From Marinobacter sp. LV10R510-11A (lineage in GTDB: Bacteria; Pseudomonadota; Gammaproteobacteria; Pseudomonadales; Oleiphilaceae), in assembly GCF_900215155.1 (NCBI RefSeq), contig NZ_LT907980.1, forward strand, positions 1,488,001 to 1,552,000: DNA of 64,000 nt, read 5' to 3'. The position numbers and the translations under genes are program-made. Position 1 is the stretch's first letter. Every line of letters begins with the position of its first letter. Shown here one piece after another: positions 1-64,000 of the stretch. The notes below the pieces were generated by a model. The model searched no databases and was not told the origin of the DNA. It worked only from the letters and a program-made list of their open reading frames with translations.

Positions 1-391
1 AGAAGCCCACACCAAACTGGCCGATAAGTTTGCTGTCTTTCTTTTCGTCGCCGGAGAGCTGCTGGAGAAATTCTGCGGTGCCCGAGCGGGCAATAGTGCC
101 TAGGTTCTGTACAACGTCGTCACGGGTCATGCCGATGCCGTTATCGGCCAGGGTGATGATGTTGGCTTCTTTGTCGAAGTCGAGACGGATCTGTAGTTCG
201 GACTCGCCTTCGTATAGGGCGTTGTCTTTCAGGGCGGCAAAGCGCAATTTATCTTCGGCATCGGAGGCGTTGGATATCAGCTCTCGGAGGAAGATTTCTT
301 TATTTGAGTACAGGGAATGGACCATCAGCTGAAGTAGCTGTTTCACTTCGGTCTGAAAGCCTAACGTCTCTTTTTGCGATTCAACCGTCAT
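1..391 (-). CDS. htpG: Chaperone protein HtpG (Hsp90), N-terminal part
   Basis: The gene enters from the left edge and only its first 130 codons are in the window. The reading starts [20 protein letters not shown] and contains the Hsp90 ATP-binding motifs: ELISNASDA near residue 35, DNGIGMT near residue 85 and GQFGVGF at the window edge. These are the GHKL-fold ATPase signatures of HtpG, a cytosolic ATP-dependent chaperone. The ATG at 391 is preceded by a good GGAGAG ribosome site. The gene is transcribed leftward and its 3' end is outside the window. Confidence is high because the motifs are family-specific. Confidence 0.95.
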
Positions 392-489
392 TTTAATTGT
401 CTCTCCTGCTTTGAGCATGTGAGGGGATTAGTCATGCAGCAAAAGTGGGGGCGTGCAGGGACATTTCAAGCCCCGGCACGCGAACGAGA

Positions 490-924
490 TCAGTCTTCTA
501 GCAGGAAGTGTGCTCTTGCGGTGGAGATGGGTTTGGTTCGGGATTTTTGCCAGGCGGTGATCATTACGTTTGCCACCCGGTTTCCCTGGCGGGTTAGCTG
601 GCACTCTGCGTAGGTTTCTCGGTCGAGGCCGGCGCGTAGGTAGTCCAGGGAAAAGTTGACGATTCTAGGCATGCGGGTGCTTTCTTGGGCGAGCATTAGG
701 TAGATCGCGGCAGAAAGCTCCATGAAGCCGCCGATGACGCCGCCGTGAATCGCGGGCAATACTGGGTTACCTAGGTTTCGGTCTTTTGCCGGCAGGCGGA
801 AGATAAGGTCGTCGCCGAACTGGTCGCACTCCAAACCAATGAAGCCTGCATAGGGAATGCTTTGTATCAGCCGGGAGAAATCACCGGTATCGCGGGTGTA
901 GTGCAGGATTTCTGGGTCGGTCAT
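490..924 (-). CDS. PaaI-family hotdog thioesterase
   Basis: A 144-residue protein of the PaaI/YbgC-like hotdog acyl-CoA thioesterase superfamily. The motif GNPVLPAIHGGVIGGFMELS near the middle is the typical HGG catalytic-helix signature. The ATG at 924 is chosen because its ATGA overlaps the stop of the upstream thioesterase by 4 bases, a translational-coupling arrangement; the longer open frame upstream is only the shadow of that gene. Two tandem hotdog genes probably act together, perhaps as a heterodimer, on unknown acyl-CoA esters. The substrate cannot be read from the sequence. Confidence 0.8.
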   Translation of the reverse strand: MTDPEILHYTRDTGDFSRLIQSIPYAGFIGLECDQFGDDLIFRLPAKDRNLGNPVLPAIHGGVIGGFMELSAAIYLMLAQESTRMPRIVNFSLDYLRAGLDRETYAECQLTRQGNRVANVMITAWQKSRTKPISTARAHFLLED

Positions 925-1391
925 ACCGGACCTCCGGTGATTTTTTCGCGGTAGGCTTTTGGCAGGGCTTCGGGGCCGATGCGCATAAAGGTGGCCACGC
1001 AGTTGGCCACGGTTTCGCCGCCTTCTTGATAGGCTTCGCACCGGGTAAAAATGATGTTACGGGTCATTTTATAGACTTCGGCCCGGGCGTAAACGGGTTT
1101 GCGCGGTTCGGCTGGGCGCATGTAATCCACCCGCAGATCCAGCGTGGGGCAAAGTTCGAATTCTTCCAACGCACAGATAAAAACAGACCCCGAGGTGGTA
1201 TCCATCAGCGTTGTTATGGCGCCGCCGTGAATCACACCGGTATCTGGGTTACCGATTATTCGGTCGTTGTATGGTAGGCACAGAGTGAGGCTGCGTTCGG
1301 TGGTCTCGGTAACAGACAAGCCAAGTTCTCTGGCCTGATTGAGCGTTTCGATAAACCGGGTAACCCGGTCGGCTCGGATTTGATCGTTCAT
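921..1391 (-). CDS. PaaI-family hotdog thioesterase
   Basis: A 156-residue cytoplasmic hotdog-fold protein with the signature GNPDTGVIHGGAITTLMDTT around residues 45-65, typical of the PaaI thioesterase family. It is the first gene of a two-gene leftward operon, overlapping the next thioesterase by 4 bases. The two share the fold and motif position but little sequence, so they look like an old duplication. Substrate unknown. Nothing in the sequence suggests damage. Confidence 0.82.
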   Translation of the reverse strand: MNDQIRADRVTRFIETLNQARELGLSVTETTERSLTLCLPYNDRIIGNPDTGVIHGGAITTLMDTTSGSVFICALEEFELCPTLDLRVDYMRPAEPRKPVYARAEVYKMTRNIIFTRCEAYQEGGETVANCVATFMRIGPEALPKAYREKITGGPV

Positions 1392-1498
1392 TCAGAACAA
1401 ACCTGTGTTTCGTGTGTTGGTTTTGGCCCATCGGTATTTCAAGCCGGCGGTAGCCGTGTAATTATATCTGTCAGGATATTCAATTACAGGAGTCGAGA

Positions 1499-2776
1499 GT
1501 GAAAAACGCCATCTTGCAACGCTGTGCCCCCATTATGGCACTTATGCTGCTGTTTACCGGGTGTTCTGTAAACCCAGTAACTGGCGAAAAACAGCTTTCG
1601 CTGATTGGTGAGAGCCAAGAACTCGCCATGGGTGCGGAACAATACACTCCCACCCAACAAACTCAGGGTGGGCAGTTTTACATCGATCCTGAGTTGACTC
1701 TGTACGTTCGGGAAGTGGGTAACAAGCTGGCCCGAGTGAGTGATAGGCCCGACCTGCCCTACGAGTTTGTTGTGCTGAATAGTGGCGTGCCCAATGCTTG
1801 GGCTTTGCCCGGCGGCAAGATTGCCGTTAACCGGGGGCTGCTGACAGAGCTTGAAGATGAGGCGCAACTGGCCTCTGTGCTCGGCCACGAGATTGTTCAC
1901 GCGGCGGCGCGCCACAGCGTTCAACGTATGCAGAAAGGAATGCTTATCAACGCTGGCGTGGCCGGCCTTGGTTTTGCACTGTCAGATAACGAGTGGGCTG
2001 GCCTGCTTATGGGCGGTGCTGCCGTAGGCGCACAGCTTGCTCTGGCTCAATACGGCCAGGGCGATGAACTGGAATCGGACCACTACGGCATGCTTTACAT
2101 GAAAGAGGCCGGCTATGATCCGCAAGCCGCGGTGGAGCTACAGGAGATTTTTCTCCAGCTTTCCGAGGGCCAGCAGTCAGGATTTGTGGACGGTCTTTTT
2201 GCCACACATCCACCTTCCGCCAAGCGTGTCCGCGAAAACAGCGAACTGGTTGATAAAATAGGCGGCGGTGGCTACCGAGGTGCCGATGTTTACAAGAAAA
2301 AAACCGCTACGCTGCGCAAGGTTCAGCCTGCCTACGACGCCCACGACAAAGCCATGAAGCTTGCTTCTGAGGGCGACATGAACGCGGCTCTTAAAAAGGT
2401 CAACGAAGCGATCAACCTGTTGCCCCGCGAAGCCATGTTTTACTCCTTGCGTGGCCGTATCTACCAGGAACAGAAAAAACACGAAAAGGCCTCGGCCGAT
2501 TTCGAGAAAGCGGTATCCATGTACCCCGAGATGTTCATGTATCGCATTCACAACGGCCTGACCGCACTGCAGCTCAATAATCTGGACAAGGCGCGAGAAA
2601 ACCTGACTCGAGCGAATGAAGTTGTGCCTACCTCAATCGCCTTCCTACGCCTGGGGGATATTGCAGCAAAAGAGAACAATCGCAAGGAAGCCATCGCTTA
2701 TTACAGCACCGCGGCTGAATCCAGCGGCGACGTAGCTGAAGAAGCACGCCGAAAACTGACTGCGCTCACTCGGTAA
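1499..2776 (+). CDS. M48-family metalloprotease lipoprotein with TPR repeats
   Basis: A 425-residue probable lipoprotein. The N-terminus has a hydrophobic stretch followed by the lipobox LFTGC (Cys at about residue 22), so it should be membrane-anchored on the periplasmic side. The zinc protease motif HEIVHAAARHS lies near residue 130, with a distal glutamate in ELESDHYG. After the protease domain the last 150 or so residues form tetratricopeptide repeats. The architecture resembles BepA/YfgC-type proteases that monitor outer-membrane protein assembly, but the lipobox differs from E. coli BepA, so no symbol is given. The start is GTG at 1499, supported by AGGAG seven bases upstream. Confidence 0.85.
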   Translation: MKNAILQRCAPIMALMLLFTGCSVNPVTGEKQLSLIGESQELAMGAEQYTPTQQTQGGQFYIDPELTLYVREVGNKLARVSDRPDLPYEFVVLNSGVPNAWALPGGKIAVNRGLLTELEDEAQLASVLGHEIVHAAARHSVQRMQKGMLINAGVAGLGFALSDNEWAGLLMGGAAVGAQLALAQYGQGDELESDHYGMLYMKEAGYDPQAAVELQEIFLQLSEGQQSGFVDGLFATHPPSAKRVRENSELVDKIGGGGYRGADVYKKKTATLRKVQPAYDAHDKAMKLASEGDMNAALKKVNEAINLLPREAMFYSLRGRIYQEQKKHEKASADFEKAVSMYPEMFMYRIHNGLTALQLNNLDKARENLTRANEVVPTSIAFLRLGDIAAKENNRKEAIAYYSTAAESSGDVAEEARRKLTALTR

Positions 2777-2800
2777 CAACGCCGATGCGCATATCTGAGG

Positions 2801-2832
2801 AGGCTGAAATCCTAGAGATTTCGGCCTTTTTT
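2801..2832 (+). terminator. Rho-independent terminator after the M48 protease gene
   Basis: An 11-base stem (AGGCTGAAATC / GATTTCGGCCT, one G-U type mismatch) with a 5-base loop is followed directly by six T residues, 24 bases after the protease stop codon. Confidence 0.8.
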
Positions 2833-2938
2833 CGTTTCTGGTCAAAGACTTGCCGTTAAAGCACAGTTTTATCGTCGCCGTGAACATTGACTTTTAGAGC
2901 AATAACTCTAAAGATCAGATATCAATAACCAATATCGG

Positions 2939-3493
2939 ATGACGGTCATGTTAGCGAAACGTATCCAGCCTATGGCTTCCCAGGCGCGCCGCTTGTATGT
3001 AGAGCTTATGTTCCAGGTAATGGGGCGGGCTCTGCAGGCGGTTAGCGAAGTTGATAGCGAGGTGCAGGGAGAAGCGCAAGCCCTGCCAAAAGGGTTCTTG
3101 TTTGAAATGATGGTGATGCCCGATGGCCCGAAGCTAATCGTGGAGCATATCGGTGAAGGCCGCCTCCATTATCACGGCGACTCAGCTCACCGCCCGGTGG
3201 ATGTCTCCATCAAGTTCAAGCACGTTGCCCACGCCTTTTTGGTGCTGTCATTTCAAGAAAAGACCGCGGTCGCTTTTGCCAACGATCGCATGCTGGTAGA
3301 CGGCGACGTGAGCTACGCCGTGCGCATGACCCGCGTACTCAACCGCCTAGAATCGTTCATTTTACCCAAAATTATCGCCAAGCGTGCGGTGAAAGAATAT
3401 CCGGCACACCTTCACCTCCCGGAAAAATTGATCAGTGCTGCACAGATTTACCTGAAGGTTGCCACTCATTTTGTCCAGACAGCGAGAGCCTAA
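2939..3493 (+). CDS. SCP2 sterol-binding-domain-like protein
   Basis: A 184-residue protein without a signal peptide. The central part (about residues 50-140) reads like an SCP2 sterol/lipid-binding domain: alternating strands, then the HAFLVLSFQEKTAVAFANDR segment and a helix. It overlaps the downstream iron alcohol dehydrogenase by one base (TAATG), so the two are almost certainly co-translated. A lipid-binding partner for an alcohol or aldehyde enzyme is a reasonable inference, but no substrate is visible. The family assignment is from pattern recognition and moderately sure. Confidence 0.65.
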   Translation: MTVMLAKRIQPMASQARRLYVELMFQVMGRALQAVSEVDSEVQGEAQALPKGFLFEMMVMPDGPKLIVEHIGEGRLHYHGDSAHRPVDVSIKFKHVAHAFLVLSFQEKTAVAFANDRMLVDGDVSYAVRMTRVLNRLESFILPKIIAKRAVKEYPAHLHLPEKLISAAQIYLKVATHFVQTARA

Positions 3494-4680
3494 TGTCCAA
3501 CACTTACTATGAGTTCTTCTGCCCGGTAAAAGTCATTGCCGGCAAAGCTGCCCTAGAGCACATCCCCTATGAGCTGAGCGGGCTGGCCGCCAAGCGCCCG
3601 ATGATCGTGACCGATAAGGGCGTTCGTGCCGCCGGCCTGCTAGAGCCAGTGATTGCAGCCTGCGAGGAAAGTGGCCTAGACATCATCAGCATTTACGACG
3701 ATGTGCCGCCAGATTCTTCAACATCGGTGGTGCGTGATATCGCCGCTATTTACCGCAAAGAAAAATGCGATTCCATCATTGCCGTAGGTGGTGGTTCCGC
3801 CATAGACACGGGCAAAGCCGTCAATATACTGGTCTCCGAAGGCGGCACTGATATTGCCAAATATGTAGGTGCAGGTGTGCTAAAGCGCGCACTCAAGCCA
3901 TTTTTTGTAGTGCCCACTACCGCGGGAACCGGCTCAGAAGTCACCTCCATTGCCGTGATTACCGACGAGACCAAAGGCATAAAGCTGCCCTTTACCTCGT
4001 CTTTCCTGCTGCCTAACGCCGCCATTATCGACCCGCGTATGACCCTCACGCTGCCGCCTCACATTACGGCTGCAACGGCCATGGATGCCATGACCCATGC
4101 CATCGAATCCTTCACCTGCATTGCAAAAAACCCGCTGAGCGACGCTTACGCCACTGCGGCTATCAAGAAAGTCAGCAAGTCGCTGTTGCAGGTAATGGAC
4201 AACCCGAAAGACAGCGACGGCAGGCTGGAACTGGCGCAAGCTTCCACCATGGCGGGCATCGCATTCTCCAATTCCATGGTTGGGCTGGTGCACTCCCTTG
4301 GCCACGCCACCGGCGCTATCTGCCACCTGCCCCACGGTTTGTGCATGAGCCTGTACCTGCCCTACGTGCTTGAGTACAACTTGGAAACCATACGCGAGCC
4401 GCTGGGTGAGCTGTTGCTGTACTTGGAAGGGCCAGAGGTTTACTCAGCCACGCCCGCCAGCCGCCGTGCAGAAGCCAGCATTTCAGCCCTTCGCACACTC
4501 AGAGATGCGCTTTACAAGCGCTGCCAGCTGCCCCGAACGTTGAGAGAAGCAGGTAAAGTGAGTGAAGACCAGCTGGATTTGATTGCAGAAATGGCGTTGA
4601 ACGACGGCTCCATCATGTTCAACCCAAAAGAGGTGTCTCTGAAAGACGCGCGAGCGGTTCTTCAGCGCGCCTGGGCCTAA
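3493..4680 (+). CDS. Iron-containing alcohol dehydrogenase
   Basis: A 395-residue group III (iron-dependent) NAD(P)-alcohol dehydrogenase. It shows the glycine-rich nucleotide motif VGGGSAIDTGKA near residue 97, the PTTAGTGSEVT motif near 140, and the metal-binding set D-A-M-T-H-A-I-E, GLVHSLGHATGA and ICHLPHG (one Asp and three His). Length is normal for the family. It is translationally coupled to the SCP2-like gene. Likely substrates are medium- or long-chain alcohols, as in marine hydrocarbon degraders, but this is inference. Confidence 0.9.
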   Translation: MSNTYYEFFCPVKVIAGKAALEHIPYELSGLAAKRPMIVTDKGVRAAGLLEPVIAACEESGLDIISIYDDVPPDSSTSVVRDIAAIYRKEKCDSIIAVGGGSAIDTGKAVNILVSEGGTDIAKYVGAGVLKRALKPFFVVPTTAGTGSEVTSIAVITDETKGIKLPFTSSFLLPNAAIIDPRMTLTLPPHITAATAMDAMTHAIESFTCIAKNPLSDAYATAAIKKVSKSLLQVMDNPKDSDGRLELAQASTMAGIAFSNSMVGLVHSLGHATGAICHLPHGLCMSLYLPYVLEYNLETIREPLGELLLYLEGPEVYSATPASRRAEASISALRTLRDALYKRCQLPRTLREAGKVSEDQLDLIAEMALNDGSIMFNPKEVSLKDARAVLQRAWA

Positions 4681-4698
4681 GTCTCGCCTACAAGTTAG

Positions 4699-4726
4699 AC
4701 CCAGGGTTCGGCACCGAGCCTTGGGT
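4699..4726 (+). terminator. Possible terminator hairpin after the alcohol dehydrogenase gene
   Basis: A 13-base imperfect inverted repeat (ACCCAGGGTTCGG / CCGAGCCTTGGGT, two wobble positions) starts 19 bases after the stop codon. The T-run is short (TTTAA), so termination would be weak. Confidence 0.45.
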
Positions 4727-4760
4727 TTAACAACCAAATGTTACGCTCAAAGAGTCCCTC

Positions 4761-5510
4761 TTGACGAAACATCCAAAACATCGCTGGCTCATAGCTTTCG
4801 CAAAACGTTTTGTTTGCATGCCCTTTCTTTTCGCCTTTGCATTTAGCACAAGTGCAGCCCCCGCAAGCGATCGAAAAGTGTTCCGCTTCAACATTTCGCC
4901 CAACGGCTACCCGCCCTACATGATTGTGGATCAGGAAGCGCCCACTGGCATTATGTGGGACGTTGTTTCGCTGATTTCGGAACGCCTTGGATACCAAACT
5001 GTTGCTAAAAAAATCCCGCACAAGCGCGTGGATCAGATGTTGTTGGATGGCTATATAGACGGCACTTCCCGGGCAATAGCGTGGACGCACGAGCCGGAGA
5101 ATTTCCTGTTCACAGAGCCTGTGGTCGAGGTTCAAGAAGTGTTTTTCACACCGAAACACACAGGCCAGACATACCACTCTCCCGAAGAGCTCTTTTCAAA
5201 AACAGTAGTCACTCACTTAGGCTATCTGTATCCGGAGCTGCAACCGCACTTTGAATCCGGTGACATAAAGCGTTTTGACGTTTCCCAAGATAGGGACATC
5301 TTTCGTTTTTTACTTCACGGTGACCGCTTTGACGCAGCTGTGGTGGACTTGCTCGTGGGTAAATGGATTCTTAAAAACGAAGGGTTGCGGGACCAGTTTA
5401 CGGTATCTTCCGGAGGCATGAGCTCCTACGGCTTTCGGGTGATGTTGCGCGCATTCGCGAGAACGGCGAACTGGAAGCCATCCTCGCGAACTACCGGTAA
5501 GCAGCTGTAG
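4761..5510 (+). CDS. Periplasmic solute-binding protein, family 3-like, C-terminus frameshifted
   Basis: A 249-residue exported protein resembling bacterial extracellular solute-binding proteins, family 3. A hydrophobic signal segment (about residues 10-33, ending in FSTSAAPA) precedes the PPYMIVD and GIMWDVV motifs. No permease or ATPase gene is adjacent, so it may be a stand-alone receptor. The last 20 residues are abnormal: after SSYGFRVMLR the other frame reads RIRENGELEAILANYR and stops at 5500, which is the usual family C-terminus. A small indel near 5440-5460 has probably shifted the frame. The start is a TTG at 4761, chosen because it keeps the positively charged signal N-region; the ATG at 4818 would remove it. 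Confidence 0.65.
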   Translation: MTKHPKHRWLIAFAKRFVCMPFLFAFAFSTSAAPASDRKVFRFNISPNGYPPYMIVDQEAPTGIMWDVVSLISERLGYQTVAKKIPHKRVDQMLLDGYIDGTSRAIAWTHEPENFLFTEPVVEVQEVFFTPKHTGQTYHSPEELFSKTVVTHLGYLYPELQPHFESGDIKRFDVSQDRDIFRFLLHGDRFDAAVVDLLVGKWILKNEGLRDQFTVSSGGMSSYGFRVMLRAFARTANWKPSSRTTGKQL

Positions 5511-5531
5511 CTGCCTACCCACAATTCCGCT

Positions 5532-8018
5532 TTATTCGAGCCGCCGCAATAGAAGCATGGGCGATACACTCAGCACCGGCCTAAGCTGCCAGCGCCCAAA
5601 CAACGCCAGTACCACTGCGCTGATGATAGGTATAGGCAACACAACCTGCCAGTGCCAGCTGAACTCCCCTTCAAACATCCGGAACTGCAAAGCCCAGACT
5701 GCCGCCTCGGCAGATGCAACACCCAAAAACCCGGCAAAGCCCCCAAGCAAAGCAAACTCCAGCATGGTGCTTCGTACCAGCAAGCTCTGGCGACCGCCAA
5801 GCGTGCGCAGCAGCGCTCCTTCCCTCTGGCGATCCTGAAGCGTGGCACTAACAACCGCGGCCATCACTACAAGCGCCGCCGCTAATATCAGTACAAGAAT
5901 GGCTTCTATGGCTTGGGTAACCTGCCGCACGATCTCCTGTATGCGCTCGATAATGTTATCGATTTCCAGCAACGAAACCGTCGGGAAACGCCGTGAGAAC
6001 TCGTTCAGCGCGCTTTTTTGGTCTCGTGGCAGGTAAAAGCTGGTTATCCAGGTGGCTGGCATATCCGTAAGGCCACCTCCCGGTGGGAAGGCCATGTAGA
6101 AATTGGGCTTCATGCTGTCCCACTGAACCGTGCGAGTACTGGTAACGGTTTCGGTGACCTTGTCGGAACCGATGGTAAATGTGAGTTCATCACCTAGGGC
6201 CAGGCCAAGCTTGCCCGCCAGCTCAGACTCCACGGATACGCCTGCTTTCTCGCCATCCTTAAACCAGCTACCCTCGACAATTTCATTGTCCTCGGGGAGC
6301 GTGGGCATCCAAGTGAGGTTCAATTCCCGGTTAAGCGCGCCCACTCTCTGGTCTTTGCTCACCACTTCTTTTACTGGCTGGCCGTTCAGTTCTGTCAGCC
6401 GGCCACGCACCATGGGGTAAAGCTGATCCAGCGGCTGGCCGCGCTCTTGCCAGAAGCCTGCAACTTCATCCACCGCATCTGGCGCTATGTTGATCAGGAA
6501 GTGATTGGGTGCGTCGTCAGGAAGCTGCGCCTGCCAGTCGTCTAACAAGGACGTGCGAACCAGAATTAGAGTCGTTGCCAGCATCAATGTCATGGCAAAA
6601 ACTGCAATCTGCGACAGGCTGGCCCGGCGGTGGCGATAAAGCCCTACCAAGGCCAAGCGCCAGGAATGCCCACCACCTCTCACCTTTCGTAATGCGGCTA
6701 TCAGAATCCCGCCCAAGAGGCCCAAGGCGCCGAGCAAAAGCGCCAAGCCGCCCAACAGGGAAACCACCAATGACAGTTCGCCCGCATACAGCCAAACCAG
6801 TCCGAACACTGCCACAATGGCGATCAGCACATCCGGTAGAGCTTCTCGGCCTGTTTCGCCAGGCTGGCTGCGTAACACGCGCATTGCAGGGACGTTTCTT
6901 AAGCGCCGGATGGGCGGGTAGGCGAAAGCAAACAGTGAAACCACCGCAGTAAGAAGCGCCGGTGTAAGTGCCAATGGATCCAGCTGAAACTCTACCGGCC
7001 TGTCCAGCGCCTCACTCAACAGCTGGGTGAGCACCCAAAACAGCGGCACGGCAACCAAAAGGCCACCCACCATACCGGTCACGCCCCAAAGTGCGAGGCG
7101 TTTCAGATAAAGCTGCCCAATTCCAGAGCTGCCGAGGCCCAGGGTTTTGAGCAATGCAACGGTGTCGCGCTGGGATAACGCATACTGTCGGCTGGCAACA
7201 GCGACCGCCACGGCGGCTAGCAACACCGCTAAACTACCCCCCAGCAACAAGAAGCTTTCAGCGCGATCCAGAGAACGTGAAAAGGTTTCGCCATCGCGAA
7301 CGCCTTCCCATTCGTGGCTGGGCCCGAGCTGCGGCTGCAACCACTGGTAGTAGCCCTCAAGCACCGCTTCATCGCCCGCAAACAGATAAACGTACTCTAC
7401 TCGACTGCCCTCTTTGATAACGCCAGTAGACGCCACGTCATCCACGTGCATCATCACCCGGGGCGCGAGTGCGGAGAGGCTGAACCCGCCATCTGGCTCG
7501 CGGAGCAGCAAACCGGATACCGTCAGGTTGCGGCTGCCTACTTCCAGCGTGTCACCCATGCGGATATCCAGCAGCTTTAAAAGCCTCGGATTAATCCAAA
7601 CTTCACTGGGGGCCGGCCCGTGTTGCACCTGTAACCGGGAGCCTTCGGAATCCCCCTGGATTTCGAGTTCCCCGCGCAAGGGGTATTCGTTGCTCACAGC
7701 TTTCACGGATACAAGCTGAAACGCATCGCTGCCAAACACCATGGTGGAGAACTCAACCATGCGGCCGGTTTCCAGCCCACGCTCCACCGCCTCGGTGATC
7801 CATGGCTCAGGCACAGGTTGGCCATTTTCCGATTCCAGTTGCCGGTCTGCCGCTAAGAAGGAACTGGCAGAAGTCACCAGCGTGTGTTGTAACTGGCTAG
7901 CGAACAGAGCAATAGTGGCGACCGTGGCAACCGCGATAATCAGTGCCGCAAGCACTACACGCACATCGCGTTCACGCCAGTCGCGGCGCACAGACATCAA
8001 TTTTTTTGCAGCACCCAT
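5532..8018 (-). CDS. ybbP: ABC transporter permease, YbbP family (FtsX-type)
   Basis: An 828-residue inner-membrane protein. It has one N-terminal membrane segment (about residues 22-45), a large periplasmic MacB-PCD-like region, a first FtsX block near residues 255-370, a central pair of helices near 390-440, another periplasmic part and a final FtsX block near 690-820. This two-FtsX-block plan is that of YbbP. It overlaps the end of the ATPase gene ybbA by one base, forming the leftward ybbA-ybbP operon divergent from tesA, as in E. coli. The pair is thought to act on envelope lipids or proteins; substrate unproven. Confidence 0.88.
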   Translation of the reverse strand: MGAAKKLMSVRRDWRERDVRVVLAALIIAVATVATIALFASQLQHTLVTSASSFLAADRQLESENGQPVPEPWITEAVERGLETGRMVEFSTMVFGSDAFQLVSVKAVSNEYPLRGELEIQGDSEGSRLQVQHGPAPSEVWINPRLLKLLDIRMGDTLEVGSRNLTVSGLLLREPDGGFSLSALAPRVMMHVDDVASTGVIKEGSRVEYVYLFAGDEAVLEGYYQWLQPQLGPSHEWEGVRDGETFSRSLDRAESFLLLGGSLAVLLAAVAVAVASRQYALSQRDTVALLKTLGLGSSGIGQLYLKRLALWGVTGMVGGLLVAVPLFWVLTQLLSEALDRPVEFQLDPLALTPALLTAVVSLFAFAYPPIRRLRNVPAMRVLRSQPGETGREALPDVLIAIVAVFGLVWLYAGELSLVVSLLGGLALLLGALGLLGGILIAALRKVRGGGHSWRLALVGLYRHRRASLSQIAVFAMTLMLATTLILVRTSLLDDWQAQLPDDAPNHFLINIAPDAVDEVAGFWQERGQPLDQLYPMVRGRLTELNGQPVKEVVSKDQRVGALNRELNLTWMPTLPEDNEIVEGSWFKDGEKAGVSVESELAGKLGLALGDELTFTIGSDKVTETVTSTRTVQWDSMKPNFYMAFPPGGGLTDMPATWITSFYLPRDQKSALNEFSRRFPTVSLLEIDNIIERIQEIVRQVTQAIEAILVLILAAALVVMAAVVSATLQDRQREGALLRTLGGRQSLLVRSTMLEFALLGGFAGFLGVASAEAAVWALQFRMFEGEFSWHWQVVLPIPIISAVVLALFGRWQLRPVLSVSPMLLLRRLE

Positions 8019-8737
8019 CAGTCAACGAGCTCCATTTCGATAACCGGTTCGGTTAACTCGCCTGCTTCAATATTGAACTGCCGAGCGCACCGGGCCGCCA
8101 GCTGTTCATCGTGGGTGACCATAACCAACGTGGTGCCCTGCTCCTGGTTCAGCGCCATCAGCAAATCTGAGATTTCCTGGCCGGTGCGGTTATCTAGGTT
8201 GCCGGTGGGTTCGTCTGCAAACAGAATGGCCGGATCGGAAGCAAACGCCCGGGCAATGGCAACCCGCTGCTGTTCGCCGCCCGACAACTGTCGCGGCGTG
8301 TGGGTAAGCCGCTCACCCAGCCCTACCCGTTCAAGAAGTTCCCGGGCACGTTTTTCCGGCGCCTCCATGCCCGCAAGTTCCAGCGGCAGCATCACGTTTT
8401 CCAGCGCGGTGAGGGCCGGTAGCAGTTGGAATGACTGGAATACAAACCCTACCCGGTGGGCACGCAATTTGGCCCGCTCATCTTCGCTTAGCTGGCTGAT
8501 GATCGAACCGTCGAGTTCAACGGTGCCTTCGGTGGGTGTGTCGAGACCGGCAAGCAATCCCAGCAAGGTGGTTTTCCCGGAACCAGAGCGGCCAACAATG
8601 GCTACGGATTCTCCCCGATTGATTTCAAGGCTGACCCCCTTCAAAATCGTCAGCGTATCTGTTTCTAGGCTCACGCGATGGGTCAGGTTTTCAACGCGCA
8701 GCATGGGTCGCTGGCTGTCAGGATTTGTAGTCTGCAT
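8018..8737 (-). CDS. ybbA: ABC transporter ATP-binding protein YbbA
   Basis: About 239 residues, a LolD/MacB-type ABC ATPase. Walker A is GRSGSGKTT, the Q-loop is FVFQSFQLLPALTALEN, the signature is LSGGEQQRVAIARA and Walker B is ILFADEPTGNLD, followed by the switch histidine in VMVTHDE. It would power the YbbP permease encoded directly downstream. The ATG at 8737 is preferred; an upstream TTG at 8779 would add 14 residues and reach into the shared promoter region with tesA. Divergence from tesA is conserved in gammaproteobacteria. Confidence 0.9.
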   Translation of the reverse strand: MQTTNPDSQRPMLRVENLTHRVSLETDTLTILKGVSLEINRGESVAIVGRSGSGKTTLLGLLAGLDTPTEGTVELDGSIISQLSEDERAKLRAHRVGFVFQSFQLLPALTALENVMLPLELAGMEAPEKRARELLERVGLGERLTHTPRQLSGGEQQRVAIARAFASDPAILFADEPTGNLDNRTGQEISDLLMALNQEQGTTLVMVTHDEQLAARCARQFNIEAGELTEPVIEMELVD

Positions 8738-8794
8738 GTTGCTCACGGGGCTCCCGGAAAAAGCATGTTCATTTATCAAGGGTTACGGGTGTTT

Positions 8795-9424
8795 ATGCAT
8801 ACGGTATTGCTGTACATCAGATCAATTGTATTCCTTCTGGTAGCGTTCATTGCCGTGCCTGTGTTGGCTGGCCAAAAAACGCTCCTAGTTGTAGGTGACA
8901 GCCTCAGTGCCGCCTACGGCGTACCCTCAGAAACAGCGTGGGTACAACTCCTGCGTGAACGCTTGCAAGACAACGGCCTGAGCAACTGGCGTGTGGTAAA
9001 TGCCAGCATAAGCGGCGAAACCACAGACGGCGGCGCCCGCCGGTTGCCTGACTTGCTCGAGAAAAATAATCCCTCCGTGGTTATTATCGAGTTAGGCGGT
9101 AACGACGGCCTTCGCGGCTTTCCCCCTGGCGTGATCAAATCGAATCTTGTATCTATGGTTAAAAACGTTCAGAGCTCCGGCGCCCAAGCTATCCTGGTTG
9201 GTATGCAGATACCCCCGAACTACGGCCAGCGCTACACGCAGATGTTCGCCGACATCTTTCCAGCGCTCTCAGACAGCTATAACACCGCTCTGGTTCCCTT
9301 CTTTTTAGACGGAATCTACGACCAAGAGAACCTGATGCAGGGGGACGGTATTCATCCGACTGCCGAAGGCCAGCCCAGACTGCTCGAGAACGTATGGCCG
9401 GTGCTCAAGCCTCTCCTTGAATAA
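8795..9424 (+). CDS. tesA: Multifunctional acyl-CoA thioesterase/arylesterase TesA
   Basis: A 209-residue exported SGNH hydrolase. A signal peptide (VFLLVAFIAVPVLA) precedes the four SGNH blocks: GDSLSAAYG with the nucleophile Ser, a Gly in NASISGETT, ELGGNDGLRG with the Asn, and DGIHP with the catalytic Asp and His. TesA hydrolyses acyl-CoA, lysophospholipid and aryl esters in the periplasm. The ATG at 8795 follows GGGTTACGGG and gives a compact signal peptide; the longer open frame upstream overlaps ybbA and is rejected. It is convergent with, and overlaps by 20 bases, the YheT-like hydrolase gene. Confidence 0.92.
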   Translation: MHTVLLYIRSIVFLLVAFIAVPVLAGQKTLLVVGDSLSAAYGVPSETAWVQLLRERLQDNGLSNWRVVNASISGETTDGGARRLPDLLEKNNPSVVIIELGGNDGLRGFPPGVIKSNLVSMVKNVQSSGAQAILVGMQIPPNYGQRYTQMFADIFPALSDSYNTALVPFFLDGIYDQENLMQGDGIHPTAEGQPRLLENVWPVLKPLLE

Positions 9425-10370
9425 GATTCTGCAGAAACGCGAGAGCCCGGCGCTCAGACCAGTAATGCCCGTCGTGGCTATGTTCCACAAACCCGACATG
9501 GCCACCCCACTTAGGCGCGTCCAGGCGCACGTGTGCACCGAGCACGGAAGGCGACTCCGGGAAACACGTTGGTGACAGAAACGGATCGTCCGCTGCGTTA
9601 ACCATCAGGGCCGGTACCCGAATATCTTTCAGCCGGCCCAACGCGGAACACTGGGCCCAGTAATCCGCGGCATCCTTGAATCCGTGCAGCGGCGCTGTGT
9701 AGCGGTCATCAAATTCGTGAAAACTCCGAATTGCGTCAAAATCGGAGACATCTATTAAATCGGGAAACTTTTGGGCTTTTTCGCCCATTTTTGCGCCAAG
9801 ATCCTTCAAAAACCGCTGCATGTAAATCTTCCGGCTGGGCAGCGCCAGCATATCCGCACTGCCCGCTAGGTCGCAGGGTACTGAGTAGGCCACCGCGCCG
9901 CAGATTCTGCTGTCAACGCGCTCACCTTGCTCACCGAGATACAGTAGCGTGAGGTTGCCCCCCATACTGAAACCAGAAAGAAACACCGTTTGGTAGTTTT
10001 GCGCCAGGCCATGATCCACCACTTGACGCAGATCTTCGGTGGCGCCGCTGTGATAAAACCTCGGCTGCCGGTTCATTACTCCGCCGCAGGAGCGGAAGTT
10101 CCAGGCTAGAACATCCCAGCCTTCTGCCAGCAATGCCTTTGTTAGCCCCAGTACATACGGGCGTCGGCTGTGCCCTTCCAACCCGTGAGAGACAACGGCC
10201 AAGCGATTGCTGCCCTGACGGTACCAGTCCAGGTGCAGCTCATCGTTGTCGGCTGTCGGAAGCACTTCTGCTTCCGGAACTTCCACCCGTACCTTGCGGA
10301 ACAATGACGGCCACACAGACTGAACATGACCGTTGCGCAACCAGGGAGGAGGACGATATTGATGAGCCAT
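9405..10370 (-). CDS. yheT: Alpha/beta-hydrolase, YheT family
   Basis: About 321 residues of the YheT/ABHD hydrolase family. The nucleophile elbow is GFSMGGN near residue 143, the oxyanion strand is SHGLEGHS near 67, and the acid and histidine lie in NAADDPFLSP and GGHVGF. It is a cytoplasmic esterase/lipase-like enzyme of unknown substrate. The ATG at 10370 gives the usual family N-terminus (MAHQYRPPPWLRNGH). A TTG at 10382 has the better-placed ribosome site (AAAGG) and would add four residues, so the start is not settled. The gene lies between tesA and tRNA-Asn. Confidence 0.85.
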   Translation of the reverse strand: MAHQYRPPPWLRNGHVQSVWPSLFRKVRVEVPEAEVLPTADNDELHLDWYRQGSNRLAVVSHGLEGHSRRPYVLGLTKALLAEGWDVLAWNFRSCGGVMNRQPRFYHSGATEDLRQVVDHGLAQNYQTVFLSGFSMGGNLTLLYLGEQGERVDSRICGAVAYSVPCDLAGSADMLALPSRKIYMQRFLKDLGAKMGEKAQKFPDLIDVSDFDAIRSFHEFDDRYTAPLHGFKDAADYWAQCSALGRLKDIRVPALMVNAADDPFLSPTCFPESPSVLGAHVRLDAPKWGGHVGFVEHSHDGHYWSERRALAFLQNLIQGEA

Positions 10371-10455
10371 ACTGCGGTACAAATTTTGACCTTTTATATC
10401 AGGGGGTTGACCAGCTAATTCAAAGCGCTTAATATGCCGCCCGGCTTGATGCTGT

Positions 10456-10531
10456 TCCCCGATAGCTCAGTTGGTAGAGCAACGGACTGTTAATCCGTTT
10501 GTCGCTGGTTCGAGCCCAGCTCGGGGAGCCA
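10456..10531 (+). tRNA. tRNA-Asn (anticodon GTT)
   Basis: A 76-base cloverleaf with a 7-bp acceptor stem (TCCCCGA / TCGGGGA), D-arm GCTCAGTTGGTAGAGC, anticodon loop CTGTTAA giving GTT, T-arm CTGGTTCGAGCCCAG, discriminator G and an encoded CCA. A nearly identical second copy lies at 24934-25009. Confidence 0.97.
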
Positions 10532-10536
10532 TTTAT

Positions 10537-11826
10537 TCAGAACACCTGCTCACGCTGCATGAACTCTGCCAGCACACGAAACATCGTAAAACCATCCTCA
10601 GTACCAATCAGCTCACGTATCGAATGCATACCAAACTGCGGCACGCCAATATCCAGTGTTGTAACGCCCAGATTTGCTGCCGTCAACGGCCCGATTGTAC
10701 TGCCACAGCCCATATCACTGCGTACTACAAAGGTTTGATGTGGCAGGCCCAGCTCATCACTGATGTGTCGGTAAACAGCGGCTGAACGACTGTTGGTTGC
10801 GTAGCGCTGGTTATGGTTCACCTTGATGACCGGCCCCTTGTTCAGAATGGGGCCATGATTTTCATCGTGCTTGTCTATGTAATTCGGGTGCACGCCGTGG
10901 GCATTGTCGGCTGAAATCATCATAGAGCGGGCAATGGCTCTGGCCTTGCCTGTGCCACACCAGCGATCGAGAACCGCCGTTAGAAATGGCCCCTGGGCGC
11001 CCTCGGCAGACACGCTGCCCACCTCTTCGTGATCGTTACATACCAGCAGCGCAGCCTCGTCGCCGGAAGTGTTCAACAAAGCCTGCAGCCCGATGTAACA
11101 GCTCAGCAGGTTGTCCAGCCGTGCGGCGGCAATAAACTCTTCACGCAAGCCAACAAAGCCGGCTTCTTGGGCATCGTAAAAGCCCAACTCATAGCCCAAA
11201 ATCTTATGAACTTTGGTGCCGGATTCACTGGCGATCTGCTGGCTAAGCAGGTCGTTAAAACTGGTCGCATCGTCTTCTGCAACCTGCATCAGTACCGGCG
11301 GAAGATCCGTTTGGGGATTCACCGTACGGCCACTGTTGGCCTCCCTATCCAGATGGATTGCGAGGCTAGGAATAAACGCGACGGGTTTGCGGAAATCGAC
11401 CAGCGTGTCGCTGACCTTGTCATGGCCGTCGAGAAACGTCACTCTGCCCGCCAACGAAAGATCCCGGTCGAACCAGGGGTTCAACAAAGCACCACCGTAA
11501 ACTTCAACACCAAGCTGAAAAAAGCCTTTGCGGCGCAGCTCTGGGTTGGGTTTTACTTTTAGGCATGGGCTATCGGTGTGCGCACCCACCATGCGAATGC
11601 CCGATACTGTGGCGTCTTGGGCACCGGTGCGAAATGCCACGATAGAGGAGCCATTACGGATGACGTAATAGCCACGACTCTGCTCAATTGACCAGTCGTC
11701 CTTTTCGTCCAGTTCTTCAAACCCGGCCGCATCCAGCCGTTGCTTCATGGTTGCCACGGCGTGCCAAGGCGTGGGTGATGCGTTCAGAAACTTCAGTAAA
11801 TCTTTGTTGAATTCAGCGTGTTCCAT
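10537..11826 (-). CDS. apeB: M18-family aminopeptidase
   Basis: A 429-residue cytosolic metallo-aminopeptidase of the M18 (aspartyl/DNPEP) family. The metal ligands are visible in [14 protein letters not shown], in the CNDHEEVGS motif (bridging Asp and general-base Glu), in [12 protein letters not shown], and in a histidine near the C-terminus ([12 protein letters not shown]). Length matches the bacterial family. The ATG at 11826 is chosen; 14 further codons upstream are open but overlap the divergent gene region. It is convergent with the tRNA-Asn gene. Confidence 0.9.
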
Positions 11827-11949
11827 GATGTCCCTGATAGAATGAAAATTACCACAACAGTATGGCATGAAGCCTTAATACCTCATACCGGGGCGGCCGA
11901 CATTACTCACCTTCCCTCACGATCTGCCACCCATTACTCGGAGCCCGAC

Positions 11950-12435
11950 ATGGCTGCACCAAGATTTCTCGACATCGAATACTGCCAGACCGACGATGCT
12001 CTGTTCCCGATTGCCATGGCTTGGTCGCTGGAAAATGGCCAGATGAAAACTGTCGTGATTGTACCGGCAGATGAATGGCTGCCCGAAGACGGCGATATTG
12101 GCGACCTGGATCTGCAATACCTGGACGAACAGGGCGTGCCACTGATTGAGCTGATTCATGAGCTGCACCAAGATCTGCCAGACCAGACAGTATACGTAGA
12201 CGGCCTGGATCCGGACGAGATTCTGGTAGATCTGATTTTCAGCGCTCTGGATCAAGAAGCACCGTTTGAAGTAGCGCCAATTACCGAGCTGATCACCGGC
12301 ATGAGCAGCGAAATGCTGGAAGACCGTCGCCGCCAGCTGCTGTTTGAAGAGGGTCTTGAACCCCAACTGCCCGAGAACGGTGTTTACGCCCTGCTATTGA
12401 TGGCGCAGGAACAAGGCCTGTTCGACGAGGATTGA
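11950..12435 (+). CDS. Conserved hypothetical protein, weakly DnaQ-exonuclease-like
   Basis: A 161-residue acidic protein, not firmly recognised. The N-terminus FLDIEYCQTDDALFPIAMAW resembles the first motif of DnaQ-like 3'-5' exonucleases (D-x-E, then PIEIAW), and a later acidic DGLDPDEILVDLI segment could supply other acidic ligands. No confident ExoII or ExoIII motif is seen. The ATG at 11950 follows GGAG in CGGAGCCCGAC. The open frame continues upstream to 11818, but that part overlaps the divergent apeB start. The function is uncertain; it is probably cytoplasmic. Confidence 0.6.
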   Translation: MAAPRFLDIEYCQTDDALFPIAMAWSLENGQMKTVVIVPADEWLPEDGDIGDLDLQYLDEQGVPLIELIHELHQDLPDQTVYVDGLDPDEILVDLIFSALDQEAPFEVAPITELITGMSSEMLEDRRRQLLFEEGLEPQLPENGVYALLLMAQEQGLFDED

Positions 12436-12468
12436 CCCCTCCGCTGAACCGACACAGGGAAGTGTGAC

Positions 12469-12540
12469 ATGGGTCGACGTAACAATTGGTTACACAAGGC
12501 AAACTCAGCCCGTAACCGCTCACGTCAGGAAGCCCGATAA
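12469..12540 (+). CDS. Possible 23-residue basic peptide ORF
   Basis: A short frame with ATG after CAGGGAAGTGTGAC encodes MGRRNNWLHKANSARNRSRQ plus three residues and ends two bases before the outer-membrane protein start. It is highly basic with no hydrophobic segment. Its tight position suggests either a real small protein translationally coupled to the barrel gene or part of a leader. There is no homology evidence. Confidence 0.25.
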   Translation: MGRRNNWLHKANSARNRSRQEAR

Positions 12541-12542
12541 CA

Positions 12543-13151
12543 ATGAATAAGGTTGTGCGAACACACCTACTACTTGCTTTGATGCCTGCTTGTCTGCTTT
12601 CCGCCCAGACTGCCCTGGCTCAGGAAACGCCCCGGGAAGATAAGCACTACTTAGGCTTGCTGGTATCGGCTTTCAACCACCGCACTATAGGTGAGGCCTC
12701 AAAGGAGCAGGCTACGGGAAGCGGTGCCGCACTTATTGTGGGCAGTCACATCAATCATCTATTTCACGCTGAGCTGCGTGCAGGTGGAGGATACCGGGAT
12801 GCCAAGGTGCCCAGAGGCGACCTGACCCTTTCCATCGATTACTTCGCCAGCTGGTACATGGGCTTGCACTACCCTGTTACGGACTACGCCAATGTCTATG
12901 CTCAGGCCGGATTTTCTTTCATTCACGGCACTGCCGAAATCACAGATACAAACGGACAGGGAAACGCCCAATTCAGGGATCTGGAAGGCGACTTTCCAGA
13001 CAGCAGCTTCAGCGTAAGCTGGGTATTTGGCATGGATTTCGAAGTGCTGAGCGACACCTACCTTGTATTTGAGGGTGGAAAACTGTTCAAAGACACAGGC
13101 ACAGACGCCAATACTTTCCAGTTTTCCACCGGCCTAAAATACGAGTTCTAA
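12543..13151 (+). CDS. Outer-membrane beta-barrel protein
   Basis: A 202-residue protein with a clear signal peptide (basic N-terminus, hydrophobic core, ALA cleavage before QETPRED). The mature part alternates polar and aromatic residues in strand-like segments and ends in YEF, with the terminal Phe used by the BAM machinery to recognise barrels. About eight strands fit the length, as in OmpW/OmpA-like small barrels. The function is unknown. It stands alone and is convergent with rlmKL. Confidence 0.75.
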   Translation: MNKVVRTHLLLALMPACLLSAQTALAQETPREDKHYLGLLVSAFNHRTIGEASKEQATGSGAALIVGSHINHLFHAELRAGGGYRDAKVPRGDLTLSIDYFASWYMGLHYPVTDYANVYAQAGFSFIHGTAEITDTNGQGNAQFRDLEGDFPDSSFSVSWVFGMDFEVLSDTYLVFEGGKLFKDTGTDANTFQFSTGLKYEF

Positions 13152-13181
13152 AGCACCCGATATGTGCGCTCTTCTGGAATG

Positions 13182-15413
13182 CTAGGCGTTTTTCCGGATG
13201 TGCCAGCACCGGTGAATCCGCGCGTTCCTCTGAAAATCCTTATCCAGCGTGCTGGCGCTTACTTCCTCAACCTCAAATTCCGAGGCTAGCTCTTCATCAA
13301 GCTTGAAGCGCCGAAAGTTAGTGGAAAAAATCAACACACCGTCTGAGCTTAACCTAGCCACTGCTTGCCGGATCAACTTCGCGTGGTCCTTCTGAACATC
13401 CAAAACGCCTGCCATACGAGCAGAGTTGGAGAAGGTTGGCGGATCCATAAAAATCAGATCGTAAACCTGATCAGGCTTTGGCTTTGCTGCCAGCCAAGCC
13501 AGACAATCCATCGCCTCCACTTTATGTTTGCGAGGGTCTGCCCGGTTCAGCGCCAAGTTATCCTCAGCCCAACCTACATAGGTGTTCGATAGGTCCAGGC
13601 TCAGCGAGCGGCTGGCACCGCCGGCTACTGCATGCACCGTGGCTGTACCTGTGTAGCAGAACAGGTTCAGGAAACGCTTGCCGTGAGCGTTCTGCTGAAT
13701 CCAGTGGCGCACAGGGCGGTGATCCAAAAACAACCCGGTATCCAGGTAATCTTTGAGGTTTACCTTCAGTGTGCAGCCGTGCTCCTGCACCTGAAAGAAC
13801 TCACCGCTGACATCTTGTTTTTCGTACTGGTTGGTGCCCGTCTGGCGCAGCCTCTGCTTGCAGACCATCTGACCCCGCTCGATGCCCAACGCCTCTGGAA
13901 TAACGGCCAGCGCTTCCGCCAGGCGCTCTTTAGCGGAGCGCTCGTCGATGGTTTTAGGTGCGACGTATTCTTGCACGTGCACCCAGCCCTCATAGATATC
14001 AATGGCTAACGCAAACTCTGGCATGTCTGCGTCGTACAGGCGATAACAGCTTATTTGCTGCTTGCGCGCCCACTGGCCAATGGTTTTCATGTTTTTCTTC
14101 AGACGATTGCGCAGCATGGCCGCGCGCTCTTCATTTGCGATTCGAGGCAGCACTTCGCCTGGCGCTGCGGGTTCCCGAGGGGTACGCACACTGGCTTCGT
14201 CTATTGTGAACAGTAAAAGTTGCGCGGGCAGCTTACCGTTGAATAGCTTGTATTGTTTAAAGCTGCGCAGGCCAATGGATTTGCCGAACTCCGGGGCACC
14301 GGTAAACACGCCGAGGCGCCAGCCTGATGCGGCGATCTTTACGGCATCGCCAAGTGATTCGTACAGGCCTGCAAGGGCTTTTCTGTCGCTCAGGCGCTCG
14401 CCGTAAGGAGGGTTTACCAAAACCAGGCCAGTCTCCGCCCGATCGTCTCCCAGTGTAAGTTCTTCAATCGGCTGATCCTGGAACTCGATCAGGCCATCAA
14501 GACCCGCTCGCTGCGCATTATTGCGCGCGGTGGCAATGACTCGCCTGTCGTGATCGAAACCTAAGAATGTCGGCATTCTGCCCTGCTTACCCTCGTAGGC
14601 GCGTTTTTCTGCCTCCTGACGCACGGATAGCCAAGTCTCTGGCTGGTGCCCCAGCCAATTTTCAAAACCAAAACGTTCCCGACGACGGCCCGGTGCAATA
14701 TCCAATGCCATTAGGGCTGCTTCAATTACCAGCGTACCGGAGCCACACATGGGGTCGACAAAATCGCCGCCTGCGGCCGCGATTTCGGGCCAACCGGCGC
14801 GCATCAGCAGTGCGGCCGCAAGGTTTTCCTTCAGAGGCGCTAGGCCCTGCTCGGTGCGGTAGCCACGCTGGTGCAAACTGTGACCACTGATATCTATACC
14901 CACCGCAAGCCGGCCACGATGCAGCCGCGCCGACACAGTTACATCTGGCATCTTCGCTTCCACCGTCGGGCGTTTTCCACCGCCCACGGTAAAACGATCC
15001 ACAATGCCGTCTTTTACACGCTGGGCGCCAAATTGGGTGTTGCGGATCGCCTCGTTCTCGCCAATAAAATTGACGCGAAAGCTGCCATCAACGGGGATGT
15101 GCTGCTGCCAGTCGAGGTGAACCACACCATCGTAAAGCTCATCGGCACTGGTAGCGGCCACTTCATCAAGGTGGAGGATCACCCGGTTTGCCAGGCGCGA
15201 CCAGAGACAAGCCCGGTAACCGGCTTCCAGCGGCCCCTCTACCCAAGCGCCCGCAGGTGCGTTTCTTACCAGCCCAAGACCTAACGTGCTGAGCTCGTCC
15301 GCCAGAAGGTATTCAACCCCCTTTGGGCAGGTTACAAAAAAGACAGATTTGGACAAGTTCAACTCCAGGTTCTTTGGCAATTCGCGGTAAGTCACGGGAA
15401 TCGCGGCGTTCAT
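13182..15413 (-). CDS. rlmL: 23S rRNA (guanine-2445-N2 / guanine-2069-N7) methyltransferase RlmKL
   Basis: A 743-residue fusion of two methyltransferases. After the N-terminal THUMP domain (about residues 65-175), the RlmL half has DPMCGSGTLVIEAALMA and the N2-guanine motif VLVNPPYGERL. The RlmK half begins near residue 450 with a PUA-like/EEHEE linker and has FLNLFCYTGTATVHA and FMDPPTFSNSARM. The enzyme modifies G2445 and G2069 in 23S rRNA during large-subunit assembly. The fused form is normal for gammaproteobacteria. It is divergent from rmf, another ribosome-associated gene. Confidence 0.95.
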   Translation of the reverse strand: MNAAIPVTYRELPKNLELNLSKSVFFVTCPKGVEYLLADELSTLGLGLVRNAPAGAWVEGPLEAGYRACLWSRLANRVILHLDEVAATSADELYDGVVHLDWQQHIPVDGSFRVNFIGENEAIRNTQFGAQRVKDGIVDRFTVGGGKRPTVEAKMPDVTVSARLHRGRLAVGIDISGHSLHQRGYRTEQGLAPLKENLAAALLMRAGWPEIAAAGGDFVDPMCGSGTLVIEAALMALDIAPGRRRERFGFENWLGHQPETWLSVRQEAEKRAYEGKQGRMPTFLGFDHDRRVIATARNNAQRAGLDGLIEFQDQPIEELTLGDDRAETGLVLVNPPYGERLSDRKALAGLYESLGDAVKIAASGWRLGVFTGAPEFGKSIGLRSFKQYKLFNGKLPAQLLLFTIDEASVRTPREPAAPGEVLPRIANEERAAMLRNRLKKNMKTIGQWARKQQISCYRLYDADMPEFALAIDIYEGWVHVQEYVAPKTIDERSAKERLAEALAVIPEALGIERGQMVCKQRLRQTGTNQYEKQDVSGEFFQVQEHGCTLKVNLKDYLDTGLFLDHRPVRHWIQQNAHGKRFLNLFCYTGTATVHAVAGGASRSLSLDLSNTYVGWAEDNLALNRADPRKHKVEAMDCLAWLAAKPKPDQVYDLIFMDPPTFSNSARMAGVLDVQKDHAKLIRQAVARLSSDGVLIFSTNFRRFKLDEELASEFEVEEVSASTLDKDFQRNARIHRCWHIRKNA

Positions 15414-15673
15414 AGGTTTAGGTCATTCTAATATTCACTATTGATCTATTAAATATAGTTTATAGACCAAAATGATAGTGTACTTCTGCTCGAGGTTAAG
15501 CTTACCTTGTAGGTGACGCGTCGTTCGGGAAGGGTAACTCCCTTTCAGTAACAGGATCCTGACTGCTCTGGCTGAAGCTGGCAATAGTGGGTTATCCCGG
15601 AGAGGATTCCACATGCCATGGCCACTGCAGAAGTGTACACGCTTGTTCTGTTAATCCATTAGTGAGGAACGGC

Positions 15674-15886
15674 ATGAAAAGACAGAAAAGAGACATGTTC
15701 GCTCGGGCATTCAAGCGGGGATACCTCGCTGGCATTTCCGGCAAATCCAAAGACAGCTGCCCGCTCGAGCAGGCAGAGGTTCGCCAAGAATGGTTGAGCG
15801 GGTGGCGTGAAGGCCGCACGGATCAATGGGATGGCATGACCGGCGTCTCCGGTATTCATAAACTGGCAAACGTCACCACAGCGTGA
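15674..15886 (+). CDS. rmf: Ribosome modulation factor
   Basis: A 70-residue basic protein starting MKRQKRDMFARAFKRGYLAG, with the WLSGWREGR motif typical of RMF. RMF binds 70S ribosomes in stationary phase and dimerises them into inactive 100S particles. The E. coli protein has 55 residues; this one has a longer C-terminal tail (about 15 residues), a difference also seen in other genera. The ATG at 15674 has GTGAGGAAC upstream. A 260-base AT-rich region before the gene probably carries its growth-phase promoter. Confidence 0.93.
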   Translation: MKRQKRDMFARAFKRGYLAGISGKSKDSCPLEQAEVRQEWLSGWREGRTDQWDGMTGVSGIHKLANVTTA

Positions 15887-15957
15887 TGTTTGTCGAAACC
15901 CCGTTATCTTAATCTGATCTTTTAATATACAAACGTTACGGGGTTCACTCCCCGCAA

Positions 15958-15976
15958 GGGCCCGCTCAGCGGGCCC
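15958..15976 (+). terminator. GC-rich hairpin between rmf and pyrD
   Basis: A perfect inverted repeat (GGGCCCGCT CAGCGGGCCC, 8-bp stem) lies between the convergent rmf and pyrD genes and is followed by the T-rich ATCTTCGTTCT. It probably ends rmf transcription and may serve both directions. Confidence 0.65.
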
Positions 15977-16000
15977 ATCTTCGTTCTAATACCCGCGAAA

Positions 16001-17020
16001 CTACTTGAGCCCTCGAATCGCCTCAACCGCTTCACCGATCAGTTCAGGCCCCCGGTATATAAAGCCGGTATAAAGCTGAACCAGCTTTGCGCCCGCGCGG
16101 ATCTTTTCAGCCGCACTCTCACCCTCTGTAATGCCGCCCACACCGATAATCGGCAGATCGTCACCGAGCTCTGCATATAGCCCCTGAATAACTCTCAACG
16201 ATGCCTTACGCACTGGGGCACCGCTTAGCCCTCCCGCCTCATCAGCATGAACATGGCCGGCAACGGCATCGCGGCTTATGGTGGTGTTCGTAGCAATAAC
16301 ACCGTCCATACCAGCCTCTCTCATGGCCAATGCAACGAACCGAATACCTTCATCGTCCATATCCGGGGCGATTTTGACGGCAATGGGCACGTAACGGCCA
16401 AACTGACTCTGACACTTAAGCTGTTCATCCTTGATGGCATGAAGCAGGCCTTTCAGAGAATCACCAAACTGCAGATCCCGCAGGCCGGGCGTGTTGGGCG
16501 AGGACACGTTCACCGTAATATAGTCAGCGCGGGTGTATACCGCCGAAATACCCTTGCGGTAATCTGACTCAGACGCCGCATTTGGCGTGTCTTTGTTCTT
16601 GCCCACATTAATACCAAGAATTCCCCGGTAGCGGCGCTTGTCCACACGCTCCAGCATGTGTGCCAAGCCCTCATTATTGAAACCCATACGGTTAATGATG
16701 GCCTGATGTTCCTGCAACCGGAACATGCGGGGTTTAGGGTTACCAGGCTGAGCAAGAGGCGTAACAGTTCCAACCTCTATAAACCCGAAGCCAAGTGCGC
16801 CTAGAGCGTCGAGATGGTCTGCGTTTTTATCCAACCCTGCCGCAAGCCCCACCGGGTTAGGGAAATCCAGCCCCATAACCTTTACCGGCAGCGCATCTGT
16901 TTTCGGTAAAAAAGCACCCAGCACCCGCAAACGGTGCGCTAAATCCAGACCGCTTAACGCAACGGAATGGGCTTGTTCGGGTGATAACCGGAAAAGCAGG
17001 TTACGGATAACGCCGTACAT
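16001..17020 (-). CDS. pyrD: Dihydroorotate dehydrogenase (quinone)
   Basis: A 339-residue class 2, membrane-associated, FMN-dependent enzyme that oxidises dihydroorotate to orotate in pyrimidine synthesis, passing electrons to quinone. Visible features are the N-terminal amphipathic helix region (MYGVIRNLLFRLSPEQAH), NPVGLAAGLDKN, the catalytic-Ser segment TVNVSSPNTPGLR, and the FMN-phosphate motif GVGGI with LVQLYTGFIYRGP. The ATG at 17020 sits seven bases after GGGGAG; a frame extension to 17035 is therefore rejected. Confidence 0.96.
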   Translation of the reverse strand: MYGVIRNLLFRLSPEQAHSVALSGLDLAHRLRVLGAFLPKTDALPVKVMGLDFPNPVGLAAGLDKNADHLDALGALGFGFIEVGTVTPLAQPGNPKPRMFRLQEHQAIINRMGFNNEGLAHMLERVDKRRYRGILGINVGKNKDTPNAASESDYRKGISAVYTRADYITVNVSSPNTPGLRDLQFGDSLKGLLHAIKDEQLKCQSQFGRYVPIAVKIAPDMDDEGIRFVALAMREAGMDGVIATNTTISRDAVAGHVHADEAGGLSGAPVRKASLRVIQGLYAELGDDLPIIGVGGITEGESAAEKIRAGAKLVQLYTGFIYRGPELIGEAVEAIRGLK

Positions 17021-17372
17021 CTCAAAACTCCCCAAAAAACGTGAGCGCGAGTATACCGGAAGTTTTCCACAGCGGCCCAGTTACACAAAAAAAACAGAGC
17101 TAAACATCTGTATTATAGAGCTCTCGGGAGCTTGTCCACGGAATCTGTGGATAACCCTGTTGAAAATTGCGGGGCAACGTTGCCAATCCCTTGTAATCTG
17201 CGCAGATCTACAGATTGATCATTTTTTGATCAGTTTATTTTCCCTTTACTTTCAATTAGTTATTATATTTTCGCTTTGAACGAAAGAAAACCTGAACGAT
17301 CTGTCATTCAAAAGCAATACTGCTATGATGTGTATAAATCAAGCAAAAATGCGGAAAATCCGGAGTTTTTTA
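17021..17372. other. AT-rich intergenic region between pyrD and the cation efflux gene
   Basis: This 352-base stretch holds divergent promoter DNA. A palindrome TGATCATTTTTTGATCA lies at about 17216-17232 and could be an operator. AT-rich tracts follow. No coding sequence or RNA gene is seen. Confidence 0.5.
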
Positions 17373-18533
17373 ATGCAGAAACCCGACTCACCGGCCCAGC
17401 GTCATCGTGAAAATCTAGCAATGGAGGTGAAAGCGGCCTCGCGGGTTACCATTATTGGAATGATTCTTGATATCTTCTTGGGAATCATCAAAGTTATTGG
17501 CGGTGTCCTTTTCCACTCCCAGGCTCTTCTCGTCGACGGTATACACTCCTTTACCGATGTAGCCTCCGATCTTGTCGTGCTCGGCGCAATGAAGCTGTCC
17601 CGCCAGGAGCCGGATGAAAATCATCCGTACGGTCATCAGCGCATCGAAACCTTTGGCACCCTGGTCCTAGGCAGCATTCTGATTGCCGTAGGCGCAGCCC
17701 TTGCTTGGGAAAATACCCTCCGCCTGATTGAAGGCAGCATTGATACCATTCCGCAGTGGCCGGTTTTGGTGGCTGCTGCGGTCTCTGTTGTAGGCAAGGA
17801 GTGGATTTTCCGCTACACCCGCCATGTCGGCCAAGCCATACGTTCGGATCTTATTATTGCCAATGCCTGGCACAGTCGCACCGATGCGTTCTCGTCCATT
17901 GTGGTTCTGGTATCAACGGCTGGCGCAATGCTGGGCTTTGTATGGCTAGACGTGCTTGCTGCGGTGGTGGTCGCGGGCATCATCGTCCACATCGGCTGGA
18001 AATTTACCTGGGACAGTGTTCAGGAGCTGGTGGACACGGGGCTCTCCCCTGTCGATACCGACATGCTGAAAACCATAGCCCGCAATACCGAGGGGGTGCT
18101 CAACGTGCATGAGCTTCGCAGCCGGCGGATGGGGCAGGATATTCTGCTAGACATTCACCTTGTGGTGCGACCGGAAATCAGCGTGTCGGAGGGACACCAG
18201 ATTGGCATGCAGGTGGTGGCCGGCATGCGCGATGCACTGGAAAACATTCTCGATATCAACTTCCACATTGATGCCGAAAACGACGAGGATGAGTTCCCGA
18301 CGACCGAGAAGCTGCCGTCCCGCGCGGAAGTGAAAAACCTTATTGCACAGAACCTGGGAGAGATTCCCCAGCGCAGTCGTTTGCGGCTGCACTACCTCAA
18401 AAACAAGCTGCACCTAGAGATATTTTTGGACGAGCCCGACCCTGAAGCGGTGTTTACCCCCGAAAACGTCCGGCATCACTTAGAAGGCTACCCTTGGTTT
18501 GGCAGTGCCCGAGTCTGGGTTGCCGGCCCTTAG
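17373..18533 (+). CDS. Cation diffusion facilitator (CDF) family transporter
   Basis: A 386-residue inner-membrane cation efflux protein. Six membrane helices lie within residues 20-200, with the metal-site motifs VDGIHSFTDVASD in helix 2 and AWHSRTDAFSS in helix 5, and HPYGHQRIETFG between helices 2 and 3. A cytoplasmic C-terminal domain (about 205-380) carries the dimerisation fold and an acidic histidine-bearing stretch. It resembles FieF/MamB-type Zn/Fe exporters; the metal is not determined. The ATG at 17373 is preceded by CGGAG eight bases away. Confidence 0.9.
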   Translation: MQKPDSPAQRHRENLAMEVKAASRVTIIGMILDIFLGIIKVIGGVLFHSQALLVDGIHSFTDVASDLVVLGAMKLSRQEPDENHPYGHQRIETFGTLVLGSILIAVGAALAWENTLRLIEGSIDTIPQWPVLVAAAVSVVGKEWIFRYTRHVGQAIRSDLIIANAWHSRTDAFSSIVVLVSTAGAMLGFVWLDVLAAVVVAGIIVHIGWKFTWDSVQELVDTGLSPVDTDMLKTIARNTEGVLNVHELRSRRMGQDILLDIHLVVRPEISVSEGHQIGMQVVAGMRDALENILDINFHIDAENDEDEFPTTEKLPSRAEVKNLIAQNLGEIPQRSRLRLHYLKNKLHLEIFLDEPDPEAVFTPENVRHHLEGYPWFGSARVWVAGP

Positions 18534-18559
18534 GCCGGCGTTCTTTGCTCTATTGGGGA

Positions 18560-20059
18560 TCAGCGGCGGCGGTTCTCTTCCATCCTAGAAAGAAACTCCT
18601 GCATGATCAGCGTATAGAGCTCGCCGCCGAGAAAAAGGTCTTCAACACCCGCATCAATGCTCGGGTTATCATTCACTTCGATCACTGCAACCCGGTTTCC
18701 GCTCTGCTTGATATCCACGCCGTAAAGGCCGTTACCAATCAGCCGCGTGGAGTTCAGTGCCGCTTGTATAACGTTTCTGGGCACTTCGTAGGTGGGCATG
18801 GTTTCGAAGCCACCGCTCTCGCTCTTTGACTCGCCGTGCTGATAGATCTGCCAATGGCCTTTCACCATCATGTATTTGCAAGCGTAGATAGCCCGGCCGC
18901 CCAGCACGCCAATGCGCCAGTCGTAATCGGTGTATAGATACTCCTGAGCCAACACCAGCGCAGACTGCTGGAACAACTCCTTTAATCCCGCCCGCAGAGA
19001 TTTCTCATCTTCCGCTTTGTTAACACCCCGAGAAAAGGCGCCATCCGGTATCTTAATAACCACCGGAAAGCCAAGTTCCTGAACCACCTGTTCCACGGCG
19101 TCTTTCTGATCTTTAGAAAGAATCAGGGTTTTCGGGGTCGGTATTTTGTTGTTTTTCAGCAGGTCGGCCAGAAAAACCTTGTTGGTGCACTTAAGAATCG
19201 ACGCTGGATCGTCAATCACTACCATGCCTTCTGCCTCTGCTTTGCGGGCAAAACGATATGTGTGATGGTCGATGGCGGTGGTTTCACGGATAAACAGGCC
19301 ATCGTACTCGGGCAGGCGCATGTAATCCCGACGCGTAATCTGCTCCACGTTGATACCCAGTTTTCGACCGGCTTTTTCAAAGCGTTTCAGCGCCACCGCA
19401 TCGCTGGGCGGCATTTCTTCATCCGGGTTCACTAGAATCGCAAGGTCGAACCGGTACCGGCGGCGGGTTCTTGGCTTGCGCCAAACCATGCTGCTAAAGC
19501 GATCCAGCGCGGAGGCAAAGGCATCCTGCTCACGTTCATCCAGATCAACAGGTGCCGCCGGCTTCATGGATTCAATCTGCCAGGCTTTCCGGCGCCGGAA
19601 CACAATCTCAAGAATCGGACAGGGGAACCGCTCAAACAAGGCCCGCGCCACTGGTTTGAGATCCGGGTGTTCGGTTTGACCAAAATACGTGCGGATTCGC
19701 ACCTCGTGGGTCGCATTGCGCTTATCGCTGGCGGGATCGATGGCTGAACCGGCGGCCTCCAGCCAATGGATTACGCTGGCTTCCAGCTCTTCCAACTCAA
19801 GCGAAAACAGCCCCTTTCGGCTCAGGTCGTTCAGAGTCATAACCGACGGCACTACGTGGTGCCCACGGGCTTCAGCCAGCAAGGAGCAGTAGTAGCCACG
19901 GCTCAAATATTTGGCGCTCTGGCACAAGTTAATAACGCGCACGCGGCTGGCTGCCGGAGCGGAAAACTGCAGGTACTGATCAAAGCTCAGTACATCTTCG
20001 CTGGGGTAATACGGAGCCCAGTCTTTGGTACGATCCACAACAATAAGCAAACGGGACAT
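18560..20059 (-). CDS. RimK-like ATP-grasp ligase with N-terminal RLAN domain
   Basis: About 499 residues. The first 170 or so form a domain seen before RimK-like ATP-grasp enzymes (RLAN type; begins MSRLLIVVDRTKDWAPYYPS). The C-terminal ATP-grasp part has GFPVVIKIPDGAFSRGV near residue 345, and the metal-binding end VAVIEVNDNPSIDAG. Such enzymes join amino acids to peptides or proteins. It is divergent from a GNAT/C39-peptidase fusion, and the two are probably one functional unit (a peptide ligase with a matching peptidase). The product is unknown. Confidence 0.82.
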   Translation of the reverse strand: MSRLLIVVDRTKDWAPYYPSEDVLSFDQYLQFSAPAASRVRVINLCQSAKYLSRGYYCSLLAEARGHHVVPSVMTLNDLSRKGLFSLELEELEASVIHWLEAAGSAIDPASDKRNATHEVRIRTYFGQTEHPDLKPVARALFERFPCPILEIVFRRRKAWQIESMKPAAPVDLDEREQDAFASALDRFSSMVWRKPRTRRRYRFDLAILVNPDEEMPPSDAVALKRFEKAGRKLGINVEQITRRDYMRLPEYDGLFIRETTAIDHHTYRFARKAEAEGMVVIDDPASILKCTNKVFLADLLKNNKIPTPKTLILSKDQKDAVEQVVQELGFPVVIKIPDGAFSRGVNKAEDEKSLRAGLKELFQQSALVLAQEYLYTDYDWRIGVLGGRAIYACKYMMVKGHWQIYQHGESKSESGGFETMPTYEVPRNVIQAALNSTRLIGNGLYGVDIKQSGNRVAVIEVNDNPSIDAGVEDLFLGGELYTLIMQEFLSRMEENRRR

Positions 20060-20261
20060 TAAAGGCGCTCCTCCCTGGAGATAATTGCCAACAGAACCCG
20101 CCGCAACAATACGCCGCTGCGGGGTTTGGAACAATCGGCTGCTAATGCGTGCTTTTACGCATAATAGGCTTATATTCCCACACTCAACTCTCTACCATAA
20201 TAGCTGCATACGGGAAGCCCACCAGCATGTCCCTGCCGATATTCTCAAGGCCGCTTTATAC

Positions 20262-21404
20262 ATGTCTGATCTACACCTCCGGCAAGCTACCAGCGATGAT
20301 CTGAACGCACTTCTGCACCTTGAGCATCGCTGCTTTACGGAAGATCGACTATCACGCCGCAGCTTCCGACGATTTCTGGACATGCCCCGGGACAGGCTGA
20401 TTGTGGCCGAGGCTGGGTGTTATGGAGAGGGTGATGGAGAGGGTGAGAGCGAGTTGCTGGGCTACTGCTTAGTGCTGATGAGCGCAGCAACACGGATGGC
20501 TCGAATTTACTCCATTGCGGTTCTGCCAACGGCCCGCGGTCGTGGCATTGGTGAGAAGCTGGTTAAGGTGGCAGAACGTGAGGCGGCAGATGCCGGTCGT
20601 ATCCTCATGCGCCTCGAAGTCAGAGAAGATAACAGTGGCGCCATTGCGCTCTACAAACGCCTAGGGTATCGCCAGTTTGGTACATACCGGGACTATTATG
20701 AAGACCACGGGACGGCTCTGCGCTTTGAGCGTCGCATTCTGTTTTACGAACCCATACCTGAGTTCACTCCCGTGCCCTATTATCCCCAGACCACGGATTT
20801 CTCCTGTGGCCCGGCGGCGCTGATTATGGCCATGGCGGCACTTGATGAACAACAACCGCTGAGCACCTTGGAAGAACTCAAAATCTGGCGTGAGGCAACG
20901 ACGATTTTCATGCTAGCCGGTCATGGTGGTTGCGGGCCTCACGGGCTTGCGCTCTCGGCCTGGAACCGCGGGTTTGAAACCAGTGCATGGCTCAGTACAG
21001 AGGGACCGTTATTTCGAGATACCGTACGCAGCGACGACAAAAAGCGAGTTCTTGAACTTGTGCATGAAGGGTTTTTGCAAGACATTGGCCGGACGGGCAT
21101 CCAGTTACACCATAACCCGCTCACTCTTGAGGCCATGGAGCAAGCGCTACTTAAAGGCAAGATTCCGGTGATTTTGATCAGCACCTGGCAGCTGAACCGA
21201 AGCCGTGTACCCCACTGGGTGACCGTATGCGCCATCGACGAACAGTTTGTGTATCTGCACGACCCAGAAATAGATGTAGCCGATGGAGAAACCGTGGCAG
21301 ACAAGCAGTACCTTCCGGTGGACAGGCGTGTGTTTAGCCAAATTTCACGATACGGTAGCAACCAGCCGCTTCAGGCCGCGGTGATTGTTGGCCCGAAGCG
21401 TTGA
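20262..21404 (+). CDS. GNAT acetyltransferase / C39-like peptidase fusion
   Basis: A 380-residue two-domain protein. Residues 1-160 form a GNAT domain with the acetyl-CoA motif VLPTARGRGIGEKL and the C-terminal ALYKRLGYRQFG. Residues 165-375 are C39 peptidase-like: the Cys motif PQTTDFSCGPAALIMAM, and a His/Asp pair in HWVTVCAIDEQFVYLHDPE. It is cytoplasmic, with no ABC part. The divergent neighbour is an RLAN/RimK ATP-grasp ligase, a pairing known from genome-context studies of amidoligases. Together they suggest a peptide-tagging or small-peptide pathway. The ATG at 20262 is chosen since the upstream open frame lacks the conserved domain. Confidence 0.85.
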   Translation: MSDLHLRQATSDDLNALLHLEHRCFTEDRLSRRSFRRFLDMPRDRLIVAEAGCYGEGDGEGESELLGYCLVLMSAATRMARIYSIAVLPTARGRGIGEKLVKVAEREAADAGRILMRLEVREDNSGAIALYKRLGYRQFGTYRDYYEDHGTALRFERRILFYEPIPEFTPVPYYPQTTDFSCGPAALIMAMAALDEQQPLSTLEELKIWREATTIFMLAGHGGCGPHGLALSAWNRGFETSAWLSTEGPLFRDTVRSDDKKRVLELVHEGFLQDIGRTGIQLHHNPLTLEAMEQALLKGKIPVILISTWQLNRSRVPHWVTVCAIDEQFVYLHDPEIDVADGETVADKQYLPVDRRVFSQISRYGSNQPLQAAVIVGPKR

Positions 21405-21411
21405 GGCAGGA

Positions 21412-23466
21412 TTATCCAGTTCGCATGACTGCTTCTTTTAGATCTGAGACATCATCCCGCAGGCGGGCGGCAGTCTCGAAATCCAGATTAGATGCGGCCT
21501 TGTACATTTCATCCTCAAGGCGCGAAAGCTCTTTAAGCAACTCTGCCGGCGATCGGCCACCAACCTTTGCGCGATAGCGCTCAGCTTCTTCGGCCGCTCT
21601 GTCACCAGGTCGCCCGCCTTTGCGCCGGCCAACGCGACCTGCGCCTTCCATGATATCTCCAACCTTTTTGTTGAGCCCTTGCGGGGTAATACCGTGGGTT
21701 TCGTTGTGTTCGGCCTGATGTGCCCGCCGGCTGTCGGTCACGTCAATCGCGCGCTGCATGGAGCCAGTTATCCGGTCACCGTAAAGGATCGCCTTGCCGT
21801 TGAGGTTCCGCGCCGCGCGGCCAATAGTCTGGATCAGTGCGCGCTCGGAACGCAGGAAACCTTCCTTATCGGCATCCAGAATGGTGACAAGCGACACCTC
21901 CGGCATATCCAAGCCTTCTCGCAGCAGGTTGATGCCGACAAGCACATCAAACTCGCCCCGGCGCAGATCGCGGATAATCTCTACCCGCTCAATCGTATCA
22001 ATGTCTGAATGCAGGTAGCGCACGTGAATATCGTGCTCCATCAAAAAGTCCGTGAGGTCTTCGGCCATGCGTTTGGTGAGCGTGGTCACCAGAACCCGCT
22101 CTTTAACCTTCACCCGGGAATGAATCTCCGAAAGCAAGTCGTCTATCTGTGTAGACGCAGGGCGTACTTCAATTATCGGGTCCAGCAGACCGGTTGGCCG
22201 GACGACCTGCTCCACCACCTGCCCCGCGTGCTCGGCTTCGTAGTTACCGGGCGTCGCCGAAACAAAAATCATCTGGGGCGCAATCCGTTCCCACTCATCA
22301 AACCGCATGGGGCGGTTATCCAGAGCAGACGGCAGGCGAAAGCCATACTGAACGAGGGTTTCCTTTCTCGAGCGATCGCCTTTATACATGGCGCCAATCT
22401 GTGGAATGGTCACGTGGGACTCATCAACAATCAGCAGCGCGTCCGCTGGTAGGTAATCAAACAACGTGGGTGGTGCTTCCCCCGGTCGCCGGCCCGAAAG
22501 ATAGCGCGAGTAGTTCTCGATGCCGTTGCAGTAGCCCAGCTCGTTCATCATTTCCATATCGTAGCGAGTGCGCTCTTCCAACCGCTGGGCTTCAACCAAG
22601 CGGCTGTTATCACGCAGCTGCGGCAAACGTTCATCCAGTTCTGCCTTTATGTGCTCAACGGCATCCAGCACCGTCTGGCGCGGCGTTACATAGTGCGACT
22701 TAGGGTAAATCGTAATCCTGGGAACGCGCCGGAGCACTTCGCCGGTAAGCGGATCAAAGTAACTAAGGTTTTCCACTTCGTCATCAAACAGCTCAATGCG
22801 AACGGCTTCTTTCTCAGATTCCGCAGGGAACACATCAATCACATCACCGCGAACCCGGTAATTGGCACGGTGAAATTCAATATCGTTGCGGATGTACTGC
22901 AATTCAGCCAGCCGGCGCACAACCTGTCGCTGATCAATTTTGTCGCCTCGGTCCAGGTGCAGCATCATTTTCAGATAGGACTTCGGATCACCCAAGCCGT
23001 AAATGGCCGACACCGTTGCCACAATTATCGCATCCGGGCGCTCCAGCAGTGCCTTGGTTGCAGACAGCCGCATCTGTTCGATGTGCTCGTTAACTGAGGC
23101 GTCTTTCTCAATGAACGTATCAGACGAGGGTACGTAAGCCTCTGGTTGGTAGTAATCGTAGTAGGACACGAAATATTCAACGGCGTTGTCCGGAAAGAAC
23201 TCGCGGAACTCGCCGTACAATTGTGCGGCCAAGGTTTTATTATGGGCCATGACAATGGTTGGCCGCTGCACCGCTTCAATCACTTTGGCGATGGTAAAGG
23301 TTTTGCCCGAACCGGTAACACCCAGCAATGTCTGGTGCGCCAGGCCGGAATGAATACCATCGATCAGGCCCTCTATAGCCTTGGGCTGGTCGCCCGCAGG
23401 CTGAAACGGTGAAACAACCTTGAAAACACCGCCCTTACCTGAACTGCTGGAATCGTTACTGGCCAT
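21412..23466 (-). CDS. uvrB: UvrABC excinuclease subunit B
   Basis: A 684-residue nucleotide-excision-repair helicase-like subunit. Walker A is GVTGSGKT near residue 53, the beta-hairpin [12 protein letters not shown] lies near 105, DEXX is IVDESHV, and motif VI is QTIGRAARN. The last 40 residues ([21 protein letters not shown]) form the UVR motif that binds UvrC. Length is normal. It is convergent with the GNAT/C39 gene, only 7 bases away. No LexA box of the CTGT-N8-ACAG form was seen upstream. Confidence 0.97.
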
Positions 23467-23679
23467 AATTGGCAGACAACCTCCGCTGACTCAACATGTG
23501 TATCCAAGCCAGATCCCGATTTTACAGGACTGGGCCGGAGAGAGAAATTTATTGTTGCGCTGGCTTCATGGTACCATCAACTCGATCGACGGCTGGGCGG
23601 AAATCAGCCGCCATATGGCAAGGATTCAGACACCCCGCCGGTCACAGACCTATCAGACGCAGCTTTAAGGAGCGCAAGT

Positions 23680-24864
23680 TTGGACCTTCAACTTTCTAGC
23701 CGAGTACAGGCAATCAAGCCATCCCCCACCCTCGCAGTCACTAACAAAGCTGCCGAATTACGCGCAGCCGGCCAAGATATCATTGGTCTTGGTGCGGGCG
23801 AACCGGACTTCGATACCCCAGAACACATCAAACAGGCAGCCATCGAGGCCATCAAAAACGGCCAGACAAAGTACACCGCTGTTGATGGTACGCCGGCTCT
23901 TAAGAAAGCGATTATTGCGAAATTCAAGCGGGACAATAACCTGGAATACGAAGCAAACCAGGTATTGGTATCAAGTGGTGGCAAACAAAGCTTTTTCAAC
24001 CTCGCGCTAGCTACCCTTAACGCGGGTGATGAAGCCATCATTCCTGCGCCCTACTGGGTATCCTACCCGGATATGGTTCTGGTTGCTGAAGGCAAGCCGG
24101 TCATCCTCCAAACCGGCCCAGAAACCCGCTTTAAAATCACACCAGAGCAGCTGGAAAACGCGATTACTGAGCGTACCCGCCTGTTTGTGATCAACAGCCC
24201 TTCTAACCCTAGTGGTATGGCATACACCCTAGAAGAGCTGCAAGCGATTGGCGACGTGCTGAAGAAATATCCGAACATCATGATCGCCACGGATGACATG
24301 TACGAGCCTATCCTCTGGACGGGTAAGCCGTTCTGCAACATCCTGAACGCTACCCCAGAGCTTTACGACCGTACATTTGTTCTCAACGGTGTATCCAAGG
24401 CTTACTCGATGACTGGCTGGCGCATCGGCTATGCCGCAGGCCCAGCCAAGATCATCGGTGCCATGAAGAAGATCCAGTCTCAGAGCACCTCTAACCCTTG
24501 CTCCATCTCCCAAGCTGCCGCACAGGCTGCTCTGGATGGCCCGCAGGAATGTATTGGCGTCATGGTTAAGGCGTTCAAAGAGCGCCACGACTGGCTAGTG
24601 GAGGCGCTGAACAAACTGCCCGGTGTTGAATGTCTCACAGGCGACGGTACCTTCTACGTGTTCCCGAGCTTCCAGAGCGCAATTGATGCAGATTCCAGCG
24701 TCAGCAATGATGTGGAGTTCGCAGAGAAGCTGCTAAGCGAAGCCGGCGTTGCTCTGGTTCCGGGCTCTGCGTTCGGTTGCCCCGGCCACATGCGCCTGAG
24801 CTTTGCGACGAGCATGGAAAATCTGGAGCAGGCCGTTGAGCGTTTGCAGAAGGCTCTGAGCTAA
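23680..24864 (+). CDS. PLP-dependent aspartate-type aminotransferase
   Basis: A 394-residue class I/II aminotransferase of the AspAT I-beta type. It has the substrate-pocket GAGEPDFDTP, the PLP-lysine motif NGVSKAYSMTGWRIGYAAG near residue 240, and the carboxylate-binding Arg in HMRLSFATS near 375. It interconverts aspartate or aromatic amino acids with 2-oxo acids. The start is a TTG at 23680, well supported by AAGGAG seven bases upstream. The uvrB-aminotransferase-tRNA arrangement is familiar from Pseudomonas-type genomes. Confidence 0.9.
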   Translation: MDLQLSSRVQAIKPSPTLAVTNKAAELRAAGQDIIGLGAGEPDFDTPEHIKQAAIEAIKNGQTKYTAVDGTPALKKAIIAKFKRDNNLEYEANQVLVSSGGKQSFFNLALATLNAGDEAIIPAPYWVSYPDMVLVAEGKPVILQTGPETRFKITPEQLENAITERTRLFVINSPSNPSGMAYTLEELQAIGDVLKKYPNIMIATDDMYEPILWTGKPFCNILNATPELYDRTFVLNGVSKAYSMTGWRIGYAAGPAKIIGAMKKIQSQSTSNPCSISQAAAQAALDGPQECIGVMVKAFKERHDWLVEALNKLPGVECLTGDGTFYVFPSFQSAIDADSSVSNDVEFAEKLLSEAGVALVPGSAFGCPGHMRLSFATSMENLEQAVERLQKALS

Positions 24865-24933
24865 AAATTACAGCAAGGGGTTGACGAGGCGGTGAGGTAA
24901 TCTTATTATACGCGCCTCGTCATATGACGTCGT

Positions 24934-25009
24934 TCCCTGATAGCTCAGTTGGTAGAGCAACGGACTGTTAATCCGTTTGTCGCTGGTTCGAGCCCAGCTC
25001 GGGGAGCCA
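24934..25009 (+). tRNA. tRNA-Asn (anticodon GTT), second copy
   Basis: A 76-base tRNA identical to the copy at 10456-10531 except for T instead of C at position 5, so the acceptor stem TCCCTGA / TCGGGGA has a G-U wobble pair. CCA is encoded and a strong terminator follows. Confidence 0.96.
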
Positions 25010-25021
25010 TTATTCCGAAAG

Positions 25022-25052
25022 CCCGCTAATTCTCTGAGTTAGCGGGTTTTTT
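25022..25052 (+). terminator. Rho-independent terminator after tRNA-Asn
   Basis: Stem CCCGCTAA / TTAGCGGG (8 bp) with a 9-base loop is followed by six T residues, 13 bases after the tRNA 3' end. Confidence 0.9.
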
Positions 25053-25064
25053 CGTTTAAAAAAC

Positions 25065-25775
25065 CTAAAAACCGATCACTTCAGAATGAATTGCTTCCAA
25101 CGCCGCGAGAGGGTCAGCAGCCTGGGTAATGGGCCGACCTATAACAAGGTAGTCGGAACCAGCCTTGAGTGCGTCACTGGGAGTCATGATGCGTTGTTGG
25201 TCGCCTTTGTCGGCGGTTAGCGGGCGAATGCCAGGTGTTACCAGTTTGAAGTCGCTGCCCTGCTCTGTTTTAAGTTTTGAGGCTTCCTGCGCGGAGCAGA
25301 CTACGCCGTCCAGGCCGCAGTTTCGGGTTAGTGTGGCCAAACGGGAAACCTGAGCTTCTGGCGAATCGGTAATGCCTATACCTGCAAGATCCTCGGCACC
25401 CATGCTGGTGAGCACCGTAACGGCGATCAGCAGGGGTTTATCCGCCCCAAATGTGTCCAGGCGCTCACGGCAGGCCAGCATCATCTTTTCGCCACCAGAG
25501 GCGTGTACGTTCACCATCCACACCCCCAGATCGGCAGCTGCAGCCACGGCGGCTGACGCCGTGTTGGGGATGTCGTGGAATTTCAGATCCAGGAAAACCT
25601 CAAACCCGCGCTTCTGCAAACCTTCAACAAGCTGGGGGCCGGAACGAGTAAAGAGCTCTTTGCCAACTTTCAGCCGACATTTGGCAGGGTCTAGTTTATC
25701 TGCCAACGCGAGCGCCGCATTTTCAGCCGGGAAGTCGAGGGCCACGATGATTTTGAGGTCGTTAGAAGTTTGCAC
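25065..25775 (-). CDS. pyrF: Orotidine 5'-phosphate decarboxylase
   Basis: A 236-residue TIM-barrel enzyme that converts OMP to UMP. The catalytic motif [14 protein letters not shown] near residue 62 carries the Asp-Lys-Asp network, and the phosphate-binding end [12 protein letters not shown] lies near 215. It is the last gene of the leftward lapA-lapB-pyrF group, 56 bases downstream of lapB. Length is normal. Confidence 0.96.
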
Positions 25776-25831
25776 GCTGGAATGTCCTGCAGAATGTCGT
25801 TAGGAGTGTCGACAAGAGTGTCGATAAATGA

Positions 25832-27001
25832 TTATTCAGCCTCAACGCCCTGAATCGGGCGAACGGTTTCCCACTGCTTGCAGCTGGGGCATCGCCAGTG
25901 GAGCTGCTGGCCAGAGAAACCACAGCTCACACAGCGGTAAACCGGCCGATTAGCAAGGATCAGAAGGCCGATACGGCTGACCAAGCGACCTTCGTCGGTG
26001 GTCATGCCCTTTTCATAGCCTGCCATTTCCACCAGCCGCAAAAGCGCTCCCACGCTGGGGCGGATTTCGAGCTCTTGGCGCAGCAGATCAATAGCAGCCG
26101 GGCGGCCGGAGACTCGTTCAACAGATTCCACTAGGGCCAAAAGCAAACTAGTGCTTGGATAAACCTGGTAAAGCTTACGCAATTTTTTGACCAGCCGGCC
26201 GATATCGCCGTGCTCGTGTTCCAGCTTCATCAGGCGATCAACGGATTCCGGCCCAAAATCCGAGTTCTGGTCAAAAACTTTCAAACCTTGATTACCCGCT
26301 TCTCGGTAACTGCCCTGCCGGATCAGAATCTTCATCAGTATCAGCGTTGCCCGAACGCAAGAACGATCGTAGCCTAGCGCTTCTTTGGCAAGTTTCTGGG
26401 CACCCCAGCGATCATCCTGCCCAAGGGCTCGTTCTGCCAGTTCACAGGTCAGGTACGCAAGATCCTTGAACATCGCCGGGTCCGCATCGTTCTTGGTCAG
26501 GGTTCGGGCGACATCGGCCGCTTTGCCCCACTCACTTTCCTGCTGGTAAAGCTCGATGAGCTGCTGAGCCGCTTTTCGCCCGTACTCCCGATCCCCCATT
26601 AACTGTTGCAACAACGCTTCAGCGCGATCCAGCAAGCCGGCGTTAAGAAAGTCCATGGCAAGCTCAAGCGTTACTTGAGGGGAAAATCGAGGAGGCAGTT
26701 CGGGCCTTGCGAGCAGGTTCTGATGAACCAAAATGGCGCGGTCGGTTTCGCCTTTATTGCGGAAATGCCGGCCAATAGAAAGATGCAGGCTTACGGTCTC
26801 TTTGTTGACAGCCAATGACTGCACAAAGTTGTCGACTGCCTGATCTGAGTAGTTCGTAAACAGAAACTGTAGCCGGTCTTTAACAGACTCTTCGTCTGAG
26901 ATCTTCGTTCGGGTTTGGTTACGACCACCACCCAGCCGTCCAACAAACCAGCCAACGGCAACTGCAACCGTCAACAGCAGCCACTGAAACACTATATCCA
27001 T
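25832..27001 (-). CDS. lapB: Lipopolysaccharide assembly protein B
   Basis: A 389-residue protein with one N-terminal membrane anchor (residues 5-20), a long array of TPR-type helical repeats, and a C-terminal rubredoxin-like metal finger (YRCVSCGFSGQQLHWRCPSCKQW) with four Cys. LapB (YciM) recruits LpxC to FtsH for degradation, balancing LPS and phospholipid synthesis at the inner membrane. Its start codon overlaps the lapA stop by one base, so the two are translationally coupled. Confidence 0.94.
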   Translation of the reverse strand: MDIVFQWLLLTVAVAVGWFVGRLGGGRNQTRTKISDEESVKDRLQFLFTNYSDQAVDNFVQSLAVNKETVSLHLSIGRHFRNKGETDRAILVHQNLLARPELPPRFSPQVTLELAMDFLNAGLLDRAEALLQQLMGDREYGRKAAQQLIELYQQESEWGKAADVARTLTKNDADPAMFKDLAYLTCELAERALGQDDRWGAQKLAKEALGYDRSCVRATLILMKILIRQGSYREAGNQGLKVFDQNSDFGPESVDRLMKLEHEHGDIGRLVKKLRKLYQVYPSTSLLLALVESVERVSGRPAAIDLLRQELEIRPSVGALLRLVEMAGYEKGMTTDEGRLVSRIGLLILANRPVYRCVSCGFSGQQLHWRCPSCKQWETVRPIQGVEAE

Positions 27002-27303
27002 TAAATAGCCTGGTCGTTCTGGGCCCTGGATTTCTCCAATGCCTGCTCGGCGCGATCAAGTCGTTTCTGAAGGGTGCGACGGGAAACCGACGCGCGAAAT
27101 GTGGCGAGAATGGTCATTAAAATCCCAACCAGCGCGCCAATAACAAAAGACATGATAATCCACACGGCGATACCGTGGGGCTTAGTCTCAAACACCAAAA
27201 AGTTAAGTCCGACAGCCATCTGATTGTTCAGCGAGAATACGAGCGCCAGCAATACCAGGACCAGTACCAACAGAATCAATAGGATCTTCTGTAATCCTGC
27301 CAT
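27001..27303 (-). CDS. lapA: Lipopolysaccharide assembly protein A
   Basis: A 100-residue protein with two membrane helices (about 5-25 and 45-68) followed by a basic coiled-coil tail, the DUF1049/LapA pattern. It is the partner of LapB and sits in front of it in the usual order ihfB-lapA-lapB. Its cytoplasmic tail (TLQKRLDRAEQALEKSRA) is heptad-like. The short stop/start overlap with lapB shows operon organisation. Confidence 0.9.
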   Translation of the reverse strand: MAGLQKILLILLVLVLVLLALVFSLNNQMAVGLNFLVFETKPHGIAVWIIMSFVIGALVGILMTILATFRASVSRRTLQKRLDRAEQALEKSRAQNDQAI

Positions 27304-27371
27304 AACCTTAGCTCTCCCAAACGCTGATAAGTGCCCGAATTATTGATGTTTTTCTTCAGGGATAAAAGCTG

Positions 27372-27668
27372 TTAAAACCCCTGTTTCAAACTCTCGTTAA
27401 CCTGTTCTCGCAGTTCCTTGCCGGGTTTGAAGTGAGGAACATGCTTAGCGGGTAACTGTACGGCTTCACCGGTTTTCGGGTTCCGGCCTGTGCGGGCCGC
27501 CCGATGATGAAGGGAAAAGCTGCCAAACCCCCTTATTTCAATTCGCTGCCCATTAGCTAGCGATTGAGACATATGCTCAATAACTGTTTTTACTGCCAGC
27601 TCAACGTCTTTAACCGAAAGCTGTGTTTGTTTTGAGGCAATTAATTCGACCAGTTCAGACTTCGTCAT
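27372..27668 (-). CDS. ihfB: Integration host factor subunit beta
   Basis: A 98-residue DNA-bending HU/IHF-family protein. It begins [14 protein letters not shown] and has the DNA-contacting arm with [23 protein letters not shown] and the proline for DNA intercalation in the arm. IHF is also the factor that bends CRISPR leaders in E. coli type I-E adaptation, relevant to the array in this window. The ATG at 27668 is chosen, with AGGAAA upstream; the open frame beyond it runs into the rpsA terminator. Confidence 0.96.
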
Positions 27669-27752
27669 GAGGCACTTTCCTCTTTTCTTTTTTGTTCGAC
27701 CATTGGTTACCGAATTCCCAACCCCTAGTTTAGCCAAATCAGAAAAAAACAC

Positions 27753-27786
27753 AAAAAAAACGGGCTCTTAGAGCCCGTTTTTTTTC
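27753..27786 (-). terminator. Rho-independent terminator downstream of rpsA
   Basis: Stem CGGGCTC / GAGCCCG at 27761-27777 with a 3-base loop is flanked by A8 on one side and T8 on the other, so it can act in both directions. It lies directly after the leftward rpsA gene and before ihfB. Confidence 0.88.
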
Positions 27787-27800
27787 GAACCAACCGGAGA

Positions 27801-29495
27801 TTAGTCCTTGTTGGTGTTTTGCTGCTGCATTTGTTCCTTGATGAGATCACCAATGGTGGTCGCACTAGAGGAGGTTTCTGCAGTTTTGGTGCGCACGGTA
27901 TCAATCGCCTGCTTGTCGTCTTCTACATCCTTAGACTTAACAGACAGGTTGATAACGCGATTTTTGCGATCGATGCTGATGATCTTAGCTTCGACTTCTT
28001 CGCCTTCTTTCAGAGCGTTACGCGCATCTTCAACGCGATCACGGCTGATTTCAGAGGCTTTCAATACCGCTTCAACTTCTTCATTCAGAGCGATAGTAGC
28101 TGCCTTCGCATCAACAGCGGAAACAGTGCCCTTAACGATGGAGCCCTTGTCGTTCAGCTGAACAAACTCGGCGAACGGATCGCTCTCAAGCTGCTTGATA
28201 CCCAGCGAGATGCGCTCACGCTCGGGATCTACAGACAGGATAACGGTATCAACATCGTCGCCCTTCTTGTATTCACGAACGGCTTCTTCGCCTGTTTCGT
28301 TCCAGCTGATATCTGACAGGTGAACCAGACCATCGATGCCACCGTCCAGACCGATGAAGATACCAAAGTCAGTGATTGACTTGATCTTACCGGAGATGCG
28401 GTCGCCCTTGTTGAAGTTGCCGGAGAAGTCTTCCCATGGGTTGGAAACGCATTGCTTGATACCCAGTGAGATACGACGACGCTCTTCATCGATGTCCAGA
28501 ATCATCACTTCTACTTCGTCGCCAACGTTAACGACTTTAGAAGGATGGATGTTCTTGTTGGTCCAATCCATTTCGGATACGTGAACCAGACCTTCAACAC
28601 CTTCTTCCAGCTCAGCAAAGCAGCCGTAATCGGTCAGGTTGGTTACACGGGCTATAACCCGTGTGCTTTCTGGGTAACGACCTTTGATATCAACCCAGGG
28701 ATCTTCGCCCAGCTGCTTCAGACCCAGAGATACGCGGTTGCGCTCACGGTCAAATTTCAGAACCTTAACGTCGATCTCATCGCCAACATTCACGATTTCA
28801 CTTGGATGCTTGATGCGCTTCCAAGCCATATCGGTAATGTGCAGCAGGCCGTCAACACCACCCAGATCTACGAACGCGCCGTAGTCGGTCAGGTTCTTGA
28901 CGATACCCTTGATTGTTAGACCTTCGGTCAGGGTTTCCAGCAGAGCTTCGCGCTCAGCACTGTTTTCAGCTTCCAGAACGGCGCGGCGAGAAACAACCAC
29001 GTTGTTACGCTTCTGGTCTAGCTTGATAACCTTAAATTCGAGCTCTTTGTTCTCTAGGTGCGCGGTGTCGCGAACCGGACGAACGTCTACCAGTGAACCT
29101 GGCAGGAAGGCACGAATACCAGCCAGATCAACGGTGAAACCACCTTTGACCTTGCCATTAATAATACCTTTGACCACTTCTTCAGCTTCGAAGGACTTCT
29201 CGAGTACCTTCCAAGATTCTGCGCGCTTGGCCTTTTCACGGGAAAGACGGGTTTCACCGAAACCATCTTCCACTGCATCCAGTGCTACGTCGACAACGTC
29301 GCCGATAGCTACTTCTAACTCGCCTTTTTCGTTCAGGAACTGGGAGGCGGGGATAACACCTTCGGACTTCAGCCCGGCGTTAACTGTGACCCAGTCGCTA
29401 TCAACATCAACTACGGTTCCCTGGACGATGGAACCTGGTTTCATGTCAATTTCTTTTAGGCTTTCTTCAAAAAGATCCGCAAAGCTTTCGCTCAT
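27801..29495 (-). CDS. rpsA: 30S ribosomal protein S1
   Basis: A 564-residue acidic protein with six S1 (OB-fold) repeats; each carries a GxVxxxxxxGxFVxL-type block, for example [21 protein letters not shown] and [20 protein letters not shown]1 binds mRNA leaders for translation initiation. Length matches the E. coli protein (557). It is the gene after cmk, in the universal cmk-rpsA-ihfB order. A 130-base gap before it, containing divergent AT-rich DNA, probably holds its own promoter. Confidence 0.97.
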
Positions 29496-29625
29496 TATGA
29501 GTCCTATAGGTTCAACGCAAGTATGCTCCGTGCCACCAGCAACACGGTCTGTTAATAAGTTCCGGAATCAGCCAGCGGCTGGCAGGTTTCGCTGTTTCCG
29601 GCATTTCAACGACAAAAAGGCGAAG

Positions 29626-30306
29626 TCAGATCTGACCTACTACAGCCATACATCTGTCGAGCACCTCCTTTATACTCAAACCCGTAGAATCAATGACTTG
29701 CGCATCATCTGCAGGCTTGAGAGGGGCTGCGGAACGGTTCATATCTCGTTCATCACGAACCCGTATCTCCTCTAAAACGGCGTCAATACTAACATCGACT
29801 CCCGCAGCGTTCAACTGGCCGAAACGCCGCCGGGCACGCTCTTGCGCACTGGCTGTTAGGAAAATCTTAACCGGTGCATTCGGGAACACAACCGTGCCCA
29901 TATCGCGGCCATCGGCTACCAACCCTGGTTTCTGCTGGAAGTCACGCTGGCGTTGCAGAAGCGCATCACGCACCGGTTGCATTACGGCAATCTTAGATGC
30001 GTTGTTGCCGCAGGTTTCCGTGCGGATGTCACCGGTAACATCCTCCCCGGCCAAAATCACTTTTACAGGCTCGCCCTCGGGCGTGGGTTCGAAGGCCACA
30101 TCCAGAGACGCAGCAACACGGATCAACGCGGCTTCATCATCTAGCGATACGTTTTGGCGCGTTGCCGCAAGAGCCGTTAGCCGGTAGAGCGCACCACTGT
30201 CGAGCAGGTGCCAGCCCAGTTTTTTCGCCAGCATTTGGGTAACTGTACCCTTGCCTGAACCACCCGGGCCGTCAACCGCGATGACTGGTGCGCTGCCTTC
30301 CGACAT
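29626..30306 (-). CDS. cmk: Cytidylate kinase
   Basis: A 226-residue NMP kinase that phosphorylates CMP and dCMP. The P-loop is [16 protein letters not shown] near residue 13, the CMP-binding segment is [15 protein letters not shown] near 110, and the lid region RARRRFGQL lies near 135. It overlaps the stop codon of tyrA-aroA by one base (TAATG), which indicates translational coupling inside the long leftward operon. Confidence 0.96.
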
Positions 30307-32567
30307 TAACGTGCTCCCTGTTCAGCGCTCGCGCCGCCAGACACTTCGGCTGAAATATTGATGCCTGTTTCTCGGGCAAGCTCTACGAAGCCCGGGAAGG
30401 ATGTCGCCACAACGGCGCAGTCAGTTATTTCAATCTCTTCGGTGGCGCGCAAAGAGGCCGCCGCAAAAGACATGGCAATGCGGTGGTCGTCATGGCTGTA
30501 AACAGTGCCACCCTTAATAGTTTGGCCGCCTTCGATCACAATGCCATCTTCCGTAACCGTGGTTTCTATACCCAGTGTTGCAAGGCCGTCTGCCATTACT
30601 TGAATACGGTCGCTTTCTTTTACCCGCAGCTCCTCAGCACCGGTCAGAACAGTTCGGCCGGTGGCGCAAGCCGCCGCAATAAACAGCGCCGGGAACTCAT
30701 CGATAGCCAATGCCACCTGGTCTTCTGGGATATTGATACCCTTGAGCTCAGCGAAGCGAACGCGCAGATCGGCAACCGGCTCGCCACCGATCTCACGCTC
30801 GGCCATGATTTCAATATTTCCGCCCATTTGCTGCAGAATGTTGATCACGCCTATCCGTGTTGGGTTCATACCTACATGGCGCAGAGTCAGATCGGAACCC
30901 GGAGCAATACTAGCGGCAACCATGAAAAAAGCGGCCGACGATATGTCTGCGGGAACATCAATGGCATTAGCCGTCAGCTTGCCACCACCTGTAACGCTGG
31001 CCGTTGGGCCATCCCGCTCTACCTTATAGCCAAACCCTGCCAGCATACGCTCGGTATGATCACGAGTCGGCGCTGGCTCAGTAACAGAGGTTGTTCCCTC
31101 AGCATACAAACCTGCAAGTAACAGACAGGATTTCACCTGAGCACTGGCAACCGGCATATCGTAGTGAATACCGGTAAGCTTCTTGTTCTGGCTGCCCCGA
31201 ATTTTCAAAGGCGGACGTCCACCCTCTGCCGTGTCGATCACTGCACCCATAGACCGAAGCGGGTCAGCGACCCGATTCATAGGTCGCACTGAAAGACTGG
31301 CATCACCCGTAAGTTCAGATTCAAAAGGCTGCGCGGCCAACAGACCGGTGAACAACCTCATGCCTGTGCCAGAGTTACCGAGATATATCGGGCTACGCGG
31401 TGCCTGTAAACCATGCATTCCAACACCGTGGATGCGCACAAAGCCGTTATCTGGCCCCTCAATCGTAACGCCCATATCCCGGAACGCCTGTATCGTGGCG
31501 AGACTGTCTTCGCCCTCGAGAAAGCCTTTCACTTCGGTTATGCCGTCGGCGAGAGCGCCGAGCATAATTGAGCGATGGGAAATGGATTTATCACCGGGCA
31601 CCCGTATGTCGCCGGTTACTGAGCCACCGGGCTGGAGGCGGAACGTTACCTGCTTTTCACTGTTATTTGTCACGTAGGCCTGTCCTGAAAGCATTTTTGA
31701 AAAGTGTTCGCGGGCCGCCTTGGCGCGGCTAAATACCCGCAACAGCATGGCGCCGTCTTGCTCGGCAATTGCTGTGCGCAACTGATCCAGATCATGGGTG
31801 AAATGATCAATCACCCGAAGAACGGCGTCGCTGTTGGAAAGAAAGATATCGTGCCACATAACCGGATCGCTTGCGGCAATGCGAGTAAAGTCACGGAACC
31901 CGCCTGCTGCATACCGGAATATATCCATGTTCTGGCCTTCCCCGGCCAGCGTATCAACCAGCGAGAAGGCAATCAGATGGGGTAGATGGCTGGTCGCCGC
32001 CAGCACTTCATCGTGATAAGCCACAGACATGGTGAGTACGGTAGCGCCGCACGCCTCCCACAAAGCTTGAAGCTTGGCGAGATCATTACTGCTGACGTTA
32101 TCTGGGGGAGTCAGTATAACTTTGTGGTTTCTGAACAAATCCGAATTAGCCGCACGGATGCCACTTCTCTCCGAACCCGCAATGGGATGCCCCGGAATAA
32201 TACAGGGCAAAAACTCGCCGAAGACAGCCTCAACGTCCTTCACGAAACCGGACTTGGTACTGCCAACGTCTGTAAGAATGGCATCTGCCGCAAGATGCGG
32301 GCGTATTTCTTCAAGCACCTTGCGGGTCGCCTGTACCGGCACGGCCAGCACAACAAGGTCTGCGCCCTGCACCGCTTCGGCAACCGTTTGCGCAATCGTA
32401 TCAATCACACCCTGGGACTCGCCTAGCAGCAGGTCTTCTTTGCGTTGATCCGCAGCAACGACCTCATGCGCCAAACCGTGTTTGCGAATAGCGCCGGCCA
32501 GCGAACCACCTATTAAGCCTAACCCAATAATGGCAACACGCTGAAAAAGCGGTTCGCGGGATGGCAC
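30306..32567 (-). CDS. tyrA-aroA: Bifunctional prephenate dehydrogenase / 3-phosphoshikimate 1-carboxyvinyltransferase
   Basis: A 753-residue fusion. The first 290 or so residues are prephenate dehydrogenase with the NAD fold [15 protein letters not shown] and the catalytic-His segment [11 protein letters not shown]. The rest is EPSP synthase (AroA) starting near [21 protein letters not shown], with the glycine motif [13 protein letters not shown]. It thus links tyrosine synthesis and the common aromatic pathway. The start is GTG at 32567: GGGAG lies eight bases upstream and the hisC stop codon one base away. The frame is open further upstream only because it runs antisense to nothing conserved. 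The fusion is characteristic of Pseudomonas-like gammaproteobacteria. Confidence 0.94.
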
Positions 32568-32568
32568 C

Positions 32569-33693
32569 TTAGGCTCCCTGCCCGGCTGCTGCCAGCGCCT
32601 TCGAGAGCGCGTCGATAAAGTGTTCGTTTTGCTCGCGCAAACCCACCGAAACCCGTAGGTGGTTGGGCATACCGTAACCCGCAATCGGGCGCACAATAAC
32701 ACCTTGGGCCAACAAAACTTGGTAAACGCCCATGGCTTGGGGCCCTATTTCAACAGCCACAAAGTTCCCGGATGACGGAATATACCGAAGGCCCATCTGA
32801 TCAAAGGCCTCTTCTAGCTGCTTCAATCCTGCGGTATTGATCTCGCGGGAGCGCTGCAGGTAGTCTTCATCATCCAGCACTGCCGCAGCGGCTGCCAGTG
32901 CCACGGCGCTTACGTTAAAGGGTTGACGAACACGGTTCAGGATATCGGCAATAGCCGGTGAGCTTACGCTGTAGCCAACGCGCAGGGCCGCAAGACCCCA
33001 GGCTTTGGAAAACGTGCGGCACACAATTAAGTTCGGAAAACGGGTTAACAAGGCAACCCCGTCGGGATCGCTCTCCCCGGTCATGTACTCGCAGTAGGCT
33101 TCATCTAGAACCACCAGTACATCTTCAGGAATCTTACTCAGAAACGCTTCAATGGCGCCCGAGTTGTGTACAGTTCCCGTAGGGTTGTTCGGGTTGGCTA
33201 CGAATATCAGACGAGTGCGCTCTGTTACGGCCGCGGCCATGGCATCCAGATCGTGCCCCCAATCTTTGGCCGGCACAGCAACAGCCTTCGCGCCAATAAC
33301 TTGAGTAACGATCGGGTAAATAGCAAACGCATACTGGGAGAACACAACCTCGGAATTTGCATCAGCAAAGCAACGGGCGATCACTTCGAGTACGTCGTTT
33401 GAGCCATTCCCAAGCGTGATCTGGTCAGCCTCAACACCAAGGCGCCCAGACAGCTTCTGCTTTAAATCAAAGCCATTGCCATCGGGATACAGACAAAGAT
33501 CGGTCAGTGCGCTTTCAACCGCAGCGGTCGCTTTTTTGCTGGGGCCCAAAGGGTTTTCATTGCTGGCAAGCTTGACCACCTCAGCCGGATCCAGACCCAA
33601 TTCACGGGCCAACTCGCTGATTGGCTTGCCCGGCTGATAGGGAGACAAGGCCTGAACGCCCTCTACAGCAAGGCTTTGATAATCAATGGCCAT
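32569..33693 (-). CDS. hisC: Histidinol-phosphate aminotransferase
   Basis: A 374-residue fold-type I PLP enzyme. The PLP-lysine lies in RTFSKAWGLAALRVGY near residue 232, the Asn/Asp/Tyr cofactor contacts in ANPNNPTGT and LDEAYCEY, and a C-terminal Arg in HLRVSVG. In this operon (between pheA and tyrA-aroA) the HisC2-type enzyme often also serves as an aromatic aminotransferase, which fits the neighbours. Spacing to tyrA-aroA is one base. Confidence 0.93.
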   Translation of the reverse strand: MAIDYQSLAVEGVQALSPYQPGKPISELARELGLDPAEVVKLASNENPLGPSKKATAAVESALTDLCLYPDGNGFDLKQKLSGRLGVEADQITLGNGSNDVLEVIARCFADANSEVVFSQYAFAIYPIVTQVIGAKAVAVPAKDWGHDLDAMAAAVTERTRLIFVANPNNPTGTVHNSGAIEAFLSKIPEDVLVVLDEAYCEYMTGESDPDGVALLTRFPNLIVCRTFSKAWGLAALRVGYSVSSPAIADILNRVRQPFNVSAVALAAAAAVLDDEDYLQRSREINTAGLKQLEEAFDQMGLRYIPSSGNFVAVEIGPQAMGVYQVLLAQGVIVRPIAGYGMPNHLRVSVGLREQNEHFIDALSKALAAAGQGA

Positions 33694-33750
33694 ATACCTT
33701 CCTTTAATTATCTGTCGCGAAGCTCTAATGCTAAGCTCTCGTGATAAGTA

Positions 33751-34848
33751 CTAGAGAACACCGATGGGGTAGGAACCCAACCGCTTGAGCTCAACGGCTT
33801 CTTCTTCTACCTCAGCAAGCGCTTTATGTGCCTGCTCATCGTCTATATGCCCTTCAAAATCGATATAGAACACATACGTCCAGGTGCCACTGGGCGAGGG
33901 CCGGGTCTCTAGCCGCGTAAGACTTATTCCATGGCGGTGAAACGGCTCCAACAATTGATACAACGCACCCGGTTTGTTTCTCATGGAAACAACGATCGAT
34001 GATTTGTCATGCCCGCTCGACTGCACTTCTTCGCGGCCGATAATCAGGAATCGGGTGGTGTTGTCTGGCCTGTCTTCAATGCTGTTGGCCAGCTTCTCCA
34101 AACCGTAAAGCTCTTCTGCCATATCACCGGCAATCGCGGCGGTGCCTGGTTCTTTGGCGGCCCGGCGTGCCGCTTCGGCATTACTGGATACAGTCACTCG
34201 CTCAATGCCATAGCGATGGGTATCCAGCCACTGACGACACTGGGCAAACGACTGCTGGTGCGAGTAGATGCGGGTTATTTCCTGATCCCGGAACTCCGGT
34301 GAAACCAGAAGATGGTGATGAATTCTTAACTGTACTTCACCGCAGATTTTCAGCGGAGACGTCATAAACATATCAAGCGTATGGTTGATCATGCCCTCTG
34401 TGGAGTTTTCCACCGGCACCACACCGTAATGGGCAGCTCCGGATTCCACCTCGCGGAACACCGCATCAATCGCCGGTAACGGCACGCTGACTACAGAATG
34501 CCCGAAATGCTTGAGAGCGGCCGCCTGAGTAAACGTGCCGACAGGCCCAAGAAAGGCTATATGCATGGGCTTTTCCAGCGCCAGGCAGGCCGACATTATT
34601 TCGCGAAACAGCCGGGCCATTTCCTCGCCAGGCAGAGGGCCTGGATTGGCCTCTTTAATGCGGCGAAGAACCTGAGCTTCCCGCTCGGGTCGGTAGAAAA
34701 ACACGTTCTGCTCGGGGTTGGCAGCCGTTTTCACATGAGCCACTTCCTGGGCGCATTTCGCCCGAGCGCTGATCAGCTCCAAGATTCTCTGATCAAGGCT
34801 GTCTATCTCTTCCCGTAGCTCTCCAAGGCGGGCCTGCTCATCACTCAT
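33751..34848 (-). CDS. pheA: P-protein: chorismate mutase / prephenate dehydratase
   Basis: A 365-residue bifunctional enzyme of phenylalanine synthesis. Residues 1-90 are an AroQ chorismate mutase (EEIDSLDQRILELISARAKCA). The prephenate dehydratase domain follows, with GPVGTFTQAAALKHFG and the catalytic Thr in DNTTRFLIIG. The C-terminal ACT domain carries GALYQLLEPFHRHGISLTRLETRPS, the Phe-feedback motif. The gene is two bases downstream of serC and part of the gyrA-to-rpsA block. Confidence 0.96.
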   Translation of the reverse strand: MSDEQARLGELREEIDSLDQRILELISARAKCAQEVAHVKTAANPEQNVFFYRPEREAQVLRRIKEANPGPLPGEEMARLFREIMSACLALEKPMHIAFLGPVGTFTQAAALKHFGHSVVSVPLPAIDAVFREVESGAAHYGVVPVENSTEGMINHTLDMFMTSPLKICGEVQLRIHHHLLVSPEFRDQEITRIYSHQQSFAQCRQWLDTHRYGIERVTVSSNAEAARRAAKEPGTAAIAGDMAEELYGLEKLANSIEDRPDNTTRFLIIGREEVQSSGHDKSSIVVSMRNKPGALYQLLEPFHRHGISLTRLETRPSPSGTWTYVFYIDFEGHIDDEQAHKALAEVEEEAVELKRLGSYPIGVL

Positions 34849-34850
34849 GA

Positions 34851-35933
34851 TCAGCCCCGCTCCTTGGCAAATTCTGTCATGTACTGAATCAACGCATCCA
34901 CACCGGCCTCTGGCATGGCGTTATAAATACTAGCACGCATGCCGCCTACAGAGCGGTGACCGGCCAGGTTCAGCAAACCCCGGGCGTCGGCTCCTTCAAG
35001 GAAGGCACTGTTCAGAGCATCATCACGCAGAGTGAATGGAATATTCATCCAAGAGCGGAAGCGTGGCTCAATAGGGTTGGCGTAAAACTCGTTGGTATCG
35101 ATAAAGCCGTACAGCTTTTGCGCCTTCCTTAAGTTCGTCTCACCCATGGCTTTCACGCCGCCTTGGGCTTTCAACCACTTAAATACCAAGCCCGCGAGAT
35201 ACCAAGAATACGTCGCCGGCGTGTTGTACATAGAACCGTTATCCGCAATAACCTGGTAGTTCATCATGGTTGGCGTTTCCTTGCGGGCTTTGCCCAGAAG
35301 GTCTTTCCGAATAATGACCACGACTAGCCCAGAGGGACCGATATTTTTCTGAGCGCCTGCGTAAATCAGCCCGAACTTGGACACATCTACCGGGCGAGAA
35401 AGCATGGTAGAAGACATGTCCGCCACCAGCGGCACATCGCCGCTGTCGGGAACAAAATCAAACTCTAGGCCGCCGATGGTTTCGTTCGGCGTGTAATGCA
35501 GGTACGCCGCATCGGCATGAGTCTGCCAAGTCGCTTGATCCGGAATGCTGGCGAAGCCGCCCTCTTCCGAGCTAGCGACGACGTTCACATCGGCATAACG
35601 ATTGGCTTCCGCAATGGCCTTTTTCGACCAAATGCCGGTGTTTACATAATCCGCAGACGTTTTGTCGCCAAGCAAGTTCAAGGGAATCGTGGAGAACTGA
35701 CTGGAAGCTCCACCCTGCATAAAGAGAACGGCGTAATCGTCTGATACGCCCGCCAATTCGCGCAGGTCTCGCTCAGCGGTTTCGGCAATTTCCATGAACG
35801 CATCGCCACGATGGCTCATTTCCATTACCGACATGCCCGTGCCACGCCAGTCCAACATTTCATCCCGTGCCTGTGCCAGCACACTTTCCGGCAGCGTTGC
35901 CGGACCTGCACAAAAGTTATACGCCCTGCTCAT
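34851..35933 (-). CDS. serC: Phosphoserine aminotransferase
   Basis: A 360-residue PLP enzyme making 3-phosphoserine (serine pathway) and the corresponding step of pyridoxine synthesis. It begins MSRAYNFCAGPATLPESVL and has GTGMSVMEMSHRG, the lysine motif GLIYAGAQKNIGPSG near residue 195, and the C-terminal HRSVGGMRASIYNA. The ATG at 35933 fits the family N-terminus; an upstream in-frame extension of six codons is not conserved. Confidence 0.97.
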   Translation of the reverse strand: MSRAYNFCAGPATLPESVLAQARDEMLDWRGTGMSVMEMSHRGDAFMEIAETAERDLRELAGVSDDYAVLFMQGGASSQFSTIPLNLLGDKTSADYVNTGIWSKKAIAEANRYADVNVVASSEEGGFASIPDQATWQTHADAAYLHYTPNETIGGLEFDFVPDSGDVPLVADMSSTMLSRPVDVSKFGLIYAGAQKNIGPSGLVVVIIRKDLLGKARKETPTMMNYQVIADNGSMYNTPATYSWYLAGLVFKWLKAQGGVKAMGETNLRKAQKLYGFIDTNEFYANPIEPRFRSWMNIPFTLRDDALNSAFLEGADARGLLNLAGHRSVGGMRASIYNAMPEAGVDALIQYMTEFAKERG

Positions 35934-35983
35934 GTTCCTGTGGTCTCTCACGTCTGGCGGATTCGGTGTTCGGCAGTGCTGGC

Positions 35984-38626
35984 TTATTCCTCGCCAGCAT
36001 CCTGCTCCGGACTGTTGTCTTCGCTTTCATCTGTTGAAGCGTCTTCGCCCTCGATAGCTTCGCCGTCTACAACTTCGCCTTCGATGTCTTCATCGTCGGT
36101 TTCAGCAATCCGCTCCACGCCCACCAGGCGCTCGTCTTCTTGGCTCAGCCTGATCAAACGCACGCCCTGGGTGTTCCGGCTAAGAACCGATACTTCATCC
36201 GTGCGGGTACGAACCAGCGTGCCCTTATCGGAAATCAGCATCATTTCGTCGCCATCGAACAGCTGCAACGCGGTTACTAGGTTGCCGTTACGCTCGGAGC
36301 ACTGCATGGCGATAACGCCCTGGCTGCCACGATTGTACGTCGGGAACTCATCAATCGCGGTGCGCTTGCCATAACCGTTCTCACTGGCGGTCAGAATAAC
36401 GCAGCCTTCCTGAGGAATGATCAGGGAGACCACGTGATGGCCCTCGGGCATTCTGATACCACGTACGCCACGCGCCGTCCGGCTCAGCGGGCGAACCGCC
36501 TCTTCGTTGAAGCGAACCGCTTTGCCAGCTGTGGAGAACAGCATGATTTCAGCATCGCCTTCCGTTATCGCAGCACCGATCAACGTATCGCCTTCGTCCA
36601 GAGACAAGGCAATCAGGCCACTGCTACGCGGACGGGAGAAGTTCGGCAAACGCGTTTTCTTAACAACGCCCGCAGACGTTGCCATCAGAACAAACTGGTT
36701 TTCTGGATAATCCCGCACTGGCAGGAAAGTTGTGATGCGCTCACTTTCATCCAGGGGCAGAATGTTCACCATTGGCCGACCACGGGACGCGCGGCTGGCA
36801 CGGGGAATCTCGAATACACGCAACCAGTAAACTTTGCCTCGGTTAGAGAAGCACAGAATGGTGTCGTGGGAGTTGGCAACTAGCAGCTTCTCAACGAAAT
36901 CTTCGTCTTTCATGGAGGTCGCAGCTTTACCGCGGCCACCACGGCGCTGAGCCTGATAGTCTTCAACTGCCTGAGTCTTGGCGTAACCGCTGTGGGAAAT
37001 GGTTACAACCAAATCTTCTTCATCAATCAGGTCGGCAACCGTGAGGTCGCGCTGGGAGCTGGTTATTTCCGTGCGACGCTTGTCACCGAACTCTTCTACC
37101 ACAGCTTCTAGCTCTTCACGGATAACCTGCATCAGGCGATCTGGATCGCCCAGAATTTCCAGCAGGCCGGCAATTTTTGCTAGAATTTCCTTGTACTCGT
37201 TCTGGAGTTTTTCAGTCTCCAGACCGGTCAAACGGTGCAGTCGCATGTCCAGGATAGCTTGAGTCTGCTCTGGAGACATGAAGTACAGACCACCGCGCAG
37301 GCCGTAGGCTTCTGGCAGATCGTCTGGGCGGCAGGCATCTTCGCCAGCACGCTCAAGCATCGCCATGACGTTACCAGGCGCCCAGCCTCTGGCCATCAGC
37401 TTTTCTTTAGCCTCCAAAGAGCTTGGAGAAGCTTTGATCAGCTCAATCATCTCATCGATGTTGGCCAATGCGACGGTCAGGCCTTCAAGAATATGGCCTC
37501 GCTCGCGGGCTTTACGCAATTCAAATAGGGTACGACGTGTCACCACTTCACGGCGGTGACGCACGAACGCATCCAGCATTTCTTTGAGATTAAGAATTCT
37601 CGGCTCGCCGTTGATCAGCGCAACCATGTTAATACCGAATACCGTCTGCAGCTGGGTCTGCTTAAACAGATTATTGACCACAACTTCCGGGTTCTCGCCG
37701 CGGCGCAACTCGATAAAAACGCGGATACCTTCCTTGTTGGACTCATCCCGCAGTTCGGTGATGCCTTCCAGGCGCTTTTCCTTCACCAGCTCGGCGATCT
37801 TTTCGATCAGACGGGCTTTGTTAAGCTGATACGGCAGCTCGGTGATGATGATGGCAACGCGGTTGGTTTTCTTGTCGGTTTCAATCTCGTGACGAGCGCG
37901 AATGTAGATGCGGCCACGACCGGTACGATAAGCCTCAACAATGCCGGCACGGCCGTTGATGATGCCATCGGTCGGGAAATCCGGGCCTGGAATGTACTCC
38001 ATCAACTCATCGCAGGTGAGATCCGGATTATCAATCAGCGCCAAGCAACCCGTGACCACTTCGGTCAGGTTGTGGGGCGGAATATTCGTCGCCATGCCCA
38101 CCGCAATACCCGAGGAGCCGTTCACCAGCAGGTTAGGAACCCGGGTAGGCATTACCTCAGGAATTCGCTCTGTGCCATCGTAGTTATCGACAAAGTCTAC
38201 GGTTTCTTTCTCGAGATCCGCCAACAAGGAGTGTGCAATTTTCTCCATGCGAATTTCGGTGTAACGCATGGCTGCCGCGTTATCGCCGTCGATAGAACCG
38301 AAGTTACCCTGGCCGTTTACCAGCGGGTAACGCAGGGAGAATGGCTGAGCCATACGTACGATGGTGTCGTAAACAGCAGAGTCACCGTGAGGGTGATACT
38401 TACCAATAACATCACCCACCACACGGGCAGACTTCTTGTAGGCCTTGTTCCAGTCGTTATTCAGTTCGGACATTGCGAACAGAACACGACGGTGAACCGG
38501 CTTGAGGCCATCCCGCACGTCCGGAAGCGCTCGCCCAACGATTACGCTCATCGCGTAATCTAGGTAAGACTGCTTCAGTTCATCTTCAATATTGACCGGC
38601 AGGATCTCTTTGGCTAATTCACCCAT
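35984..38626 (-). CDS. gyrA: DNA gyrase subunit A
   Basis: An 880-residue type II topoisomerase subunit. The catalytic tyrosine lies in [11 protein letters not shown] near residue 122. The quinolone-resistance region reads [17 protein letters not shown], with the sensitive-type Ser and Asp present. The GyrA box [10 protein letters not shown] marks the start of the six-bladed C-terminal domain. The last 40 residues are a very acidic tail. It heads the leftward supra-operon gyrA-serC-pheA-hisC-tyrA/aroA-cmk-rpsA. Confidence 0.98.
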
Positions 38627-38752
38627 CGAGAAAAGTTCCTTTGCGTTATCTGGAAGTCGTTTCAGGGCCGCTTCTCGGCCCCGTAGTTATTCTTCAACAA
38701 GCCGCCGATTCTACCACAGTCGCACCCTTTCAGGGGCATCTGTGAGGCAGCC

Positions 38753-39607
38753 TTAATCAAATACCACCGTCTTGTTTTCGTAAGTGATCACTCGATCCTC
38801 AACATGAGAGCGCAATCCCCGGGCAAGAACATTTTTCTCCACATCTTTACCGAGGCGCACCATGTCCTCAATGCTATCACTGTGGGTAATGCGGATAACG
38901 TCCTGCTCAATTATCGGCCCTTCATCAAGATCCTGGGTCACGTAATGGCAAGTAGCACCGATCAGCTTGACCCCACGGCTGTATGCCTGATGGTACGGCC
39001 GCGCTCCAGCGAAGGATGGCAAAAAGCTGTGGTGAATGTTGATCACTTTGCCCGCGTACTTTGCACAAAGCTCCGCTGGAAGGATTTGCATATACCGTGC
39101 GAGCACCACCACATCGGCCTCGTAGGTCTGAAAAAGCTCGTCGACGTGGGCGAACGCCTCTTCACGATTTTCCTTGCTCATCGGAATATGGTGATACGGG
39201 ATTTCGTGCCATTCCACCATGCGACGCAAATCGTCGTGATTAGAAATAACCGCAACAATCTCAGCGTTGATGTCATTGCTGTGCCAGCGGTACAGGAGAT
39301 CGGCCACACAGTGGGACTCCTTACTGCACATCAGAATCACTTTTTTGGGCTGGGCCGAATCCGCAATATGCCACTGCATATCGAACTCTTGGGCGATCGG
39401 CGCAAATGCGGCGCGGAACTGTTCAAGGCCAAAAGGAATAGATTTGGCTTTGATCTCGTGGCGCATGAAAAACCAGTCGGTGTAGGTATCCGAATGGTGG
39501 CTCGCTTCAGTGATCCAGCCATTGTAGGTCTGTAGAAAATTACTCACCTTGGCAACGATTCCAACCCTGTCGGGGCAGGAAATCACAAGACGGTAGGTAT
39601 GCTCCAT
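38753..39607 (-). CDS. purU: Formyltetrahydrofolate deformylase
   Basis: A 284-residue enzyme releasing formate from 10-formyl-THF. An N-terminal ACT domain (CPDRVGIVAKVSNFL) precedes a formyltransferase-like catalytic part with the Asn-His-Asp set in KVINIHHSFLPSFAG and TQDLDEGPIIEQD. The ATG at 39607 is preceded by GGAAAGG; the much longer open frame upstream is non-coding. Leftward, just before gyrA; a GC-rich hairpin at 38665-38681 between them lacks a T-run. Confidence 0.93.
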   Translation of the reverse strand: MEHTYRLVISCPDRVGIVAKVSNFLQTYNGWITEASHHSDTYTDWFFMRHEIKAKSIPFGLEQFRAAFAPIAQEFDMQWHIADSAQPKKVILMCSKESHCVADLLYRWHSNDINAEIVAVISNHDDLRRMVEWHEIPYHHIPMSKENREEAFAHVDELFQTYEADVVVLARYMQILPAELCAKYAGKVINIHHSFLPSFAGARPYHQAYSRGVKLIGATCHYVTQDLDEGPIIEQDVIRITHSDSIEDMVRLGKDVEKNVLARGLRSHVEDRVITYENKTVVFD

Positions 39608-39764
39608 GTAAAGCCTTTCCTTAACTGACAAACGGGAAAGCAGGTGCGCCGGGAACCATTGTCGGAAACGGCAGCCCGAACAGGTGCTAAGGTTAGCGGT
39701 ACGCACCCTATAAAATGACGGGCTATCATAGCCTATCTGAACACCAGAAACGAGGAACAGGGAC

Positions 39765-41531
39765 ATGGACAGAGGCCTACACCAGCAATCTTGGAAAACC
39801 CGATTCACTGGGCGCTCAGGTGGCCTGTGTGTACTCATCCTGACTGCATGCCTTACAACTCTGGCAACGCCGGTTTTCAGCCAAGCCATTCTTGAAGGCG
39901 AACGATTTCATCCTGCCAGTGCCCGCCAAGGCATGGTAGCAACCAGTCACACTTTGGCAACAGAGGTCGCCCTGAAGGTACTGCAGGACGGCGGTAATGC
40001 GGTGGATGCGGCCGTAACCGCCGGGTTCGCGCTAGCCGTTACTCAGCCAAGATCAGGTAACATCGGCGGCGGCGGTTTTATGCTGATATCCAAAGGCGAC
40101 GGCTCCGAGCCAGAAGCCATCGATTACCGGGAAAAAGCACCCTCGGGCGCCACCGAAACGATGTATCAGGATGAATCCGGCGAAGTGGTGCAGAACCGCA
40201 GCCGGTTTACCCATCTAGCCGCAGGCGTTCCCGGTACGGTTGCCGGTTTTGCCATGGCACTGGAACGCCACGGCACCCTACCCCTAAAACAGGCGCTTGC
40301 CCCGGCCATCAAACTCGCCAGAGAAGGCTTTATTGTTCCGCAACGCTTCAGCGAAGGCCTTGAGCAGGCGAAGGAACGACTTCAGCGCTGGCCCGCAACT
40401 CTTGAGACCTTCTATAAAGAAGACGGCTCTGCCTGGCAAGCCGGCGAGCGCTTTCGTCAGCCGGAATTGGCAGACACTCTGCAGCGCATTGCTGACGAGG
40501 GCGTGAAAGGTTTTTATGAAGGTGAAACCGCACAACTGATAGTCGAGGAGATGGAGAGACACGGAGGGCTTATAACCCGACAGGATCTAGAAGACTACGA
40601 GCCGGTTGTGCGCGCTCCGGTGCATGGAAGCTACCGGGGTTACGATATCTACTCCATGTCACCACCCTCCTCCGGCGGCACACACATCGTCCAGATACTG
40701 AACATTCTTGAAGGTTTTCCAATTCAGGAGCTGGGCCACAACTCAGCCGATACGATTCACTACATGGCGGAAGCCATGAAACTTGCCTATGCCGATCGCT
40801 CAGAATATTTGGGCGATACGGATTATGTGGATGTGCCGCTAAAAGGCCTGACCAGCAAGGCTTATGCTGAAGAACTGCGGCAAGACATAAAGCCTAACAA
40901 AGCCCGCCCCGCAGGCGAGATTCGTTACGGCCAGCCCCCAGGCTACGAAAGCCCAGAAACCACGCATTTTTCGGTTGTCGATAAATGGGGCAACTCGGTA
41001 TCGAACACCTACACCATCAACTTCAGCTACGGCTCAGGCATTACCGTGCAAGGCGCCGGTTTTCTGCTCAATAACGAAATGGATGATTTCAGCGCCAAGC
41101 CAGGCGTGCCCAATGCCTACGGTTTGATTGGCGGTGAGGCAAATAAGGTGGAACCCGGTAAGCGCATGCTCAGCTCCATGTCGCCGACCATCGTTCGCAA
41201 AGGCGACCGCAACTATCTGGTAACCGGCAGCCCGGGCGGCTCGCGTATTATTACCACCACCCTGCAGGTAATCATGAACGTGATCGATCACGGCATGAAC
41301 ATACAAACAGCCGTCAGCGCGCCCCGCATTCATCATCAGTGGCTGCCGGATGAAATTCGCATTGAACAAGGCATTAGCGCAGACACGGTGCGCTTACTCG
41401 AAAGGCGCGGTCACAAGGTGGTGACCAACTCGGCTATGGGGGCCATTCAGAGTATCATGATAGGAGAAGACGGCACCCTGTACGGCGGCGCAGACCCGAG
41501 GCGCAGCACTTCCTCGGCCATGGGCTACTGA
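39765..41531 (+). CDS. ggt: Gamma-glutamyltransferase
   Basis: A 588-residue periplasmic Ntn-hydrolase that cleaves glutathione and related gamma-glutamyl compounds. A signal peptide (VLILTACLTTLATPVFSQA) is followed by the large subunit, and the autoprocessing threonine is in ETTHFSVVDKWGNSVS near residue 400. The small-subunit motif MLSSMSPTIV lies near 475. The 3' end (41430-41531) is duplicated in diverged form at 59710-59812, marking this gene as the likely landing site of the neighbouring island. Confidence 0.94.
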   Translation: MDRGLHQQSWKTRFTGRSGGLCVLILTACLTTLATPVFSQAILEGERFHPASARQGMVATSHTLATEVALKVLQDGGNAVDAAVTAGFALAVTQPRSGNIGGGGFMLISKGDGSEPEAIDYREKAPSGATETMYQDESGEVVQNRSRFTHLAAGVPGTVAGFAMALERHGTLPLKQALAPAIKLAREGFIVPQRFSEGLEQAKERLQRWPATLETFYKEDGSAWQAGERFRQPELADTLQRIADEGVKGFYEGETAQLIVEEMERHGGLITRQDLEDYEPVVRAPVHGSYRGYDIYSMSPPSSGGTHIVQILNILEGFPIQELGHNSADTIHYMAEAMKLAYADRSEYLGDTDYVDVPLKGLTSKAYAEELRQDIKPNKARPAGEIRYGQPPGYESPETTHFSVVDKWGNSVSNTYTINFSYGSGITVQGAGFLLNNEMDDFSAKPGVPNAYGLIGGEANKVEPGKRMLSSMSPTIVRKGDRNYLVTGSPGGSRIITTTLQVIMNVIDHGMNIQTAVSAPRIHHQWLPDEIRIEQGISADTVRLLERRGHKVVTNSAMGAIQSIMIGEDGTLYGGADPRRSTSSAMGY

Positions 41532-41589
41532 CAGCAGAAGCGACAATAAACAGAGAAACCGGAGGTATTTATGTTCCTGTCTGTGCAAC
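41430..41589 (+). repeat. ggt 3' end / ykoF 5' junction, reference copy of island repeats
   Basis: 41430-41532 matches 59710-59812 with about 10 substitutions in 103 bases. 41528-41589 matches 58331-58393 with two substitutions and one inserted G. The two distant copies meet at the same CTGAC motif around the ggt stop codon. All copies are in direct orientation. Confidence 0.85.
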
Positions 41590-41819
41590 TGAGTTTTTAT
41601 CCCCTGAAGGATGACTACAAGCAACCCATTTGGGATTTGATCGCCCGGCTGAAAGAGACCAATCTGGAAGTTGTCGCCGGCCGCATGAGCACGGAAATTT
41701 TCGGTGAGTACGACGAGGTTATGAGCGTTCTTTCCGATACCCTGAAGTGGTCTTTCGAGACTTATGGGAAATCGGTTTTCGTGGCTAAGATTATGGAGGG
41801 GGATCGGAGGCCGAAGTGA
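41571..41819 (+). CDS. YkoF / MTH1187-family thiamine-binding-like protein
   Basis: An 82-residue small alpha/beta protein beginning MFLSVQLSFYPLKDDY, with the family pattern VVAGRMSTEIFGEYDEVM. Related proteins bind thiamine or its pyrimidine precursor, but function in gammaproteobacteria is not established. GGAGG six bases before the ATG is a strong ribosome site. The gene follows ggt by 39 bases. A decayed copy of its 5' end is at 58331-58393. Confidence 0.75.
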   Translation: MFLSVQLSFYPLKDDYKQPIWDLIARLKETNLEVVAGRMSTEIFGEYDEVMSVLSDTLKWSFETYGKSVFVAKIMEGDRRPK

Positions 41820-42281
41820 TGGATTTCGCATAGAGACACATGCTTAAGGGTCGTTTTCTGGACGCTCTTAACAGCTACTCAAAAAGTACTGTTTTGGCTC
41901 GCTTAGGCGCCCAACTATTCCGTACAACAATCTACGAGCAGGAAAGGTATCTTTTTTGATCGTAGGTTTTGAGTGAGAGAATTTTAGGTGGTTAACCACC
42001 AGGTCATGGAATGCGGTTCCAATAGTGCAGCTCCCCCCCTGGCACTCGCAAGAAGCATCCGAGGGAGCATCCATTCCGATACGGTACACCAAGCAAGACT
42101 CTGGCCGCAGCAACATGCATTACTGCGGCTTGGTAAAAAACACCTAACAGATTAAGACCAGTGCGCTTGAATTCCGCCAAAATCGCGGGAAATGGAAAAA
42201 AAATAAACTACGAAAAAGGTGATAACACCTAAATCCAGCTTGGCTCGCTTTTCGAGTTGGGGGGGGCGATTCAGCGGAAAA
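41820..42281. other. Island entry, non-coding region
   Basis: This 462-base stretch shows no convincing gene. It contains a perfect 14-base palindrome GGTGGTTAACCACC at about 41991-42004 and a run of seven C near 42034. Base composition falls in AT-richness toward the right, where the first accessory gene begins. It may be the left junction of the inserted material. Confidence 0.5.
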
Positions 42282-43235
42282 TTAGGTTTCCCTAATTGCT
42301 TGTTCCACTAGCGCAATTATTTTAACATTACCAGCAGCCATATCTCTTACCGATCTTTCCTCAGAGTTTTTGAGTGTGATATCACAGCCAAAAAATATGA
42401 GGGTTTTGGTAAGATTATAATCATTGTTCCAAATCGCCTTATGCAGGGGGAAGGCTTCACGTTCATAACGTCTTATAAACTGAGTTAGTAGGCGCCTTTG
42501 TTTTAAGCTTTTTATTGGTTTAAAGTGTTTTTCTTGAAAATCGGCCCATTTTTCTCTTGTCATTATGCTTTCAATATCAATTCTATTGCATATGTCAGCA
42601 TCTTCCAATGCTTTTTCGTGTTCTCGCTTTAACCTAGACACTTCTTCTTTAGAAGCTTCGTCAGATATTTCCCGTTCGAGCTTTAACCTAGCATCTTCTT
42701 CAGGCGTGTGGTTACGTTTTCCTTCTATTGATCTCGCCTCTGTTTCTATTTTTGTATAGAAACCCACAGTATTTTTTAGAGCCTTATCTTTGGCTTTCTT
42801 AATGCGATCATTGCCAACAATCGTCAAATTTTTAATAAAACTCAATTTATTAACAGAATTTTTAATTTCTGCCTCTGGTTCACTCCAATTTTCTTTATTT
42901 GCCTTCATGAAAACATACCCCAATAACAGTGATGTAAGGATGTTTCCGGCGACCCCTTGCGTAACCATAACAGCATATATTGTTTCACCATCGAGGCCAG
43001 CCGATTGACCCAACATAAATATTAGTCCGCAAGATGCGGGAATAATAATCAGTGCAGTTAATAGCCAATACTTTAAAATATTCCGAAGTACTAAAAAGGC
43101 GGGGGAAACTGCAAGGCCCTGCCTTTTTCGGCGGAACCTTCGTATAAATTGTGCAGGCACTGAAAAAAAACAGTAAATTAAAACCAGAACAAGGGCGACG
43201 TTAATAATATCAATCAATAGTTGGAGATCTGACAT
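42282..43235 (-). CDS. Unrecognised membrane protein with coiled coil and ankyrin-like end
   Basis: A protein of about 317 residues that I do not recognise. Three hydrophobic segments lie near residues 5-25, 50-75 and 85-110. A charged, probably coiled-coil region follows (about 130-225, with EARLKLEREISDEASKEEVS-like composition), then a C-terminal segment FPLHKAIWNNDYNLTKTLIF with FGCDITLKNSEERSVRDMA that looks like one or two ankyrin repeats. The gene is clearly AT-richer than its neighbours, a sign of transfer. The ATG at 43235 has GAGG 14 bases upstream; an ATG at 43271 is an alternative. Position at the island edge beside recombinases suggests a mobile cargo gene. Confidence 0.65.
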   Translation of the reverse strand: MSDLQLLIDIINVALVLVLIYCFFSVPAQFIRRFRRKRQGLAVSPAFLVLRNILKYWLLTALIIIPASCGLIFMLGQSAGLDGETIYAVMVTQGVAGNILTSLLLGYVFMKANKENWSEPEAEIKNSVNKLSFIKNLTIVGNDRIKKAKDKALKNTVGFYTKIETEARSIEGKRNHTPEEDARLKLEREISDEASKEEVSRLKREHEKALEDADICNRIDIESIMTREKWADFQEKHFKPIKSLKQRRLLTQFIRRYEREAFPLHKAIWNNDYNLTKTLIFFGCDITLKNSEERSVRDMAAGNVKIIALVEQAIRET

Positions 43236-43571
43236 AACTTGTACTTCATCCTCTTGTGAAATGCACAACATAAATTAAATTTGCATATCAAGTAGTCAGT
43301 CGATTAAGCCCGTATTAATAAAAAATAGACTAATCTTGAAAAAACGCATATGTCCAATAATTATGAATGTTCGTTCCGAACGAGCGCTAATACTACTTAT
43401 TTGACCTCATGTTTAACGGAGTTTCAAGAGTACGCGAATCTAAGCTTCCCCTCGCAGTCACATTATTCGTTGCGTGTATTATACATACCCGTCGCCGATT
43501 TCGTTTTAGTTGTCGACGCACACAGATAGCGTTGTTCCAATGCCCCCCAGCATTGCTTTGCTGACGAGGCT
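43236..43571. other. AT-rich intergenic region
   Basis: A 336-base AT-rich stretch with no coding signal. An interrupted palindrome TCGTTCCGAACGA lies at 43371-43383. It probably holds the promoter of the leftward membrane-protein gene and the 3' trailer of the recombinase gene. Confidence 0.4.
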
Positions 43572-44141
43572 TTAAGCAGGCTTATCCTCATTAGATCGCA
43601 GCTTTTGTAAAGCACGATAAACTGTCATTCGTGATAAGCCCATGTCCCTGGCAACCTGGGCCTTTGTGTTTCCACTTGCCATGCGTGTGTAGATTTCGGC
43701 TTCATCGACAGTTTTTCGGCGGCCCTTGTAGGCCCCTTTGCCTTTCGCGACCTCAATGCCGGCACGCTGCCGATCCTTTATAAACTTCAGTTCCATGTCC
43801 GCGACCATGCCCAAGACAGTGATCATCATGCGACCCATGTCACCCTTGGTTGTTATATCGGGTTCAAGAACGCGTAACGAGGCGCCCCGAGCATCCAGCT
43901 CATGGACCAAATTCAGTACGTCACGGGTAGAGCGACCCAGACGATCGAGGCGATGAACAACGAGCTCATCACCTCGACGCAAGAACTCAAGCACAGTCTC
44001 TAGCTCGCCTCGCCCATCGCGCGAAGCGCCAGACACCGTCTCGGATCGAATGACTTCGCAGCCTGCGTCGGTCAGTTTTCCGATTTGAATGTCGAGATCC
44101 TGACTTGCACTGCTAACGCGTGCATATCCGATGAGGGGCAT
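43572..44141 (-). CDS. Small serine recombinase (resolvase/invertase family)
   Basis: A 189-residue resolvase-type recombinase. The catalytic serine is in YARVSSASQDLDIQ near residue 9, the active-site arginines in LVVHRLDRLGRSTRDV near 65, and the long E helix near 105-130. The C-terminal helix-turn-helix reads TKAQVARDMGLSRMTVYRAL. Such enzymes resolve cointegrates or invert DNA at short sites. A candidate recognition region with several TGTCAC motifs lies directly upstream at 44149-44227. It is the first of two serine recombinases around the DinJ/YafQ pair. Confidence 0.9.
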   Translation of the reverse strand: MPLIGYARVSSASQDLDIQIGKLTDAGCEVIRSETVSGASRDGRGELETVLEFLRRGDELVVHRLDRLGRSTRDVLNLVHELDARGASLRVLEPDITTKGDMGRMMITVLGMVADMELKFIKDRQRAGIEVAKGKGAYKGRRKTVDEAEIYTRMASGNTKAQVARDMGLSRMTVYRALQKLRSNEDKPA

Positions 44142-44148
44142 AGTGTTT

Positions 44149-44227
44149 TGTCACATTAGGGTGGTTAGAAAAAAGATACTGTCACAAAAATAATTTTATA
44201 CCCAATAGTGACACTTTTGCGTGTCAC
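44149..44227. promoter_or_regulatory. Candidate res-like site for the serine recombinase
   Basis: Four TGTCAC motifs (44149, 44180, 44208 inverted, 44222) lie just before the recombinase gene. The pair 44180/44208 forms a 34-base inverted site with AT-rich centre, and GTGACAC-TTTTGC-GTGTCAC at 44207-44228 is a perfect 7-base inverted repeat. Spacing and motif resemble resolvase subsites; binding is inferred. Confidence 0.5.
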
Positions 44228-44282
44228 ATCAAACCATCCCCTAAGGGTATAGTTCAGCTTGACATCGGCTCAAGTTTTTCTA

Positions 44283-44316
44283 TTGCCTAATTTCGGACAC
44301 TGGGCTACAATGTAGC
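44283..44316 (+). promoter_or_regulatory. Promoter and operator of the DinJ/YafQ-type operon
   Basis: A -35-like TTGCCT (44283-44288) and -10 TACAAT (44306-44311) are spaced by exactly 17 bases. The -10 lies inside a 13-base palindrome GCTACA-A-TGTAGC (44304-44316), the arrangement expected for autorepression by the antitoxin. Confidence 0.65.
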
Positions 44317-44339
44317 TCAACAAGGTGGAGGATTGAACT

Positions 44340-44603
44340 ATGTCAGCGAATGCTGTTGTGCGTGCTCGGATCGACGAGCACATCAAGGAGGAAGCGACCG
44401 TTGTATTGGCGGCCATGGGGCTTACCGTGTCGGATGCTTTTCGCATCCTGCTCACCCGCGTTGCCCGCGAAAAGGCGCTACCTTTTGAGCCGTTGGTCCC
44501 AAATGACGAAACCATCGCAGCGATGAAGGAAGCGCGCCGTGGCAACTTGCCTTCGTTCGCCACCGTCGAGGGACTGATGGCGGATTTGAATGCGGACGAT
44601 TGA
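44340..44603 (+). CDS. dinJ: RelB/DinJ-family antitoxin
   Basis: An 87-residue ribbon-helix-helix antitoxin. The N-terminal strand and helices read VVRARIDEHIKEEATVVLAA then GLTVSDAFRILLTRVAREKALPF, the typical DinJ pattern. It should bind and neutralise the toxin encoded directly downstream and repress the operon through the palindrome at 44304-44316. GGAGG (44327-44331) eight bases before the ATG is a strong ribosome site. Its stop overlaps the TTG start of the toxin. Confidence 0.9.
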   Translation: MSANAVVRARIDEHIKEEATVVLAAMGLTVSDAFRILLTRVAREKALPFEPLVPNDETIAAMKEARRGNLPSFATVEGLMADLNADD

Positions 44604-44872
44604 GCGTACCGGGAAATTCAAACGCGACTACTAAGCGTGAAGCCAAAGGCGCCCACAGGGCGACGCTGGAGCGCAATTTCATCGAGGTCGTGGTCGCGCT
44701 GGCGAACGATCAACCCTTGGCCGAGAAGCATCGCGACCACGCGCTGATCGGCGACTGGAAAGATTACCGCGACTGTCACGTCAAGCCCGACCTAGTGTTG
44801 ATTTATCGAACGCCTAATGTCGGGGTGCTACAGCTCGTGCGTTTAGGCCCTCACAGCGAACTCGGTCTTTAA
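44600..44872 (+). CDS. yafQ: YafQ-family mRNA-interferase toxin
   Basis: A 90-residue RelE-superfamily toxin. The conserved core HRDHALIGDWKDYRDCHVKPDL, then LIYR, and the terminal RLGPHSELGL, contains the His/Asp/His set used by YafQ for ribosome-dependent mRNA cleavage. Translation probably starts at TTG 44600, overlapping the antitoxin stop by four bases, the usual coupling. The first 15 residues are poorly conserved, so the exact start is uncertain. No lesion is seen. Confidence 0.85.
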   Translation: MSVPGNSNATTKREAKGAHRATLERNFIEVVVALANDQPLAEKHRDHALIGDWKDYRDCHVKPDLVLIYRTPNVGVLQLVRLGPHSELGL

Positions 44873-44996
44873 TGGGCAAAACCGAATGCAGCATCGGACC
44901 ATCAACAATGTTGATCTAGCACTGACCGGACCTTGACGTGTTTTATTTGCCGTTTCGTGAGTTGACCCCTTTGTGCGATCAATAAACGCTCGTTTG

Positions 44997-45557
44997 ATGA
45001 TCATAGGATATGCACGTGTCAGTACCCAAGATCAAAATCCGGAGTTCCAGGTCGATGCTCTGGAGAAAGCCGGTTGCGAACAGATCTTTCAAGAAAAGTT
45101 TACCGGCAAGCTCCGGGAACGACCTGAGCTGTCGCAGTGTCTGCGTACCCTCCGAAAGGGGGATATTCTGGTTGTCTGGAAACTGGATCGGCTTGCCCGT
45201 TCGCTGAAAGACCTGGTTGAAATAGTCCAGGAGCTCCATGATCGAGAAATCGGCTTCAAGTCACTGACGGAATCCATCGACACCACCAGTTCCGGTGGCC
45301 GCTTGGTGTTCCATATCTTCGGTGCCTTGGCTGAGTTTGAACACGACCTGATTCGGGAGCGGACGATAGCAGGACTCCAGGCAGCCAGAGCAAGGGGACG
45401 AAAGGGTGGGCGAAAACGCGCAATGTCGGATGCTGATGTGAGAAAGGCTGCGGCAATGCTCTCTGACATTCACATCACCACGAAAGAAGTTGCTGAATTT
45501 TTCCAAGTATCCAGAACCACTTTAAATGCTGCGCTATCGAGGATCGGCTCGAATTAG
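44997..45557 (+). CDS. Serine recombinase, DNA-invertase (Pin/Hin) type
   Basis: A 186-residue recombinase with MIIGYARVSTQDQNPEFQVD (catalytic Ser near 10), VVWKLDRLARSLKDLVEIVQ (active-site Arg) and LIRERTIAGLQAARARGRKGG before a C-terminal HTH (TTKEVAEFFQVSRTTLNAAL). The ATG at 44997 gives the standard family N-terminus; the longer open frame starts upstream at 44973. It ends 35 bases before cas3 in the same direction, so read-through from this gene may reach the cas operon. Only about 40% like the recombinase at 43572, so the two are not recent copies. Confidence 0.9.
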   Translation: MIIGYARVSTQDQNPEFQVDALEKAGCEQIFQEKFTGKLRERPELSQCLRTLRKGDILVVWKLDRLARSLKDLVEIVQELHDREIGFKSLTESIDTTSSGGRLVFHIFGALAEFEHDLIRERTIAGLQAARARGRKGGRKRAMSDADVRKAAAMLSDIHITTKEVAEFFQVSRTTLNAALSRIGSN

Positions 45558-45592
45558 TTCAGCTTGCTGCATAAGTAATTTTGGGCGAGAGC

Positions 45593-48169
45593 ATGCTAAG
45601 AAGAACGAAAACAACAACAAATGTAGACCACCCAGTAATATTATCTGGTGAATGTCCCGCGAAGACCTTCAAAAAGGTCAATGGCGATGTTGTTCAAGGT
45701 AGGTCAGTGTTGAACCATTGCCAGATTGTCGGTGAAGTTGCCCGCGAAATAATCGCCCGGATGCCGGTTAGCGGCTTGTTTCCTGCCGGTGCTCCATTAG
45801 CAGCAGCAGCTCATGATATAGGCAAAGTAAGCCCGTATTTTGCAGAGAAGATACGACAGGCCTGTACGCCTGGTATGGCACGGATTGCTTCAATACCCGA
45901 CATCAACCCGAAAATGGAGAGCCAATGGGGCGGTCACGCGGGTGTCAGCCAAGTAACAGCGAAAGCAATCAACACACCGGAATATTTAGCTGAAATTCTC
46001 GGCCAGCACCACGGTTTTGCCCCGCCGGTTGACGGCAAGCGGGCAAATGATGGTGTTTTTGGTGGGCCTGCCTGGCAGCATGAACGCGAAGCTCTGGTAG
46101 TTGAACTCAAATCACGACTGGGCATGAATTGGCCGCACATAGATTCTATGCCACAGGCACGTTTGTTGGCGGGGCTCACATCGGTATCGGACTGGATTGG
46201 CTCGGGTCAGTTTTTTGAAGACCCAGATTCACCCTGGCAGGAGAATATTGGTCGTGCCCTGGATGCAGCCGGTTTCGTGCCGGCTACTTACCGGCAAAGT
46301 ATGAGTTTTGAGCAGGTATTTTCTTTTCAACCCCACGCAGCCCAGCAACAATTGATTGACCAGGTAAAGGGTCCCGGGGTCTATGTGCTGGAAGCACCTA
46401 TGGGGTTGGGCAAGACCGAAGCGGCGCTTTACGTCGCCTATCGCATGCTGGAAACCAAACAAGCCAGCGGGATTTACTTTGCGCTGCCGACTCAACTGAC
46501 TTCCAACAAGATATTCGAGCGATTCAATGAGTTTCTTGCCAGTGTACTCGCCGATGATTGTGAACACCGTTCATTGTTGCTACATGGAAATGCTTGGTTG
46601 CTAGACACTGATATGGGCGAAGAAGGCAGGCCCGGTGGTGCCTGGTTCAATCAGGCCAAGCGTGGTCTGCTAGCGCCCTTTGCGGTAGGTACCATTGATC
46701 AGGCGCTGATGGCCGCAATGAACGTCAAACATGGCTTTGTGCGGGCGTTCGGGCTCGCCGGTAAAGTGGTGATTCTTGACGAGGTGCATACCTACGATGC
46801 CTACACCGGCACTTTGCTGGATGCGCTGATAGAGTTATTGAAAGCACTGCAATGCACAGTCATTATTCTCAGCGCTACCCTCAATCGTGATCGCCGTGAA
46901 CAGCTTTTGGGCTGTAAGCTGGTGAGCGATGCATACCCCTTGATCACTGCCGTGCCCAATGCCGGATTGGTTGCGGAAGTCTCCATGCCCGCCCCGGTGG
47001 GTCAGCGTGTGGCCATTCGTTTGCTGGAGCCGGAGCAAACGGCTCTTGAGGAAGCTCTTGACCGCGCCGAGGACGGTCAGCACGTATTGTGGATTGAAAA
47101 TACCGTTTTGGAAGCTCAGCAGCGTTACCTTGACCTGGCAGCGAGAGCAGTAGACAGGGGCGTTGCTTGTGGCTTGCTGCACTCACGCTACACGCCGGAT
47201 GATCGACAAGCGCTTGAGTCGCTGTGGGTGAACAGGTTCGGCAAAGCGGGCTGGTCAAACAGAGCAGAGCAAGGCTGCATTCTGGTTGGTACGCAAGTAC
47301 TGGAACAGTCGCTGGATATAGACGCAGACTTTATGGTGAGCCGCTTTGCGCCCACAGATATGCTGCTGCAACGCCTTGGTCGTCTCTGGCGACACGAGCA
47401 CACCCCCAGACCGACCACGGCAGTCTGTGAAGCCTGGGTACTGGCACCTGAGTTGCAGTACGCCACCGGCGCTCCTGAAAAGGCCTTTGGCAACAGCGCT
47501 TTCGTATACAGCCCCTTTGTGCTGTGTCGCAGCCTGGAGGTGTGGCAGGCTGTGGCTAAAATTCAATTATCGACTGACATTCGTTCATTGATCGAACGAA
47601 CCTATGCCACTCGTGACGAGTCTGCAGAACTGGCCGGAATGCTGACGGACCTGGATAACGGCACTCGCTGGCGTACCGGACGCAAGGCTATGCGGCAGCT
47701 TGCCCGCATCACGCTTGCGGATGCGGGTAATACGTTACCGGAAAGCAAAGCGCAAACACGATATAGCGAAACGGACAGTTTTGACGTTTTGTTATTGCGG
47801 CACATAAAGCTGGTGCCAGAAGACCGGGTAACGCGAATTACATTGTTGAATGGTGAACAGCATTCGCTACCTTGGCAGTGGCGAGTGTATAGCAAAGCAC
47901 AGTGGCGGAAATTGAGTGCTACGCTTATGCGCCAGGTGGTGGCGCTGCGTATACAGGACGCACCCTTGCAAATACCCCTCCAAACGCTCGAAAGGTTTCG
48001 TTTGCAGTATTGTTTCTATCTGGGTAATCCAGCACACGAAGAAGCCATCTTGCGAGTAGCACTGGTGGACGAAACTGGCAGGTTGAGCGGCTTACAGGGT
48101 GCGCCACTGCACGATAAATACAGCCTCAACTACCGCGATGACCTTGGCTACCGGGTTATCAAACCCTAA
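45593..48169 (+). CDS. cas3: CRISPR-associated helicase/nuclease Cas3 (type I-E)
   Basis: An 858-residue Cas3. The N-terminal HD nuclease has His42, the HD pair His74-Asp75 (AAAAHDIGK) and GQHHGF near 140. The SF2 helicase has Walker A in APMGLGKTEAAL, the DEVH box in VVILDEVHTYD, SAT motif LSATLNRD, and motif VI in QRLGRLWRHE. It unwinds and degrades DNA recruited by Cascade. ATG 45593 is preceded by GAGAG; a TTG at 45581 would add four residues. First gene of the cas operon, 13 bases before cse1. All catalytic motifs are intact. Confidence 0.97.
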   Translation: MLRRTKTTTNVDHPVILSGECPAKTFKKVNGDVVQGRSVLNHCQIVGEVAREIIARMPVSGLFPAGAPLAAAAHDIGKVSPYFAEKIRQACTPGMARIASIPDINPKMESQWGGHAGVSQVTAKAINTPEYLAEILGQHHGFAPPVDGKRANDGVFGGPAWQHEREALVVELKSRLGMNWPHIDSMPQARLLAGLTSVSDWIGSGQFFEDPDSPWQENIGRALDAAGFVPATYRQSMSFEQVFSFQPHAAQQQLIDQVKGPGVYVLEAPMGLGKTEAALYVAYRMLETKQASGIYFALPTQLTSNKIFERFNEFLASVLADDCEHRSLLLHGNAWLLDTDMGEEGRPGGAWFNQAKRGLLAPFAVGTIDQALMAAMNVKHGFVRAFGLAGKVVILDEVHTYDAYTGTLLDALIELLKALQCTVIILSATLNRDRREQLLGCKLVSDAYPLITAVPNAGLVAEVSMPAPVGQRVAIRLLEPEQTALEEALDRAEDGQHVLWIENTVLEAQQRYLDLAARAVDRGVACGLLHSRYTPDDRQALESLWVNRFGKAGWSNRAEQGCILVGTQVLEQSLDIDADFMVSRFAPTDMLLQRLGRLWRHEHTPRPTTAVCEAWVLAPELQYATGAPEKAFGNSAFVYSPFVLCRSLEVWQAVAKIQLSTDIRSLIERTYATRDESAELAGMLTDLDNGTRWRTGRKAMRQLARITLADAGNTLPESKAQTRYSETDSFDVLLLRHIKLVPEDRVTRITLLNGEQHSLPWQWRVYSKAQWRKLSATLMRQVVALRIQDAPLQIPLQTLERFRLQYCFYLGNPAHEEAILRVALVDETGRLSGLQGAPLHDKYSLNYRDDLGYRVIKP

Positions 48170-48181
48170 GGACCTACGCTC

Positions 48182-49678
48182 ATGGAAAACCGTTACAACT
48201 TAATAGATGAACCGTGGATACCTGTCGCGGATTATGGCCGAGTCAGTTTGCGGCAAGTGTTTAACCAGTCTGAATACCGCAGCCTCGGTGGCAACCCGGT
48301 GCAGAAAATAGCCTTACTAAAACTGCTGCAGGCCATCGCTCAGGCGGCAGCAACGCCGGAGGATGATGGCGAGTGGAAGGCTTTAGGTTGTAACGGGTTG
48401 GCTCAACAATGCTGTGAATATCTGGATAAGTGGCACGACCGTTTTTATCTCTATGGGGATCGGCCTTTCTTGCAGATGCCGGCTGTGGCTGCCGCTAGAG
48501 TTCAGGCTTATGGTGCCGTTATTCCCGAGGTTTCGTCTGGCAATACCACCGTGCTTAGTCAGATCCAGGTCCAGCGTTCGCTAGATGAGGCGGATAAAAC
48601 ACTATTGATCGTCAGTTTGATGGGTTTTGCTTTGGCAGGAAAGAAGGCTGATAACCATGTCGTGTTATCACCAGGTTACCAGGGGAAACGTAACGACAAA
48701 GGCAAACCCTCGTCGAGTAAACCGGGTCCTTCGGTGGCCCACATGGGCTTACTGCATAGTTTTCTGATAGGCAGCAGTCTTCAAGAGACGGTTTGGCTGA
48801 ATCTCCTGACTACCCGACTTATTGCTCAAACCAATATGTATCCACAAGGCATAGGTGTCGCGCCGTGGGAGCAAATGCCAGCAGGAGAAGATTGTTCCGT
48901 GGCAAAGGGCTTGAAACAGTCCCTGATGGGTCGACTCTTGCCTATTTGTCGATTTTGCCTGCTAACAACCGACGGGGTGCATTATTCTGAAGGGCTCGCG
49001 CACAGTGGATACAAAGAGGGTGGCGCTGACCCCTCTGTCGCAGTTAATTATTCAGGCAAAGAACCCAAGGCACTTTGGGTTGACCCAGAAAAACGGCCTT
49101 GGCGTGAACTCACCGCCTTGCTCGGCTTTTTTGGTCAAAACGGTAGCCAGGGCTTCCAGAGTTGGCAGATTAAAGGCGGACTCGATCGTGCGCGGGATGC
49201 AATAGATAGTTTCGCTCTGTGGTCTGGGGGCCTTCGGGTAAGCAGCAATGCGGGTGAGCAATACGTGTCCGGTAGTGATGATTTTGTTGAATCTCAGGTA
49301 TGGCTGCATTCCGATTTTTTGGGGGCGTCTTGGTTTGCTCAACTCAAAACAGAGATGGACGAAATGGACGTGCTCGCCCGGAACTTATACGGGCGGGTAA
49401 TGGCATTTTGCAAGGAACAAAAAGTTGATGGTAGCAAGCTTGCCGGGCAAGCAAGCCGATTATTCTGGCAGCTCAGCGAACGCAACTTTCAAACACTGGT
49501 TGATAGCTGCGATCAGGACGAGCGGTCAAACCAGCAGCGCCGCGAATTACGCCGCCAATTTGCAGGCTACGTTCATCAAGCCTACGACCAGTTTTGCCCG
49601 AAGGAAACCGCCCGCCAACTCGATGCCTGGGCCAAATGCCAACCGAATAACAGCAAATATCTAAAACAGGAGGCCTGA
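48182..49678 (+). CDS. cse1: Cascade large subunit Cse1/Cas8e
   Basis: A 498-residue Cas8e, beginning with the family hallmark YNLIDEPWIPV. Cse1 reads the PAM, opens target DNA and recruits Cas3. Length matches the E. coli protein (502). A C-terminal four-helix region follows residue 360. It is 13 bases after cas3 and four bases before cse2, in the same direction. No disruption is seen, so target recognition should be functional. Confidence 0.95.
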   Translation: MENRYNLIDEPWIPVADYGRVSLRQVFNQSEYRSLGGNPVQKIALLKLLQAIAQAAATPEDDGEWKALGCNGLAQQCCEYLDKWHDRFYLYGDRPFLQMPAVAAARVQAYGAVIPEVSSGNTTVLSQIQVQRSLDEADKTLLIVSLMGFALAGKKADNHVVLSPGYQGKRNDKGKPSSSKPGPSVAHMGLLHSFLIGSSLQETVWLNLLTTRLIAQTNMYPQGIGVAPWEQMPAGEDCSVAKGLKQSLMGRLLPICRFCLLTTDGVHYSEGLAHSGYKEGGADPSVAVNYSGKEPKALWVDPEKRPWRELTALLGFFGQNGSQGFQSWQIKGGLDRARDAIDSFALWSGGLRVSSNAGEQYVSGSDDFVESQVWLHSDFLGASWFAQLKTEMDEMDVLARNLYGRVMAFCKEQKVDGSKLAGQASRLFWQLSERNFQTLVDSCDQDERSNQQRRELRRQFAGYVHQAYDQFCPKETARQLDAWAKCQPNNSKYLKQEA

Positions 49679-49682
49679 GCGG

Positions 49683-50228
49683 ATGGACGCAGCAACTGAA
49701 AAGCTAAAATCAACAAGGGAAGAGCGCTTTGTGACCAGCGTGATAAAACGCTGCCAGGAAGATAAAGGCCTTGCAGCCCGGCTGCGACGCGGGGACAACC
49801 CCGCAACGGAATATCAGAGCTGGGAGTTGTTGGCCTCTTTGGGAGTTGATCTGGAAAAAGACTATGAACGGCTGCCGTTTGTTACCCTTGCCGCCGCGAT
49901 AGCCAAGACCAAGGCTGAACACAATGGCCGTCTGTCCCTTGGGCGCGCTATTGCTGCCTGCTATGAAGACGGCCGCGACAGCAACCAGGCCAAGGCTCGC
50001 CTACGTCGCTTACTGGCCTGCGAGGACACGCCGGAAGCCTGTCGTATTTTGCGCTCGCTCTTTTCGTTGATCGACAGCAAAGCCAATCAGCCGCTCGATT
50101 TTGTCAGGCTGCTTAAGCAGCTTCGGCGTTTTTCTTTTGATGATGCGCGCACTCAGATCAAAGCTCAGTGGGCGCAAGAGTTTTATGGTCAACCAGCCCA
50201 ATCGCAAGCTGGGGAGACAGGCGCATGA
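49683..50228 (+). CDS. cse2: Cascade small subunit Cse2/Cas11e
   Basis: A 181-residue helical protein with the Cse2 pattern: RLRRGDNPATEYQSWELL near residue 38 and RRLLACEDTPEACRILRSLF near 107. Two copies form the belly of Cascade and stabilise the displaced strand. The stop codon overlaps the start of cas6e by four bases (ATGA), so in this operon cse2 is coupled to cas6e rather than cas7. Confidence 0.93.
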   Translation: MDAATEKLKSTREERFVTSVIKRCQEDKGLAARLRRGDNPATEYQSWELLASLGVDLEKDYERLPFVTLAAAIAKTKAEHNGRLSLGRAIAACYEDGRDSNQAKARLRRLLACEDTPEACRILRSLFSLIDSKANQPLDFVRLLKQLRRFSFDDARTQIKAQWAQEFYGQPAQSQAGETGA

Positions 50229-50869
50229 GCATGATTGCCAGCGTGCTGCACCTGGATCGTAAAGCGATCCAGGCGCTACGCATTACCGACATTTACTCCC
50301 TACACCGAGTGGTTTACAGCCTGTATGACGATGTTCGCGATGCTGGGCAAAAGTCTGCCAGCGAGGGCAGCGGGATACTCTTTGCTGATCAGGGAGGTGA
50401 TTTCCGGAGCCGGCGCATTCTGATGCTGGCAAACCGCAGCCCGGCAGAATGCATTGATGGTCAATTCGGCGAGGTACAAAGCAAGACCATCCCTGACGAT
50501 TTTCTCAGCCATGCTCGCTATCGATTCAAGGTCGTCGTTAATCCCACACGACGTGACAGCGCTAGCCGCAAGTTGCTGCCGGTCAAAGGCCGTGAGGCCA
50601 TTGCGGAATGGTTTGCCGCCCGAGGCCCACAAAGCTGGGGCTTTACGGTATCGCGGCAGCACCTGCAGGTGGATAACGTGGATGTTCTGCGTTTCAAAGA
50701 CAAACACGATCATTTAGTCACTATCTGTCAGGCGCATGTTCAGGGTGAGTTCAGCGTTACCGATCCTGCACAGTTTCAACGCAGCTTTAAACAGGGCATA
50801 GGCCGGGCTCGCACATTCGGCTGTGGTCTGCTGCAAATCGTTCCAATAATCGATAATCCCTTCGCCTGA
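50225..50869 (+). CDS. cas6e: CRISPR RNA endonuclease Cas6e
   Basis: A 214-residue crRNA-processing nuclease. The N-terminal ferredoxin-like fold carries YSLHRVVYSLY with His27 as the likely catalytic residue. The middle reads RFKVVVNPTRR and LPVKGREAIAEWF, and the C-terminal glycine-rich loop is GIGRARTFGCGLLQIVPI. Cas6e cuts each repeat below its hairpin (CCCCAC-GCCC-GTGGGG here). The ATG at 50225 overlaps the cse2 stop; a longer open frame upstream is rejected. Its place between cse2 and cas7 differs from E. coli, where it follows cas5. Confidence 0.94.
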   Translation: MSMIASVLHLDRKAIQALRITDIYSLHRVVYSLYDDVRDAGQKSASEGSGILFADQGGDFRSRRILMLANRSPAECIDGQFGEVQSKTIPDDFLSHARYRFKVVVNPTRRDSASRKLLPVKGREAIAEWFAARGPQSWGFTVSRQHLQVDNVDVLRFKDKHDHLVTICQAHVQGEFSVTDPAQFQRSFKQGIGRARTFGCGLLQIVPIIDNPFA

Positions 50870-50883
50870 AAAGGAAATTCAAT

Positions 50884-51912
50884 ATGCACAATACTTACAC
50901 CAACACTCGTATCGAGTTTCATATTCTGCAATCTTTCCCGGTAACCTGCCTTAATCGCGATGATGTAGGTGCGCCCAAAACGGCCATTATTGGCGGAGTG
51001 AGTCGGGCTCGCGTCAGTTCACAGTGCTGGAAACGGCAAGTACGGTTGGCCATGCAAGATTTCGGCATCAAGCTGGCATCCCGCACCAAAAAATCAGAAG
51101 AGTTGTTTGTTAAAGCCTGTCTGGCTGCGGGCGCAGATGAAGCCAGCGCGCAAGCCTGCGGTAAGAAAATAGCTGATCAGTTAATTGACGATACCCTGCT
51201 TTTTATCAGCGATACCGAGGCCAATGCCTTCGCCGCCTATGCCCGTGAGCAAGGCTTTGACGATGCAAAGCTGAAGGATAAGGACCTCGCTAAAGTCGCC
51301 AAAAAAGCTCTCAATCCTGCCATTGATGCTCTCGATATCGCCTTGTTTGGCCGTATGGTTGCCAAGGCTGCTGACATGAATGTTCAGGCAGCCGCGTCTT
51401 TTGCACATGCCATTTCTACACACAAAGTCAGCAATGAAGTTGAATTTTTCACCGCTCTGGATGATCTGCAAACTGAACCTGGCTCTGCGCATATGGGCAG
51501 CCTGGAATTCAATTCGGCTACGTATTATCGCTACATCAGTCTTGATCTGGGCCAGCTTGCTCAAAGTCTGGACGGAGACGACCTGAAGAAAGCCATTGAA
51601 GCGTTCACTAAGGCGTTGTTTGTCGCAGTGCCTAGTGCGCGACAAACAACGCAGTCTGGCGCCAGTCTTTGGGAATTTGCTCGTGTGCAAGTACGAACAG
51701 GGCAGCGTCTGCAAGTGCCTTTCGAGACAGCTATCAAGGGCAAAGAGGGTGGCTATCTGCAACCAAGCATAGATGCGTTGCAAGGTTACCTGGATAAGAA
51801 AGAGAAGTTGTCCGGCTCCTTGTTCGGAAAACTAGCCAGCTATGACTGGGGCGAAGACGAAAGCTTCAGCATTGACGATTTGGTAGCAGCCCTACAAAGC
51901 CATGTGCAGTGA
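50884..51912 (+). CDS. cas7e: Cascade backbone subunit Cas7e (Cse4/CasC)
   Basis: A 342-residue RNA-binding backbone protein. It has IEFHILQSFPVTCLNRDDVGAPKTA near the N-terminus and GVSRARVSSQCWKRQVR, both signatures of Cas7e, and ATYYRYISLDL with PSARQTT in the second half. Six copies cover the crRNA spacer in Cascade. It follows cas6e by 14 bases. Slightly shorter than E. coli CasC (363). Confidence 0.96.
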   Translation: MHNTYTNTRIEFHILQSFPVTCLNRDDVGAPKTAIIGGVSRARVSSQCWKRQVRLAMQDFGIKLASRTKKSEELFVKACLAAGADEASAQACGKKIADQLIDDTLLFISDTEANAFAAYAREQGFDDAKLKDKDLAKVAKKALNPAIDALDIALFGRMVAKAADMNVQAAASFAHAISTHKVSNEVEFFTALDDLQTEPGSAHMGSLEFNSATYYRYISLDLGQLAQSLDGDDLKKAIEAFTKALFVAVPSARQTTQSGASLWEFARVQVRTGQRLQVPFETAIKGKEGGYLQPSIDALQGYLDKKEKLSGSLFGKLASYDWGEDESFSIDDLVAALQSHVQ

Positions 51913-51920
51913 GGTGATGT

Positions 51921-52631
51921 ATGAGCGATTCTTATTTGCTGTTGTGGCTCGAAGCCCCGCTCCAATCCTGGGGGCATGATTCAAAATTTGGTCGGCGTGA
52001 TAGCCTGGACTTTCCAACCAAATCTGGCGTTTTGGGCTTGCTGTGCAGCGCCCGTGGCGCCGGAGGCGAAGAGCAGGCATGGTTGGCAGCATGGGCTGAC
52101 CTGGACATGCAACTGGATGCCTATGTTCTAAAAGACCGGCTAGGGAAGCCAGTGCCACGGTTACCCTTGATGCGTGACTTTCATATGGTAGGTAGCGGTT
52201 ACGATAGTAAAAACCCCTGGGCCAGCCTGATGATTCCTAAAACCAGTGATGGCAAACCAGCTGTAGGTGGTGGTTCAAAAATGACCTATCGCTATTACCT
52301 TCAGGACATGGCCTATGCCGTCGCCATTCAGGCGCCAGCCGCGTATCTCGAACAGGCAGCGGAGGCCCTCAAAAGTCCGGTATGGGATTTGTACCTGGGG
52401 CGTAAAAGCTGCGTGCCTACAGAGTTCATTGCTCAAGGGGTTTTTGCCACGGCGGAAGAGGCTTTGAGGGCCGGTGCGCAGCTTGCTGCTGATAAAATTC
52501 GAGCCAGCGTCTTTCATGTCAGTCAGGGAGAGCATGAGGGTGAAGTGCTAACCCTTAATGATGTGCCATTGCAGTTTGGTGAGCACAAAAAATATCGCGA
52601 CAGGCGGGTTACCGTTCAGACGATGGAGTAG
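51921..52631 (+). CDS. cas5e: Cascade subunit Cas5e (CasD)
   Basis: A 236-residue RAMP protein that holds the 5' handle of the crRNA. It begins YLLLWLEAPLQSWGHDSKFG, the Cas5e hallmark, followed by RDSLDFPTKSGVLGLLCSA. The segment TYRYYLQDMAYAVAI and the later LYLGRKSCVPT are also family-typical. It is eight bases after cas7e and four bases before cas1, and looks intact. Confidence 0.96.
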   Translation: MSDSYLLLWLEAPLQSWGHDSKFGRRDSLDFPTKSGVLGLLCSARGAGGEEQAWLAAWADLDMQLDAYVLKDRLGKPVPRLPLMRDFHMVGSGYDSKNPWASLMIPKTSDGKPAVGGGSKMTYRYYLQDMAYAVAIQAPAAYLEQAAEALKSPVWDLYLGRKSCVPTEFIAQGVFATAEEALRAGAQLAADKIRASVFHVSQGEHEGEVLTLNDVPLQFGEHKKYRDRRVTVQTME

Positions 52632-53295
52632 TTTCATGGCAGATGGACAGCGATTATTCGTCAAGATCACCCGTGAGTCCTTGCCACAGGTCAAAGACAA
52701 GTACCCCTTTATCTATCTTGAACGCGGCAGGCTGGAGGTTGACGATAGCAGCATCAAATGGATTGATTCTGAGGCTAATGTCGTAGCTCTTCCTATTGCA
52801 ACCTTGAACACGTTGTTACTTGGGCCGGGTACTACGGTCACCCATGATGCAATTAAAACGGCGGTGGCTGCGAACTGCTCGGTGTGCTGGGTGGGTGAAG
52901 ACAGCTTGCTGTTCTACGCCGCTGGCTTTCTGCCTACAGCCGATACGCGAAACCTTAAGCAGCAGGTAGAACTGTCAGCCAATCCGGACAAGTCCTTAGA
53001 AGTGGCAAGGCGCCTGTTCGCCCGTCGCTTTCCCGATGCGGATTTGGATGGGAAATCTCTCAAGGAAATGATGGGCATGGAAGGCTATCGGGTTCGCTCG
53101 CTGTATCAGGAAAAAGCTCGCGAATACCAAGTAGGCTGGAAAGGGAGGCAGTTTACACCCGGCAAGTTTGAGTTTAGTGATATTACCAATCAGGTCATGA
53201 CGGCAGCCAATGCCGCCTTGTATGGGATATTGTGCTCCGCCATACACAGCATGGGTTATTCACCGCATATCGGTTTTATTCATTCGGGCAGTCCA

Positions 53296-53303
53296 TTACC
53301 TTT
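53296..53303 (+). repeat. Left target-site duplication of the IS1595-family element
   Basis: TTACCTTT, identical to 54329-54336 on the other side of the element. Eight bases is the usual duplication for the IS1595 family. Confidence 0.93.
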
Positions 53304-54328
53304 CCTGATTACGCATAAGAGTCAGCCATCTTTAGCAGCCTATAGGGCATAGGCGGTGTCCGGGCTGCTACTGTCAGGAACCGCGGAAGCATGGCTTTGA
53401 GATCGTAGCGCCGATTGAAGCGGTATTCGAACTCAGCGAGGTAGCGAGGGGTGTGCTGCCCCCGGATAGCGTGGTAAGTTCCAGTGATCGCGTTCTTGAC
53501 GTTGCCGAGCACGGTGTTGACCCAGTTGAACTCAGGATTCGCCACGCTGGCACGACCGCCTCCGGTGATGTGGCGCTCGTGGACGCAGGTGGCCGTGTCA
53601 AAGGCTCGGAAACAGTTGAGACCATCGCTGACAACGTGGCTTCCGGGCGCAATGGCCTGTTGGCTATAGCGACGCACCTCGGCCAGGGTAAAGCCACTCA
53701 CACGGCGAAGCTGAACCCGCATCGGGTGGCCCTCGCCATTGGTTTGTACCGCAGCGACAAAGGGGAATTTATGCTCGGCACCACGACCTGGTTTTCCCGA
53801 CCGTTCGCCGCCCAGATAGGCGTCATCAATCTCGATGCGGCCGCTGAGCCTCTCTCCCTGGTTGCGATCGTGCATGACCTGCAGCACCTTGTGTTTGAGC
53901 TTCCAGGCCGTGTTATAAGTGACACCGAGATCCCGAGACAGCTGCAATGCCGAGAGACCGCTCTTACGCTGGGTCAGCAGATAAATGGCCAGGAACCAGG
54001 TGGTCAACGGCAGGTGAGTCGCATGAAAGAGAGTGCCGGCGGTCAGTGACGTCTGATGGTGACAGCGATGGCACTGGTAATGCCCCCTCGATAGCCGGCA
54101 GCCGTTAGCATTGCCGCAGTCAGGGCACACAAATCCCTTGGGCCAGCGGTGCTGGAAAAGGGCTTCCTGGCACTGTGCTTCTGTGCCGTATTGCTTGAGA
54201 AAAGCCGGCAACGACAGGCCGGGCTGGAACTGGATTGGGTTACGTGCCATGAGATTGCCTCCTGTACTGTATATAATCAGTATAGGCCAGAATGGCGGCA
54301 GCGTGGCTGATTAACGTGAGTAATCAGG
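53304..54328 (-). mobile_element. IS1595-family insertion sequence, 1,025 bp
   Basis: Both ends start CCTGATTAC and carry TCAGCCA at offset 18 (19 of 25 terminal bases match in inverted orientation). One transposase gene fills the element, and its stop codon lies inside the left inverted repeat. Flanking 8-base duplications (TTACCTTT) are perfect. It is inserted antisense to the cas operon, so it may also block transcription into cas2 from upstream. Confidence 0.93.
53309..54250 (-). CDS. IS1595-family transposase
   Basis: A 313-residue DDE-type transposase. An N-terminal zinc-ribbon (CPDCGNANGCRLSRGHYQCHRC, four Cys) is followed by the ISXO2-like catalytic domain with IEIDDAYLGGERSG (first Asp), HVVSDGLNCF (second Asp) and EFNWVNTVLGNVKNAI then the final Glu/His segment in YLAEFEYRFNRRYD. 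Domain content and length match intact family members, so the element may still be mobile. The gene is antisense to cas1. Confidence 0.92.
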   Translation of the reverse strand: MARNPIQFQPGLSLPAFLKQYGTEAQCQEALFQHRWPKGFVCPDCGNANGCRLSRGHYQCHRCHHQTSLTAGTLFHATHLPLTTWFLAIYLLTQRKSGLSALQLSRDLGVTYNTAWKLKHKVLQVMHDRNQGERLSGRIEIDDAYLGGERSGKPGRGAEHKFPFVAAVQTNGEGHPMRVQLRRVSGFTLAEVRRYSQQAIAPGSHVVSDGLNCFRAFDTATCVHERHITGGGRASVANPEFNWVNTVLGNVKNAITGTYHAIRGQHTPRYLAEFEYRFNRRYDLKAMLPRFLTVAARTPPMPYRLLKMADSYA

Positions 54329-54336
54329 TTACCTTT
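54329..54336 (+). repeat. Right target-site duplication of the IS1595-family element
   Basis: TTACCTTT, the second copy of the 8-base duplication; cas1 coding sequence continues at the next base. Confidence 0.93.
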
Positions 54337-54521
54337 TGTCTATGACATGGCTGACCTATACAAAGAAGCGCTGTGCATTGATTTAGCCTTTGCGCTGACC
54401 CGCGATATGGCCGGCCGCTACAATAAAGCTACGGTTTCTGACGCTTTCCGAGAGCGGGTTGTCGATATAGATCTGCTGGCGCGTCTGGCCGATGACATTC
54501 CCGATATGTTGGGGGTAGGCC

Positions 54522-54809
54522 ATGCTCGTCGTCGTCGCAAATGACTTGCCGCCTGCAGTTCGCGGCCGGATGAAGCTGTGGTTTGTAGAGCCCAAGCCCA
54601 ATGTATTCGTGGCTGGCATCAAGGATTCCGTGGCCGTTACGGTGATCGACTACCTTTATAAGCACTGCCCACCTGAGTCTGGCGTCATGATATTCCGCTC
54701 ATTGCCTGGGCCGCCCGGTTACGAAATTAGAACTATAGGTCCTACCAAGAAAGCAATGATCAACATCAGCGGATTACAATTGGTTATTGAAACCCTTAAA
54801 TCTCATTAA
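54522..54809 (+). CDS. cas2: CRISPR-associated protein Cas2e
   Basis: A 95-residue Cas2e, beginning MLVVVANDLPPAVRGRMKLW with the family pattern also seen in E. coli Cas2 (MLVVVTENVPPRLRGRL). It forms the bridge between two Cas1 dimers during spacer insertion. It overlaps the 3' end of cas1 by 23 bases and looks intact, but it is downstream of the insertion in cas1, so expression may depend on a promoter in or after the element. Confidence 0.95.
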   Translation: MLVVVANDLPPAVRGRMKLWFVEPKPNVFVAGIKDSVAVTVIDYLYKHCPPESGVMIFRSLPGPPGYEIRTIGPTKKAMINISGLQLVIETLKSH

Positions 54810-54856
54810 ACAGCATATGTTGTGCTTATGCGCTGGTTCTTTCACAATTTGTTGTT
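54810..54856 (+). promoter_or_regulatory. CRISPR leader
   Basis: Only 47 AT-rich bases separate cas2 from the first repeat, so the functional leader may reach into the 3' end of cas2. The other array end carries the degenerate repeat, which places the leader here. I could not find a convincing IHF consensus. Confidence 0.6.
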
Positions 54857-57202
54857 GTCTTCCCCACGCCCGTGGGGGTGTTTCTGGTAGCGCCTTTTTT
54901 CTGCCAGCCAATACCGCGTCTTCCCCACGCCCGTGGGGGTGTTTCCTGGGATTTTGCGCCGTACCGTTTTGTACCCGCGTCTTCCCCACGCCCGTGGGGG
55001 TGTTTCTCTTATGACCTAGTGCGTGCTGGCGATTCATCTGTCTTCCCCACGCCCGTGGGGGTGTTTCCTCGGATAGATTGTTTTTTTGTGTGCGAATTCC
55101 GTCTTCCCCACGCCCGTGGGGGTGTTTCTATGTTAGAAGCTCCTATGGTCTAGGCGTAAACGTCTTCCCCACGCCCGTGGGGGTGTTTCCTCATAGCCGG
55201 GTACGCCCGGCAAGCAAGGTACGTCTTCCCCACGCCCGTGGGGGTGTTTCTCCCGAGAAACCCACACACTCTGACAGTCATCTGTCTTCCCCACGCCCGT
55301 GGGGGTGTTTCTCCCTGATCTTCTCTATCTCGCTGATCAGCTCGGTCTTCCCCACGCCCGTGGGGGTGTTTCCATAAGCCCTGCTAGCCGCCTCGGGGGT
55401 GCTATGTCTTCCCCACGCCCGTGGGGGTGTTTCTACCTGAGCCCTTTGGCTCCTACGTTTGGCCGCGTCTTCCCCACGCCCGTGGGGGTGTTTCCAGGTG
55501 CAACGCTTGCCAGGAGGAAGGCCATTAGTCTTCCCCACGCCCGTGGGGGTGTTTCTAAAAGGGGACGCCGAAGGTTGGGCGTATAGCGGTCTTCCCCACG
55601 CCCGTGGGGGTGTTTCCGGTCAAGACGCGTACGAAGTCAACAGCGTGACGTCTTCCCCACGCCCGTGGGGGTGTTTCCAGAAAGACTGGCACGAATACCT
55701 TGCCGACATTGTCTTCCCCACGCCCGTGGGGGTGTTTCCACGACCGTATCTGCATATTCTCAGGCGGCGGAGTCTTCCCCACGCCCGTGGGGGTGTTTCC
55801 TGACATCTTGTGGGCGTCTGTCCAGCTGCGCAGTCTTCCCCACGCCCGTGGGGGTGTTTCCGACGGCATTGTGTGCTCCACAATTAATGGAAAGTCTTCC
55901 CCACGCCCGTGGGGGTGTTTCCCATCGGCGTACTGGTGCAGCGTGATGATGGGAGTCTTCCCCACGCCCGTGGGGGTGTTTCTATATGGGCCGTGATAGT
56001 GAAGGGCGGCCAACTGTCTTCCCCACGCCCGTGGGGGTGTTTCCAGGGCTACGGCGCACCCGTTTTGGCAGGTTAGGTCTTCCCCACGCCCGTGGGGGTG
56101 TTTCTGTCAGGCTTAGCCGTCCAGCCTTTCAGCAGGTGTCTTCCCCACGCCCGTGGGGGTGTTTCTACAGGCATGTATATCTGTACGACTCCTTGTTTGT
56201 CTTCCCCACGCCCGTGGGGGTGTTTCTATGGATTGGCCGCATAAGCGGGCACAATCTTGGTCTTCCCCACGCCCGTGGGGGTGTTTCCAATGATTCGTGA
56301 CCTTCTTGCCATCCCCTATGGTCTTCCCCACGCCCGTGGGGGTGTTTCTGACTGACTTGTAAGCTATGCGAGGATCCTCCGGTCTTCCCCACGCCCGTGG
56401 GGGTGTTTCCGTATGCTTCCCACTCTTGCGGCATCGCCGGCAGTCTTCCCCACGCCCGTGGGGGTGTTTCTCCACAACGCCCATCTAATCGCCGCCTCCC
56501 CTGGTCTTCCCCACGCCCGTGGGGGTGTTTCTAGCCGATAACAGACCCGCACTCTTTGCACTTTGTCTTCCCCACGCCCGTGGGGGTGTTTCCAAAGATC
56601 GAGATGATTCAGCCGCAAGAGCGATGTCTTCCCCACGCCCGTGGGGGTGTTTCCAAGTTTTTAGAGATAGATCTTGATGGGGGTGTGTCTTCCCCACGCC
56701 CGTGGGGGTGTTTCCGAGGTTGAGGCGCTTGGCCTAAGCCTGAGCGAGTCTTCCCCACGCCCGTGGGGGTGTTTCTCCTGCAAAGGCGCTATAGAAGAGG
56801 CGGAAACAGTCTTCCCCACGCCCGTGGGGGTGTTTCTCGCCGCTATTACAAAAAGACGACCATGCAGGAGTCTTCCCCACGCCCGTGGGGGTGTTTCCAG
56901 GAACGTCTCGACGTGTGCCCGGGTCAGCGGGTCTTCCCCACGCCCGTGGGGGTGTTTCTTGAGCACCCACAGCGCCCAACACACTTTGAAAGTCTTCCCC
57001 ACGCCCGTGGGGGTGTTTCCCAAGTAGTACGCCTTTTCTTCGGTGTCTATTAGTCTTCCCCACGCCCGTGGGGGTGTTTCTCTACGGCGGTAAAAGAGGC
57101 GGGGTCTCCCGCTGTCTTCCCCACGCCCGTGGGGGTGTTTCCCGGCGCATGGGCAAGAAGGATGAGCTGATTAAGTCTTCCCCACGCCTGTGGGGGTGTT
57201 TT
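54857..57202 (+). CRISPR. Type I-E CRISPR array, 39 repeats and 38 spacers
   Basis: Repeats of 28 bases begin GTCTTCCCCACG and end CGTGGGGGTGTTTC; each forms the hairpin CCCCAC-GCCC-GTGGGG. The period is exactly 61 bases throughout (38 x 61 = 2,318 from first to last repeat start). All 38 upstream repeats are identical; the last (57175) has C-to-T at position 15 and T at position 28, as expected of the leader-distal end. Every inter-repeat unit is 33 bases and its first base is C (20 times) or T (18 times), so the repeat can also be read as 29 bases ending in a pyrimidine with 32-base spacers. No two spacers looked alike by eye. Transcribed in the same direction as the cas genes. Confidence 0.98.
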
Positions 57203-57528
57203 GTAGTGGTCAACTAATTCCGCACAAATTTTAAACCGTCCGTGGAAACGGGGTAGAATCTACCATAGCCTCAGTTCACTCAGACTAACCGCTCTGATGA
57301 TCTGAGCGTTGGCTATAAATGACGGCCCGCGTTTTCTGGTTGACCGAGCAATTGTGGAGCGCCGCCTTACGCTGCGCATAATCGCGGTTATGTTTACTTG
57401 GTTCTACACGGTTACTAAGAACACTTCTGACATAGACTCACATTCGGCTGCATCAATTATATTTCAGCGCCCTTGCTTTATATCAGTGCTGATATATTAT
57501 TCGGGGTAGACGATCTCAGGAGCTGCCG
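57203..57528. other. Post-array region with a possible IS end
   Basis: This 326-base region begins TGTAGTGGTCAACTAATTCC followed by GCACA at 57202-57226, which looks like the terminal repeat of an insertion sequence and abuts the last CRISPR repeat at its final base. An imperfect palindrome CATAA-TCGCGG-TTATG lies at 57377-57392. A TA operator sits at the right end. No gene is convincing; the rest appears to be remnant DNA. Confidence 0.45.
57479..57496 (+). promoter_or_regulatory. Operator palindrome of the RelE/Xre toxin-antitoxin operon
   Basis: TATATCAG-TG-CTGATATA, a perfect 8-base inverted repeat 33 bases before the toxin start and overlapping an AT-rich promoter-like stretch. It fits an Xre antitoxin binding site. 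Confidence 0.6.
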
Positions 57529-57858
57529 ATGTCGAGAGAAAAGAAGCCCCTGGAGTTCCTCGGGGATGCGCTGGCCAGCCTGCGAGACTTCCCTGGCGAG
57601 GCGCGCCGAGAAGCGGGCTACCAGCTGGACAGGACCCAGACTGGTGAGGACCCTACCCACTACCGGCCGATGCCGTCCGTGGGGCGCGGTGTGGTGGAGA
57701 TCAAGATCCGCGAGGACGATGGCGCTTTTCGGGTCTTCTACGTCGCTAACCGCGGTAATGCGATCTACGTGCTTCATTGCTTCCAGAAGAAGAGCCAGAA
57801 GACCGACAAGCAAGACATCGAGATCGGCAAGAAACGTTACAGCGAGATTCCAGACTAG
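57529..57858 (+). CDS. RelE/HigB-type (phage Gp49-like) toxin
   Basis: A 109-residue toxin of the RelE/ParE superfamily, Gp49-like branch. The motif VVEIKIREDDGAFRVFYVAN and the following HCFQKKSQKTDKQDIEIGKKRY are the hallmark of this group (positively charged catalytic face). The gene precedes its antitoxin, as in HigBA systems. ATG 57529 has CAGGAG seven bases upstream. Likely action is ribosome-dependent mRNA cleavage. Confidence 0.88.
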   Translation: MSREKKPLEFLGDALASLRDFPGEARREAGYQLDRTQTGEDPTHYRPMPSVGRGVVEIKIREDDGAFRVFYVANRGNAIYVLHCFQKKSQKTDKQDIEIGKKRYSEIPD

Positions 57859-57918
57859 GAATCCAGGCACCAACGAAAGACCCAACAGAACTACATGGAA
57901 CCTAACCAGGTGACAGAC

Positions 57919-58212
57919 ATGGCAAACGAACGATTCGAAAGTGTGTGGGATGCGATTGAAGACACCCCTGAAGAAGCCCTGAACATGCGCCTGCGCTCCG
58001 AACTGATGATTCAGATCACCAGGCGCGTGAAGGAGTGGGGCATCACTCAGAAAGAGGCGGCGCAGCGCCTGGGTATCACCCAACCCCGCCTGAACGACCT
58101 GCTGAACGGCCGCATCAACAAGTTTGGCCTTGACGCCTTGGTCAACCTGACCGGTCCGGCGCACTTCCACGTGGAGCTGACGCTGAAGGACGAGGAGGTG
58201 GCTGTGGCCTGA
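57919..58212 (+). CDS. Xre-family antitoxin (HigA-like)
   Basis: A 97-residue helix-turn-helix protein. The HTH reads ITQKEAAQRLGITQPRLNDLLNGRINKF near residue 45-70, typical of XRE antitoxins paired with Gp49-like toxins. It should neutralise the toxin upstream and bind the palindrome at 57479-57496. ATG 57919 follows AGGTGACAGAC; an ATG at 57895 is an alternative that would add eight residues. 60 bases separate it from the toxin. Confidence 0.88.
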   Translation: MANERFESVWDAIEDTPEEALNMRLRSELMIQITRRVKEWGITQKEAAQRLGITQPRLNDLLNGRINKFGLDALVNLTGPAHFHVELTLKDEEVAVA

Positions 58213-58559
58213 TGCCATGCCTTCCGGGGATATTCCGCAAACCATTAACCGAAGGGGTCAAAGACCTATTAACGGGTCTTATAATACCCCCTCCAAAAAA
58301 ACCTCAAGCATGCGCCCCCCCCAACAGCCGCTGACAGCAGAAGCGACGATAAGCAGAGAAACCGGAGGTATTTATGTTCCTGGTCTGTGCAACCCATCCC
58401 TTGAATCGACGCATGCGTGATTAGAAATTCTCGGTTTACAGCGAGTAATGCGAAATCCGCTCAAGGACAATGTTTTAAGTCGCGGTTATGGCAAACCAGC
58501 CAGGTTTGCCGAACCGTGGACTTAGGGAAGGCCTGAAACAAGCTTATCCCTCATCTCAT
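58213..58559. other. Intergenic region with a ykoF remnant
   Basis: This 347-base stretch has a weak hairpin AAGACC / GGTCTT at 58261-58280 after the antitoxin, possibly a terminator, and then a fragment of the ykoF gene (58331-58393, annotated separately). The rest shows no gene. Confidence 0.6.
58331..58393 (+). repeat. Decayed copy of the ykoF 5' end
   Basis: It matches 41528-41589 (end of ggt stop codon, ribosome site and first codons of ykoF) with two substitutions and one inserted G that shifts the frame after ATGTTCCTG. Similarity fades about ten bases further on. It begins at the CTGAC motif where the ggt copy at 59710-59812 ends. Confidence 0.85.
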
Positions 58560-59240
58560 TCAGCTATGGTAAAGCAGTTCTTCCAGAGCTCCGACACCAC
58601 CCGCCTCATCGACCATTTTACGAGGGGTTAACCCTCCCAAAAGGTCATCCGGGGTATCAAACCACCGCTGAGCCTTCGCTTTGGAGCCAAACTTCTCTTG
58701 AGCCCCAAGGAGTAAATCAGTCTCAATCATCTGCCGAATCTTTTTCATCGGTAAATAAAGGGTCTGGTTGCCATGGAACGATCGACCAATTCCCTGAAAA
58801 TCGTATTTCCGGAAAAAATCTTCACTTTTTTGGGTTAATGGATCAACGACTAGCGCGACACCCAGTTGGGTATTGGTATACAGGTCCCAGGACTGAAGTA
58901 GTGCCTCTACTAACAGTTCTTCACCAACGCGCATTGGAGTACCCTGGTAATCGGTATGAACACCTAGCCAAGCTAATTTAAAGGCGGGTAATGGGTAGTG
59001 AGGATAGTTCCCCGGGATTTCCGCATGGGCTACCGTACAACTGGTCAGGGTATAAAACCCAACAATTGGAGCTGGCTGGCGATCTACTGTTGCATCATCA
59101 AGCGCCACCCACGTTCTATTGACGGATTGCAGGGCTTGCTGACTCGCCCGTTTTTTCAAGAACTCGTTGACGTCAGCAAGCCCGCAATCAAATGTTTTAC
59201 GATCGTGAAGCTTCTTGTTCAGCTCTTCTATAAAAAGCAC
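58560..59240 (-). CDS. GNAT toxin with C-terminal Xre/MbcA/ParS-like domain
   Basis: A 226-residue protein. Residues 1-165 match TacT-type GNAT toxins that acetylate aminoacyl-tRNA: FDCGLADVNEFLKKRASQQ at the N-terminus and KLAWLGVHTDYQGTPMRVGEEL as the acetyl-CoA region. Residues 179-226 (FGSKAKAQRWFDTPDDLLGG followed by LTPRKMVDEAGGVGALEELL) resemble the DUF2384 toxin-binding domain of Xre/MbcA/ParS antitoxins, an odd addition. The start is GTG at 59240 and overlaps the antitoxin gene by 44 bases. The acetyl-CoA loop is less regular than in classical TacT (no QGxGxG), so activity is uncertain. Confidence 0.8.
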   Translation of the reverse strand: MLFIEELNKKLHDRKTFDCGLADVNEFLKKRASQQALQSVNRTWVALDDATVDRQPAPIVGFYTLTSCTVAHAEIPGNYPHYPLPAFKLAWLGVHTDYQGTPMRVGEELLVEALLQSWDLYTNTQLGVALVVDPLTQKSEDFFRKYDFQGIGRSFHGNQTLYLPMKKIRQMIETDLLLGAQEKFGSKAKAQRWFDTPDDLLGGLTPRKMVDEAGGVGALEELLYHS

Positions 59241-59562
59241 TATCCAGTTTCCGTTTATGTCGGCGGTGCATCGCTGCTGACAACGCTTCGTTTACCGTCT
59301 CTGGTGACTCGCAGGTCGCCTTGAAGGCAGCAAAAGCCTCGCTGTTCAACCGCACAACTTCTGCTTCCTCGATTGCTCGACTGGCTTTTTCGCGAATTGC
59401 TTGCACAACAAAATCGCTCAAATTTTTCGAGCCCACCAGAGCAGAAGCTCGCACCGCAAGGTTCTTGATGTCTGGATCCAATCGTAGATCCAGCCTTGCG
59501 ATTTTCTGTTGCATCGTATTATTCACTGCGGAATTTCTCATCGAATTCGGCGAGTTTCCCAC
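59197..59562 (-). CDS. DUF1778 (TacA-like) antitoxin
   Basis: A 121-residue ribbon-helix-helix antitoxin. The DNA-binding part reads KIARLDLRLDPDIKNLAVRA then LVGSKNLSDFVVQAIREKA, the DUF1778 pattern, followed by a toxin-neutralising tail. GTG 59562 is preferred since AAGGGAG lies six bases upstream; in-frame ATG codons at 59541 and 59514 would still include the domain. It is the first gene of the leftward pair with the GNAT toxin. Confidence 0.85.
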   Translation of the reverse strand: MGNSPNSMRNSAVNNTMQQKIARLDLRLDPDIKNLAVRASALVGSKNLSDFVVQAIREKASRAIEEAEVVRLNSEAFAAFKATCESPETVNEALSAAMHRRHKRKLDSAFYRRAEQEASRS

Positions 59563-59594
59563 AGAGCTCCCTTAGTTGACCTATATTTTTTATA

Positions 59595-59609
59595 GTGTCA
59601 TATAGACAC
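59595..59609 (-). promoter_or_regulatory. Operator-like repeat upstream of the DUF1778/GNAT pair
   Basis: GTGTC-ATATA-GACAC, an inverted repeat 33 bases upstream of the antitoxin start and adjacent to a TATAAAAAATATA stretch that could serve as the -10 region. Confidence 0.55.
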
Positions 59610-59654
59610 TTTTCAAGCGTACAGTAAATGTCCGTACAAATCCATGCGTATTCC

Positions 59655-59670
59655 GGTGATCCCGATCACC
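59655..59670. repeat. GATC-containing palindrome
   Basis: GGTGATC-CC-GATCACC, a perfect 7-base inverted repeat shortly before the ggt remnant. It may be a mobile-element end or protein site; nothing more can be said. Confidence 0.4.
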
Positions 59671-59709
59671 CGTACTGGTTTTAACCGATCTCCTGTAAAC
59701 GGGACCCAT

Positions 59710-59812
59710 TCGGCTATGGGGGCCATTCAGAGTAACATGACAGGAGAAGACGGCACTTTGTGCGGTAGCGCAGACCCGAGGCGCAGAACTTTCTCGGCCA
59801 TGAGCTACTGAC
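59710..59812 (+). pseudogene. Remnant of a second ggt 3' end
   Basis: 103 bases match the 3' end of ggt (41430-41532) with about 10 substitutions. It still encodes the in-frame C-terminus SAMGAIQSNMTGEDGTLCGS, then ADPRRRTFSAMSY and a TGA stop at the same position. The divergence (about 10%) suggests the copy came from another strain's ggt. As a direct repeat about 18 kb from ggt it looks like an island boundary. Confidence 0.88.
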
Positions 59813-59859
59813 CCATGAGCAGATACAACGGTAGATACGGAGGATGACCAGAGACCAAA

Positions 59860-61767
59860 ATGACCACTCTCAACAATTCTGGAAAGCAGACACCACCGGC
59901 AAATCAAAAGCCGGAGATACCCAAGCAGTATTCATTTCTCTGGCTCAGCGCCGCCATCTTCCTGGCGTTTATGTGGCTACAGGACAGCAGCACGCCAAAG
60001 CTTCAGGATCTGGCGTACTCCGAATTCAAGACCGCCGTCGTTAACAATCAGGTCTCCGAAGTAACGCTCAAGGAAGAGAATATAACCGGCCTGTTCAGCG
60101 GTCAGGGTCGAGCCTCCCTCAGTTCCGCTGACAACTCACAGGGCTCAAGCCCCGGGTTTAACACTACCCGGCCACCCATGGACGACCCCGAACTGCTCAC
60201 TCTGCTGGAGGCACACGATGTCACTGTCCGGGCCGAGTCCTCAGGGCTGCTGTGGTGGCAGGAGCTGATCCGTGGGTTCCTGCCCTGGATATTGATGCTG
60301 GCCCTGATGTACTGGTTCTGGGGATCCGCACAGAAACGCATGACACAGGGTGGTGGCATGTTTGACCACGGCCGCTCAAAAGCCCGCCGGGCGGTGAAAG
60401 AAACCTCCACTACCACACTGGATGACGTGGCCGGTATTGAATCGGCCAAGCGGGAAATCGCAGAGATTATCGATTTCCTTAAGTCACCGGATAAATACCG
60501 GGCACTGGGTGCATCAATGCCCAAAGGTGTTCTTCTGGTAGGCCCGCCCGGCACAGGTAAAACTCTGCTTGCCCGTGCCATTGCTGGAGAAGCTGAAGTG
60601 GCCTTCTTCAGCGTCAGCGCTTCAGAGTTCATTGAAATGTTTGTGGGTGTGGGCGCCTCAAGGGTTCGGGACATGTTTGCGAATGCCCGCAAGGAAGCAC
60701 CCGCACTGATATTTATTGATGAGCTGGATGCAATCGGTCGCTCCCGGGGCGCAGGCGTCGGTGGCGGGAATGATGAGCGGGAGCAGACACTGAACCAGAT
60801 TCTTACGGAAATGGATGGCTTCGAATCCCATGAGAACATTCTTGTGTTGGCTGCCACCAACCGCCCGGATGTTCTGGACAGCGCCCTGCTCCGCCCCGGC
60901 CGCTTTGATCGAAAGATCACTCTGGAACTTCCCCACAAGGATGCGCGGGTCGCTATCCTCGCGGTGCATGTTCGCAAAGTGCCCCTGGCTGCCGATGTAA
61001 CCTTGGAGCAACTGGCAGCCCGTACCATTGGCTTTTCTGGTGCGGACCTGAAAAACCTGGTGAACGAAGCAGCCCTGACAGCCGCGAGGGAAAACCTGAA
61101 AGAGGTTACGGCCCAATGCTTTGAGGTTGCCCGCGATCGCATCGTTCTGGGTGAGAAGCGTGATGCCCGGCTGTCACAGGAAGAGCGAGAAGTCGTGGCT
61201 TACCACGAGAGCGGTCACGCCATTATGGCCTATTACATGCCAAAGGCCGATCCTCTCACCCGGGTCACGATTATTCCCCACGGCATGGCTTTAGGTGTCA
61301 CCGAGCAAACGCCGAAGGAGGATCGATACAACTATTCCGAAAGCTATCTCAGAGATCGCATCAAGGTCATGCTCGGCGGGCGCTCGGCAGAGAAGATTAT
61401 CTACAGAGAAGTGACCACCGGCGCCCAGAATGATCTCAAGGAAGCCACAAAACTGATCCGCCGGATGATCGGCCAATGGGGCATGAACGAAAAGATCGGC
61501 CCCATGGGTCTGAGTATTGGCGAGGAGCACGTATTCCTGGGCCGCGAGATGGGCTCGCAACGTGAGTACAGCGAGAAGATGGCAGAGCTGATTGACGCTG
61601 AAATCCAGTCAGAACTCCTGGCTCTGGAAAAAGCCACCATCGAGTTTCTGACGGATCACAGGGATCAACTTGAAGCTCTGGCCAAAGCCGTGCTCAAGAA
61701 AGAAAACCTCGCAGCGGAAGATATCGAAAAAATCCTCCATAAAGAAGCTGCTCGAAAAATTGCTTGA
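59860..61767 (+). CDS. Accessory FtsH-type ATP-dependent zinc metalloprotease
   Basis: A 635-residue membrane AAA+ protease. Two membrane segments (near residues 27-42 and 133-152) flank a periplasmic part. The AAA module has Walker [16 protein letters not shown], Walker [13 protein letters not shown], the pore loop [13 protein letters not shown] and [23 protein letters not shown]. The zinc site is HESGH with a distal Asp in [11 protein letters not shown]. Location outside the usual rrmJ-ftsH-folP cluster and inside an island indicates a second FtsH, as described for stress-survival islands in some Pseudomonas. ATG 59860 is the only in-frame start after an upstream stop. All catalytic motifs are intact. 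Confidence 0.9.
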
Positions 61768-61861
61768 GGTTTCCTCAGGCGTAGACTGGCCTCTAATTTT
61801 GCGTAATGACAATAGCGTTACGCGGTGCTACGCTTGAAGCTACTAACTGAGGAATCTCACC

Positions 61862-62317
<456 letters not shown>

Positions 62318-62333
62318 TACAATCCAGACGCCC

Positions 62334-63056
62334 TCAGGCCTGAGTAACCAACATATTGCTAAACAGCGCTAGGCAAAACCCGATCACCGCGCCAAGCGGA
62401 GGCCCCCAATGCTTGTCCAGCCGGGACTGGGGCGCAATATCTTGAAAGATCAGATACAGAATGCCGCCAGACGCCACCAGCATGATGGTTCCTAGAATCA
62501 CTGGTTGTCCGGACAGGAAAAAATACCCCAGTAGACCCGCAATCGGCCCTGCTGTTGCAAGCAACACCATCACACTCAAAGTCTTTTTCGGCGTATAGCC
62601 GGGTTTTTCACGGAACTCACGATAGGCGTTAAACCCTTCAGGCAGGTTTTGCATGGCAATCAGCACAGCCATCAGAGGCGCGAGACTCGGGTTAACTACA
62701 ATCAGCCCACCTAGGGCGGCCGCCTCTGGCACAAAATCCAGCATCACGCCCATCAACTGCGGCGATTCCTTGTGATGAACGCCAAGCATTCGCTCGATCC
62801 AGAAAAACAGCACCCCACCGGCAATAATAGCGGGTATGGCCCAGAACGAATTGCCAATGCTCGATTGCCCTTCCGGTATCAACACAATGGTTACGGCACC
62901 CAACAAAATGCCGCCGCCCAGAGCGATCAAGAAGTGCCGAAACTCCTGTTCCAGCCAGTTGGGGCCGATGCGTTCAACTCTTGCCAGTAATCCGCCAAGG
63001 GGAATACAGATACCGGCAAGTGCGGTCAAACCAACAATATAGACAATGTCAGACAT
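62334..63056 (-). CDS. ZIP-family metal transporter
   Basis: A 240-residue inner-membrane protein with about eight hydrophobic segments. The family pattern is visible in DFVPEAAALGGLIV and AMQNLPEGFNAYREF (helix 4-5 metal-site region), and it resembles zinc/iron permeases of the GufA-like branch. ATG 63056 overlaps the end of the upstream GST gene by eight bases; ATG 63059 is an alternative. It seems to be core genome resuming after the island. The metal is not known. Confidence 0.8.
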   Translation of the reverse strand: MSDIVYIVGLTALAGICIPLGGLLARVERIGPNWLEQEFRHFLIALGGGILLGAVTIVLIPEGQSSIGNSFWAIPAIIAGGVLFFWIERMLGVHHKESPQLMGVMLDFVPEAAALGGLIVVNPSLAPLMAVLIAMQNLPEGFNAYREFREKPGYTPKKTLSVMVLLATAGPIAGLLGYFFLSGQPVILGTIMLVASGGILYLIFQDIAPQSRLDKHWGPPLGAVIGFCLALFSNMLVTQA

Positions 63057-63930
63057 CATCAGAAGGCTCAGCAATCTTGTCTTGGGTTTTATGCTGGAAA
63101 TCGCTTGCGTCGTGGCGCTCATGAAGCTGGCTTTCGGGCTCACCCCAAGCACGATTCACCATGCGCCCACGCTGAACAGCCGGCCGCTTTTTCAGCTCCA
63201 GGGCCCAGCGCAGCACATTGGTATAGGTGTGCGCTTCAAGAAACTCCGCCGCATCGTAAACCGTGTTGGTTACCAAGGCGCCATACCAGGGCCAGATCGC
63301 CATATCGGCAATGGTGTACTGGTCACCAGCAATATACCTGTTATCTGCCAACTGGCGATCTAGCACATCCAGTTGCCGTTTAACCTCCATGGTGTAGCGG
63401 TTAATCGGGTATTCGTATTTCTCGGGTGCATAGGCAAAAAAGTGTCCAAAACCGCCGCCAACAAACGCCGCACTGCCCATTTGCCAGAACAGCCAGTTGA
63501 GCGTCTCGGTGCGACCTGCGATATCCGAAGGCAGAAACCGGTCAAACTTTTCTGCCAGGTATAGCAAAATAGAGCCGGATTCAAACACCCGAACAGCGGG
63601 CTCCTGAGAGTGGTCAAACAGCGCCGGAATCTTGGAGTTAGGGTTAACGCCCACAAACCCGCTACCAAACTGTTCACCTTCGTTTATGCGGATCAACCAA
63701 GCGTCGTATTCAGCTTCACTAATACCCAGTTCCAGCAATTCCTCCAGCATAATCGTGACTTTTACGCCGTTTGGCGTAGCTAGCGAATAGAGCTGAAAAG
63801 GGTGTTTACCTACCGGCAATTCTTTCTCGTGAGTAGGACCTGCAATGGGGCGGTTGATGTTTGAAAAAGCGCCACCGCTTGCAGATTCCCACTTCCAGAC
63901 TTTGGGCGGGGTGTAGGTTGAATCGCTCAT
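63049..63930 (-). CDS. yghU: Glutathione S-transferase-like disulfide-bond oxidoreductase YghU
   Basis: A 293-residue GST-fold protein of the YghU/Ure2-like group. It carries KHPFQLYSLATPNGVKVTIMLEEL at the thioredoxin-like N-domain, NPNSKIPALFD (cis-Pro) and FESGSILLYLAEKF (glutathione site), then the helical domain with DQYTIADMAIWPWYG. Such proteins reduce disulfides using glutathione. ATG 63930 is the usual family start; an open frame extends to 63996. It is coupled to the ZIP transporter gene downstream. Confidence 0.88.
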   Translation of the reverse strand: MSDSTYTPPKVWKWESASGGAFSNINRPIAGPTHEKELPVGKHPFQLYSLATPNGVKVTIMLEELLELGISEAEYDAWLIRINEGEQFGSGFVGVNPNSKIPALFDHSQEPAVRVFESGSILLYLAEKFDRFLPSDIAGRTETLNWLFWQMGSAAFVGGGFGHFFAYAPEKYEYPINRYTMEVKRQLDVLDRQLADNRYIAGDQYTIADMAIWPWYGALVTNTVYDAAEFLEAHTYTNVLRWALELKKRPAVQRGRMVNRAWGEPESQLHERHDASDFQHKTQDKIAEPSDDV

Positions 63931-64000
63931 AATGTGAATACTCCTTGTCTGCTTCCTGTCAGATTTGCATGCAGGTAATGCAGAATGTTCAGTCAATTGG

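What the first reader, a model, noticed from the sequence alone, without database searches (positions are those of the whole stretch)
52636..54544. CRISPR adaptation knocked out by a recent, reversible IS insertion in cas1
The IS1595-family element at 53304-54328 is flanked by a perfect 8-base duplication, and deletion of the element plus one copy restores a full 291-residue Cas1 frame. The break lies between His216 and Asp226/Asp229, so neither fragment alone has a complete active site. cas3, the Cascade genes and the 39-repeat array are intact. The system should still interfere with known invaders but be frozen for new spacers. Precise excision could restore it, so this may act as a switch or be a snapshot of ongoing loss. 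The split-Cas1 state is seen directly; the functional consequence is inference from Cas1 biochemistry.
Basis: partly seen in the sequence, partly recalled or inferred. Interest (0 to 1): 0.75.

Follow-up and report, generated by a model that had tools for sequence, protein, structure and literature searches.

The report
Mobile element inside CRISPR gene cas1
A small mobile DNA element has landed in the gene that a marine bacterium needs to add new memories to its CRISPR immune system, which probably leaves it able to use old memories but not to make new ones; this is a clear but ordinary kind of gene loss.

Summary
A 1,025-base IS1595-family element (53304-54328) splits a type I-E cas1 within codon 223, with a perfect 8-base duplication; the joined flanks read as a 291-residue Cas1. 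No other cas1 was found in the single-contig 4.44-Mb genome. cas3, Cascade genes, cas2, leader and a 39-repeat array look intact.

New evidence: (1) The empty-site allele exists: database protein P0002 is letter-identical to the joined flanks; of 120 listed hits, all 23 with at least 92% identity are 291 residues. (2) The IS is single-copy here but 97-99% identical to copies in other genomes of its genus, some with 8-base duplications. (3) The right-hand piece's first start codon lies after Asp226, so the two likely products together lack a catalytic residue. (4) The newest spacer matches four phage contigs 32/32.

Best reading: a recent chance IS knock-out of adaptation, interference spared. 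Nothing found supports a switch. IS insertions in type I-E cas genes are published for Shigella (PMC2886076, passages), and a second, unrelated cas1e here (G179) also runs into an IS1-like repeat. Ordinary.

The parts
52636..53303 (+). cas1e left part (residues 1-223; frame runs on 15 IS codons to a stop at 53350-53352)
   Evidence: (TIGR03638, 264 bits)
53296..53303 (.). left copy of the 8-bp target duplication TTACCTTT
53304..54328 (-). IS1595-family insertion sequence, 1,025 bp
53309..54250 (-). IS1595 transposase, 313 aa, open frame
54329..54336 (.). right copy of the 8-bp target duplication
54337..54544 (+). cas1e right part; first start codon ATG 54347 lies after the Asp226 codon
54522..54809 (+). 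cas2e, 95 aa, intact, overlaps the end of cas1 by 23 bases
54810..54856 (+). leader between cas2 and the array
   Evidence: the 30 bases before the first repeat fit the consensus of 66 other loci
54857..57202 (+). CRISPR array, 39 repeats, 38 spacers
45581..48169 (+). cas3 (HD and helicase domains)
48182..49678 (+). cse1/casA
49683..50228 (+). cse2/casB
50168..50869 (+). cas6e (true start probably some codons inside this frame)
   Evidence: domain match begins at residue 22
50884..51912 (+). cas7e
51921..52631 (+). cas5e

Best explanation
A type I-E CRISPR-Cas system in a bacterium of the genus Marinobacter lost its integrase gene when an IS1595-family element, probably arrived from a related Marinobacter, inserted in cas1. 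The insertion cuts the protein between His216 and Asp226/Asp229 of the active site. No Cas1 with all four catalytic residues can be made, so Cas1-Cas2 cannot add spacers. Cas3, Cascade, Cas6e and the array are untouched, so existing spacers should still give immunity. It is a recent, random loss-of-function event seen before further decay; it has no special function. Shown: anatomy, single copy, absence of another cas1, existence of the uninterrupted allele. Inferred: loss of spacer acquisition, retained interference, chance rather than selection.
For: Perfect 8-bp duplication and defined ends. Joined flanks identical to natural protein P0002. P0003 and P0004 are also intact with 4 and 2 substitutions, and the 23 listed hits at 92% identity or more are all 291 aa (120 of 3,522 listed). 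IS single copy here, 97-99% identical to same-genus copies in G004, G117, G102. No other cas1. Alanine at any of E141, H208, D218, D221 abolished E. coli Cas1 nuclease activity (PMC4046053, passage seen); the window counterparts H216, D226, D229 are separated by the IS and the right piece restarts after D226. Interference genes match their families over nearly full length. Leader and cas2-array spacing are like relatives. No interrupted cas1e in 82 other distinct loci.
Against: No expression or acquisition data. Loss of activity is inferred from homology. A non-standard start codon (for example ATC 54323) upstream of D226 could in principle give a longer right piece. Age is not dated: the time depth of 'recent' rests on the perfect duplication, the identical P0002 and the undecayed frames. 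The source of P0002 is not shown, so it is not proved to be the same species.
Confidence: 0.92

Rival explanations
1. Reversible switch: precise excision of the IS turns adaptation back on, so cells alternate between learning and memory-only states.
For: Perfect 8-bp repeats and an intact transposase frame; uninterrupted alleles exist.
Against: The intact alleles are as well explained as ancestral. No invertible or regulated structure seen; promoter-like sites in 53200-54900 are not above chance (2 found, 1.1 expected). No paper on precise excision of this family among the titles listed.
Confidence: 0.03
2. Split but working Cas1: the two fragments assemble in trans with Cas2 and still integrate spacers.
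For: Both frames are undecayed (223 and 74 codons open) and cas2 is intact.
Against: The cut lies in the active-site segment; the right piece restarts after Asp226 and has no ATG/GTG/TTG start before it after the stop at 54317. No promoter above chance for the right piece.
Confidence: 0.02
3. Selected loss: cells that lost adaptation were favoured because new spacers are costly (autoimmunity), while old memory stayed useful.
For: Only the adaptation gene is hit; the interference part is intact; the newest spacer matches phage DNA.
Against: One insertion in one genome cannot show selection. No self-targeting spacer in the genome that would point to autoimmunity: besides the array the best own-genome match is 25 nt at 92%, E=0.06. 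By chance alone, one of eight cas genes is hit.
Confidence: 0.06
4. Assembly artefact.
For: None found; the reads are not available here.
Against: The element is single copy at nucleotide level in this genome, has exact ends and a perfect duplication, so there is no repeat to cause a false join.
Confidence: 0.01

Closest known systems
IS insertions and pseudogenes in type I-E cas genes of Shigella, Escherichia and Salmonella (PMC2886076, passages seen)
   Same: Type I-E cas genes disrupted by IS elements as part of ongoing loss of the system.
   Different: In Shigella almost all cas genes are hit; here only cas1, with all interference genes and a 38-spacer array intact.
Systems with interference but little or no adaptation, such as type III-A of the M. 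tuberculosis complex (PMC13334790, passages seen)
   Same: Effector genes kept, spacer acquisition apparently off; cas1 mutations are reported there.
   Different: Different CRISPR type, many lineages and a long history; here a single recent IS event.
IS1595-family insertion sequences
   Same: Transposase, zinc ribbon, inverted repeats, 8-bp duplications at several copies.
   Different: Nothing special seen; no passenger gene.
cas1e of genome G179 (unnamed gammaproteobacterium), this work
   Same: cas1e frame ends after about residue 91 and runs into a sequence repeated at other contig ends with a weak InsA (IS1) zinc-ribbon match.
   Different: Another IS family and site; draft genome, right junction and duplication not seen.

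Membership tests
IS1595-family insertion sequence | IS1595-type transposase | tested here: met
   NF033547 200.6 bits (cut-off 75), PF12762 and PF12760 above cut-offs
IS1595-family insertion sequence | Terminal inverted repeats and 8-bp target duplication (length recalled as typical of the family) | tested here: met
   25-nt repeats 76%, 8-bp duplication here and at three other copies; absent at four other copies looked at
IS1595-family insertion sequence | Transposition activity | not testable with these tools
   Only the open frame and the spread of near-identical copies in the genus are seen
Type I-E CRISPR-Cas | cas3-cse1-cse2-cas7-cas5-cas6e effector set | tested here: met
   All present as I-E family members
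Type I-E CRISPR-Cas | Intact cas1-cas2 adaptation module | tested here: not met
   cas2 intact, cas1 split, no other cas1
Type I-E CRISPR-Cas | CRISPR array with leader next to cas2 | tested here: met
   39 repeats, leader like relatives
IS-based reversible genetic switch | Precise excision or both states arising in one clone | not testable with these tools
   Only one genome state per strain is seen; the uninterrupted allele exists elsewhere

The most novel reading that the evidence does not exclude
A standing polymorphism within one Marinobacter population: adaptation-proficient cells (P0002-like, identical Cas1) and memory-only cells (IS-broken cas1) coexist and are kept by selection, dividing the labour of learning and remembering phages.
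Probability: 0.05. Interest if true: 0.55.

Novelty: new member of a known kind. Interest (0 to 1): 0.17.

Why it matters
It is a clean natural cas1 knock-out: intact effector genes, leader, cas2 and array, a defined insertion, and an uninterrupted allele identical in protein sequence in the public data. It could serve as a matched pair to measure what naive and primed adaptation are worth in a marine bacterium. It does not change what is known about CRISPR or IS elements.

Tried and rejected
Second cas1: rejected after three own-genome searches (PF01867, P0002, TIGR00287). The PF01867 search is weak for this subtype (best 21 bits per piece), so the other two carry the weight.

IS burst in the genome: rejected. 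The element is single copy; the nearest own-genome relatives are a 54%-identical transposase and a 69-residue fragment.

IS-borne promoter for cas2: two promoter-like sites against 1.1 expected; no claim made.

Insertion as part of general decay of the locus: no other frameshift or missing gene among the eight cas genes.

Protospacers: the whole array against phage and plasmid collections gave no convincing protospacer (plasmid matches were mostly to other CRISPR-like arrays). Six spacers were tried in viral contigs: 1 and 14 matched, 3, 2, 5 and 8 did not. The other 32 spacers were not tried there. In 100 same-genus genomes no near-full spacer match was seen apart from arrays.

Literature: (listings; passages of PMC3119063, PMC6301781, PMC6889575, PMC2886076, PMC5704556, PMC13334790, PMC5524643 and PMC4046053 read). 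No report of this insertion was seen in those listings; that is not proof that none exists.

No structure was predicted; not needed for the argument.

Full report
What is there. The window lies at 1488001-1552000 of a 4,436,489-base single-contig genome. Its genus is Marinobacter by inference: three genomes placed in the same genus (G071, G114, G015) have contigs of the same lengths as the named records L013 Marinobacter sp. SS21, L019 M. zhejiangensis and L037 Marinobacter MAG-100. Between 45581 and 57202 lies a type I-E CRISPR-Cas locus: cas3, cse1, cse2, cas6e, cas7, cas5, cas1, cas2 and an array. cas1 is the only gene that is broken. This kind of cas1 is rare in the genus: 2 of 37 same-genus genomes, the own one included.

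The insertion. A 1,025-bp element (53304-54328) carries a 313-aa IS1595 transposase on the minus strand and has imperfect 25-nt terminal inverted repeats; TTACCTTT is duplicated on both sides. Full-length relatives on a Marinobacter plasmid (81%) and in same-genus genomes match from base 1 to base 1025, which fixes the ends. 8 of 100 same-genus genomes have some match (own included); full or long copies at 97-99% occur in G004, G117 and, as fragments, G102, and at 82% in G084. Two of four G004 copies and the G117 copy show 8-bp duplications; two G004 and two G084 copies do not. In its own genome the element is single copy; the nearest other transposase is 54% identical. So it came from outside, probably from a relative, and is not a local multiplication.

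The gene. The left piece has 223 native residues and 15 from the IS. The right frame opens after a stop at 54317-54319; its first ATG, GTG or TTG is ATG 54347, the codon after Asp226. E. coli Cas1 needs E141, H208, D218 and D221 (PMC4046053, passage). The window counterparts are E149 by position, H216, D226 and D229 (H-D-D also aligned with the solved Cas1 8hi1_A). The left piece holds E149 and H216, the right piece from its ATG holds only D229.

Intact alleles. A protein search with the left piece listed 120 of 3,522 hits. The best, P0002 (291 aa, two contigs, longest 8,667 bases, source not shown), is identical to the joined flanks, letter for letter. P0003 and P0004 differ by 4 and 2 residues. 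The 23 listed proteins at 92% identity or more are all 291 aa. The listing shows no other copy of the 238-aa broken form.

How common is it. In 83 loci (82 distinct, as L089 and L037 are the same place) with a related cas1, none is interrupted: 80 passed the script, L051 has a full frame plus a second Cas1-like hit, and L090 and L091 were read on the wrong strand by the script but show one unbroken match over residues 19-284. In 369 class-level genomes, 43 matched P0002; of the 30 others with E below 1e-20, 29 have frames of 300 codons or more and one, G179, stops after about residue 91. There the sequence runs into a stretch repeated at other contig ends with a weak InsA match, that is, an IS1-like element, and no other cas1 was found in that draft genome. 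The 12 weaker matches were not judged. So IS disruption of cas1e is uncommon but not unique, and IS insertions in type I-E cas genes are published (PMC2886076, passages).

The rest of the system. cas2 is intact and overlaps the end of cas1 by 23 bases, so its translation may be coupled to cas1 and may suffer (inference). The 30 bases before the first repeat fit the 70% consensus of 66 other loci except the last-but-one base, and the distance from cas2 is usual (cas2 found in 80 of 81 sequences, first repeat within 500 nt in 67). The array has 39 repeats and 38 spacers of 33 nt, no duplicates; all 38 begin with C or T, mostly so in related arrays too. Spacer 1, the newest by position, matches four viral contigs over 32 of 32 bases (first base G instead of T) inside a primase gene, with AA upstream; spacer 14 matches three contigs 33 of 33 with AA upstream, and two more with 3 mismatches. 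Four other spacers tried had no match. The first base is thus probably the last base of the motif next to the target, taken in during acquisition (one match for, one against). The newest spacer follows the same rule as the rest, so there is no sign of abnormal acquisition after the insertion. No self-targeting spacer was seen.

Reading. A recent chance IS insertion that abolishes adaptation and spares interference. The parts shown are the anatomy, the single cas1, the existence of the intact allele and the phage matches of two spacers. The loss of acquisition and the retained interference are inferred from homology. A switch is possible only in the sense that any IS flanked by direct repeats might be lost; nothing here points to it.

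Noticed in passing
54857-57202: All 38 spacers begin with a pyrimidine (20 C, 18 T); related arrays are mostly so. Spacer 14's first base agrees with its phage target (AA-C), spacer 1's does not (T in the array, G in four phage contigs), perhaps a changed motif in those phages.
   Followed up: partly
54885-54917 (spacer 1); L121-L124: The newest spacer matches a primase gene in four IMG/VR contigs that also carry Sak4-like, SSB, Cas4-domain exonuclease and helicase genes.
   Followed up: partly
L117:9984-10011 (G004), L120 minus strand: Genome G004, in which no such cas1 was found, carries one isolated perfect copy of the window's 28-nt repeat and another with 4 mismatches elsewhere; a collapsed array or another solitary repeat unit.
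   Followed up: no
L149:1489-1906 (G179): Another cas1e broken after about residue 91 by an IS1-like sequence repeated at contig ends.
   Followed up: partly
protein P0059: A 225-aa Cas1 relative (89%) that ends two residues after the very site where the window's IS lies; frameshift, contig end or another insertion, DNA not seen.
   Followed up: no
protein P0025: A 326-aa Cas1 with a tandem repeat of about 35 residues around the same active-site segment; may be an assembly error.
   Followed up: no
43572-45557 and 57529-59562: The CRISPR locus is bordered by two serine resolvase genes and toxin-antitoxin-like pairs (RelB/YafQ, Gp49/HTH, TacA-like), suggesting a mobile island.
   Followed up: no
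L051:8453-9298: Serratia microhaemolytica locus has a second, distant Cas1-like stretch (24%) 1.6 kb after its cas1e.
   Followed up: no
spacer 21; L112, L113, L114: 21 of 21 bases (positions 8-28) match a Marinobacter-genus genome G088, and 20-base 95% matches occur in G072 and G115; target not examined.
   Followed up: no
L096 (G117): The closest copy of the IS (99% over 973 bases) is itself interrupted by about 1 kb of other DNA.
   Followed up: no
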